NCBI GenBank assembly: GCA_028277465.1
Contig: JANQGF010000312.1
Location: forward strand, 1 to 41,859
Length of the DNA: 41,859 bases
Source: Chromatiaceae bacterium
GTDB taxonomy: Bacteria > Pseudomonadota > Gammaproteobacteria > Chromatiales > Chromatiaceae
Direction: 5' to 3'
Shown here: positions 1-41,859 of the stretch, piece by piece
Numbering within the stretch: the stretch's first letter is position 1
Layout: every line of letters begins with the position of its first letter
Translations under genes and position numbers: made by a program
Notes under the pieces: generated by a model
Told to the model about the DNA's origin: nothing
Database searches by the model: none
Seen by the model: only the letters and a program-made list of their open reading frames with translations

Positions 1-98
1 GGGTTAACCCGATCGAAACCGAGGACTGCGGCGCCGTCCAGTTCACGATGGAAAACGGCGCGTTGGCGACCAGTTCGATAACGCTCGGTGCGGCCGAC
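1..98 (+). pseudogene. Gfo/Idh/MocA-type oxidoreductase fragment, cut at both ends
   Basis: Reading from base 3, the frame gives a peptide with the core ETEDCGAVQFTMENGALAT. This matches the C-terminal beta-sheet domain of Gfo/Idh/MocA NAD(P)-dependent sugar or inositol dehydrogenases, where an acidic-Cys-Gly-Ala stretch is followed by an 'x-NGAL-x-T' strand. The frame stays open to a TAA at 156-158, but protein-like composition and high GC both stop near base 98, where an AT-rich stretch begins. The upstream part lies outside the window. I infer a gene cut by an insertion or rearrangement. The family call rests on pattern memory of about 30 residues, so it is moderate. Confidence 0.5.
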
Positions 99-468
99 AT
101 ACCCATAATTACACACATTATGTGCTGTTTTTATATTGGTCCTGTAATAACGGTTTAAAGACCATGTTTTTTATTACTATAACACAATCGTCTTGTTAAC
201 AAATTAAAGTAAAACTCGCCCAAGGTCTCGTCAGTTTTTTAAAACGTTTGAGAATTCTTTGGTACAGAAAAGATAATCTTTCTTCGTTGTTCATTTGCCC
301 TTTGCAAACAGTATATTGTAAGTTATAGCTTCGCTTTGCCCAACCTACGGGTGTTTTAGTCGTTTCTGAACCGTTTCTTAGCCCATAAAGAAGCGCTCTG
401 CGACGCGACTGAGGGCCACAGGGTCAGAGACGGTCTCGGCCCGGTATGCATCCATCCGGAGACACGAC
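99..468. other. AT-rich gene-free island with repeat fragments
   Basis: About 300 bases (99-390) are strongly AT-rich against a GC-rich background. I see no credible ORF. The island holds a GTAATAA/TTATTAC inverted pair (near 143-178), a stretch at about 325-350 that resembles the 'CTTCGCTTTGCCCAACCTACGG' class of dispersed gammaproteobacterial repeats, and one copy of the short repeat also found at 25416-25493 (361-381). The abrupt join to a truncated gene at about base 98 suggests an insertion scar. From about 390 to 468 composition returns to normal, and this part leads into the amidohydrolase gene. Confidence 0.55.
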
Positions 469-1230
469 TTGCCGCAGATCTTCGACGCCCATCTCCATAT
501 CATCGATCCGGCGTTTCCCTTGACGGTCAATGCCGGCTTTCTGCCCCAGCCCTTCAGGGTCGCGGATTATCGACGTCGAATAGAACGCCTTGGAATCGTC
601 GGGGGCGTGGTCGTTTCGGCCTCGTTCCAGGGCTTCGATCAGGCCTATCTGCTGGATGCGCTCGAGCGACTCGGGCCCGGCTTCGTCGGTGTCACTCAAT
701 TGCCTGCCTCGACACCGGATCGGGAGATCCGACGCTTGGCGGCGCAGGGGGTCAAAGGGGTGCGATTCAACCTCAGACGCGGTGGCTCCGAGTCGCTCGA
801 TCAGCTGGAGACGCTGGCGAGACGGGTCCATGAGCTCGTTGGTTGGCACGTGGAGCTCTATGTCGAGGGATCGGACCTCGGCGATTTGCAGGACCGCCTC
901 CTGCGTCTTCCCGCGGTCAGCATCGATCACCTGGGAATGTCCCGCGACGGGTTACCGGCCCTGCTCGCGCTCGCCAAGCAGGGTGTCAAGGTCAAGGCGA
1001 CCGGCTTCGGGCGTCTCGACTTCTCGGTGGTGGACGCATTACGGGCCATCCACGCCGCCAATCCGCATGCCCTCATGTTCGGGACCGATCTGCCATCGAC
1101 ACGGGCACAGCGGCCCTTTGCGGACCAGGACTTCGAGCTCTTGGTCGAGGCGTTGGGCGAGGGGGCGATGGACTTGGTGTGCTGGGAGAACGGCGTTTCC
1201 TTCTACCGACCCTTCGACAGGCCGGATTGA
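469..1230 (+). CDS. Amidohydrolase family TIM-barrel metal-dependent hydrolase
   Basis: The 253-residue product begins with FDAHLHII, the His-x-His metal site (H8, H10) on strand 1 of the amidohydrolase-2 (PF04909) barrel. Later landmarks are GVKGVRFNL (about 95-102), a histidine in SIDHLGMS (H154) and the C-terminal FGTDLPSTR (D207), which fits the last metal-binding aspartate. Length and motif order resemble the 2-pyrone-4,6-dicarboxylate lactonase/decarboxylase-like group, but the substrate cannot be deduced. The start is a TTG with a GGAGA-like stretch upstream; an ATG at 446 is out of frame. The gene stands alone: a truncated gene and AT-rich island lie upstream, and a convergent membrane-protein gene lies downstream. 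It may act on a lactone or a carboxylated intermediate; this is inference. Confidence 0.75.
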   Translation: MPQIFDAHLHIIDPAFPLTVNAGFLPQPFRVADYRRRIERLGIVGGVVVSASFQGFDQAYLLDALERLGPGFVGVTQLPASTPDREIRRLAAQGVKGVRFNLRRGGSESLDQLETLARRVHELVGWHVELYVEGSDLGDLQDRLLRLPAVSIDHLGMSRDGLPALLALAKQGVKVKATGFGRLDFSVVDALRAIHAANPHALMFGTDLPSTRAQRPFADQDFELLVEALGEGAMDLVCWENGVSFYRPFDRPD

Positions 1231-1348
1231 CCGGATCTCGGGTTTTCCTTGCGCCATCGAGCGGAGGTCCTGTGGTCGTGCGCTCCGTTATTCTGCTTCG
1301 TGGCTGTCCCCCCGGGCTCGACGCCCCGAGAACGCGGCTTCCGCATCG

Positions 1349-1384
1349 CGCCATCCTTGATCGCGCGACCGATCAAGGATGGCG
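1349..1384. repeat. Perfect 14-bp inverted repeat, 8-base loop
   Basis: Arms at 1349-1362 and 1371-1384 (CGCCATCCTTGATC and its complement) pair perfectly around GCGCGACC. It lies between the convergent amidohydrolase and DUF2189 genes and could end transcription or stabilise a 3' end, but no T-run follows on either strand. Confidence 0.7.
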
Positions 1385-1401
1385 TTCGACTCCGTGGGCT
1401 G

Positions 1402-1478
1402 GTGCAGCACCAATCTTCGATCGATCGCGGAGCGTGTCTACCTTGGACCGGTTCAACAAAGCGAAATTGGTGCTGCAC
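1402..1478. repeat. Perfect 13-bp inverted repeat ending at the DUF2189 stop codon
   Basis: GTGCAGCACCAAT at 1402-1414 pairs perfectly with 1466-1478; 51 bases separate the arms. The right arm touches the first base of the minus-strand stop codon (1478-1480). Together with the hairpin just upstream it makes a structured intergenic region that may be a bidirectional terminator or a small palindromic element. Confidence 0.65.
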
Positions 1479-2254
1479 TAGGCGACCATGCGCCGATAGC
1501 TGTGCCAGGTCGCGTAACCGAGGATGGGAAAGAGCAGGATCATACCGATCAAGAATGTCAGTAGACCGATCCCGCTGAGCGCGACGATCAGCGCCGCCCA
1601 CAGCAACATGCCGGGCCAATTGAGCGCGAAGGCACGAATGCTGGTCTGGATCGCGGTGATCGGACCGACATCGCGGTCGAGGATCATGGGTATCGACACG
1701 GCGCTCGTGACGAAGACCGTCCCTGCCAGCAAGAGACCGATGCCGAGGAAGAAACCGGTCACCAGCGGATCGAAGTCCCCGGAGAGCAGCCCCAGGTAGT
1801 TGTCGATACTGGGCGAGAGGGTCGTGAATTGGATGGCGAAGAGCAGTGCCGACAAGCGCACCCAGGCCGCGGCGATGAGGCCGAGAAAGAGGACGAAGAG
1901 GCTCAGATTGGTGCGCCGCTTCCAGATGAGCTCAAGGCTCGCTCGGATGCTCACGGGTTCGCCCGCCTCCTCCTGACGTGCAGCGACATAGAGCCCGGCG
2001 GCGAGGAATGGGCCGAGGAGCATGAGCCCGGTCACGAAGGCGATGGCAAACCATGGAAGCGACCAGGTCAGTGCCAGGGTCGCCCAGCAGGCTGCAGCGA
2101 AGGCCGTGCCGTAAAGCAGGCTGCAGACCCGGGTTGCGGAGAAGGTACGGATGCCGGCAGCGAGCCAGTCGAGCGGTTCGGCCATGTCGATACGACGAAT
2201 CGACGGGGCAGCCGCAAGGCCTGAACGATGCGGTCGGATGGCATGTGTTTTCAC
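1478..2254 (-). CDS. DUF2189 multi-pass inner-membrane protein
   Basis: The 258-residue product is dominated by hydrophobic helices: after a ~25-residue polar N-terminus and the DWLAAGIRTF entry motif come about six membrane segments. The pattern (WLAAG..., ...LLGPFLAAGLYVAAR..., a charged ERI/LELIWKRR loop, and ...SIPMILDRDVGPITAIQTSIRAFALNWPGMLLWAALI...) is that of the DUF2189/COG5473 family of predicted integral membrane proteins, of unknown function. The open frame extends upstream to 2341, but I prefer the GTG at 2254 because a CCGGAG Shine-Dalgarno lies about nine bases before it and the extension is Arg/Pro-rich and unlike protein. The gene converges on the amidohydrolase and is transcribed away from the CDGSH gene. 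Confidence 0.8.
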   Translation of the reverse strand: MKTHAIRPHRSGLAAAPSIRRIDMAEPLDWLAAGIRTFSATRVCSLLYGTAFAAACWATLALTWSLPWFAIAFVTGLMLLGPFLAAGLYVAARQEEAGEPVSIRASLELIWKRRTNLSLFVLFLGLIAAAWVRLSALLFAIQFTTLSPSIDNYLGLLSGDFDPLVTGFFLGIGLLLAGTVFVTSAVSIPMILDRDVGPITAIQTSIRAFALNWPGMLLWAALIVALSGIGLLTFLIGMILLFPILGYATWHSYRRMVA

Positions 2255-2515
2255 GGCGCTGACTCCGGTTTGATGACTGGTTCGAGGTCGCGGCGGCCGG
2301 GAATCTCCGGCGACCAGGGGGTCAACCGGAAGCGATTTCACTGCGCGTCACATGAATCCCAGACACCTTGCAATGCCGATACGATTGGGCGGGTTACCCT
2401 CCCTTGGGATCGATCGGCCGATCTGAAGTTCAACCGCGGAGGCTGGTCGTTGTCTGCGCCGGAGCCGTCCCCATGGTTAGGTGCTGAGCGGAATCTTGAC
2501 CACGAGGGGAGCAAC

Positions 2516-3166
2516 ATGACTGACAAACAGATATTCGACTATCCAGGGGAAGAGATCGACGTGCGCTGGGACAAGCGACTCTGTATTCATGTCGGCGAGT
2601 GTGGCATCGCCCAGGGTGAGCTGTTCGTCGCGAAGCGCGATCCCTGGTGTATCCCGGACAAGGTGAACAAGGCGCAGGTCCGTGAGGTCGTGGAGCGCTG
2701 CCCCAGCGGGGCCTTGACCTATTCCGACAAGGATGGCCCGGGTGAAACGACCCCGCCGGAGAACGGCCTCACGGTTGCCTACAATGGCCCCTATTACCTG
2801 ACCGGTGACCTCCAGATCGAGGGTGCGCCGGAGGAGATGGCGGGGGTGCGATTTCGGGCCGCACTCTGTCGCTGCGGTGCTTCCAAGAACAAGCCCTTCT
2901 GCGACAACAGCCACCTCGAGGCCGGGTTCGAGGACTTCGGCGCGGTGGGCGAGACCGGTCCGGGGATCAGCGTGTCCGGCGGGGCCCTGAACGTCAAGGC
3001 CATGCGGGATGGTCCGCTGAAGCTCACCGGCAATCTAAGCATTCGCGCCGCCAGCGGGCGGGTGGCTTGGCAGGGCACCAGTGTTGCCCTCTGCCGCTGC
3101 GGTGCCTCCAAGAACAAGCCCTTCTGCGATGGCAGCCATCGTGGCGCCGGCTTCAGGAGCGACTAG
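2516..3166 (+). CDS. Tandem CDGSH iron-sulfur protein with N-terminal Fer4_19-like domain
   Basis: The 216-residue protein has three cysteine modules. Residues 10-70 carry C23, C29, C45 and C62 in a VRWDKRLCIHVGEC...ERCPSGAL context, typical of the divergent mono-cluster 4Fe-4S domain (Fer4_19). Two CDGSH motifs follow: C118-x-C120...C129-D-N-S-H133, and C193-x-C195...C204-D-G-S-H208. Each three-Cys/one-His set binds a 2Fe-2S cluster in this family. The second motif is canonical, whereas the first has DNSH in place of DGSH. The flanking CRCGASKNKPFCD is identical in both, suggesting duplication. The start ATG follows a strong GAGGGGA site; a longer frame from 2228 has no such support. It is soluble, probably an electron-transfer or cluster-transfer protein, with unknown partners. 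Confidence 0.85.
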   Translation: MTDKQIFDYPGEEIDVRWDKRLCIHVGECGIAQGELFVAKRDPWCIPDKVNKAQVREVVERCPSGALTYSDKDGPGETTPPENGLTVAYNGPYYLTGDLQIEGAPEEMAGVRFRAALCRCGASKNKPFCDNSHLEAGFEDFGAVGETGPGISVSGGALNVKAMRDGPLKLTGNLSIRAASGRVAWQGTSVALCRCGASKNKPFCDGSHRGAGFRSD

Positions 3167-3262
3167 AAGCCAGCGGCAGGCGGCTGCTTCCCAGGGTCTG
3201 CCAAACGGCCTCGATGTGGCTATCATAGCCGCGGTCGTGACCAACCCCCTTGGGAGAGCCCG

Positions 3263-4246
3263 ATGTTTGTGACCGCTTTCGTCCTGGGTCTGCTCTTGTT
3301 CATCCTCTACAAGGTCTTCATCCGCGCCTTCTATACCGTCAAACCGGACGAACGGGCGGTCATCACCTCCTTCGGTCGCGCCGAGCGTCTGGGCGACCAG
3401 ATGACCGAGGACGACACACTGAACGAGGAGGAAAGGGCGCGTTACCGCTTTCCGCGGCTGCACACAGTCGGCCCCGGCGGACCCTATTTCAAATGGCCCT
3501 GGCAGGAGGTCCACAAGGTTCGGGTCGTCACCCAGGCGGTCGATCTCACCTGGGACCCGACCAAGACGCAGAGCACGATCGAGGCGGTGACCAAGGACAA
3601 TCTCACCACAGGCGTGGGCGGCCAGATCCGCTTTCGGGTCTCGGAGCGCAATCTGTACGCCTATTTCTTCGGTGTCGACAGTCCGCTCGAGCATGTGATG
3701 GGCTATTTCATCTCGGTACTCCGTGAGCGGATCGCCAACTTCGTCGATCCCAAGGGACAGAACCTGGTCGGGGATGCCGAGCTCGCCGAGTCCGGTGGTC
3801 CGCCGGAGCTTTCGGAGGGGGTCTCGATCAATGATCTACGCAAGAATCTCCCTTTGCTGAATGACTATATGGAACAGCAGTGTCGCTCCACCGGCGCACG
3901 TTATGGGATCGAGCTGGACGCGGCGCTCATCACCCAGATCGACCCGCCTGCCGATGTGGACCGGGCACTCTCGGCCATCAATACCACCCGCAATCAGGTC
4001 GCGGCCGATATCAGTACCGCTCGCGCGGACGCCGAGCAGCAGATCACCATGAGCAAACGCGCCGTGGAGATCGCCAGCAACAATGCACAGGCCGAGGTGG
4101 CACCCCTGCGCGAGCTCGCCGAGACATTGTCTCGGATCAAGTCGAGCGGCGGACCCGAGGCCTTGCGTGCCTACATCCGCAACCTGCGGATGCCCTTGCT
4201 TGGTCGCGCCGCGCGGATCGTGCGGACCAGCGGCTGGACCCGTTGA
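3263..4246 (+). CDS. SPFH/band 7 membrane protein, first of a pair
   Basis: The 327-residue product opens with a single membrane helix (residues 2-20, FVTAFVLGLLLFILYKVFI) and then an SPFH/prohibitin-type domain: TVKPDERAVITSFGR, GGPYFKWPWQEVHKV and the strand TTGVGGQIRFRV. An Ala/Glu-rich C-terminal helix follows (about 225-300, including RADAEQQITMSKRAVEIASNNAQAEVAPL), the usual coiled coil used for oligomerisation. SPFH proteins build membrane-anchored cages or microdomains. HflK/HflC are the closest well-known paired example, but neither sequence here is clearly HflK or HflC. The gene sits 19 bases before the second SPFH gene, so the two probably form one hetero-oligomer. There is no FtsH or NfeD gene beside them. 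Confidence 0.8.
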   Translation: MFVTAFVLGLLLFILYKVFIRAFYTVKPDERAVITSFGRAERLGDQMTEDDTLNEEERARYRFPRLHTVGPGGPYFKWPWQEVHKVRVVTQAVDLTWDPTKTQSTIEAVTKDNLTTGVGGQIRFRVSERNLYAYFFGVDSPLEHVMGYFISVLRERIANFVDPKGQNLVGDAELAESGGPPELSEGVSINDLRKNLPLLNDYMEQQCRSTGARYGIELDAALITQIDPPADVDRALSAINTTRNQVAADISTARADAEQQITMSKRAVEIASNNAQAEVAPLRELAETLSRIKSSGGPEALRAYIRNLRMPLLGRAARIVRTSGWTR

Positions 4247-4265
4247 GGACAGGAGGAGAGGTGCG

Positions 4266-5162
4266 ATGCTGAGTGATCTCGAAGGCTGGATCGGGCCCCT
4301 GACGGGTTTGCTCCTCGGCTTGTTCTTCATTCCGATCTTGCTGGGCCTTGCGCGCAAGCTGGGGCTGTACGCCGTGGTCGCGGAGCGCGAGGCGCAGGTG
4401 TTCACCCTCTTCGGCAAGGTCATGGGTACCCTGGACGAGCCGGGTCTGCGCTTTCCGCTCGTCCACTTCGGCGTCAAGGCACTGCTGGTACCCTTCTTCG
4501 GCAAGTTGTATCGGGTATCCACGACGCTGCGTCAGCACTATCTGCGCGACCAGATGGTCAACTCGGAAGAGGGGACGCCCATGGGTGTGGGCATCTGGTA
4601 CGAGATGCAGGTGAGCGATCCCGTCGCCTATCTGTTCCGAAATGCCAACCCGGAAGGTTCGCTCGAGGCGAATGTCGCCAGCTCCACCATCTCGACCTTG
4701 AGCAACCTGGAGATGGACAAGATGCTCGAGGATCGCCATCAGTTGAGTCGGCGCGTGCGCGCGACTGTCTCGCCCCTCTCCGAGCAGTGGGGCTATAAGC
4801 TGGGCTCGGTCTACATCCGCAAGGTCGCCTTCACCGACCGCCAGATGGTCGACAACATCACCGAGAAGGTCGTCAAGCGTCTGGTGCAGGTCACCAGTGC
4901 CATGAAGCAGGATGGAGAGAACCGGGTCGGTCTGATCAAGAGTCAGACGGCCTTCAAGGTCTCACAGAAGATGGCGGAGGCCGCGGCTGCGCGGCCCGCG
5001 ATCGTCGGGGAGGCACTCAACGCGATCGCGCAACGGGATCCCGAGGTGCTGGATGCCCTCATGGAGGTGATGGAGACGGAGCAGCTGGTCGGCTCCGGGG
5101 CCGAGGTCGAGGTGCTGCCGGTCGATTCGGAGATTCTGGTGCAGCTTGGCGGCGCGAGCTGA
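4266..5162 (+). CDS. SPFH/band 7 membrane protein, second of a pair
   Basis: The 298-residue protein has an N-terminal membrane helix (about residues 10-28, GPLTGLLLGLFFIPILLGLA) followed by an SPFH domain (YAVVAEREAQVFTLFGKV..., LDEPGLRFPLVHFG, GVGIWYEMQVSDPVAYLF). The C-terminal part keeps the KVAFTDRQMVDNITEKVVKRL helix region and an Ala-rich tail (SQKMAEAAAARPAIVGEAL). A GGAGGAG site just before the ATG at 4266 decides the start; the frame is open upstream inside the first gene but has no other start signal. It is clearly co-transcribed with 3263-4246. The two proteins share fold but little obvious sequence, which suggests distinct subunits rather than a recent duplication. Confidence 0.8.
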   Translation: MLSDLEGWIGPLTGLLLGLFFIPILLGLARKLGLYAVVAEREAQVFTLFGKVMGTLDEPGLRFPLVHFGVKALLVPFFGKLYRVSTTLRQHYLRDQMVNSEEGTPMGVGIWYEMQVSDPVAYLFRNANPEGSLEANVASSTISTLSNLEMDKMLEDRHQLSRRVRATVSPLSEQWGYKLGSVYIRKVAFTDRQMVDNITEKVVKRLVQVTSAMKQDGENRVGLIKSQTAFKVSQKMAEAAAARPAIVGEALNAIAQRDPEVLDALMEVMETEQLVGSGAEVEVLPVDSEILVQLGGAS

Positions 5163-5228
5163 CTTGCAGCCTGGCGCACGCCCTTGGCCAGCAGGATCCC
5201 TCGAGACGCCGATTCGACGGGTTGCGCC

Positions 5229-5882
5229 GTGCCCGTCTGTCTCTGTTTCGACTTCGACGGCACCCTGGTGAACAGCGTCGAGGCTGCCTTCAACGCCTTC
5301 CAACGGATCGGGCCGGCCTTCGGCTGCTCCCGCCTCACCCGAGAGGAGATGCAGCGATTGCGCGGGCTCCATGTCCGTGAGGTGATCCGTGTGTTTGGCG
5401 TTCCACTCTACCGGGTCCCTCAGTTGGCGGCGCGGATGCGCCGTGCCATGCGCGCGGATCTGATGGAGACGCCACCGGTCGAGGGGATCGCCGAGTTGTT
5501 GGAGGCACTTTCCGGACGTGGCTACCGGCTGGGGGTCCTTTCCTCGAATGCGGGCTCGAGCGTACGCCAGTATCTCGAACGCTATGGTCTCCAAGGGTTC
5601 GACTTCGTCGTCGCTGGGACCGGGCTCTTCGACAAGGCGTCGGCCTTGCGCAAGCTACTGCGCCGAGAGGGTCTTCAGCCGCGGGAGCTGCTCTATGTGG
5701 GCGATGAGTTGCGAGACCTGGAGGCCGCGCACGCGGCCGGGGCCTGCTTTGCCGCCGTCGGCTGGGGCTATACCTCGCTCGAGCGATTGGCCGCCGCCAC
5801 ACCTGATTATGTCCTCGAGCATCCGACCGACCTGCTCGATCGACTCCTTGGAGGGGCGGCGGAAAGACCCGGAACTCTGTGA
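5229..5882 (+). CDS. HAD-superfamily phosphatase, phosphoglycolate phosphatase-like
   Basis: The product (about 217 residues) carries all four HAD motifs. Motif I is FDFDGTLVNS (nucleophile D8, acid D10), motif II is VLSSNAGS, the motif III lysine lies in FDKASALRKLL, and motif IV is YVGDELRDLEAAHAAG. A helical cap domain fills residues about 18-85, as in the Gph/PGP subclass. Likely reaction: dephosphorylation of a small phosphorylated metabolite such as 2-phosphoglycolate; the substrate is not proven. I chose GTG 5229 because the catalytic motif starts seven residues later, as usual; a TTG at 5184 would add 15 residues, and neither start has a strong ribosome site. It follows the SPFH pair after 66 bases. 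Confidence 0.75.
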   Translation: MPVCLCFDFDGTLVNSVEAAFNAFQRIGPAFGCSRLTREEMQRLRGLHVREVIRVFGVPLYRVPQLAARMRRAMRADLMETPPVEGIAELLEALSGRGYRLGVLSSNAGSSVRQYLERYGLQGFDFVVAGTGLFDKASALRKLLRREGLQPRELLYVGDELRDLEAAHAAGACFAAVGWGYTSLERLAAATPDYVLEHPTDLLDRLLGGAAERPGTL

Positions 5883-5964
5883 GGCGTCTGACGGACGAAG
5901 GAGTCGGAACGAAACCGCGTCCCGTCGGTGGCCGCTGCTGGCTGCGCGGCCGGGGTCACTCGAA

Positions 5965-5994
5965 ACGACGCATTTCACGCTGGACGCGGTCTAG
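5965..5994 (+). repeat. Short dispersed repeat, copy 1 (partner at 29703-29734)
   Basis: The stretch ACGACGCATTT...GGACGCGGTCTAG is about three-quarters identical to the reverse complement of 29703-29734, which lies just after the large GGDEF/EAL gene. It falls in the 130-base gap before moxR, between a stop codon and a ribosome site, so common coding origin is not an explanation. Confidence 0.5.
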
Positions 5995-6012
5995 AAGGGA
6001 GAGGAACCGACC

Positions 6013-7032
6013 TTGGACGAGAGATTCGAACCGGACCCAGAGGCCTACGGCGAGAAAGGGGTGCCGACAGGGGGCCTCGGTGCGCGATTTGCCGGGCTGC
6101 GCCGACAGATCGGTCAAACCATCCTGGGCCAGGGGGGGCTGATCGACCGGCTCTTGATCGCGCTGCTCGCGGACGGTCATCTGCTGGTGGAGGGTGCGCC
6201 CGGTTTGGCCAAGACCAAGGCGATCAAGGAGTTGGCCGCCGGACTGGAGGGCGATTTCCACCGTATCCAGTTCACCCCCGATCTGCTGCCGGCCGACCTG
6301 ACCGGGACCGAGGTCTATCGACCGAATGACGGCAGCTTCCGGTTCGATCGCGGCCCGGTCTTTCACAACCTGTTGCTCGCTGACGAGGTGAATCGAGCCC
6401 CGGCCAAGGTGCAGTCCGCGCTGTTGGAGGCCATGGGCGAGCGCCAAGTCACCGTCGGGCGGGAGACCTATGCGCTGCCGCGGCTCTTCCTGGTGATGGC
6501 GACCCAGAATCCGATCGAGCAGGAGGGGACCTACCCGCTGCCCGAGGCACAGCTCGACCGCTTCCTCATGCATGTACGGGTGGACTATCCGGATCTGGAG
6601 ACGGAGCGGGCGATCCTGCGGCTCAATCGGGAGGGGGCGCGGCGGGACGGGCCGGTGGCGGCCAGTCTGGTGCTGAGTCAGGCCGACGTCTTCGCCGCGC
6701 GCGGGGCCGTGCTCGAGCTCTACATGGCGCCCGAGGTCGAAGACTACCTGGTGCATTTGGTGATGGCCACGCGCGACCCCTGCGCCTATTCGCCGGACCT
6801 GATGGGTTGGCTTCGATTCGGCGCGAGCCCGCGCGCGACCATTGCCCTGGACCGCTGCTCGCGGGCCCTGGCCTGGTTGGAGGGACGTGATTATGTCTCG
6901 CCGGAGGACGTGCAGGCGGTGGCCCCGGACGTGCTGCGCCATCGGGTCTTGCTCTCCTATGAGTCCGAGGCCGAGGGGCGCCGTCCCGATGACTTCATCG
7001 GCGCCCTGCTCGCGCGCGTGCCGGCCGTCTAG
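6013..7032 (+). CDS. MoxR-family AAA+ ATPase of the Bat operon
   Basis: The 339-residue AAA+ protein has a Walker A at 61-68 (GAPGLAKT), a Walker B at about 121-126 (LLLADE, followed by VNRAPAKVQSALLEAM), a sensor-1 region VMATQNPIEQEGTYPLPEAQLDRF and a C-terminal lid with the SPRATIALDRCSRALAWLEGRDYVSPEDV pattern. All are diagnostic of MoxR ATPases, which act as chaperones that insert metals or remodel VWA-domain partners. The TTG start at 6013 has a good AGGGAGAGG site 7-8 bases upstream. It is first in a chain of six genes with short gaps or overlaps (6013-13379). MoxR next to a DUF58 and two VWA proteins is the standard Bat layout. Confidence 0.92.
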   Translation: MDERFEPDPEAYGEKGVPTGGLGARFAGLRRQIGQTILGQGGLIDRLLIALLADGHLLVEGAPGLAKTKAIKELAAGLEGDFHRIQFTPDLLPADLTGTEVYRPNDGSFRFDRGPVFHNLLLADEVNRAPAKVQSALLEAMGERQVTVGRETYALPRLFLVMATQNPIEQEGTYPLPEAQLDRFLMHVRVDYPDLETERAILRLNREGARRDGPVAASLVLSQADVFAARGAVLELYMAPEVEDYLVHLVMATRDPCAYSPDLMGWLRFGASPRATIALDRCSRALAWLEGRDYVSPEDVQAVAPDVLRHRVLLSYESEAEGRRPDDFIGALLARVPAV

Positions 7033-7071
7033 TCCACCCGCGGGCCGAGCTCCCCCACCACCACAGTCACC

Positions 7072-8025
7072 ATGACACCGAGACCGGACCGCGCAAGCGC
7101 CAACGCTGGTATCTGCGTCGACCTTCGAGAGCTGATCGCGCTGCGCGAGCAGGCGAGGCGGCTGGATCTGGCGCCGCGAGGCCGGGTGCTCGCGACCCGC
7201 AGTGGCGGCCATCTCTCGCGCTTTCGCGGCCGCGGGATGGAGTTCGATGAGTCGCGGGTCTATCAAGCGGGAGATGATCCGCGCAATATGGACTGGAGGG
7301 TGACCGCGCGTGCCGGTACACCCCATGTCAAGCTCTTCCGCGAGGAGCGAGAGCGTCCGGTCTGGCTGCTGGTCGACCAGGGACCTTCGATGCGGTTCGG
7401 TACGCGAGTGGCCTTCAAGTCGGTGGTCGCGGCCCAGGCGGCGGCCCTGCTCGGCTGGGCCGCGGTGGACCGCGGTGATCGGGTCGGAGGACTGGTCTTC
7501 GACGAGACCCGCCATCTGGAGCGCCGCCCTGCGGCGCGGGGTGCCGGGCTCCTGCCGCTGCTGGATCGGCTGAGCAGTGCGAGGCCCGCGGAGACGGGCG
7601 GCTATGGTGCCGTCGCTGAGGCTGGCGAGCATCTGGCGCGTCTGGTTCGGCCGGGCAGCCTGGTGGCCCTGATCAGTGATTTCGAACGGCTCCGATTGGA
7701 GCGCAGCGGCTGGCTGGCCCAACTGGCGGCCGGGAGCGAGCTGCTTCTGATCCTCATCCACGACGGCATGGAGTCGCAAGCCCCGCCCCCCGGGCGGTAT
7801 CCAGTGGCGATGGGGGAGCGGCAGACGATCCTGGACCTGACCAGCCAGGGTGCCCGAGTTGCCTACGAGCGACTCTTTCGGCGGCGTTGGGAGACGCTGC
7901 AGCGGCTTGCCCGGCGTGACCGCGCCCATCTGGTGCGGCTCGCGACCCATGAGCCGGTCGGATCGACGCTGGCGTTGAGACTCGGGGCGCGCACCCGCGG
8001 GTCGGTGTCCCAGGGGGCCTCGTGA
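7072..8025 (+). CDS. DUF58 protein with degenerate VWA fold
   Basis: The 317-residue protein carries the DUF58 signature YQAGDDPRNMDWRVTAR (about residues 64-80), followed by PHVKLFREERERPVWLLVDQGPSMRFG. The D-x-G-x-S at 102-106 is the metal-ion-dependent adhesion site of its VWA-like fold. No membrane segment is evident, so it should be cytoplasmic and a direct partner of the MoxR ATPase. It starts 39 bases after moxR with little visible ribosome site and overlaps the next gene by four bases (GTGA), indicating translational coupling. Confidence 0.88.
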   Translation: MTPRPDRASANAGICVDLRELIALREQARRLDLAPRGRVLATRSGGHLSRFRGRGMEFDESRVYQAGDDPRNMDWRVTARAGTPHVKLFREERERPVWLLVDQGPSMRFGTRVAFKSVVAAQAAALLGWAAVDRGDRVGGLVFDETRHLERRPAARGAGLLPLLDRLSSARPAETGGYGAVAEAGEHLARLVRPGSLVALISDFERLRLERSGWLAQLAAGSELLLILIHDGMESQAPPPGRYPVAMGERQTILDLTSQGARVAYERLFRRRWETLQRLARRDRAHLVRLATHEPVGSTLALRLGARTRGSVSQGAS

Positions 8026-8606
8026 GTCCGGATCCACTGGCGAGTCTCAAGGACTGGCATCTGCCTGCACCTCTTTCCTGGTGGCCGCCGGCCCCTGGTT
8101 GGTGGATCCTGGCGGGGTTCGCCCTCGCGGGCGTCTTGGTCGCCCTGCGTTGGTGGTGGCTTCGGCGTCGACGCGGGGCCCTGTCTCGGGCCGCACTTCG
8201 CGAGCTCGAGGCGCTCAGGAGTTCCCTGGCGACCGCGGGTGACGGACGCGCTTTCGTGGCTGCTGTTTCACGCCTGCTTCGGCGTCTCGCCCTTGGGCGT
8301 TACCCTCGCGAGCAGGCCGCAGGGCTCTGCGGGGAGGCGTGGCTGGCCTTTCTCGATGCCACGGGCGGTGAGGGTGGCTTCAGCGAGGGCCCAGGCCGGG
8401 TCCTCGCCGATGGCATCTATCGGGCGGACCCAATGGTTGGTGCGGGGTTCGATCCCCAGCCCCTGTACCGGCTGGCCGCGACCTGGATCCGTGCGCAGGG
8501 AACGGAGGCCAGTACTGATGCGTCTGCTCAGCGACCCTCGCCGAGGGGTGATCGCGATCGCTCGTCCGGGCCGCTCTCGTCCGTCGGTAGGGAGACCGGC
8601 CGATGA
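8022..8606 (+). CDS. DUF4381 membrane protein of the Bat operon
   Basis: The 194-residue product starts MSPDPLASLKDWHLPAPLSW, the characteristic DUF4381 opening ('L-x-D-I-x-L-P'-like), and then has one membrane helix (about residues 26-46, GWWILAGFALAGVLVALRWWW) with a cluster of arginines after it, suggesting a cytoplasmic C-terminal domain. DUF4381 proteins occur almost only between DUF58 and VWA genes in proteobacterial Bat operons; the molecular role is unknown. The start is a GTG overlapping the stop of the DUF58 gene, and its end overlaps the next start by four bases (ATGA). The C-terminal ~40 residues are Ser/Arg-rich and look disordered. Confidence 0.82.
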   Translation: MSPDPLASLKDWHLPAPLSWWPPAPGWWILAGFALAGVLVALRWWWLRRRRGALSRAALRELEALRSSLATAGDGRAFVAAVSRLLRRLALGRYPREQAAGLCGEAWLAFLDATGGEGGFSEGPGRVLADGIYRADPMVGAGFDPQPLYRLAATWIRAQGTEASTDASAQRPSPRGDRDRSSGPLSSVGRETGR

Positions 8607-9583
8607 TGGTGCTCGAATGGCCTTGGGCCCTGCTCGCGCTGCCACTGCCTTTGCTGGCGCGTGCCTTGCCCCGAGCGAAGGAGTCGGTCGGTGTGGCGTT
8701 GAAGTTGCCGTTCCAGGCAGGGTCTCCCGCGGTGGTGGGCGCGGCGGTGCGGCGGCCGTCCAGGCTGCGGCTGACGTTGGCCATCCTCGCCTGGGGTCTG
8801 CTCGTCCTAGCCGCTGGGCGTCCTCAGTGGGTCGGTGAGCCGATGGCACTGCCGGTCGCCGGACGCGATCTCATGCTGGCACTGGATATCTCGGGGAGCA
8901 TGGACCAAGAGGACTATGAGCTGAACGGCCGGCCGGTCTCACGGCTCGGGGTGGTCCAGGCCGTGGCAGTTCGCTTCGTCGAACGGCGCGACCAGGATCG
9001 GCTCGGGCTCATCCTGTTCGGGACCCGAGCCTATCTCCAGACGCCCTTGACCTTTGACGCAGCGACCGTCGCCACCATGCTCGGCGAGGCGGTGGTGGGG
9101 CTGGCCGGGCGCGAGACCGCCATCGGCGATGCCATCGGATTGGCGATCAAGCGGTTCCGCGAGCAACCCGAGGGCAATCGGGTGCTGATCCTTCTGACCG
9201 ATGGCGAGAATACTGCAGGGGCGCTCGATCCGCTCGTCGCCGCCAGATTGGCGGCCCAGTCCGGTGTGCGCATCCATACCATCGGGATCGGCGGCGGGGA
9301 GGTCGGGATACGCACGCCCTTCGGATTGCGTCTGAGGCGACCGAGCGCCGATTTCGATCCCGAGACGCTGAAGCGGATCGCCGCGGTTACCGGCGGACGT
9401 TTCTTCTCGGCGTCCAGCCGGGAGCAGCTGGAGACCGTCTATGCAGAACTGGACCGGCTCGAGCCCAATGAGCGCGACGAGCGGACCTACCGACCCGTGC
9501 GCGCCCTCTTCGTGTGGCCGGCATCCGTCAGCCTCCTGGTGACGGCCTGGCTGGCGGTGGGCTCCATGAGGGCGCGGGGCTGA
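8603..9583 (+). CDS. batA: VWA-domain membrane protein, BatA-type
   Basis: The 326-residue protein has an N-terminal membrane helix (about 5-22), a second at about 55-72 (LRLTLAILAWGLLVLAAGRPQW), then a periplasmic VWA domain with an intact MIDAS (D95-I-S-G-S99, and later LTDGENTAGALDP), and a final membrane helix near the C-terminus (VWPASVSLLVTAWLAV). This is the classic BatA layout. BatA and BatB are thought to hold the Bat complex together through their metal-dependent VWA sites and to be acted on by MoxR. Translation is coupled to the DUF4381 gene by a four-base overlap. Two consecutive ATG codons leave a one-residue doubt about the start. Confidence 0.88.
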   Translation: MMVLEWPWALLALPLPLLARALPRAKESVGVALKLPFQAGSPAVVGAAVRRPSRLRLTLAILAWGLLVLAAGRPQWVGEPMALPVAGRDLMLALDISGSMDQEDYELNGRPVSRLGVVQAVAVRFVERRDQDRLGLILFGTRAYLQTPLTFDAATVATMLGEAVVGLAGRETAIGDAIGLAIKRFREQPEGNRVLILLTDGENTAGALDPLVAARLAAQSGVRIHTIGIGGGEVGIRTPFGLRLRRPSADFDPETLKRIAAVTGGRFFSASSREQLETVYAELDRLEPNERDERTYRPVRALFVWPASVSLLVTAWLAVGSMRARG

Positions 9584-9606
9584 TCTCCGGGAGTCCCTGA
9601 CGAGCG

Positions 9607-11565
9607 ATGCCGATCCTCTCCGAGCTCCATCTTTTGCGGCCCTGGTGGCTGCTCGCCCTGGTTCCTCTGGGCCTGCTCCTGGTGACATTGTGGCGGCGAC
9701 GATTGGGGGAATCCATCTGGCTGAAGCTCGTCGATCCGCATCTGCTGCCACATCTCCTGGTGGGCGAGCGGGGGACACCGAGGCGCTCGCCACTGCTGCT
9801 TCTCGGGGTCGGTTGGTTACTGCTGGTGCTGGCCCTCGCGGGCCCGGCCTGGGAGCGACTGCAGCAGCCTGTGTTCAGTGCGGGTGCCCAGTGGGTCATC
9901 CTGCTCGATCTCTCGCCCAGTATGAACGCGGCCGACGTGGCCCCCTCGCGGTTGGCGCGGGCACGCTTCGAGATCCTGGACCTGCTTCGGGCCTCGACCG
10001 AGGGCCAGGTGGCGCTGATCGCCTTCGGGCCCGAGCCGTTCGTGGTCTCCCCGCTCACGGGCGACGCCCGCACCATCGCCGCCCAGGTCCCTCAGTTGAC
10101 CACGGACCTGATTCCTGTGCCCGGCCCCCGCCGCACGGAGCTTGCGCTGCGGGCGGCGAGCGAGATGCTCGATCGGGCGGCGGGTCGGGGGGGTGAGCTG
10201 ATCCTGGTCACGGACCAGTTAGACGACCCGGCCGCGTCACTGGCGATGGCGCAGGGGCTGGCGTCGCTCGGTCGGCGGCTACACGTCCTCGCGGTGGGCA
10301 CCGAGGAGGGGGCGCCCGTGCCCGACCCCAAGGGTGGATTCGTCAAGGATGGTGCGGGCGGTATCCGGATCGCGCGGCGAGATTCGCAGCGGCTGCGCGA
10401 GCTGGCGCGGGCCGGCGGCGGATCCTATCTGGAGGCCGAGGTGGGCGACCGCGATACCAGGACACTGGTCGCCGGAGGTTCGGAGCTGGTCGACCGGGTC
10501 GAAGAGACGACCTTGACCGCCGACCAATGGCGTGAAGAGGGTCCTTGGCTGCTCCTGGTCCTCTTGCCGCTGGCGGCCTTGGGCTTCCGGCGCGGGTGGC
10601 TGCTGCCGGTCGCGGCCCTGGTTCTGGTGCTGCCCCCCGGTTCGAGCCTCGCCGTCGGCTGGCCGGATCTCTGGGCACGACAAGACCAGCAGGCGGCGCG
10701 ACAGCTGGTGGCCGGCGACGCACAAGGAGCGGCCGAGCGGTTTCGGGATCCGGCTTGGCGTGCAGCCGCCAGCTATCGGGCGGGCGATTTCGAGGCCGCA
10801 CTCGCGGCCCTGGCCGGCTCGCGCGGTCTGGATGCAGACTACAATCGGGGCAACGCCCTGGCGCGGCTCGGGCGACTCGAGGAGGCGGCCGAGGCCTATG
10901 AACGCGTCTTGGCGCAGGACCCGGATCAGAGCGATGCCCGACACAATCTCGACCTGGTGCGGGCACTGCTCGAACAGCAGGATTCATCGGAATCGGGGCC
11001 CTCGTCGCCGGATGGATCGACCGCCGAGGCTGCTGGACAGCCGGAGAAGGGCGGGGAGGGTGATGCGGACGGGCAGAATGCCGGTGAGCAACCGCAACTC
11101 CCGCCTCGCGAGAGTCGCGAATCCCAGGCCGGGGAGGAGGGGTCCGGACGTGGCCGAGGGCAAGCCGGCGCGGGTTCTCCGGAGTCGGGCGGTGAGGAGG
11201 CCGAGCAGACACCGGCCCCGAGTGGTCCCACGGAGGCGGGCACGCCGCCCGGTGACTTGGCGGCGGGCGAGTCGGGCGCGGGAGCCCCGCCGGGGGCCAG
11301 CGATCTGGGTCCGGAGCCGCTCGAATCGGGACCGGATCCGGCATGGCCCGAGACGGCTGATACGGCCGGCACGGAGTCGAGCGGGCGCAGACCGGAGGCG
11401 ACAAGCGATCCAGAAGGACGGGCTGCCGATGGACTCACGCCGCGCGAGCGCGAGCAGCAAGCGGCCCTGGAGGCCCAGTTGAGACGCGTCCCCGACGATC
11501 CGGCCGGTCTGCTGCGACAGCGTTTCTTGCTGCAACACCTGCGTCGAGAAGGACGCTTGCCTTGA
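9607..11565 (+). CDS. batB: VWA plus TPR membrane protein, BatB/BatC fusion
   Basis: The 652-residue product joins two roles that are separate genes in many bacteria. Residues 1-330 form a BatB-like part: membrane helices near 10-30 and 60-80, then a VWA domain with a MIDAS in VILLDLSPSM and LVTDQLDD, then helices RGWLLPVAALVLVLPPGSSLAV. Residues about 355-455 hold TPR-like repeats (ADYNRGNALARLGRLEEAAEAYERVLAQDPDQSDARHNLDLV), the BatC part. From about 460 to 610 the chain is Gly/Ser/Pro/Glu-rich and surely disordered. The last ~40 residues (REREQQAALEAQLRRVPDDPAGLLRQRFLLQH) are a conserved-looking helical tail. The next gene starts on the A of this gene's TGA. Confidence 0.88.
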   Translation: MPILSELHLLRPWWLLALVPLGLLLVTLWRRRLGESIWLKLVDPHLLPHLLVGERGTPRRSPLLLLGVGWLLLVLALAGPAWERLQQPVFSAGAQWVILLDLSPSMNAADVAPSRLARARFEILDLLRASTEGQVALIAFGPEPFVVSPLTGDARTIAAQVPQLTTDLIPVPGPRRTELALRAASEMLDRAAGRGGELILVTDQLDDPAASLAMAQGLASLGRRLHVLAVGTEEGAPVPDPKGGFVKDGAGGIRIARRDSQRLRELARAGGGSYLEAEVGDRDTRTLVAGGSELVDRVEETTLTADQWREEGPWLLLVLLPLAALGFRRGWLLPVAALVLVLPPGSSLAVGWPDLWARQDQQAARQLVAGDAQGAAERFRDPAWRAAASYRAGDFEAALAALAGSRGLDADYNRGNALARLGRLEEAAEAYERVLAQDPDQSDARHNLDLVRALLEQQDSSESGPSSPDGSTAEAAGQPEKGGEGDADGQNAGEQPQLPPRESRESQAGEEGSGRGRGQAGAGSPESGGEEAEQTPAPSGPTEAGTPPGDLAAGESGAGAPPGASDLGPEPLESGPDPAWPETADTAGTESSGRRPEATSDPEGRAADGLTPREREQQAALEAQLRRVPDDPAGLLRQRFLLQHLRREGRLP

Positions 11566-13379
11566 TGCTGAAACCACGACTCGAATCCTTCGCTCTTCAC
11601 TTGATCATCCTGGTCCTGGTCGCGACCCCCGGCTGGGCGGCCGATCTGGATGTCCAGCTGGACCGCACCCGCTTGCGCGCGAATGAGACGCTGACCATGC
11701 GCCTCGTCGCGGCCGGTGGTGCGCGGGGGGAACCGGACTTCACGCCATTGGAGCAAGACTTCGACATCCTGAGCCAGCGGCAGAGCAAGGTGACCCGCAT
11801 CCTGAACGGACAGATGTCACACACGCGTGAATGGACCCTGGAGCTTGCGCCCAGGCGAATGGGGCGCCTCCCGATCCCGGCACTGAAACTGGGGAGCGCG
11901 AGCAGCCAAGCGCTGACGATCGAGGTGGTCGACGCCGATGATCGCGGTCCAGGGGCGGTTCCAAAGGCGCTTTCCGTGCATGCCGAGAGTGAGACCCAAA
12001 GGCCTTATGTCCAGCAGCCCTTCGGCTATCGGGTGAGGGTCTATTTCAGACAGCAGCCACGACATGCGCTGCTGTCCGAGCCGGTTGCCGAGGGTGGGAT
12101 CATCCAGCGGGTCGGTGACGACCGGGGCTATGACCAGGTCATCGATGGCGTCGAGTACAGGGTGATCGAACGGGACTATCTGGTGATTGCGCAGCGCAGC
12201 GGGCCGCTCACCATCCGAGGACCAAGGCTCGAGGCCAGTCTCCCGGATGACCGCGGAGGAAGGCGCCGCGATCCCTTCGCCGACTTGGATGAGGCCTTCG
12301 GCGGGGGCTTCTTCCAGGGATTTCCAGGAATGACGGGCCTGTCCGGCCCCACTCGCCGCGTGATCGAACGGGCCTCGGATCTGGAGATCCAGGTGCGTGC
12401 TCAGCCGGCCGGCTCCGGTGCGCCTTGGTTGCCGGCCACCTCGGTCCAGATTTCGGACGAATGGACACCGAGCCCGCCCCTCTTCCAGGTCGGCGAACCG
12501 GTGACGCGGACCCTGACCGTTACCGCCCAGGGTACGACGGCGGCCCAGTTGCCGCAGCTTGATCTCGGCGGGATCGAGGGCGCTCAGGTCTATCCGGACC
12601 AGCCGCAGGGCGAAGACCTTGCCGGCCGCTCGGCGCCGACCGCGTTGAAGCGTTTCAAGCTGGCCTTGGTGCCGACCCGTGCCGGGTCCATGACCTTGCC
12701 GGAGATTCGACTCCACTGGTGGGACACCGTCGCCGATCAGGCTCGGGTCGCGGTGGTTCCGGCGCGTCGGGTGGAGGTTGCGGCTGGTCGGGGCGCAGCC
12801 GCGCCGCCGGCGCCCGCCGCTGTCGGAGAGGCCCTCGTCGATCCGGCGGCGACGGCCGGATCCGAGCCCGGCGCGCCGGTCGAACCGAGCCGGCGCAGCG
12901 AGACCGGAATGAGTCGCGGTGATGCCGGGCTCTGGCCTTGGCTGGCGCTGGTGCTGGGTCTCGCCTGGTTGGGGACCCTCGGCTGGTGGGCACGTGAACG
13001 GCGATCCGGCCGGTCGCCCAAGGGTTCGGATCGGGGCTCCGAAGATGGACGCGCCGAGTCGCTGGGTAGAATCCGTCGCCAGATCGAAGCGGCCTGCCTG
13101 GCGGGCGATCCACGCGCGGCGAGAAACGGGCTCCTCGGTTGGGGGCAGGCGAATTGGCCAAGCGACGCGCCCCGGGGTCTCGGCGAGCTGGCCATACGGC
13201 TCGGGGGGGAGGCGGCCCCCGTCTTGAGGGCGATCAACAGGGCCCTCTATGCCCCCTCGATCCAGGCCTGGGACGGTCGAGCAGCCTGGAAGGAGCTGGC
13301 TCCACGACTGGATGAGGCGAGACGGGGCAGCTCGGCTCGGATGGAGGGTCCGCTGCCGGAGCTCTATCCTCGCGTCTGA
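11565..13379 (+). CDS. batD: BatD-like exported membrane protein
   Basis: The 604-residue protein opens with a Sec signal peptide (ALHLIILVLVATPGWA, cleavage probably before ADLDVQLD). It has repeated beta-rich oxygen-tolerance domains typical of BatD (QLDRTRLRANETLTMRLV..., QPFGYRVRVYFRQQ..., FQVGEPVTRTLTVTAQG..., AGSMTLPEIRLHWWD) and one C-terminal membrane helix (WLALVLGLAWLGTLGWW), followed by a cytoplasmic helical tail. It is the last Bat gene. I chose the ATG at 11565 (TGATG overlap with batB) over a TTG three bases upstream. The Bat complex is linked to oxidative or envelope stress resistance in several bacteria, though its chemistry is unknown. Confidence 0.88.
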   Translation: MLKPRLESFALHLIILVLVATPGWAADLDVQLDRTRLRANETLTMRLVAAGGARGEPDFTPLEQDFDILSQRQSKVTRILNGQMSHTREWTLELAPRRMGRLPIPALKLGSASSQALTIEVVDADDRGPGAVPKALSVHAESETQRPYVQQPFGYRVRVYFRQQPRHALLSEPVAEGGIIQRVGDDRGYDQVIDGVEYRVIERDYLVIAQRSGPLTIRGPRLEASLPDDRGGRRRDPFADLDEAFGGGFFQGFPGMTGLSGPTRRVIERASDLEIQVRAQPAGSGAPWLPATSVQISDEWTPSPPLFQVGEPVTRTLTVTAQGTTAAQLPQLDLGGIEGAQVYPDQPQGEDLAGRSAPTALKRFKLALVPTRAGSMTLPEIRLHWWDTVADQARVAVVPARRVEVAAGRGAAAPPAPAAVGEALVDPAATAGSEPGAPVEPSRRSETGMSRGDAGLWPWLALVLGLAWLGTLGWWARERRSGRSPKGSDRGSEDGRAESLGRIRRQIEAACLAGDPRAARNGLLGWGQANWPSDAPRGLGELAIRLGGEAAPVLRAINRALYAPSIQAWDGRAAWKELAPRLDEARRGSSARMEGPLPELYPRV

Positions 13380-13395
13380 AGGTGGCGCGCGCTCG

Positions 13396-13409
13396 GAGGA
13401 CGCGTCCTC
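13396..13409. repeat. 14-bp perfect palindrome between convergent batD and folK
   Basis: GAGGACGCGTCCTC lies 17 bases after the batD stop and 48 bases before the folK stop. It could fold in transcripts from both sides, but no T-run follows, so a terminator role is only a guess. Confidence 0.4.
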
Positions 13410-13456
13410 TGCAGGGGGCTAGCGGTTGCGGGGCAGAGCGAGACGGTCTCTGCCAG

Positions 13457-13969
13457 TCAATGGTCGCGAGCGGCCGCTGGCGGGGATCGGTCGATGATCT
13501 GTCGGTAGCGGATCTCACCGGCGAGCTGGCTGACTGGGAGACCGTGTTCGGGATGGACCGCGTCGGGCGCGATCTCGATCAGTGGAGTCAGCATGAAGTC
13601 GCGGAGCAGCAGACCCGGATGAGGGACCTGGAGGTGCGACTCCTTCAGGATGAGTTGGTCGAAGAGCAGGATATCGAGATCGATGGTGCGCGGTCCGTTC
13701 TTGGGGCCGCGACGACGTTTCAGTTTGACCTCGATGCCCTGAGTCTCGCGTAGCAGTCCGAGCGGTGAGAGTCGGGTCCTGAGGCCGACCACCAGGTTGA
13801 TGAAATCGGGCTGTGTCTCGATGCCCCAGGGTCGGGTGCGGTACCAGGAGGATTCCGCACAGACCCCTGAGGCGGGGATCCCATGCAGGAGATCGAGACA
13901 ACGGGTGATCTGCCGGAATGGGGCGATATTCGAGCCGATCGCGACGTAGGCAATTGAATCTTGTGACAC
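13457..13969 (-). CDS. folK: 2-amino-4-hydroxy-6-hydroxymethyldihydropteridine pyrophosphokinase
   Basis: The 170-residue product matches HPPK throughout: AYVAIGSNIAP at the N-terminus, SSWYRTRPWG and QPDFINLVVGLRT (pterin pocket), and the ATP/Mg motif RRGPKNGPRTIDLDILLFD with both aspartates of DLD, then VPHPGLLLRDFMLTPLIEIAPD. It transfers pyrophosphate from ATP to the pterin alcohol in folate synthesis. The GTG start at 13969 gives the usual length; no strong Shine-Dalgarno is seen. In many relatives folK sits next to pcnB and panB; here it stands alone, convergent with the Bat operon and divergent from a response regulator. Confidence 0.93.
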   Translation of the reverse strand: MSQDSIAYVAIGSNIAPFRQITRCLDLLHGIPASGVCAESSWYRTRPWGIETQPDFINLVVGLRTRLSPLGLLRETQGIEVKLKRRRGPKNGPRTIDLDILLFDQLILKESHLQVPHPGLLLRDFMLTPLIEIAPDAVHPEHGLPVSQLAGEIRYRQIIDRSPPAAARDH

Positions 13970-14035
13970 GGTGAAATGGTGAGTGCGATGGCTGGATCCA
14001 TGTCACACCTGAGGCACTCAGCGAGTGACCACTGA

Positions 14036-14659
14036 ATGACAGAAACCAAGACTGTATTTCTCGTCGACGATGATCAGGGTATGCGGGATTCGATGGCGCT
14101 GATCCTGGAACTGGCGGGATACCGCGTCAAGACCTTCGCATCCGCGACCGATTTCCTGGACGGCTTCTCCCCCGACGAGCACGGATGCCTGCTGCTGGAC
14201 CAGCGTATGCCGGAGATGAGCGGCCTCGATCTGCAGCAGGTGCTGGCCGAACGCGGCTGTCCCCTGCCGATCATCTTCTTGTCGGCGTTCGGCGATGTCC
14301 CCACGACCGTGCGGGCGATCCAGGGTGGGGCGATGGATTTTCTCGAAAAGCCCGCAAGCCCGGAGATCCTGATTCAGCGCATCGATGCGGCCCTGGAGGA
14401 GGACCGCAAGCGTCGCGAGGAGGCCGCGACCGAGAACGACATCCTGCAGCGCTTCCGCCAATTGACGCCGCGCGAAAACGAGGTCTTGCTGCTGACGACC
14501 CAGGGTTTGACCAATAAGGATATCGCGCGTCAACTGGGTATCAGCCCGCGTACGGTCGAGAACCATCGCGCCCGTATGATGGAGAAGATGCAGGCCTCGA
14601 ACCTTGCCGACCTGTGTCGGATGGCCGCGACCTGCCTATCCCACGCGAACGGGCGATGA
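14036..14659 (+). CDS. FixJ/NarL-type two-component response regulator
   Basis: The 207-residue protein has a receiver domain (1-120) with the acidic pair D11-D13, phospho-acceptor D55 in LLLDQRMPEMSG, the S83 switch and K105 in FLEKPAS. A LuxR-type helix-turn-helix follows (about 140-200: LTPRENEVLLLTTQGLTNKDIARQLGISPRTVENHRARMMEKMQA). The DLCRMA ending and the FLSAFGDVPTTVRAIQGGAMDFLEKP run are typical of the FixJ group. All phosphorylation residues are present, so it should be activatable. No histidine kinase lies in the window, so its partner is elsewhere. It is divergent from folK with a 66-base gap that must hold both promoters. Confidence 0.9.
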   Translation: MTETKTVFLVDDDQGMRDSMALILELAGYRVKTFASATDFLDGFSPDEHGCLLLDQRMPEMSGLDLQQVLAERGCPLPIIFLSAFGDVPTTVRAIQGGAMDFLEKPASPEILIQRIDAALEEDRKRREEAATENDILQRFRQLTPRENEVLLLTTQGLTNKDIARQLGISPRTVENHRARMMEKMQASNLADLCRMAATCLSHANGR

Positions 14660-14892
14660 TCTCGCGTCCAGATCTGGACAGCGATTTTCCAGGTTTCCTT
14701 TGAGTGTTCCTACGGATACCTGGTTGCCGCGGCCTCGTCTAGGCTTGTCGGGCGACGGCAGGGATGCGCGCTTGATTGCCTCTTGCTCGTCCGGCGCCGA
14801 AGGCTTTGCCATCGAGCAAGGGGCTGTCGTCCGGATCGAATGGCTGTCGCCGGAACGCTCGATAGCCCTTTGCTGCATTGATGAGGCATGAC

Positions 14893-15123
14893 ATGAAGAT
14901 CGACAGCTCGGACAAAGAAGCAATCCTCGGGACGCCTCCGTCGGTATCGATGCTGGTCAAGGAAGAGGCCGCCCGTTGGAGGGAAGCGGCGTCGGCGAAC
15001 CACTGGGAGGTGCTTGATCTGCCTGCCGACTTGGAGTCGCGATATGACCAGGCCCGCAGAGCGGCATCCGAAGGCCACGCGCGGCAGGCGCGGCTGCATC
15101 GCCGGGTCGCTTCCGGCCTCTGA
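14893..15123 (+). CDS. Small hypothetical protein, 76 residues
   Basis: The frame from ATG 14893 encodes 76 residues, mostly charged and helical (SMLVKEEAARWREAASANHWEVLDLPADLESRYDQARRAASEG). A TGAGG site lies six bases before the ATG, and third-position GC is high as in neighbouring genes. No domain, signal or membrane segment is recognised. An earlier in-frame ATG at 14881 has no ribosome site. The overlapping minus-strand frame 14739-14960 is open too, so the coding call is weak. It may be expressed with the response regulator 230 bases upstream, but nothing shows this. Confidence 0.4.
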   Translation: MKIDSSDKEAILGTPPSVSMLVKEEAARWREAASANHWEVLDLPADLESRYDQARRAASEGHARQARLHRRVASGL

Positions 15124-15285
15124 CGCCTTATGCCGGGTGCGGAGAAAATCAGCTCTCGGACCGACGCCGTATCCGAGAAGACATCTCACCGTCTCGAGGC
15201 CGAGTGATGGACCCGCCGACGAAAGGCACCTTCACGGTGACCGCACCTGGAATACGGTCTGCAACCACTTCATCCAATCCTCCGG

Positions 15286-15925
15286 TCAGGTACAGTCGGC
15301 ATTGCCCAGACACGTCTGGGGCGGTTCGACACCCGGGTCCAGACGGACATTGGGTGCCATGAGCGGCCATGTCATGGCAATCGACCCCAGCGCCAGGCCC
15401 AATCCAATCAACCCGGCCAGCCGCCGATGGTACGGGCGGTGGTAGCGGGCGACTAGCCTCTCGACCAGCGCGGGGGTGAGATGCTCCCGGTCGATGGGTA
15501 AGTCCCAGCAGCTGTAGGTCTCGTGCCCCCGTCCTCGCGAATGCCGTCTGCAGTTGGACTGCAGGTGCACGAAGGCACGGGCAATGTCCGAGGAACCGAT
15601 ACCCTCGCCGAGCATCCGTTCGGGATTCTGGTGAAAGGATTCTATCCCGATCTGCTGGTTGTCGGGGACGGGTAGGGGGCTTGATCCACAGGATCCCTTC
15701 GTCCAATCCCGCCAGGCTCTCCCAAGTCCAGAAATCTCGGTCGTCCGTCAACCTCCGCACGGGATGCAGTCCGAGCTCGTCCAGTTCGGCCGGAGGAAAG
15801 GCCACGAGGTTGGCTCCATTGTCCGAAGAATCCGACGCTCAAGTGATCGGCCTCGGTGCGGCCGATGCCCACGCGGGGCCGACATGGGCTGTCAGCCGCA
15901 CAGGGAATCGTATATTGTTGGGCAT
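15286..15925 (-). pseudogene. Possible decayed gene with in-frame stop and frameshift
   Basis: From ATG 15925 one frame gives 28 residues, then TGA (15841-15839), then continues with protein-like sequence (NGANLVAFPPAELDELG, DDRDFWTWESLAGLDEG, ILWIKP). Near 15675-15680, in a run of five G on the plus strand, the reading must move by one base. It then continues as PDNQQIGIESFHQNPERMLG, then ARYHRPYHRRLAGLIGLGLALGSIAMTWPLM, with one probable membrane helix before the stop at 15286. Both parts have protein-like composition. Either the gene is decaying or the extra G is a sequencing error and translation starts downstream of the TGA. I do not recognise the family, and a chance origin cannot be excluded. 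Confidence 0.35.
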
Positions 15926-15978
15926 CACGCGCCGTGGCTTGGACAGGCCCGCCAGCGTCGTACGGTCCATCAGCCCGA

Positions 15979-16008
15979 TTGACGGACCGGGCGGCGATCG
16001 GTTAGCTT
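15979..16008 (+). promoter_or_regulatory. Possible sigma-70 promoter before yceD
   Basis: TTGACG (15979-15984; five of six consensus bases) is followed after 18 bases by TAGCTT (16003-16008), a poor -10. Initiation would fall only a few bases before the yceD start, giving a very short leader. This is a weak call by eye. Confidence 0.25.
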
Positions 16009-16017
16009 TGCGCGCTT

Positions 16018-16608
16018 ATGTCGCTAGCCCTTCCTGACCATCTCGATCCCTGGCATGCGGTGAGGGCCGGTCTTGCATTCGCCGGGGAGGTCGCGTTGAC
16101 TCGGATGCCTCGTCTGGCGTCCCTCGTCGTCCCAGGCGATCGCGAGTCGGAAACACGGATCAGTTATCGTCTGCGTTTCGGGCGGGACCAGAAGGGACGC
16201 GCCGTCGTCGAGGGGCAAGTCGGTGCGCGGTTGCGCCAGGTGTGTCAGCGCTGTCTTGAAGAAGTGATGTTCGAGATCCATGCCCCGCTCAGATTGGGTT
16301 TGGTGCACGCCGGTGAGGCGGCCGGGCTTCCGGAAGAGCTCGATCCTCTGGTCGTGGGTAGCGAGCCCTTGCGTCCCTTGGATCTGATCGAAGACGAGCT
16401 GTTGCTCGCCATTCCAGCGGTCCCGCGGCATGTACCCGGGCGTTGCCAAGCGCCGAGTGCATCAGGGCTCCGGGAGGTCCCGCGCACTGGGATGCCGGAT
16501 GGGTCCGGTTCAGCCGGGCGTGTCGCTCCAGTCGCAGCGAGTGAACCGAGTGGGAGGCCGCATCCCTTTGCGGTCTTGGCGGCGCTCAAGGGAGATCGGA
16601 GCGACTGA
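16018..16608 (+). CDS. yceD: YceD (DUF177) protein
   Basis: The 196-residue product matches the YceD/DUF177 family: LASLVVPGDRE early, the strand run RISYRLRFGRDQKGRAVVEGQVGARLRQVCQRCLEEV with a CxxC (CQRC), the acidic LDLIEDELLLAIPAVPRH motif, and the C-terminal HPFAVLAALKG. YceD is almost always encoded directly before rpmF, as here, and is linked to 23S rRNA or ribosome assembly; its mechanism is not settled. Between the DELLLAIP motif and the C-terminus lies a low-complexity Pro/Gly/Ser insert, making the protein slightly longer than the common ~170 residues. Confidence 0.88.
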   Translation: MSLALPDHLDPWHAVRAGLAFAGEVALTRMPRLASLVVPGDRESETRISYRLRFGRDQKGRAVVEGQVGARLRQVCQRCLEEVMFEIHAPLRLGLVHAGEAAGLPEELDPLVVGSEPLRPLDLIEDELLLAIPAVPRHVPGRCQAPSASGLREVPRTGMPDGSGSAGRVAPVAASEPSGRPHPFAVLAALKGDRSD

Positions 16609-16732
16609 GAGCTGGTGGAGGGTGTGGCAGGGACTCGGTCGGCCGATCTCATGATGAGTATCGCGTTTTTTTGAGTATCTTGATGTGGGCGCCACGGCGG
16701 TTTGCCGGTGCGTGTCCTGCCCGGAGGCAAAG

Positions 16733-16909
16733 ATGGCAGTCCAACAGAATCGCAAGACCCCCTCGAAGCGTGGTATGCGTCGCTCTCACGATGCGCTGAC
16801 CAGGCCCACCTTGTCGGTCGATCCGACCAGCGGCGAGAAACATCGGCGCCACCATGTCTCCCCCGATGGCTATTACCGCGGCCGTAAGGTCGTGGACAAG
16901 TCGGAGTGA
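16733..16909 (+). CDS. rpmF: 50S ribosomal protein L32
   Basis: The 58-residue product [20 protein letters not shown], followed by [28 protein letters not shown], is a standard L32. It lacks the zinc-binding CxxC pairs, so it is of the zinc-independent type. A GGAGG site lies seven bases before ATG 16733. It is 124 bases after yceD and 62 before plsX, the conserved gammaproteobacterial order that ties ribosome and lipid synthesis in one cluster. Confidence 0.97.
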
Positions 16910-16971
16910 GTCGCCCCCGTCGTTTCGGCATTGCAGATTCAGCCCGCTTAGCGCCGAAGGAACGACCGCCG

Positions 16972-18003
16972 ATGAAGCGTCGATGCACCATTGCCTTGGA
17001 TGCCATGGGGGGGGATCACGGCCCGAGCGTCGTGGTCCCTGCGGCGCGCAGATTCCTGGCGACCAATCCACATGTGTCCTTGATCCTGGTGGGAAAGGAG
17101 GATCTGATCCGCGAGCATCTGAGCGGGGAGCCCCTGGAGGAGAGAGTCCGGGTTCACGCGACGACGCAGGAGGTGGCGATGGACGAGTTGCCCTCCAAGG
17201 CGTTGCGTGGAAAGAAGGATTCGTCCATGCGAGTGGCGATCGACTTGGTCAAGGACGGCGGGGCCGATGCATGTGTCAGTGCGGGGAACACGGGGGCGCT
17301 GATGGCGACCGCGCGCTTCGTGCTCAAGATGCTCCCGAACGTGGATCGGCCTGCCATCATCACCGCGGTGCCGTCGCTGTACGACCACACCCATATGCTG
17401 GATCTGGGTGCGAACGTGGACTGTACGGCAGAACACCTGTTCCAGTTTGCGGTCATGGGCAGCGAGCTCGTCGCTGCCGTGGAGGGGATCGCTCGGCCAA
17501 AGGTTGCGCTCCTCAATATCGGGCAGGAAGAGATCAAGGGGAACGAACAGGTCAAGCAGGCGCATGAGCTGCTCTCGAGTAGCGGCCTGAACTATATCGG
17601 TTATGTCGAAGGCGACGGCATCTTTCTCGACGACCTGGATCTGGTGGTCTCCGACGGCTTCGTGGGCAATGTCGCGCTCAAGTGCAGTGAAGGGGTCGCC
17701 AGGTTCGTGCGCCATTCGTTGGCGAGCCAGTTCAGGCGTACCTGGTTGACCCGGCTCGCCGGCTTGGCCGCCTTGCCGATCCTGCGGGGCTTGCGGCGCA
17801 ACATCGACCCACGTCGTTACAATGGTGCCAGCCTACTTGGTCTGCGCGGCATCGTGATCAAGAGCCATGGCGGTGCGGATGAGGTCGCCTTCGAGAACGC
17901 CATCTACATCGCCGAGAAGGAAATCCACGCCAGTATCCCACAGCGTATCGGCGAGCAAGTCGGCCGGCATCTGGATCGCGAACAATACAGGGAAACGGCC
18001 TGA
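16972..18003 (+). CDS. plsX: Phosphate acyltransferase PlsX
   Basis: The 343-residue enzyme makes acyl-phosphate from acyl-ACP, the first step of phospholipid synthesis with PlsY. Diagnostic stretches are [19 protein letters not shown] at the N-terminus, [74 protein letters not shown] and the C-terminal [16 protein letters not shown] took ATG 16972, preceded by AAGGA, rather than the GTG at 16906, which overlaps the rpmF stop. Its stop overlaps the fabH start (TGATG), so the two are coupled. Confidence 0.96.
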
Positions 18004-18959
18004 TGAAGTATTCCCGTATTCTCGGGACCGGCAGCCATCTCCCCGCACGGGTGATGACCAACGCGGATCTCGAGGCCATCGTCGATACCACTTCGGCTTG
18101 GATCCGGGAGCGCACCGGCATCGAGAAGCGTCATCTGGTCTCCGAAGGTGAGACCTGCTGCGATCTCGCGGAGGTCGCGGCCCGAAGGGCCCTGGATGCA
18201 GCCGGTGTCCAGGCCTCGGAGTTGGATCTGATCCTGATCGCCACCACCACGCCAGACCGGTTCTTCCCGAGCACCGCCTGTCTATTGCAGCAGCGGCTGG
18301 GGGTTCGCGGTTGTCCCGCTTTCGACCTGCAGGCAGTCTGCGCCGGTTTCGTCTACGCCATGGACGTCGCCGACCGCTTCATTCGAACCGGTGCCGCGCA
18401 GCGTGCCTTGGTCGTGGGGTCGGAGACCATTTCGCGTATCCTCGACTGGACGGATCGAACGACCTGCGTCTTGTTCGGCGATGGCGCCGGGGCCGTGGTG
18501 CTGGGCTCGGCGGACGAGCCTGGGATCGTCTCGAGCCATCTGCACGCCGACGGCGCCTACAAGGACCTGTTGCAGGTCCCCGGCGGGATTGGAAACGGAC
18601 GGCCGGAGGCCGCCTTCATCGAAATGAAGGGAAACGAGGTGTTTCGGGTCGCCGTGACCACCCTGGGTCGGATCGTCGATGAAACGCTCCAAGCCAATGG
18701 GCTCTCGAGGTCCGATGTGGATTGGCTGATCCCGCATCAGGCGAACATTCGCATCATCCAGGCCACGGCCCGAAAGCTGGATCTGCCGATGGAACGGGTG
18801 GTCGTGACCGTGGATGCCCATGGCAACACCTCGTCTGCATCCATCCCTCTGGCCTTCGACCAGGCGGTCCGTGATGGACGTATCCGACGGGGCGAGATGC
18901 TCCTCATGGAGGCGTTCGGAGGCGGTTTCACCTGGGGCTCGGTCCTGATCCGTTACTGA
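18003..18959 (+). CDS. fabH: Beta-ketoacyl-ACP synthase III
   Basis: The 318-residue condensing enzyme starts fatty acid synthesis by joining acetyl-CoA to malonyl-ACP. The catalytic triad is present: C113 (DLQAVCAGF), H245 (WLIPHQANIRI) and N275 (DAHGNTSSAS). Other KAS III signatures are WIRERTGIEKRH and FGDGAGAVVL. Length is that of E. coli FabH. It is coupled to plsX by overlapping stop and start and is followed by fabD after 39 bases. Confidence 0.97.
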   Translation: MKYSRILGTGSHLPARVMTNADLEAIVDTTSAWIRERTGIEKRHLVSEGETCCDLAEVAARRALDAAGVQASELDLILIATTTPDRFFPSTACLLQQRLGVRGCPAFDLQAVCAGFVYAMDVADRFIRTGAAQRALVVGSETISRILDWTDRTTCVLFGDGAGAVVLGSADEPGIVSSHLHADGAYKDLLQVPGGIGNGRPEAAFIEMKGNEVFRVAVTTLGRIVDETLQANGLSRSDVDWLIPHQANIRIIQATARKLDLPMERVVVTVDAHGNTSSASIPLAFDQAVRDGRIRRGEMLLMEAFGGGFTWGSVLIRY

Positions 18960-18998
18960 CGGGACCCTTCACCGATTCGACGCGGCGCTCTCTAACTC

Positions 18999-19943
18999 AT
19001 GGCACAGTCACTTGCAGTCTTCTTTCCCGGGCAGGGTTCCCAGTCGGTTGGCATGCTCGACGCGCTGGCTGCGGCCTATCCTGCCGTGCGACACACCTTC
19101 GAGGAGGTCTCCGATGCGCTCGGCAGGGATCTCTGGCGACTCGTCAGTGAAGGCCCGAAGGCGGACTTGGACCTCACGGAGAATACGCAACCGGCCATGC
19201 TGGCAGCGGGCATCGCGGTGTGGCGAGTCTGGCAGCAGGCGGGGGGGCAGCCCGCCACCCTCATGGCCGGGCATAGCCTGGGCGAGTATGCGGCGCTGGT
19301 TGCGGCGGAGGCCGTGCCCTTTGGGGCTGGTATCTCGGTGGCCGCCGACCGCGCTCGCTTCATGCAGGAGGCCGCGCCGGCCGGTGTGGGTGCGATGGCG
19401 GCCGTCTTGGGTCTGAGCGACGATCAGGTCCGCACCCTCTGCGCCGAGCAGGCAGGCGATGCGGTGTTGGAGCCGGTCAACTTCAACGCGCCGGGTCAAG
19501 TCGTGATCGCCGGCGAGGCGGCGGCGGTCGAGCGGGCGACAGCGGCAGCCAAGTCTGTCGGCGCCAAGCGGGCGCTGCTGCTGCCGGTCAGCGTGCCCTC
19601 GCATTGTGCCCTGATGCGTCCGGCCGCGGAGCGGCTCGCGGAGCGGCTCACGGAGATTCCCCTCGCGGTCCCTGTCGTCCCGGTGATCCACAATGCGACC
19701 GTCACGGCCTCTGACAGCCTGGAGTCTCTGCGCGACCGACTGGTGGCACAGCTCCACAGTCCGGTGCGTTGGGTCGAGACGGTGCGCTCGGTCGTGGAAG
19801 CGGGGGTCTCAATGGCGATCGAGTGCGGTCCGGGCAAGGTGTTGACCGGGCTGTGCAAACGTATCGATAACAAACTGACGACGCTTCCGGTCTTCGACCC
19901 TGAGACACTGGACGCGGCGCTGGAGATGACAGCCAATGCTTGA
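18999..19943 (+). CDS. fabD: Malonyl-CoA:ACP transacylase
   Basis: The 314-residue product carries the [13 protein letters not shown]-terminus, the nucleophile elbow [10 protein letters not shown] (S93) and the catalytic His region [11 protein letters not shown] (H202), all typical of FabD. It loads malonate onto ACP. An Ala/Val-rich ferredoxin-like subdomain lies between (about 125-195). The end overlaps the fabG start by eight bases. Confidence 0.96.
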
Positions 19944-20676
19944 AGGAGAGATCGCTCTGGTTACCGGTGCTTCGCGCGGCATCGGGCGCGCCATCGCGAT
20001 GGCGCTGGCGGCCCAAGGTGCGGCAGTCGCGGGTACCGCGACGACCGAGGCAGGTGCCGCGAGGATCGAGACGTCACTGAAGGACGCGGGTTACAAGGGC
20101 CTGGGGCTGGTGCTCGATGTCTCGGATCGCTCGGCCGTTGACGCCATCCTGAACCCTGTGAACGAGCAGCTGGGCGCCCCGACGATTCTGGTCAACAATG
20201 CCGGCATCACGCGTGACAATCTCTTGATGCGGATGAAGGACGAGGAGTGGGACGCCGTGATCGAGACCGATCTGAGCTCGGTCTATCGGCTCTCGAAGGC
20301 CTGTCTGCGCCCCATGAGCAAGGCGCGCAAGGGCCGAATCATCAATATCACGTCCGTTGTCGGCGCGATGGGCAATGCCGGTCAGACCAATTATTCTGCT
20401 GCGAAGGCCGGCCTCATGGGTTTCACCAAGGCGCTGGCGCGCGAGGTCGGGTCCCGTTCCATTACCGTCAACTGCGTGGCGCCAGGCTTCATCGACACCG
20501 ACATGACGCGGGTGTTGCCGGATGGGCAGCGCGAGGGTCTGCTCGGTGCAATCCCGCTTGGCCGACTGGGTCAGCCAGAGGAGGTCGCGAGCGCGGTCGT
20601 CTTTCTCGCCTCTCCGGCCGGCGCCTATATCACCGGCGAAACGCTCCACGTCAACGGTGGTATGCACATGTCGTGA
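19936..20676 (+). CDS. fabG: 3-oxoacyl-ACP reductase
   Basis: The 246-residue short-chain dehydrogenase has the NADP-binding [12 protein letters not shown] (10-21), NNAG (87-90) and the catalytic set S140, Y153, K157 ([22 protein letters not shown]). The C-terminal GGMHMS matches bacterial FabG, which reduces 3-oxoacyl-ACP. It is coupled to fabD by overlap and is the last gene before a 151-base gap, after which acpP probably has its own promoter. Confidence 0.97.
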
Positions 20677-20701
20677 TGGTTGGGCATGGCTTAATTAGTC
20701 A

Positions 20702-20720
20702 TTTTGAATCAGTTCCTTAG
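20702..20720 (-). repeat. Copy of the TTGTTTCTGAATC...CCTTAG repeat family
   Basis: Plus-strand TTTTGAATCAGTTCCTTAG matches the arms at 25416-25437 and 25472-25493 with one inserted base. It lies just after fabG and before the acpP promoter region. Confidence 0.4.
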
Positions 20721-20747
20721 TTGATGTCCATGGTGTTTGGCCGCGGC

Positions 20748-20776
20748 TTTCATCGGTCATCGTTTGTCACTAGAAT
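20748..20776 (+). promoter_or_regulatory. Possible acpP promoter
   Basis: TAGAAT at 20771-20776 (five of six -10 bases) follows TTTCAT at 20748-20753 with 17 bases between. A separate strong promoter for acpP is expected, since ACP is needed in large excess. The -35 match is poor. Confidence 0.35.
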
Positions 20777-20827
20777 ACGGCCTGGTCCAGCGAGGGCCAC
20801 TTCTATTCATCCGGAGGAATCAATCCT

Positions 20828-21064
20828 ATGAGCAAGGTTGAAGATCGAGTGCGCAAGATCGTCGTCGAGCAATTGGGCGTGAAAGAAGAGGAGGTCACCC
20901 CTGAGGCCTCCTTCGTCGACGATCTGGGCGCGGACTCACTCGACACCGTGGAGTTGGTCATGGCCCTCGAGGAAGAGTTCGAGACCGAGATTCCGGACGA
21001 AGACGCCGAGAAGATCACGACTGTGCAGCAGGCCATCGATTACATCCACGCTCATCAGGCATGA
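20828..21064 (+). CDS. acpP: Acyl carrier protein
   Basis: The 78-residue acidic protein has the phosphopantetheine site [15 protein letters not shown] with S37, and the usual [26 protein letters not shown]. It carries all intermediates of fatty acid synthesis. A near-consensus CCGGAGGA site lies about nine bases upstream of ATG 20828. It stands in the usual place between fabG and fabF. Confidence 0.98.
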
Positions 21065-21162
21065 GATGAGGTCGAAGACACACACGACGCCAGGTGCGGC
21101 AACAGGGACTGGACGCGGCGCGACCTTGCCGACTTCGGCGTTCTGAACGGTAGAGGTAAGTG

Positions 21163-22401
21163 ATGGCAGGCAGAAGGGTAGTAGTCACCGGGTTGGGCCT
21201 CGTGGCGCCGGTGGGGCTGGACGTCAAGTCCTCATGGGAGAGCATCCTGGCCGGCAGGAGCGGGATCAAACCAATCACCCACTTCGATATCGAACCCTTC
21301 AGCACCCGCTTTGGTGGGCCCATCTATGGCTTCGATCCGAGCGAGTATATCTCGGAGAAGGACGCCAAAAAGATGGACAAGTTCATCCATTACGGGATGG
21401 CGGCGGGGTGTCAGGCGATTGCCGACGCGGGTCTCACGGTCGACGAATCCAATTGTCGGCGCATCGGCGTTGCGATTGGGTCCGGCATTGGTGGAATCAC
21501 TGGGATCGAGAACAATTACGAGGCCTATCGCACGAAGGGGCCGCGTCGCATCTCGCCGTACTTCGTGCCCGCCAACATCATCAATATGGTTGCCGGGAAC
21601 CTGTCGATCAAGTTCGGGCTCAAGGGGCCGAATTACTCGATCGTCTCCGCCTGTGCCACCGCCACTCACAATATCGGCGAGGCGTCCTTCATGATCCGTC
21701 ACGGCTATGTTGACGTGATGCTCGCTGGTGGTGCCGAGATGGCGACCTCCCCGGTTGGTCTCGGCGGTTTCGCGGCCGCCCGTGCGCTCTCCACCCGCAA
21801 TGATGATCCCGAGGGCGCCAGCCGCCCGTTTGACAAAGACCGCGATGGTTTCGTCCTCAGCGACGGGGCCGGTGTCCTCGTGCTCGAGGAATACGAGCGG
21901 GCCAAGGCACGTGGTGCGAACATCTATGCCGAGCTGGTCGGTGTGGGCATCAACTCGGATGCCTATCATATGACCGCACCGTCGGAAGATGGCGCCGGTG
22001 CGTCCGACTGTATGCTAATGGCCTTGAACGATGCTGGTCTCAATCCGGAGGAGGTCGATTACGTCAACGCGCACGGGACCGCGACTCCTGCCGGAGACAT
22101 CGCCGAGACCCTGGCCGTCAAGCGCACGTTCGGGGAGCATGCCTATCGGTTGCCGGTCAGCTCGACCAAGTCGATGACCGGACATATGCTGGGGGCGGCC
22201 GGCGGTGCCGAGGCGATCTTCACCATCCTCGCACTGCGCGACCAGATCGCCCCGCCGACGATCAACTACGAGACCCCGGATCCGGACTGCGATCTCGATT
22301 GCGTGCCCAATACGGCGCGCGAGATGAAGATCGGCGTCGCCCTCACCAACTCCTTCGGGTTCGGTGGCACCAATGGGACGCTGATCTTCCGACGCCCCTG
22401 A
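21163..22401 (+). CDS. fabF: Beta-ketoacyl-ACP synthase II
   Basis: The 412-residue elongation enzyme has the KAS I/II triad: C164 ([12 protein letters not shown]), H304 ([12 protein letters not shown]) and H341 ([13 protein letters not shown]). N-terminal [15 protein letters not shown] and C-terminal [14 protein letters not shown] are standard. ATG 21163 has GAGG six bases before it; a GTG directly upstream would add one residue. Together with FabH and FabG it completes the elongation machinery in the cluster. Confidence 0.97.
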
Positions 22402-22421
22402 TCTGGGCCTCCTTCGTTGGG

Positions 22422-23300
22422 GTGTCGGTGCGATCGCCATCGATCCTGGGCTCTCCGGTTGCGCTGGGTGCAGCCTGGCGGGTCCTGGTCGACGGTCATC
22501 CAGGCGACGCGATCGGGATCCTGGATCGAGGCTTGCATTACGGGGACGGCCTGTTCGAGACCATTCGGGTTCGAGCCGGCCGGCCTTGTCAATGGCGGCG
22601 CCATCTGGAGCGGCTGAACTGGGGTGCCGGGCGACTGGGTATGCCGCTGGTCGACTCAGACAGGCTCGCCGACGAATCGCTGGCCATTTCACAGGGTCTG
22701 GATGACGGGGTGTTGAAGATCATCCTCACCCGAGGCAGCGGCGGGCGTGGCTATCGTCCGCCCCTCGCGCCCGCTCCGCGCCGTATTCTCATCCTCTATC
22801 CCTTGCCCCAGGATCCTGGTGCGACCTTTGAATCGGGCGTCCTCGTTCGCTACTGTCGAACGCCTGCATCCCTCAACCCCGCCTTGGCGGGCATCAAGCA
22901 TCTCAATCGTCTGGATTCGGTGCTGGCCCGGCGCGAATGGGACGATCCGCGGATCGCCGAGGGGTTGATGCTCGACCCCTCCGGCCGTCTGGTCGGCGGT
23001 ACCATGAGCAATCTGTTTCTCTGGGATGGCGAGCGACTCCTGACACCTGGTGTCGAAGGCGCTGGAATCGCTGGGACGACCCGCGGATTGATGATCGAGA
23101 CGGCTCGAAGCCGGGGCGTCGTCTGCGTGGAGACCAACATCGAACCCCCAGATCTGAAGCGGGCCGAAGGGCTCTTTCTGACGAACGCGGTCGCGGGGGT
23201 CTGGCCCGTGAGACAGCTCGAAGATCACGCCTTCGACCTCGGGCGTCTTCCCTGGGATCTCTTGGCGGCCGTTCGTCAGGCTGCTCGTACCTCTGGATGA
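22422..23300 (+). CDS. pabC: Aminodeoxychorismate lyase
   Basis: The product (about 292 residues) is a fold-type IV PLP enzyme. DRGLHYGDGLFETIRV marks the N-terminal substrate region, GIKHLNRLDSVLARRE carries the PLP lysine (as in E. coli PabC KHLNRLEQ), EGLMLDPSGRLVGGTMSNLFLW is the cofactor loop, and ETNIEPPDLKRAEGLFLTNAVAGVWPV closes the domain. It releases pyruvate from aminodeoxychorismate to give p-aminobenzoate for folate. GTG codons at 22422 and 22428 are both possible starts. The stop overlaps the mltG start (ATGA). The fabF-pabC-mltG order is conserved in gammaproteobacteria. Confidence 0.9.
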   Translation: MSVRSPSILGSPVALGAAWRVLVDGHPGDAIGILDRGLHYGDGLFETIRVRAGRPCQWRRHLERLNWGAGRLGMPLVDSDRLADESLAISQGLDDGVLKIILTRGSGGRGYRPPLAPAPRRILILYPLPQDPGATFESGVLVRYCRTPASLNPALAGIKHLNRLDSVLARREWDDPRIAEGLMLDPSGRLVGGTMSNLFLWDGERLLTPGVEGAGIAGTTRGLMIETARSRGVVCVETNIEPPDLKRAEGLFLTNAVAGVWPVRQLEDHAFDLGRLPWDLLAAVRQAARTSG

Positions 23301-24316
23301 CTCGCGCGATGACCTGGCGGTTCGCCCTTCTCCTGCTAACGATCGCCGCAGTATCAGTGGGTATCGGGTTCGGACTCGACTATCAGCGCTTCATGGCGAC
23401 CCCGATCGCGGTCTCCGGATCCAGGACGGTCCTCGAGATCCCGAAGGGAACCTCGCTCTATGTGCTCGCCCGGCGTATGAGCGATCAAGGCCTGTTGCAA
23501 CGGCCCTATTATTTCGTGGCCTTGGCCTATCTCCGGGGTGAGCAAAGAGGCATCAAGGCGGGGGAATACGAGCTGACGAGGGACATGACTCCACCTCAGG
23601 TCCTCGACCGTATCACTTCGGGTCGTGTCATCCAGTACTCGATCACCTTGATCGAGGGTTGGACCTTTCGCCAAGCGCTGGCGGCCATCGATGCGCATCC
23701 GCGTTTCGGCGGGGGGGGGCTGGCGACCCTCTCCGACGAGGCACTCATGTCCAGGCTTGGGCGCCCGGGTCAACACCCCGAGGGCCGTTTCTTTCCGGAT
23801 ACCTACCATTTCCCGGGCGAGACCAAGGGTTTGACCGTTCTGGGTCGTGCCCTGGTGCGCATGGATCACGTCCTGGCCGAGGAGTGGGAGGGTCGCCGGA
23901 CCGGGTTGCCGATCGCGATCCCATACGAGGCGTTGATTCTCGCCTCCATCATCGAGAAAGAAACCGGCGTGGCCAGCGAACGGGCGCGGATCGGAGGCGT
24001 GCTGGTGCGGCGCCTGGATCGAGGCATGCGTCTGCAGACCGATCCGACCGTCATCTATGGTCTGGGTGCGGCCTACGATGGCAATCTCCGGCGGGCAGAT
24101 CTACGCACGCCGACCCCTTACAATACCTATGTCATCGAGGGTCTGCCGCCGACCCCGATCGCCCTGCCCGGACGCGCAGCGATTCGCGCGGCGCTCCAAC
24201 CTGCCGATGGCGACAGCCTCTATTTTGTCGCCAGGGGTGATGGGACCCATCACTTCTCGGCAACGCTGGATGAGCACAGACGGGCTGTGCGGCGCTATAT
24301 CCTCGACCGGCGATGA
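23297..24316 (+). CDS. mltG: Endolytic murein transglycosylase MltG
   Basis: The 339-residue protein has one N-terminal membrane helix (about 7-27), a LysM-like region (VLEIPKGTSLYVLARRMSDQGLL) and the YceG catalytic domain with EGRFFPDTYHF, ASIIEKETGVASER (catalytic E220 by analogy with E. coli E218), LQTDPTVIYGLG and TPYNTYVIEGLPPTPIALPG. It cleaves nascent glycan strands and sets their length. In E. coli and many relatives tmk and holB follow; here they are missing and sohB follows instead. Confidence 0.95.
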   Translation: MTRAMTWRFALLLLTIAAVSVGIGFGLDYQRFMATPIAVSGSRTVLEIPKGTSLYVLARRMSDQGLLQRPYYFVALAYLRGEQRGIKAGEYELTRDMTPPQVLDRITSGRVIQYSITLIEGWTFRQALAAIDAHPRFGGGGLATLSDEALMSRLGRPGQHPEGRFFPDTYHFPGETKGLTVLGRALVRMDHVLAEEWEGRRTGLPIAIPYEALILASIIEKETGVASERARIGGVLVRRLDRGMRLQTDPTVIYGLGAAYDGNLRRADLRTPTPYNTYVIEGLPPTPIALPGRAAIRAALQPADGDSLYFVARGDGTHHFSATLDEHRRAVRRYILDRR

Positions 24317-24400
24317 GCTCGGGCAACTGCTCGAGTGTTGTCACTGTCCTTGTTCGCAACCGGAGGAATGAATGAGCTGCTGCACACCAGGGTCTTGCCG

Positions 24401-25411
24401 ATGATGGACCTCTTGCTGGAATCCATGTTCGAATATCTGCTGTTTCTGGCCAAGACCCTTACTCTCCTGGCCGGGATCGCTGTACTATTGGTCCTCGGGA
24501 TGCGTGTACGCCGTTTCAGCGATCGCGGCGAGCATCTGGAGATCACGGACCTCAATGACCGTTACCAGACGCTCACCCGCGCACTCAAGGAGTCCTCGCT
24601 GCCAAGAAGGGTCTTCAAGGACTTCATCAAGTCGGAGCGCAAGCGCGAAAGGGCGCGCGACAAGGCCGCAGAGTCCGGGCGCCCGCGCCTGTTCGTCATC
24701 GAGTTCAACGGGGATATTCGGGCCAGTGAAGTGGGTGCGCTACGGGTCTTGGTCACCACGATCTTGTTGGAGGCCAAGCAGGGTGACGAGGTTCTGGTGC
24801 GGCTGGACAACGCGGGCGGCATGGTGAGCGAACATGGGCTCGCCGCGTCGCAATTGGCGCGTATCCGCTCGAGCGACATCCCCTTGACGGTGGCGGTTGA
24901 CAAGGTTGCGGCCAGCGGGGGCTATCTGATGGCCGCGGTGGCCAACCGCATCATCGCCGCGCCCTTCGCAATCCTGGGGTCCATCGGTGTACTCGCGGAG
25001 GCCCCCAACTTTCACCGTCTGTTGCAACGTCATGGCGTGGATTTCGAGCTGCATACGGCGGGCGCGTTCAAGCGCACTCTGACGCTTTTCGGTGAGAACA
25101 CGGACGAGGGTCGCCAGAAACTACGCGAACAGTTGGAGGAGACCCACCGCTTGTTCAAAGACTTCGTCCTCGAGTACCGCCCCGGACTGGATCTGGAACG
25201 CCTGGCGACCGGCGAGTACTGGCACGGCCAGCGGGCCGTTGAGCTTGGATTGGTGGACGCAATTCAGACCAGCGATGACTTTCTGTTGGCGGCGAGTGCG
25301 GAGAAGGATTTATTGAAGATCAAGTACAGCGCCCACAAGAAACCCATCGAGCGGCTCTTGTCGAGCATCCAGGGGGGGATCGAACGTGTACTCGCGACTT
25401 GGCGTGGCTAG
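24401..25411 (+). CDS. sohB: SohB-type inner-membrane serine protease
   Basis: The 336-residue product aligns by eye with E. coli SohB: an N-terminal membrane helix (LAKTLTLLAGIAVLLVLG), GGMVSEHGLAASQLARIR, then VDKVAASGGYLMAAVA (nucleophile S172) and ELHTAGAFKRTLTLFGENTDEGR (general base K224). That is the Ser-Lys dyad of family S49. Its physiological role is unclear even in E. coli. I chose ATG 24401, which gives the usual N-terminus MMDLLLESMFEYLLFLAKT; ATG 24368 lies only two bases after a GGAGGA and would be too close. The gene is followed at once by an inverted repeat (25416-25493). Confidence 0.9.
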   Translation: MMDLLLESMFEYLLFLAKTLTLLAGIAVLLVLGMRVRRFSDRGEHLEITDLNDRYQTLTRALKESSLPRRVFKDFIKSERKRERARDKAAESGRPRLFVIEFNGDIRASEVGALRVLVTTILLEAKQGDEVLVRLDNAGGMVSEHGLAASQLARIRSSDIPLTVAVDKVAASGGYLMAAVANRIIAAPFAILGSIGVLAEAPNFHRLLQRHGVDFELHTAGAFKRTLTLFGENTDEGRQKLREQLEETHRLFKDFVLEYRPGLDLERLATGEYWHGQRAVELGLVDAIQTSDDFLLAASAEKDLLKIKYSAHKKPIERLLSSIQGGIERVLATWRG

Positions 25412-25415
25412 CCGC

Positions 25416-25493
25416 CTAAGGAACGATTCAGAAACAAGTGGTGCAACTTGAGCCGCCCTACGGTGTATAGGTTGTTTCTGAATCATTACTAAG
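25416..25493. repeat. Imperfect 22-bp inverted repeat (short repeat family)
   Basis: The left arm (25416-25437, CTAAGGAACGATTCAGAAAC plus AA) pairs with the right arm (25472-25493) with 3-4 mismatches in the outer part and 13 perfect inner pairs (GATTCAGAAACAA). The spacer is 34 bases. It starts five bases after the sohB stop and could protect or end the sohB transcript. Related single arms occur at 361-381 and 20702-20720. Confidence 0.6.
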
Positions 25494-25637
25494 GGCATGG
25501 CCACCTCGAATACCCCTGAGAGTGCCCGGTGACCTCGACCCCGAAAGGCGTGCCCGCTTTGGACAGGATTCGATGGATTCCGTAACGGCCGTGGATCCCT
25601 TCTTGACGTGGACCGCTGGCATGGTATCGATGCCGTT

Positions 25638-25796
25638 AGGCGATTGCCGGAAATGTTTATACCAGATGGCGCCGGATTGAGGCTCGCCTTCAAGGAGCGC
25701 CACCAGGAGCATCGCTGGGCGATGTGACTGGTGGCGCGACACCGAAGGCGGGCGTCAAGACAAGTCAGATGGTATGAACATTGACAGAAATCGCCT
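25638..25796 (-). mobile_element. Miniature inverted-repeat element, copy 1
   Basis: This is 159 bases with ends AGGCGATT...AATCGCCT. In reverse orientation it is about 96% identical to the copy at 41701-41859 (about six differences by eye). The terminal inverted repeats are about 27 bases long and match in the outer eight (AGGCGATT) and inner thirteen (AATGTTCATACCA, one change in this copy). TA stands at both borders, as expected for IS630/Tc1-mariner-type insertion. It is too short to encode a transposase and must have moved by one supplied in trans. Confidence 0.8.
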
Positions 25797-25853
25797 TAAT
25801 CCGGGGCAGCGCCCCTTCTGGTGTCTGCTGGTCTAACCTGTATCATCTCGCAT

Positions 25854-28800
25854 ATGAGTGAAGAACATCGAAACTATCGGGAGCGTAGGATACAAACTCG
25901 GTATCCCGTTGACCTGCATGCCAAGGTGCGCGGCCGGAATCAGTCGCCGACCAACTGCCGGGTTCGCAATATCTGCAACGGGGGCGTGCTTCTCGAGGCG
26001 GGTGGGGGAGCGTCCGAGCTGCCCTTCCAGCCCAACGAGCATGTGGATCTTCACTTCGATCTCCCCGATGCCCAGAGCATGGATCCGGTGCAGGCTGTCA
26101 TCGAGGTGGTCCACCGTGTCGATCAGGGTGTGGGTGCGCGTTTTATCCGTCTGGTGGGCGATGGAAGGGCACGGCTCGTCCGCTTCATCAGTGAGGCCGC
26201 AGCGGCGCATCAGGGCGACGCAGATGAGGAACTGGATCCGAGCCGCGCACGGGCACGCGACATCCTGCAGGATGTTGGTCGCAAGCACCTGGGGGGGCTG
26301 CTCGATTCCTTGTTGGAGACACTGGTCGAGGAGCTCTGGCGGCATAGTGAGCGCGCCGGGAGCGATTCCGAGCGGACGCGCTTCACGGGAGAGATTGGCA
26401 TGCTGGCGCGTGCAATCCAGGACGAGAGCATACCCAATCGGCTGCTCGAGGAGTTGCTCGAGGCCTTGAGGAAGCTCGGCACCGGCGCACCGGGCGAGTC
26501 CTCCGAGTCTCCGGAGAAGTCAGCCGATTCGACCGAAGAATTGCAGTTGGTGGACCAGGACGAGTTCGAGATCTGGCTTGCCAAATCGCAGTTGGCCAAT
26601 CGCTTGGAGCAGGAGCTGCACGAGCCGCTGGATTCGCTGCGCAACCAGGTGGCCGCCTTGTTCCAGGGGACCTTTCTCCCGATGGAGCCCCTGGCATTGG
26701 CCGACGCCATCGAGCAAATCTTGCGGGATATCGGCATCGGTCTACAGCTGCAGAGATTGTCCATGGAGATTGTCGCGAACCACCTGTCGCGCAATCTGGG
26801 TAGCTTCTATCGCGAGGTGCTGTGGGCCTGGTCGAAGGCTGGCCTCTCGGCGTTCGAGCCCGGCGCCGATGGCTCTGTGGCGGCTGCGCCGGCGCCTTCG
26901 GCCGATGCCACGGGTCCCGAGGCGCAGGCCGGGACCTCGGATTCCATGCTGCCGTCCGAGCCGACAGAAGCGGTCCCGACCCCTGATCCTGGTGTGTCCG
27001 GCGCAGCTCATCAGGCGGCTACCGGCAGACCATCGCGCGCTCGAGCCGCGCAGACAGGGGCGCAGACCCCTGCTCATCCGGAAAAGGGCCCGGCCTCTCT
27101 GGCGCAGAAGCGAGAGGCCCGGCTCTTCGCGGGTTGGCGTCGCATTGCGGATCTGCTCGCCAGTCTGCCCGCGGATCACCAGGTTCCGGAGCCGGACGCG
27201 AACCGCCCGCTCAAAGAGGTCGTTGCCCAATGGCTTGCGGCCGCAGAGGCGAAGAACCACCATCCGGACCGCCAGCCGGTGATGTCGCCCCAGGTCGAAG
27301 AACGGGTGGAGCTGACCGACCGGCTGCTTGCTCACATGCTGGCAGACCCCTCGACGCCGCAGCGGCTCAGGTCACTCATCAAACCGCTCACGACGCGCTT
27401 CCTGTCCATGGCCGTCACTGGGCCCGAGGCGGTTGCGGACGCCAACCGGCCCTTGGTCAATCTGATGAATCGGCTGGAGCACCTGCTGTTGTTCCTGCTG
27501 AACGAAGAGGGCGACGATCTGGGTTTGCAGGGCGCCGTCGAGAGGGTCATTGACAAGTTGGTCTCGTCCGACAACCGGGATCTCGAGACCCTGACCGGTC
27601 TGTCGCAGCAGCTCGGTGACCTGGAGACCCGCGCGGGCCGCGAGTATCAAGGAAATGTGTCCAGTTGGGTCGATGTCTGCGAGTCGAGAGAGCGGGCGAG
27701 ATTGGCCCGTGAGCAGGTCCGGCAACGGTTGAACACGGCGTTCTCCGGGAAGCGGATTCACAAGGTCGTCGACGAGCTGCTCGAATCCGGCTGGCGAAGC
27801 CTGCTGGAGTCGGTGTGTGCCGGTGTCGGGACGGAGGGTCCGCGCTGGCGCAAGGCTTGGCAACGTCTGATGGCCCTGCATCGGATGACGGCTGGGCAGG
27901 AGGCGAGCGATACCGAGAGGGAGTCGGACCTGGATTCCCTGATCGCGGATCTTCGTGAGTCACTGACCTATATCGGGACGGATCCGATCGTTTGCGATGA
28001 GCTCCTGGGACGGATCGAGACCGCCGTGCGTCGCGTGCGCGCATCGATGGATCGTGAGGACGACTATCTACTCTTCTGCCCCTTGGCACCCGAACCGGAC
28101 AGTGAGCCAGACCAAGTCCCATCTGGGTTGCCCACGGCGGACTGGGAGAAGGGACTCGAGCAGGTCGACGCACTGCCGCTCGGGGCCTTGATCTGGATGC
28201 GGCTCAAGGACGCCAAGAAGGCACTTCGCCTCATCTGGCGCAATGAAGACGGCTCACGTCTGGCGGTCACGGATACGATGGGAAAACGCATGAAGGTGTT
28301 GCGTCGTTACCGGCTGGCGGAGGCCTTTGCCCGTGGCCAGGCGCGCGCCCAGAAGCCGACGGCGAAGCGCATGGTCACGCGTGCCGCCGACGCGGCCCTA
28401 TCGGACATGCAGCAGGGTCTCAGTTACCATGAGGCCCATGATCCGCTGACCGGTCTATCGACGCAGCGACATCTGGTCGGCTCCTTGACCCAGTTGCTGG
28501 TGAAAGAGGCCGACTCGCGTAACCGGCATGCATTGTGTCTTCTTGAATTGGATCGTTACGACACCCTGACGGGTGCTTACGGCTACAAGGTCGGTGATCG
28601 CATGCTGCGTGAGGTGGCTCGGCTCCTGGAAGGTGTAATGTCGGACGCGCTTTGTATGGCCTACCTCGGGGGAAGCCGCTTCGGTTTGCTGACATCCATC
28701 ATGGACCGAGATCATGCAACCGAGATCGGCGAATCGATCCGTGCTGGCTTGACCTCGATGCCCTTCGACCTGCAGGGAAAGCCTTTCCGTGTCACTGGGA

Positions 28801-29705
28801 GCCTCGGCATCGCCATCTTGACCGATGACACCAGGAGCCCGGACAAATTGCTTTCTGGGGCCAGCGTGGCCTGTTTGGCGGCGCAGCGAGAGGGGGGCGA
28901 TCGCGTTATCGTCTTCAGCAAGGACAATGAGATCATTGCGCGCCAGGTGGATCATATGCGTGGCTGGGCGCAAGCCGAGGACGTCCTCCACAAAGGTCGC
29001 CGGCGGCTGCGTTATCAGCGCATCGTCCCGCTCGATACCACCGCTGAGCTTTCGCCGCACTGCGAGATCCTCTTGAGTGTCTATGACGAGGACGGCGTGC
29101 CCTTGTCGCTGCAATCCTTTATCGCGGCCGCCGAGGCGTTCAACATGATGCGCGAAGTCGATCGCCAAGTGATCGACGAGGTCTTCGAATGGATCTATGC
29201 GCATCCCGAGAAGGTGCGTTCGGTCGGGGGTATTGCCATCAATCTCTCAGGGCAGTCACTCGGTGACCCGGGTCTGGTGGGTTATATCCGCCGTGGTTTG
29301 GATCGTTTTCGGATCCCAGTCGAGATGGTCAGTTTCGAGGTGACCGAGACTGCCGCCATCGTCAATCTGGATCAGGCCGCGAACATGTTGGAGGGCATCA
29401 AGGCGCTGGGTTGCCGCATCGCGTTGGATGATTTCGGCGCCGGCATGTCCTCCTACAGTTATCTCAAGAATCTACCGGTCGATTTCGTCAAGATCGATGG
29501 CTCCTTCGTCAAGGACATTCTCGTCAGTCCCGACGACCGCCAAATCGTCAAATCATTCAATGAGATCGCCCATTTCATGGGCAAGAAGACGATCGCCGAG
29601 TACGTGGAGAACCAGGAGATCATGGAGCTGTTGCGTGACATCGGTGTCGATTACGCTCAGGGCTACGCGATCGAAAAGCCGCAGTTCATCGATGAGATGA
29701 ACTGA
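25854..29705 (+). CDS. PilZ-DUF1631-GGDEF-EAL protein with degenerate GGDEF
   Basis: The 1283-residue protein has four parts. An N-terminal PilZ domain (about 8-110) has the c-di-GMP motif RxxxR (RIQTR) and NxCxxG (NICNGG, Cys replacing the usual Ser). A long helical DUF1631 region (about 130-800) ends in the typical LPLGALIWMRLKDAKKALRLIW...DGSRLAVTD...MKVLRRYRLAEAF. A GGDEF domain (about 855-1000) has DPLTGL but GGSRF where GGDEF should be, so it should not make c-di-GMP. A C-terminal EAL domain (about 1060-1283) has EIL for EAL but keeps NLSGQS, FEVTE, DDFGAG, KIDGSF and EYVEN. It may bind, and possibly hydrolyse, c-di-GMP. ATG 25854 gives a clean PilZ start; no strong ribosome site is visible. 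No membrane segment is present. Confidence 0.85.
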   Translation: MSEEHRNYRERRIQTRYPVDLHAKVRGRNQSPTNCRVRNICNGGVLLEAGGGASELPFQPNEHVDLHFDLPDAQSMDPVQAVIEVVHRVDQGVGARFIRLVGDGRARLVRFISEAAAAHQGDADEELDPSRARARDILQDVGRKHLGGLLDSLLETLVEELWRHSERAGSDSERTRFTGEIGMLARAIQDESIPNRLLEELLEALRKLGTGAPGESSESPEKSADSTEELQLVDQDEFEIWLAKSQLANRLEQELHEPLDSLRNQVAALFQGTFLPMEPLALADAIEQILRDIGIGLQLQRLSMEIVANHLSRNLGSFYREVLWAWSKAGLSAFEPGADGSVAAAPAPSADATGPEAQAGTSDSMLPSEPTEAVPTPDPGVSGAAHQAATGRPSRARAAQTGAQTPAHPEKGPASLAQKREARLFAGWRRIADLLASLPADHQVPEPDANRPLKEVVAQWLAAAEAKNHHPDRQPVMSPQVEERVELTDRLLAHMLADPSTPQRLRSLIKPLTTRFLSMAVTGPEAVADANRPLVNLMNRLEHLLLFLLNEEGDDLGLQGAVERVIDKLVSSDNRDLETLTGLSQQLGDLETRAGREYQGNVSSWVDVCESRERARLAREQVRQRLNTAFSGKRIHKVVDELLESGWRSLLESVCAGVGTEGPRWRKAWQRLMALHRMTAGQEASDTERESDLDSLIADLRESLTYIGTDPIVCDELLGRIETAVRRVRASMDREDDYLLFCPLAPEPDSEPDQVPSGLPTADWEKGLEQVDALPLGALIWMRLKDAKKALRLIWRNEDGSRLAVTDTMGKRMKVLRRYRLAEAFARGQARAQKPTAKRMVTRAADAALSDMQQGLSYHEAHDPLTGLSTQRHLVGSLTQLLVKEADSRNRHALCLLELDRYDTLTGAYGYKVGDRMLREVARLLEGVMSDALCMAYLGGSRFGLLTSIMDRDHATEIGESIRAGLTSMPFDLQGKPFRVTGSLGIAILTDDTRSPDKLLSGASVACLAAQREGGDRVIVFSKDNEIIARQVDHMRGWAQAEDVLHKGRRRLRYQRIVPLDTTAELSPHCEILLSVYDEDGVPLSLQSFIAAAEAFNMMREVDRQVIDEVFEWIYAHPEKVRSVGGIAINLSGQSLGDPGLVGYIRRGLDRFRIPVEMVSFEVTETAAIVNLDQAANMLEGIKALGCRIALDDFGAGMSSYSYLKNLPVDFVKIDGSFVKDILVSPDDRQIVKSFNEIAHFMGKKTIAEYVENQEIMELLRDIGVDYAQGYAIEKPQFIDEMN

Positions 29706-29787
29706 ACCGCGTCTAGAGCAAAATGCGTAGTTTTCACTTTGTGTCTGGCTTTGAGGACTTCACCGGCCTTGGGAGGGACGCGGTTTA
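29703..29787. repeat. Repeat with inverted 9-bp arms after the GGDEF/EAL gene
   Basis: AACCGCGTC (29705-29713) pairs perfectly with GACGCGGTT (29777-29785). The first ~32 bases (29703-29734), read in reverse, resemble 5965-5994. The repeat overlaps the stop codon of the preceding gene. Confidence 0.5.
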
Positions 29788-29905
29788 AGGCGACTTCCTG
29801 GAAGGAATTTACCCAAGAGATCGACCGGTTGTTGGGCTGAGCCAGAGCGAAGCCCAACAGGCGCCGCTGACGCGGGTCAGAAGCATCATCCCCAGTCGAG
29901 GACGC

Positions 29906-30775
29906 ATGAATCCACAGTCCCAGTTCCCTGACCGCTATCCACCGAGGGCAGCCCTGGAAGCCGCCTTCCAAGCGGTGCGGCGTGCCAAGGTCCCCCAGGT
30001 TCCCGATGTCGTGCTTGGATTGAGAGAGGAGCTCGCTCGCGCGGAGCCCAGGTTCCAGGTCGCTGCCGATCTGGTTGCACAGGATCTCGCCCTCAGTGGT
30101 CAGGTCATGAAGACCATCAACTCGCCCTTGTTCTCCTGTCGGACCAAGATCGGTAGCCTTCGGCAGGCGGTCACCATGATGGGTATCGATCGCTTGACCA
30201 ACCTGGTGACGGCTCAGGCCTTCAATCGAGCGCGGGACGCTGCAACCGGACCGGCGCGTGTCGTCTGGGACTCGATCATGGAGCAGGCGCATGCCACCCT
30301 TGCCGTTTCCAGGGTGGTCGAGGGCGCCAGTTCCGAAGAGGCCTATCTGTTCGGGATCATGCAGGATGCCGGTAGCCTGATCTTCGCCGATCTGCTCCCA
30401 GGCTATGGGGCCGAATGGACCCTACGCCGTGCCGAGCCCCAATCTCTGCTCGATTATGAGCGCTCAGCCATGGGCGTCGATCACACCACGGTCGGCTTCC
30501 TGCTGGCCGGCAACTGGCGGCTCCCCGAGCCGGTGGCACTGGCGATCTACCATCACCATTCAGCGGACGTCACCGCATGGGCAGAACCGAGGGTGCGATC
30601 CTTGATTGCGATGGCGAAGCTCGCGCACTACCTCATTGCGCTCTCTCATGCCACCCAGGAGATGCCTGAGATGCTCGTTTATCGGGACACCGCGCGACAA
30701 GAGCTGAACCTCTCTGACGAAGATTGGTCGGTGTTGCAACAAGAGTCGCTCGAGCGCGGTTGGTCTCAACGCTAG
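29906..30775 (+). CDS. HDOD-domain protein
   Basis: The 289-residue product has an HDOD domain over residues about 20-225: VPQVPDVVLGLREELARAEPRFQVAADLVAQDLALSGQVMKTINSPLF, then KIGSLRQAVTMMGIDRLTNLV, LFGIMQDAGSLIF and VDHTTVGFLLAGNWRLPEPVALAIYHHHS. HDOD is an HD-like fold that lost its metal residues and works as a signalling or regulatory module, often near c-di-GMP proteins. It lies 200 bases after the large PilZ/GGDEF/EAL gene, with a possible functional link by position only. A GAGGA site precedes ATG 29906. Confidence 0.87.
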   Translation: MNPQSQFPDRYPPRAALEAAFQAVRRAKVPQVPDVVLGLREELARAEPRFQVAADLVAQDLALSGQVMKTINSPLFSCRTKIGSLRQAVTMMGIDRLTNLVTAQAFNRARDAATGPARVVWDSIMEQAHATLAVSRVVEGASSEEAYLFGIMQDAGSLIFADLLPGYGAEWTLRRAEPQSLLDYERSAMGVDHTTVGFLLAGNWRLPEPVALAIYHHHSADVTAWAEPRVRSLIAMAKLAHYLIALSHATQEMPEMLVYRDTARQELNLSDEDWSVLQQESLERGWSQR

Positions 30776-30861
30776 TCTCCGCAAATCCCGCCCTGGCGCT
30801 CTGTCAAGCGAAGGGATTACAATTAATAGTTACCGTGGAACAGTACCCCAGCCGCTCGATT

Positions 30862-30890
30862 TGGTAGGAGCGGCGCCTCGCCGCGACGAG
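30862..30890. repeat. REP-like hairpin upstream of prfB
   Basis: GTAGGAGCGGCGCCTCGCCG and the following CGACG match the common gammaproteobacterial REP type with the GTAGGAG head. GCGGCG (30870-30875) pairs with CGCCGC (30879-30884) around CCT. It lies in the 195-base gap between the HDOD gene and prfB and may end the HDOD transcript. Confidence 0.65.
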
Positions 30891-30970
30891 CCTGCAAACT
30901 GCTGCGGCTCTTGTTCCATGCTCCGGGGTGCCAGAGACACGGCGTGACCGTTAACCCGATGGAGCGAATC

Positions 30971-32069
30971 ATGTTCGACATCAATCCCATTGCCGCTCAG
31001 ATCAACGACCTCAAGGGACGGGTGGAATCCCTCAGGGGGTATCTTTGACTATGTGGAAAGAAAGGACCGTCTGACCGAGGTCCTACGAGAGCTCGAAGAG
31101 CCCACGGTCTGGGGGGACCCGGAGCGCGCGCAGGCCCTGGGACGTGAGCGCGCCTCGCTGGAAGGGGTTGTCGTCACCATCGAGGAGCTCTCGTCGGGCC
31201 TCGCGGACGCCGACGACCTGCTCGCGTTGGCCGCGGATGAAGGTGACGAGGCAACCATGGATGCACTCGTCGCGGACCTCGGGCGCTATGAGTCGCGGGT
31301 GGGGGAGCTCGAGTTTCGCCGCATGTTTTCCGGGGAGATGGATGGCAGCAACGCCTTCCTGGATATCCAAGCTGGATCGGGCGGCACCGAGGCCCAGGAC
31401 TGGGCGGAGATGCTGTTGCGCATGTATCTGCGCTGGGGCGAGGCGCGCCGTTTCAAGACCGAGCTGATGGAGGTGTCGCCAGGTGAGGTGGCGGGGATCA
31501 AGTCGGCCACCGTCAAGTTCGAAGGCGATTACGCCTTTGGCTGGTTGCGCACCGAGACCGGGGTCCATCGTCTGGTGCGCAAGTCGCCCTTCGATTCCGG
31601 CAATCGACGGCATACCTCTTTCGCTGCGGTCTTCGTCTCGCCCGAGATCGACGACAGTGTCGAGATCGAGATCAATCCAGCGGATCTGCGCATCGATGTC
31701 TATCGGGCGAGTGGTGCTGGCGGTCAGCACGTCAATCGCACCGAGTCGGCAGTGCGTATCACGCATCTGCCGACTGGGACCGTGACCCAGTGCCAGAACG
31801 ACCGCTCCCAACACAAGAACAAGGACCAGGCGATGAGGCAGCTCAAGGCCAAGCTCTACGAGTTGGAGATGCAGAAGCGTCAGGCCAGTCAACAGGCGGT
31901 CGAAGACAGCAAGTCCGACATCGGCTGGGGTAGTCAGATCCGCTCGTACGTCCTGGATCAGTCGCGCATCAAGGATCTGCGGACCGGGGTGGAGGTCGCC
32001 AACACCCAAGCGGTCTTGGACGGTAACCTCGATCCCTTCATCGAGGCTAGTCTCAAGCGCGGTCTGTAG
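30971..32069 (+). CDS. prfB: Peptide chain release factor 2, with programmed +1 frameshift
   Basis: Translation from ATG 30971 ([20 protein letters not shown]...) reaches an in-frame TGA at 31046-31048 after 25 codons. A +1 shift on CTT-T (31043-31046) continues in the next frame as [16 protein letters not shown]... to 32069, giving a 365-residue RF2. The SPF anticodon-like motif (S205-P-F207, recognising UGA and UAA) and the GGQ hydrolysis motif (G250-G-Q252) fall at the same positions as in E. coli RF2. RF2 reads UGA, so when it is scarce ribosomes pause and shift, making more RF2. It heads the prfB-lysS pair with a 20-base gap. Confidence 0.97.
31034..31049 (+). promoter_or_regulatory. prfB recoding signal
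   Basis: AGGGGG (31034-31039) acts as an internal Shine-Dalgarno three bases before CTT (31043-31045) and the stop TGA with C after it (31046-31049). This arrangement is the same as in E. coli prfB and drives the +1 slip. Confidence 0.95.
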
Positions 32070-32089
32070 ATCGTGGGAGAACCGAGCGA

Positions 32090-33637
32090 ATGAGCAAGCA
32101 GGCAGGGCGCAACCCGGCGGCGGATACGGGCTCGCTGTCGAGCGACGCGCCAGAAGATCACAAGCTGGTGGCTCAACGACGCGAGAAGCTGACCCAACTG
32201 CGGCGCCAAGGAAACGCCTTTCCGAACGATTTCCGGCGCGACGTCATGGCCGGTGAACTCCAGGCCCATTACGGGGAGCAGGATCCGGAGTCACTGGAGT
32301 CAAGTGCAGTTGGAGTGAAGGTTGCCGGGCGTCTGATGACGCGCCGCATCATGGGCAAGGCGAGCTTCGCCCACCTACAGGACATGTCGGGGCGCATTCA
32401 GCTCTTCGTGCAGCGTGACCTGGTCGGTGAGGAGGCCTATTCGCAGTTCAAGCGAGACCTGGACCTCGGCGACATCTTGGGCGTGGAGGGGACGCTCTTC
32501 AAGACCAAGACGGGTGAGCTGTCGGTCCGCTGCAGCAGGGTTCGTCTTCTGACCAAGGCGTTGCGGCCCTTGCCGGAGAAGTTCCATGGGCTGACGGACA
32601 CGGAGAGCCGTTACCGCCACCGGTATCTGGATCTCATCATGAATCCGGATGCGCGCGAGACCTTTCGTCTACGCACCGCCATCATCCAGTTCGCTCGTGA
32701 CTATCTGAATGCCCGGGGCTATCTCGAGGTCGAGACGCCCATGATGCAAGTGATTCCAGGCGGGGCGGTGGCGCGGCCCTTCGTCACTCACCACAATGCG
32801 TTGGACATGCAGTTGTTTCTGCGGATCGCGCCCGAGCTCTTTCTCAAGCGGCTCGTGGTTGGCGGTCTGGAGAAGGTTTACGAGATCAACCGCAATTTCC
32901 GCAACGAGGGGTTGTCGACTCGCCACAATCCCGAGTTCACCATGCTGGAGTTCTATCAGGCCTACGCGGACTACCGGGACCTCATGGACCTGACGGAGGA
33001 CCTCTTGCGCCAGATGGCGCTCGAGGTCCTGGGGCGCACGCGAATCCAGTATCAGGGAGCAAGCTATGATCTGTCTCGGCCCTTCGCGCGCCTGAGTGTG
33101 CGCGAGTCGATCCTGCGTTTCAACGCCGATCTGGCTCCGGCCGATCTGGACGACCCGGAGCGCCTAAAAGCCTTTGCTGGGCGGCTCGGAATGGAGCTGA
33201 AACCGACTTGGGGGTTGGGCAAGCTCCAGCTCGAGTTGTTCGAGCGGACGGTCGAGGACCGTTTACTGGATCCGACCTTCATAACGGAGTATCCGACCGA
33301 GGTCTCGCCGCTGGCGCGACGCAATGACGAAAATCCCTCCGTCACCGACCGTTTCGAGCTCTTCGTCGGGGGGCGCGAGATCGCCAATGGGTTCTCGGAG
33401 CTGAACGACGCCGAGGATCAGGCGGAGCGCTTTCGCCAGCAGGTTGCCGAGAAGGAGGCCGGCGATACCGAGGCCATGTATTTCGACGCCGACTATATCC
33501 GTGCGCTGGAGCATGGTATGCCCCCCACGGCGGGCGAGGGGATCGGGATCGACCGGCTGGTGATGCTGTTCACCGACTCCCCCTCCATCCGCGACGTCTT
33601 GCTCTTCCCGCATATGCGTCCGGAGGCCGCCTCCTGA
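32090..33637 (+). CDS. lysS: Lysyl-tRNA synthetase, class II
   Basis: The 515-residue product has an OB-fold anticodon-binding domain (about 65-165: [30 protein letters not shown]) and a class II catalytic core with [36 protein letters not shown], motif 2 ([26 protein letters not shown]) and motif 3 ([26 protein letters not shown]). It charges tRNA-Lys. A GGAG site precedes ATG 32090. Its stop is 18 bases from the convergent ygfZ stop, so the two transcripts must overlap at their ends. Confidence 0.97.
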
Positions 33638-33655
33638 CGCGCAGGGGCGAGAGGT

Positions 33656-34696
33656 TCAGGATTGCTCGGCCTCTACCGGGAAGCCGTAAGGCGGTGCCGT
33701 CAGAGATAAGGTGGGTCCCTGTTCGCCGAGCCTGACCTCTCCATCCTCGGCGGCACTGATTTCGGCCACTGCGAGCAAGGCGTAGCACCCCTCGCTCAGG
33801 GGAGCGACGTCGACCACGCGGCCACTCGCCTGTCTCGAGGTACTGGCGGGTGAATAGAGTTCGTCCCCGGGTCGGGGTGGCGTCGAGGTAGCGACCTCGG
33901 CGAGATACATGCGCCGCTTGAGCTTGCCGAGGTGCTGCATGCGTGCGACCACCTCCTGGCCGGTGTAGCAGCCCTTGTGGAAGCTGACGCCGTGGATCAG
34001 CTGGAGGTTGGTCATCTGAGGAACGAAGGCCTCGGCGGTCTGGTTGTAAATGGTGGGAATGCCGGCCTGGATGTCGAGCAAGGTCCAGTCGGCGCGATTG
34101 GCGGGGTCGGCCTGGCCGCTGAGCTCGTCCCAGGCCCGACTCGCGGCAGGAAAGGGACCGAGCAGCTCGAAGCGCGGAACGGGACCTGGGAGACGGACCA
34201 GGACCAGCTCTCCGGAGATGGCCAGGTTGTCGTCCCGCTCCGGCGCCGAGAGTCCCCGCTCTGCGAGCAGACGAGGTGCCTCTTCGCCGGCGATTCCAAT
34301 CCGCAGCAAGTCGTCGCTGGCGTCTTCGAGCGTTACCTTGCTGCGTAGGACGAAGATGCGCAAACGCTTGAGGATCTCCGGAAGCCGCTCGGCCAGGGTC
34401 TGCAGATAGAAGGTCTCTTGGATGCGCATGACCCGAAAGCTGGCCAGCATGCGGCCTTTCTGGCTGCAGTAGCTGCTGATCTGGGTGTGGATGTCGGAGA
34501 CTTCGCGGATATCATTGGTGAGTTGTCCCTGCAAGAAGGTCTCCGCGTCCGCACCGCACACCCGGATCAGTCCCAGATGGGAGAGATCGAAGAGGCGCGT
34601 GCGGTTGCTATCGGCTGGCGTTGGGAAGTGGACGCCACCGTCGGCGCCGATCTCAGCCTTGCGTGTGGTGAGGAAGTCTCGCCATTGACTCGTCAT
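33656..34696 (-). CDS. ygfZ: tRNA-modifying/folate-binding protein YgfZ
   Basis: The 346-residue protein belongs to the YgfZ (GcvT-like, folate-binding) family, which supports iron-sulfur cluster assembly and the MiaB methylthiolation of tRNA. The hallmark KGCYTGQEVVARMQHLGKLKRRM is present, as are FLQGQLTNDI, YCSQKGRMLASF and the IQAGIPTIYNQTAEAFVPQMTNL loop. I chose ATG 34696, preceded by GAGG at a spacing of eight, over ATG 34750. It faces lysS and is divergent from the RNB ribonuclease gene. Confidence 0.93.
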   Translation of the reverse strand: MTSQWRDFLTTRKAEIGADGGVHFPTPADSNRTRLFDLSHLGLIRVCGADAETFLQGQLTNDIREVSDIHTQISSYCSQKGRMLASFRVMRIQETFYLQTLAERLPEILKRLRIFVLRSKVTLEDASDDLLRIGIAGEEAPRLLAERGLSAPERDDNLAISGELVLVRLPGPVPRFELLGPFPAASRAWDELSGQADPANRADWTLLDIQAGIPTIYNQTAEAFVPQMTNLQLIHGVSFHKGCYTGQEVVARMQHLGKLKRRMYLAEVATSTPPRPGDELYSPASTSRQASGRVVDVAPLSEGCYALLAVAEISAAEDGEVRLGEQGPTLSLTAPPYGFPVEAEQS

Positions 34697-34843
34697 GTGA
34701 AGGACCTCGAAACTCTTGGCGTCGTGAGCTTGCACCCTGAAAGTCTCCACCCTCTATGATACGCCAGTCCTTTCGATCGGCGTCTCGGGAACGAGAGTCG
34801 GTACTCATCGGCGGGTGCCGAACAAACTGGAGATAGAAGCGTC

Positions 34844-36670
34844 TTGTCGTCACATCAACCTAACCCGCCCGTTGACAGTCTGGTGCTCTACAAGGTCCGG
34901 CCAGCTCGGGTCGTGAGCGTCGGTGAGAAGATCGAGATCGAGCTCGACGGCGGACAGAGCAAGCGGGTGCGCGCCAAAGACGTCGAGCTGCTCCATCCGG
35001 GTCCGCTGCGCGACTTGTCCGAGCTGGCCCCTCAGGAAGGCGAGCTGAACGAGGCGTGGGAGCTCCTCGAGGGTGGGGAGACCACCCTGAAGGATCTGGC
35101 CGAGCTCGCCTTCAATGCCTTCACACCGGCCACCGCGTGGGCCGCCTGGCAGGGTGTCGCCGAGGGTCTGACCTTTAGCGGGACGCCGGGTGCTATCCAG
35201 GCGCGGAGCCGAGAGCTCGTCGAGCGCGACCGGGCCGAGCGGGCCGCAAAGGCGGCTGCCGCTCGGGATTGGCAGGCCTTTCTGGAGCGGATGGCTGCCG
35301 CCTCGCCCGCGCCGGAGGATGCGCCGCGGCTCGATGAGGTCGAGCGGCTGGCCCTGGGTCGGACCGACCGCAGCCGCGTCCTGGAGGCCCTTGGTTATCC
35401 CCAGACAGCGGAGAGCGCCCATCGTGCGCTGATCCGGGTGGGTTGCTGGGAACGCGACCACAATCCGCACCCGGTGCGTTGCTCCGCCCCGAGGGCCGAT
35501 CCGGATCTGCCGGTCCTGGAGGTGCCCGAGGAGGAGCGGCTCGATCTGACTCATCTACCGACCTTCGCGATCGACGATGAGGGCAACCAGGATCCGGATG
35601 ACGCGCTGAGCCTCGAGGGTGAGCGGCTGTGGGTGCACGTGGCCGATGTGGCAGCACTGGTGGCGCCGGACAGCGAGATCGAGCGTGAGGCGCGAGCACG
35701 GGGGGCGAACCTCTATCTCCCCGAGGACACGGTCACGATGCTCCCGGTCGCCGTGACCGAGCGGCTCGGGCTGGGTCTGCAACCGATCTCGCCGGCCCTC
35801 TCGTTCGGCATCACTTGCGGGGAGCAGGGCGATCTCCTCGAGGTCGAGGTTCACCGGACCTGGGTGCGCGTGGAACGCCTGACTTATGAGGCCGTCCAGC
35901 AGCGACTCGAGATGCCTCCTTTCGCTGCGATGCGGCGCATCACCAGCCGTTTTCGCGCCCGCCGCATGGCCAGCGGTGCCAGCGAGCTGGCCCTCCCCGA
36001 GGTGAGTATCCGGGTCGTCGCCGGGCGGGTGATCATTCGCCCGCTCCCACGCCTCGAGAGTCGCGCCCTGGTCACGGACGCCATGCTGATGGCGGGAGAG
36101 GGGGCCGCGCGTCTGTGTCTCGACCAGGGTATCGCGATTCCCTTCGCAACCCAGGCCGCGCCAGACAATGGGAAGCAACCGACCGATTTGGCCGGCATGT
36201 TTGCTCGGCGGCGCAGCTTCAAGCCGACCCGCCTCATGGCGGAGCCGGGGCCTCATTCCGGATTGGGTCTGAAGCTCTATACGCGGGCGACGAGTCCACT
36301 CCGACGTTACTCCGACCTTCTCGTGCACCAACAGATCCGAGCCCATCTGACCGGGTGCGAGTGCCTGTCATCGGAGCAAGTCACCGCGCGGGTTGCCGAG
36401 GCCGAAGCGGCGGCGGTCTCCATTCGTCGTGCCGAGCGGCTCTCGAATCAGCACTGGAAACTGATCGCTCTAGGATCCAACCCAGGCTGGCGCGGGGAGG
36501 CCGTGGTGGTAGGGCGCGAGGACCGCAAGGCGGTCCTGCTGCTGCCCGAGCTGGCGATGGAGGCGCGTGTCAGGATGCGCGACGAGGCGGCCCTGAATGA
36601 CCGCCTGCGCGTGGCCTTGAACGAGGTCGACATCCCCGGTCTGACCCTGAGCCTGCGCGTCCTCGGTTAG
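34844..36670 (+). CDS. RNB-domain exoribonuclease, RNase II family
   Basis: The 608-residue protein has an N-terminal barrel (VLYKVRPARVVSVGEKIEIELDGGQSKRVRAKDVELL), a helical linker, then the RNB catalytic domain with AIDDEGNQDPDDAL; D244, D250, D252 and D253 have the same spacing as RNase II D201, D207, D209 and D210. RLYTRATSPLRRYSDLLVH-type residues follow (LYTRATSPLRRYSDLLVHQQ). The C-terminus forms a short S1-like barrel. It is shorter than RNase R and lacks clear N-terminal cold-shock domains, so it is a divergent RNase II-like enzyme that degrades RNA 3' to 5'. The start is TTG 34844 with GGAGA upstream. Its stop codon TAG is built from the border of the miniature element at 36669. 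Confidence 0.88.
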   Translation: MSSHQPNPPVDSLVLYKVRPARVVSVGEKIEIELDGGQSKRVRAKDVELLHPGPLRDLSELAPQEGELNEAWELLEGGETTLKDLAELAFNAFTPATAWAAWQGVAEGLTFSGTPGAIQARSRELVERDRAERAAKAAAARDWQAFLERMAAASPAPEDAPRLDEVERLALGRTDRSRVLEALGYPQTAESAHRALIRVGCWERDHNPHPVRCSAPRADPDLPVLEVPEEERLDLTHLPTFAIDDEGNQDPDDALSLEGERLWVHVADVAALVAPDSEIEREARARGANLYLPEDTVTMLPVAVTERLGLGLQPISPALSFGITCGEQGDLLEVEVHRTWVRVERLTYEAVQQRLEMPPFAAMRRITSRFRARRMASGASELALPEVSIRVVAGRVIIRPLPRLESRALVTDAMLMAGEGAARLCLDQGIAIPFATQAAPDNGKQPTDLAGMFARRRSFKPTRLMAEPGPHSGLGLKLYTRATSPLRRYSDLLVHQQIRAHLTGCECLSSEQVTARVAEAEAAAVSIRRAERLSNQHWKLIALGSNPGWRGEAVVVGREDRKAVLLLPELAMEARVRMRDEAALNDRLRVALNEVDIPGLTLSLRVLG

Positions 36671-36830
36671 GCGATTATTTCTGTCAATTCTCATCCCACC
36701 TGGCTGGTCTTGACGCCCGCCTTCTGCGTCGCGCCAGCAGTCACATAGCGCAGCGATGCTCCTGCCGGCGTTCCTTGAAGGCAGACGCCAATCCGGCGCC
36801 ATCTGGTATAAACATTTCCGGCAATCGCCT
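36669..36830 (+). mobile_element. Miniature inverted-repeat element, copy 2, inside a stop codon
   Basis: This is 162 bases with the same ends (AGGCGATT...AATCGCCT) as the copies at 25638 and 41701, but it is clearly more divergent inside, so older. TA stands at both borders. The left TA supplies the T and A of the ribonuclease stop codon TAG. Removing the element and one TA would restore GGT-TAA, so the original stop was probably TAA. Confidence 0.78.
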
Positions 36831-36999
36831 AAGTCGGACCCAGAGTCCCGATGCCTTGATCTGGATCAGTTGAGTCCAGGATTGACAGCGCTTACCCTTG
36901 CAGCCTTGTGGATTTCGGCCAGTCCCAGAGCTGCAATTATGGTACCCCTTGCGTCGAGCGGGAGTGCCGCATCGCGCGAAGGCTCGAATCGACTCTGGT
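36831..36999. other. Gap after element copy 2
   Basis: With the element, the gene-free stretch is 36671-36999. In the part after the element I see no gene, repeat or clear terminator before the convergent M15-like gene. Confidence 0.4.
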
Positions 37000-37527
37000 T
37001 CAGGCACTCCACTGCCTGACTGCACCCGTGTCCAAATGGACGAAATCCGAGCGCGAATAGTAGCCGACCCCTCCGCGGTTGAGCGCGATGGCTGCGTTGC
37101 GGATGTATCGGGCTGATAAATCGGGGAAGCGAATATCGATGGCTTGGCCCTTGAGGTGGAGGCTGTTCTTGGCGACGCCTCGGGAGGTGCGACGAAGCAT
37201 GCGGTTCGTGCTGGGAGACCTATAAGCACTCAGAACGTGGAATCTGGCGCCTGGGTCGTCGAGCCGGCTCTTGACGTCGTAGAGCAGGTCGAACAACTGG
37301 GGATCCATCGCGATGGTGTCGCCGGTGCGGAAGTCGCGAAAGAAATGATTCAGCTTCTGGAGCGCACCGCGCTGATAACGGTCGCCGATTCTGTAGATGA
37401 CCTCGATCCGCTCTTCGGTGTGCAAATGATAGAAGGACAGGACTCGTGGTCGGTCAGTAAGTCGCCTGGCGAAGACAGGCGAGCAGGCCGCTGACAGCGC
37501 GGCCCCCAGGAAATAACGTCGGTTCAT
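37000..37527 (-). CDS. Tat-exported DUF882 / M15-like peptidase
   Basis: The 175-residue protein starts NRRYFLGAALSAA, a twin-arginine signal (RRxFL), with cleavage likely near VFA-RR. The mature part is the DUF882 (YcbK-like, peptidase M15A) fold: LSFYHLHTEERIEVIY, LNHFFRDFRTGDTIAMDPQLFDLLYDV, SAYRSPSTNRML, then the metal motif H124...D131 (NSLHLKGQAIDIRF) and H164 (FVHLDTG). This matches the zinc site of M15 D,D- or L,D-carboxypeptidase relatives. It likely acts on peptidoglycan, and a lytic transglycosylase gene lies divergently on the other side of the gap. A GGGGGGAAC site sits just before ATG 37527. Confidence 0.88.
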   Translation of the reverse strand: MNRRYFLGAALSAACSPVFARRLTDRPRVLSFYHLHTEERIEVIYRIGDRYQRGALQKLNHFFRDFRTGDTIAMDPQLFDLLYDVKSRLDDPGARFHVLSAYRSPSTNRMLRRTSRGVAKNSLHLKGQAIDIRFPDLSARYIRNAAIALNRGGVGYYSRSDFVHLDTGAVRQWSA

Positions 37528-37860
37528 GTTCCCCCCGGTACACTTTGGACGTTGGTTTTTTTTTGGAGACTGTGATTATTAGGCAGGCGAGCCGAGAAAT
37601 CAATCGCAAAATGTCTTAAAGTTGTTTCTGAAGAAAACTTAAAGTCTTACACGAAGTAGAGAATATACCATCTCGTGAAATCAGGCAAAGCAATAAGCAC
37701 TTCATAAATTACCTGATTCAACTTCAGCTCAGTTCAGCCCGGGGTGGTTGGTCGCTGCAATCGAGTGCCAGAGTGGCTTCGCATGGATCCAGGCGGCAAA
37801 ATCCTAGACGGGGAATTGGGCGATCTATGGACTTGGTTGCCAATTCCGAGGGGGTAGGCC
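37528..37860. promoter_or_regulatory. 333-base AT-rich divergent regulatory region
   Basis: The gap between the divergent M15-like and transglycosylase genes is AT-rich (37550-37740). It holds a run of nine T (37556-37564), a partial copy of the short repeat family (37622-37632), an ATCAGG/CCTGAT inverted pair (about 37680-37717) and a hairpin directly before the transglycosylase ribosome site. Promoters for both genes must lie here, but I cannot pick hexamers with confidence. Confidence 0.5.
37812..37847 (+). promoter_or_regulatory. Hairpin just upstream of the transglycosylase ribosome site
   Basis: GGAATTGG (37812-37819) pairs perfectly with CCAATTCC (37840-37847) around a 20-base loop. 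The right arm ends directly before the GAGGGGG ribosome site of the gene at 37861. It could be an operator or a leader structure affecting translation. Confidence 0.4.
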
Positions 37861-38529
37861 ATGCAGGGGGGGATGGGTGTTGTTCTGATCGCAACCGTTG
37901 CCGCGATTGTCGCCGCGGGACTGGTTCAGGCTGATGTCTATAAATACGTGGATGATGGCGGAAACGTCTACTTCACGGATACACCGCTGAAAGGCAACCG
38001 CTACCGGCTGGAATGGCATCGAGAGGCGAAGAAGCTGGTGCGGGAAAGTCGGAAGAAGCTGGTCAAGAGCCGGAAGTGGAGGGGTCAGGCCATCAGCCCC
38101 TCGCTCTCGAAGCGACGTTCCGTCTACGAACGACTCATCGCGGCCAACGCCCGCCGCTATGGTGTGTCGCCCGCGCTGGTCCACGCCGTGATCCGGGCGG
38201 AATCCGCTTATAAACCAGCTGCCGTTTCGTCAGCGGGGGCGCAGGGCCTGATGCAGTTGATGCCTGCGACTGCGGCGCGTTACGGGGTCTCGAATAGCTT
38301 CGACCCGGCCGAGAACGTGCGTGGAGGTACGGCCTATCTGCGTGATCTGCTGGACATGTTCGATCAGGATCTCCGGCTCGCCCTCGCGGGCTACAATGCC
38401 GGTGAGGGGGCCGTCATGAAGTATGGTCGTCAGATCCCCCCCTATGCCGAGACTCAGGCCTATGTTCGCAAGGTGCTCCAGTATTACTGGGCCGAGCGGC
38501 CGGCCAGCATCGTGATGAGTGTGCGCTAG
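37861..38529 (+). CDS. Lytic transglycosylase, DUF4124 + SLT domains
   Basis: The 222-residue exported protein has a signal peptide (VVLIATVAAIVAAGLVQA), a short DUF4124-like segment (DVYKYVDDGGNVYFTDTPLKG), a basic linker rich in Lys/Arg, and an SLT (Slt70/MltC/E-like) catalytic domain: VHAVIRAESAYKPAAVSSAGAQGLMQLMPATAARYGV, with catalytic E114, and LALAGYNAGEGAV. It cleaves glycan strands to anhydromuropeptides. A GAGGGGG site precedes ATG 37861. It is divergent from the M15-like exported enzyme, suggesting a shared cell-wall role. Confidence 0.93.
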   Translation: MQGGMGVVLIATVAAIVAAGLVQADVYKYVDDGGNVYFTDTPLKGNRYRLEWHREAKKLVRESRKKLVKSRKWRGQAISPSLSKRRSVYERLIAANARRYGVSPALVHAVIRAESAYKPAAVSSAGAQGLMQLMPATAARYGVSNSFDPAENVRGGTAYLRDLLDMFDQDLRLALAGYNAGEGAVMKYGRQIPPYAETQAYVRKVLQYYWAERPASIVMSVR

Positions 38530-38552
38530 ATCCGGCGTTTCAGGCAATCGCC

Positions 38553-38771
38553 TCAGTCTTCGCCGATCACGCGTTCCTCGCGCGGGAGCGAGAGCAGTCG
38601 TTCTGCCTCACCCTGCTGGCTCGCAAAGATGAGGCGATACTCGATGCCGTTCTGGCGGTCTTCGGCTTGGCGCCGGCCACGGACCAATGTGCGGGCGTCC
38701 TGGTAGCGCTCGAGCGTATCCAGATGCTCGAGCTGGCGCGGCGGCGAGATCTTGTAGACGAAGTAGGGCAT
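38553..38771 (-). CDS. Conserved hypothetical 72-residue protein
   Basis: The product begins MPYFVYKISPPRQLEHLDTL and continues with ERYQDARTLVRGRRQ and a charged tail ending REERVIGED. Its opening and size fit a small uncharacterised family found in sulfur-oxidising gammaproteobacteria (from memory; a search would settle it). It has no signal, membrane segment or cysteine. AGGGG lies about 11 bases before ATG 38771. It converges with the transglycosylase and is divergent from sat. Function unknown. Confidence 0.7.
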   Translation of the reverse strand: MPYFVYKISPPRQLEHLDTLERYQDARTLVRGRRQAEDRQNGIEYRLIFASQQGEAERLLSLPREERVIGED

Positions 38772-39226
38772 GACGAGGGAATCCCCTTTCGTTCCAGGTT
38801 CTTGAATGCTTTACTTGGACCGCGGACCTGCTGTGAGCGGTCTGGAGCCTGACGGACACTCATCCGGGCGCAAGTCTAACGCAATCCCGCTCTCTCCTTC
38901 CTCGGTTCAGGCGCGGTCTTCATTTTCAAGCGCCTAAGCGATTGAAAATGAATCGAAGGGGAGAGCGCAATCTTCAGCTTTGCGTCGTGAAGAATCCCAG
39001 GGAGGGGATTTTTCAAGGTCCCCATAAGCATAACCTTAGTAAAGGCGGTCTGCGAGCCGTGATAAGGTTTCGGCATGGTCGTCCATGTCTGCCCGGAGTC
39101 TCGAGTTCGGGCCGCTGGTGCGGCCGGTTCGCGAGTCGTGAGAGATCGATACGAAAATTCGCCTCATTCCCCCTGGTCGGGGATTCGCCGGCAGGCGCGG
39201 GATGAGGCCGAGAGGAGAGACAGGCG
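38772..39226. promoter_or_regulatory. 455-base upstream region of sat
   Basis: There is no convincing gene. The region holds the long inverted repeat at 38889-38967 and otherwise moderate-AT sequence. It should contain the sat promoter and that of the divergent 72-residue gene; I cannot assign hexamers. Confidence 0.45.
38889..38967. repeat. Nested inverted repeat upstream of sat
   Basis: A perfect inner pair, TTCATTTTCAA (38919-38929) with TTGAAAATGAA (38942-38952), encloses a 12-base loop. Outer arms (about 38888-38901 and 38954-38967) pair at 12 of 14 positions. It could be a repressor or activator site or a stable RNA fold. Confidence 0.5.
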
Positions 39227-40414
39227 ATGATCAAACCAGTGGGTTCCGATGTCTTGAAACCCTTGTTTGTCTATGATCCAGACCAGCACCACGCACTGAT
39301 GCGCGAGGCCGAGACCCTGCCGTCAGTCGTCGTCAGCTCCCAGGCGGCCGGGAACGCGGTCATGATGGGCGGCGGTTATTTCAGTCCATTGGACGGCTTC
39401 ATGAATGTCGCCGATGCCCTGAGTGTCGCCGAGACCATGCGGATGAGCGATGGCCGCTTCTTCCCGGTGCCGATCCTCTGTCTCGTGGACGAGGTGAGTG
39501 CCCTCGGTGAGGCCAGGCGGATCGCCTTGCGTGATCCCAACATGCAAGGCAATCCGGTGCTGGCGATCCTGGATGTCGCCGCCATCGAGGAGGTCACGGA
39601 TGAGCAGATGGTCCTCATGACCGAGAAGGTGTATCGCACCCAGGATCCAAAGCATCCAGGGGTCGCGGCCTTCCAGAGCCAGGGGCGTTTCGCCCTTTCG
39701 GGGTCGATCCAGGTCCTGCATTTCTCCTACTTTCAGGATGATTTTCCGGATACCTTCCGTACCGCGGTTGAGATCCGCAACGAGATCGCCGAGCGGGGCT
39801 GGCGACGTGTGGTCGCCTTCCAGACCCGCAATCCCATGCATCTCGCCCATGAAGAGCTCTGTCACATGGCAATGGAGCGCCTCGGGTGCGACGGTCTTGT
39901 CATTCACATGCTGCTCGGCAAGCTCAAGCCGGGCGACATCCCGGCCCCAGTGCGTGATGCCGCCATTCGCAAGATGGTCGAGCTCTACTTCGCGCCCAAT
40001 AGCGCCATGGTCACCGGCTACGGGTTCGACATGCTCTATGCGGGTCCACGCGAGGCGGTGCTGCACGCCTATTTCAGACAGAACATGGGTGCGAGCCACT
40101 TCATCATCGGGCGCGACCACGCGGGGGTCGGGGACTATTACGGCGCCTTCGATGCTCAAGCCATCTTCGACGAGGAGGTCCCCGAGGGGGCGCTCGAGAT
40201 CGAGATCTTCAAAGCCGATCATACGGCTTACTCGAAGAAGCTGAACCGGGTCGTCATGATGCGTGAGGCCCCGGATCACACCAAGGAGGATTTCGTCCTG
40301 CTCTCGGGTACCAAGGTGCGCGAGATGCTGGGCCAGGGTATCGCGCCGCCGCCCGAGTTCTCGCGCCCCGAGGTGGCTCAGATCCTGATGGACTACTATC
40401 GATCGCTGGACTAG
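39227..40414 (+). CDS. sat: ATP sulfurylase, dissimilatory type
   Basis: The 395-residue single-chain enzyme has an N-terminal PUA-like domain (ending about 165) and a catalytic domain with QTRNPMHLAHE (199-209, the QxRNPxHxxH motif) and IIGRDHAGVGDYYGAFDA (about 294-310). It has no APS-kinase domain. In sulfur-oxidising bacteria such enzymes run in reverse, making ATP and sulfate from APS and pyrophosphate in the last step of sulfite oxidation. In known Chromatiaceae sat is often followed by aprMBA; here the downstream gene is a convergent pentapeptide protein, so the APS reductase genes are elsewhere. A GAGAGGAGAG site precedes ATG 39227. Confidence 0.95.
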   Translation: MIKPVGSDVLKPLFVYDPDQHHALMREAETLPSVVVSSQAAGNAVMMGGGYFSPLDGFMNVADALSVAETMRMSDGRFFPVPILCLVDEVSALGEARRIALRDPNMQGNPVLAILDVAAIEEVTDEQMVLMTEKVYRTQDPKHPGVAAFQSQGRFALSGSIQVLHFSYFQDDFPDTFRTAVEIRNEIAERGWRRVVAFQTRNPMHLAHEELCHMAMERLGCDGLVIHMLLGKLKPGDIPAPVRDAAIRKMVELYFAPNSAMVTGYGFDMLYAGPREAVLHAYFRQNMGASHFIIGRDHAGVGDYYGAFDAQAIFDEEVPEGALEIEIFKADHTAYSKKLNRVVMMREAPDHTKEDFVLLSGTKVREMLGQGIAPPPEFSRPEVAQILMDYYRSLD

Positions 40415-40555
40415 TACCCTGTCCGACCTAGGGGGATCGACGCGAGGGAGTGGGACCATTTGGTTTCGGTCTTGAGGTGCATCGTGGGTTCTATGTCACG
40501 AAAGACCTGAGTGAAAGGGACCCTTCTCCCGCTTCCGCCGCCGATTCAGCCTGAG

Positions 40556-41410
40556 TCAGCGCAGGTGTTTCTTGTAGGCCGGGACCACTGCGTTACGGGC
40601 CTTGGAGAAGTTCGCGAACTCCATGGTCACGCTGGCCAGCTCGACGCCTGAGAAATCCGCGTTCGTCACATCCGCACGATGCAGAATGGCGCCACCCAAG
40701 ATCGCGTCCGTCAGATCCACGTCGGTGAGGTTGGCATGTCGGAAGTTCGTGTCCTGGGCCGAGACGTTGCGCAAGTTTGCCGCGCTCAGGTCTGCGCCCT
40801 CGAGGTTGGCCAGATTGATCACCGTGAAGCCCTCGGGGAAGGCGCTGGTGAGGTCGGCTTGGTGCAGGCTGGCTCGGACCAGGTTGGCGTCATTCAGATG
40901 ACAGTCGCGTAGATCGGCGCAGCAAAGATTGGTCTCGCGCAGATTCGCCTTGATGAAGAGCGCCTTGACCGCGATCACCCGAGACAGGTCGCTGCCGTGG
41001 AAATCGGTGCCACGTAGGTCGGCATGACTCAGATTCGCCTCCCGCAGGTCCGCGAAGCGGATCTCCGCTCCTCTCAGGTCTGCGCTCACCAGGCGTACGT
41101 GCGACAGATTCGCACCGTTCAGCATGGCGGCCCGCGACGAATGCTCCGCCCCGAGACGGGCACGGGTCAGGTCGGCCGAGCTGAGGTCGGCGTCCTTCAG
41201 GTGCGTCCCGGTCAGGGTGGCGTCCACCAGTCGGGCGTCGCTGAGACAGGCGTCATTCAGATCACTGGAGGCGAGGTTCGCCCCGGTGAGATCGGCCCCG
41301 CGCAGATCAGCGCCATTCAAGAGCATGTCGCGCAAGTCGGCGCCGGCGAGCGAATCGGCGTCGAGTGTTTCTAGGACCTGACCTGTCTCGCGATGTCTGA
41401 TCTCGACCAT
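40556..41410 (-). CDS. Pentapeptide-repeat protein
   Basis: The 284-residue protein is almost entirely A(D/N)Lxx pentapeptide repeats, about 45-50 of them (for example LRGADLTGANLASSDLNDA), which fold as a right-handed quadrilateral beta-helix. Residues 1-15 (MVEIRHRETGQVLET) are a non-repeat cap and the C-terminus ends with a basic YKKHLR. Some relatives (Qnr, MfpA) mimic DNA and protect gyrase, but nothing here shows that role. No signal or membrane segment. I chose ATG 41410, with GGAGG about nine bases upstream; the open frame reaches 41716, but the extra part is not repeat-like. It converges on sat. Confidence 0.9.
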   Translation of the reverse strand: MVEIRHRETGQVLETLDADSLAGADLRDMLLNGADLRGADLTGANLASSDLNDACLSDARLVDATLTGTHLKDADLSSADLTRARLGAEHSSRAAMLNGANLSHVRLVSADLRGAEIRFADLREANLSHADLRGTDFHGSDLSRVIAVKALFIKANLRETNLCCADLRDCHLNDANLVRASLHQADLTSAFPEGFTVINLANLEGADLSAANLRNVSAQDTNFRHANLTDVDLTDAILGGAILHRADVTNADFSGVELASVTMEFANFSKARNAVVPAYKKHLR

Positions 41411-41700
41411 TCCAGATGTCCTCCGGTAGTGGGTCCGTTTCGACCCGCTTGGGATGGATTCTTCGCCGCATTGCATGATCCACGCACGCCAGTGCGGCGT
41501 GATGCCTGCTCGCTGCTGCACCTGGTCGCTGCGAGTCGCACCTTGCCGGCCCTTGAAGCCCGGCGTGGTGGAGACAAGAGGCGAGGCTCGTCCGGGTGGC
41601 ACAAATCTATCAGAAGAGCGGCCCGTGGGTAGATCCGAAGCCAGATGGCGGCGGGGTCGGTCGGGAGGATCACATCGACAGTCGCCGGTCGCACGGACTA
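41411..41700. other. Gap before element copy 3
   Basis: I see no gene or repeat here. It should hold the promoter of the minus-strand pentapeptide gene; no clear hexamers were picked. Confidence 0.4.
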
Positions 41701-41859
41701 AGGCGATTTCTGTCAATGTTCATACCATCTGACTTGTCTTGACGCCCACCTTCGGTGTTGCACCACCAGTCACATCGCCCGGCGATGCTCCTGGTGGCGC
41801 TCCTTGAAGGCGAGCCTCAATCCGGCGCCATTTGGTATGAACATTTCCGGCAATCGCCT
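41701..41859 (+). mobile_element. Miniature inverted-repeat element, copy 3, at the window end
   Basis: This is the least changed copy for describing the element. Ends AGGCGATT...AATCGCCT, with terminal inverted repeats of about 27 bases that match at the outer 8 and inner 13. TA precedes the left end (41699-41700). The right border is the last base of the window, so the second TA cannot be seen. It is nearly identical to copy 1 in the opposite direction, suggesting recent spread. Confidence 0.78.

Follow-up and report, generated by a model that had tools for sequence, protein, structure and literature searches.

PIF/Harbinger-Tourist MITEs of eukaryotes are short, non-coding elements that reach high copy numbers and carry 3-bp TWA duplications. 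Within the IS5 family, members of the IS1031 group target TNA and produce a direct repeat of exactly 3 bp (PMC12016507). REPINs occur as hundreds of extragenic copies that form hairpins in which compensatory changes are common (PMC3116915). RUP and Correia-type elements are non-coding sequences of less than 200 bp with terminal inverted repeats (PMC2229807), and they use a TA dinucleotide. A search of the open-access PMC literature returned nothing relevant on stop-codon-targeting elements or on a Chromatiaceae MITE. The locus described here very likely records the insertion of a member of a foldback MITE family of the Chromatiaceae at a TNA site overlapping the native stop codon of an RNB ribonuclease gene, with the stop regenerated and the protein unchanged. 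What an earlier, sequence-only reading of this DNA had described as a single case is a family-wide pattern.

The window, the whole stretch of 41,859 nucleotides that was analysed, belongs as a single contig to the 4.3-Mb draft assembly of a purple sulfur bacterium, which comprises 418 contigs (Table 1). The RNB gene ends CTC GGT TAG (36662-36670), and G36670 is both the last base of the stop codon and the first base of the element, as the sequence-only reading had stated. Removing the element with one TA gives GGT TAA. That reading had also placed a mobile element exactly on this stop codon, which is borne out by at least 41 relatives in the same genome (89-100% identity in a similarity search) and by a pattern search of that genome, which returned 269 ends of one type against 0 in a reversed-pattern control. 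The other end type gave 367 matches against 23 in the control.

Table 1. Coordinates of the features discussed, as positions in the window.
Feature	Position	Strand	Remarks
RF2 gene	30990..32069		SPF and GGQ motifs in translation
RNase II-type (RNB) ribonuclease gene	34844..36670	+	608 aa; stop TAG 36668-36670; Pfam RNB, HTH_RNase_II, RNase_II_C_S1
Left target duplication TTA	36667..36669	+	its TA is stop bases 1-2; family TNA rule
Hairpin MITE	36670..36829	+	160 bp, 3 longer than the 157-bp family length through an additional ATT close to the left end; ends GGCGATT...AATCGCC
Right target duplication TAA	36830..36832	+	mismatched against left TTA
Terminal inverted repeat	36667..36676 / 36823..36832		TTAGGCGATT / AATCGCCTAA; 100% complementary
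YcbK-like gene	36999..37527	-	convergent with RNB gene; gene pair syntenic in relatives
Second complete MITE copy	25639..25795	-	duplication TTA/TTA; intergenic; on no called stop codon
Third MITE copy	41702..41858	+	at contig end; left flank TAA

The proposal that the insertion left the RNB protein unchanged held. The C-terminal S1 domain is intact and reaches residue 606 of 608 in the Pfam profile match, indicating a full-length enzyme. The position of the stop is native, because the majority of 52 Chromatiaceae orthologues terminate at the same ...LG* residue. The best named matches were Chromatiaceae such as Thiocystis and Thiobaca, with about 75% protein identity. Relatives keep RNB and YcbK in synteny, so the sequences on either side of the element are native neighbours. 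A chimeric assembly joint at this copy was ruled out by the synteny of RNB, YcbK and SLT in relatives. The description of the palindromic element as a new 3′ UTR of the RNB gene was likewise supported, and RF2 is encoded on the same contig, near the RNB gene, as claimed. UAG is an RF1 codon.

Between the convergent genes, an FNR/Anr-like box (TTGATCTGGATCAG, 36856-36869) is kept in several relatives (L061-L066), where a -10-like TATAACCT or TTAACCT follows about 22 nt after it. From these motifs, a small RNA could be driven from this site.

The family is non-coding and numbers about 270 copies in its own genome, with a mean identity of 92% to the consensus. Complete copies could be read at 86 listed places (83 distinct), mostly at exactly 157 bp, and none of the 83 lay inside a called gene. 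Matched 3-bp direct duplications flanked 58 listed copies, including TAA/TAA (29), TTA/TTA (20), TGA/TGA (4) and TCA/TCA (2), while 10 copies were flanked by inverted parts of the element. TNA duplications were also present at family copies in other genomes, and C was preferred just outside TNA on both sides (C-TNA-G). The element is therefore a MITE, being short, non-coding and multicopy with terminal inverted repeats (GGCGATT/AATCGCC) and a target site duplication, and its TNA target of exactly 3 bp is as expected for an IS5/IS1031-derived MITE. These results correct the target TA of the sequence-only reading as a rule: the family duplicates TNA, and the RNB copy, with TTA/TAA, is a mismatched one. 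A mismatch at N was found in about a quarter of TNA/TNA pairs, the RNB copy included. Palindrome correction was disfavoured as the general cause of mismatched duplications, with 10 palindromic and 8 other TNA/TNA mismatches; by our own estimate, these counts are about as expected for flanks varying independently.

Among the sampled Chromatiaceae, 25 of 146 genomes (its own and 24 others) and 16 of 61 genera carried the family, with identities as low as about 70%. When 369 genomes were sampled across the class, strong matches appeared, besides its own, in one genome of another family, together with one weak partial match. Genome G340 (L337, L340), from another gammaproteobacterial family, holds a related element with 79% identity and 328 first-look candidates, which suggests either transfer between families or a wider range. 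Many contigs of the assembly stop within or directly at a MITE copy, the window (41702-41859) among them, and the repeat probably breaks the assembly. In the window, GGCGATTGCCTGAAA follows the GAC TGA that ends a small minus-strand gene (38546-38560) and may be a degenerate element end seated on a further stop codon.

The element folds end to end with 61 pairs, 85% complementary across 37 copies from its own and related genomes. Changes on both sides were seen at 34 pairs. Double-changed cells numbered 231, compared with 88 in shuffles, which are the fairer control although they ignore relatedness, and 41-76 in slid controls, over which the excess is partly built in as the structure was derived from the same sequences. 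The fold of one copy alone was unexceptional against shuffles (z -1.5 as RNA), so the evidence for the hairpin is its covariation. The excess of double changes indicates that the structure is maintained, whether through selection or through arm-to-arm conversion. Selection on RNA from one strand was unsupported, as G-U (60) and A-C (96) mismatches were similar in number. No intrinsic terminator was found by a simple scan, and no Rfam covariance model matched 36500-37000 up to E=1. A full-length hairpin with compensatory changes is also what REPINs have (PMC3116915), and a REPIN/RAYT-type element could be considered in place of a DDE-transposase MITE. This is highly improbable, because a REPIN is an inverted REP pair without target duplication, whereas the flanks here follow the TNA rule, with 58 matched direct duplications against 10 cases of inverted element parts.

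The sequence-only reading had further proposed that the insertion turned TAA into TAG at the RNB gene, and this part was not established. The odds are about even between a native TAG that was kept and a native TAA that was changed. Stops among the 52 RNB relatives were TGA (37), TAA (9) and TAG (6). Orthologues that extend the protein or end in TAG without the element had been named as evidence against the proposal; none of the six TAG-ending relatives, or of the 52 overall, ends GGT TAG, and C-terminal extensions were of at most 10 residues, which does not clearly contradict it. With a TTA duplication, the empty site reads GGT TAG TCG; with a TA duplication, it reads GGT TAA GTC.

A 2-bp TA duplication in a TTAA site, changing a native GGT TAA to GGT TAG, has nearly an even chance. 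TA is present on both flanks of the RNB copy, and the orthologues of the Thiocystis relatives L061 and L062 end GGT TAA. Moreover, the L269 copy, also TTA/TAA, sits where two convergent genes share a stop and best fits a TTAA empty site, which gives both genes a stop, whereas the plain 3-bp reading does not. However, the 58 listed copies with matched duplications carry 3 bp, and among the mismatched listed pairs TAA/TTA, which a TA duplication leaves unexplained, is at least as common as TTA/TAA (7 vs 3). The 3-bp reading, rather than the TA reading, also restores the 26-nt spacing between the stop and a conserved box that is seen in L061, L062 and L065 (counted by hand). This match to three relatives favours a native TAG kept through a 3-bp TTA duplication, the right copy later changing from TTA to TAA, to which we assign a probability a little below one half. 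Such a history follows the family TNA rule, and TAG was the original triplet in four of the six TTA-type sister copies whose duplications are intact; the remaining two had TAA (L272) and TAT (L184). It nevertheless needs one substitution in the right duplication and a GGT TAG ending that was not seen among the 52 orthologues. In L272, the insertion changed TAA to TAG, and in L184, a stop was gained from TAT.

The family seats on stop codons above chance. In its own genome, 33 of 239 distinct element ends sat exactly on a stop codon, at offsets -3 or -2, in about 1.26 Mb of sequence partly selected for carrying copies, in which genes were called by a home-made codon-usage caller. Every other offset between -250 and +3 had 3 ends or fewer. 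At 23 ends, the TNA itself was the gene's stop (TAA 16, TGA 7), and at 10 ends TTA and the element's G made TAG. Non-coding TNA sites predict 6.4 such ends, or 9.9 after flank-sequence weighting, and 33 ends gave P=0.002 even with the weighted expectation doubled. By class, the counts were 16/104 for TAA against a null of 3.5% (p=7e-7; flank-weighted p=4e-5), 7/22 for TGA against 7.2% (p=6e-4; flank-weighted p=0.025) and 10/81 for TTA against 1.5% (p=4e-7; flank-weighted p=1.5e-5), the TTA class being inflated if insertion created some stops, as in the L184 copy. With TNA sites lying 4-60 nt past a stop as the reference, odds ratios came to 3.1 (TAA), 4.9 (TTA) and 2.0 (TGA, not significant). 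Other Chromatiaceae genomes had 24 of 130 ends exactly on stop codons.

The affected genes include uvrB, parC, glcE and nifN, whose products UvrB, ParC, GlcE and NifN are complete by profile coverage. The element had no significant preference for either orientation with respect to the stop. The L305 copy looks like L269, with one element at two convergent gene ends. Solo element ends of about 17-21 bp lie directly on stops of parC (L154, 4966-4982), an ADP-ribosylglycohydrolase-like gene (L208, 8294-8313) and a penicillin-amidase-like gene (L220, 2541-2561), and are perhaps relics of internal deletion.

We propose that a non-autonomous hairpin MITE was probably mobilised in trans by a transposase whose IS5/IS1031-like type we infer. 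Insertion at a TNA, preferably C-TNA-G, would overlap the native RNB stop codon. The upstream TNA duplicate, together with the first G of the element, would then regenerate a stop, with TAA giving TAA, TGA giving TGA and T-TA(A/G) giving T-TAG. Because the duplication re-creates TAA or TGA, and TTA with the G gives TAG, the protein would be spared, leaving RNB intact and making the element its 3′ UTR. A search for a transposase with matching ends gave none with PF13340 or PF13359, and four PF01609 hits that lack the ends. A 1-kb parent-IS candidate in L154 was rejected as host genes between chance or remnant ends.

The most likely source of the excess on stop codons is context preference combined with the persistence of insertions that do no harm, and not active targeting. 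It is unlikely that the transposition machinery is attracted to stop codons or to places where transcribed or translated regions end, though the excess persists when context is weighted and when nearby 3′ UTR sites serve as the reference. Divergent gaps were also not strongly depleted of copies (12 vs 19 expected, overall p=0.12), which points to mild selection against promoter insertions. On the other hand, part of the excess is already accounted for by context preference and selection, and the majority of copies lie off stop codons. We see a small but real chance that this Chromatiaceae-wide MITE is stop-directed, or is kept as a hairpin at mRNA 3′ ends, and so forms a semi-domesticated 3′-UTR module that also resets stop identity from TAA to TAG.

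As the TNA duplication and the first G can reproduce every stop codon, the ends of essential genes can be invaded without protein change. Stop-sparing insertion of this kind offers an element an easy way to reach hundreds of copies even where the genome is compact. The genes gain a new hairpin 3′ UTR, and the identity of the stop can change, as in L272. The family also offers a testable case of whether mobile elements seek stop codons or just survive there.

Compared with the known systems, the element shares 3-bp duplications and short, non-coding, high-copy form with PIF/Harbinger-Tourist MITEs, but it is bacterial, shows a stop-codon excess and has no known partner. Like the IS1031 group and its derived MITEs, it targets TNA and makes direct repeats of exactly 3 bp (PMC12016507), but searches of PF13340, PF13359 and PF01609 turned up no parental IS that has GGCGATT ends; here, the perfect terminal repeat is short and the whole element is a covarying hairpin. 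RUP and Correia-type elements are likewise non-coding, below 200 bp and bounded by terminal inverted repeats, but they use a TA dinucleotide, and the available part of the source does not describe stop-codon seating for them (PMC2229807). With REPINs, the element has in common hundreds of extragenic copies, a hairpin and compensatory changes (PMC3116915), and it differs from them in its direct 3-bp duplications, its terminal inverted repeat and its length of about 157 bp.
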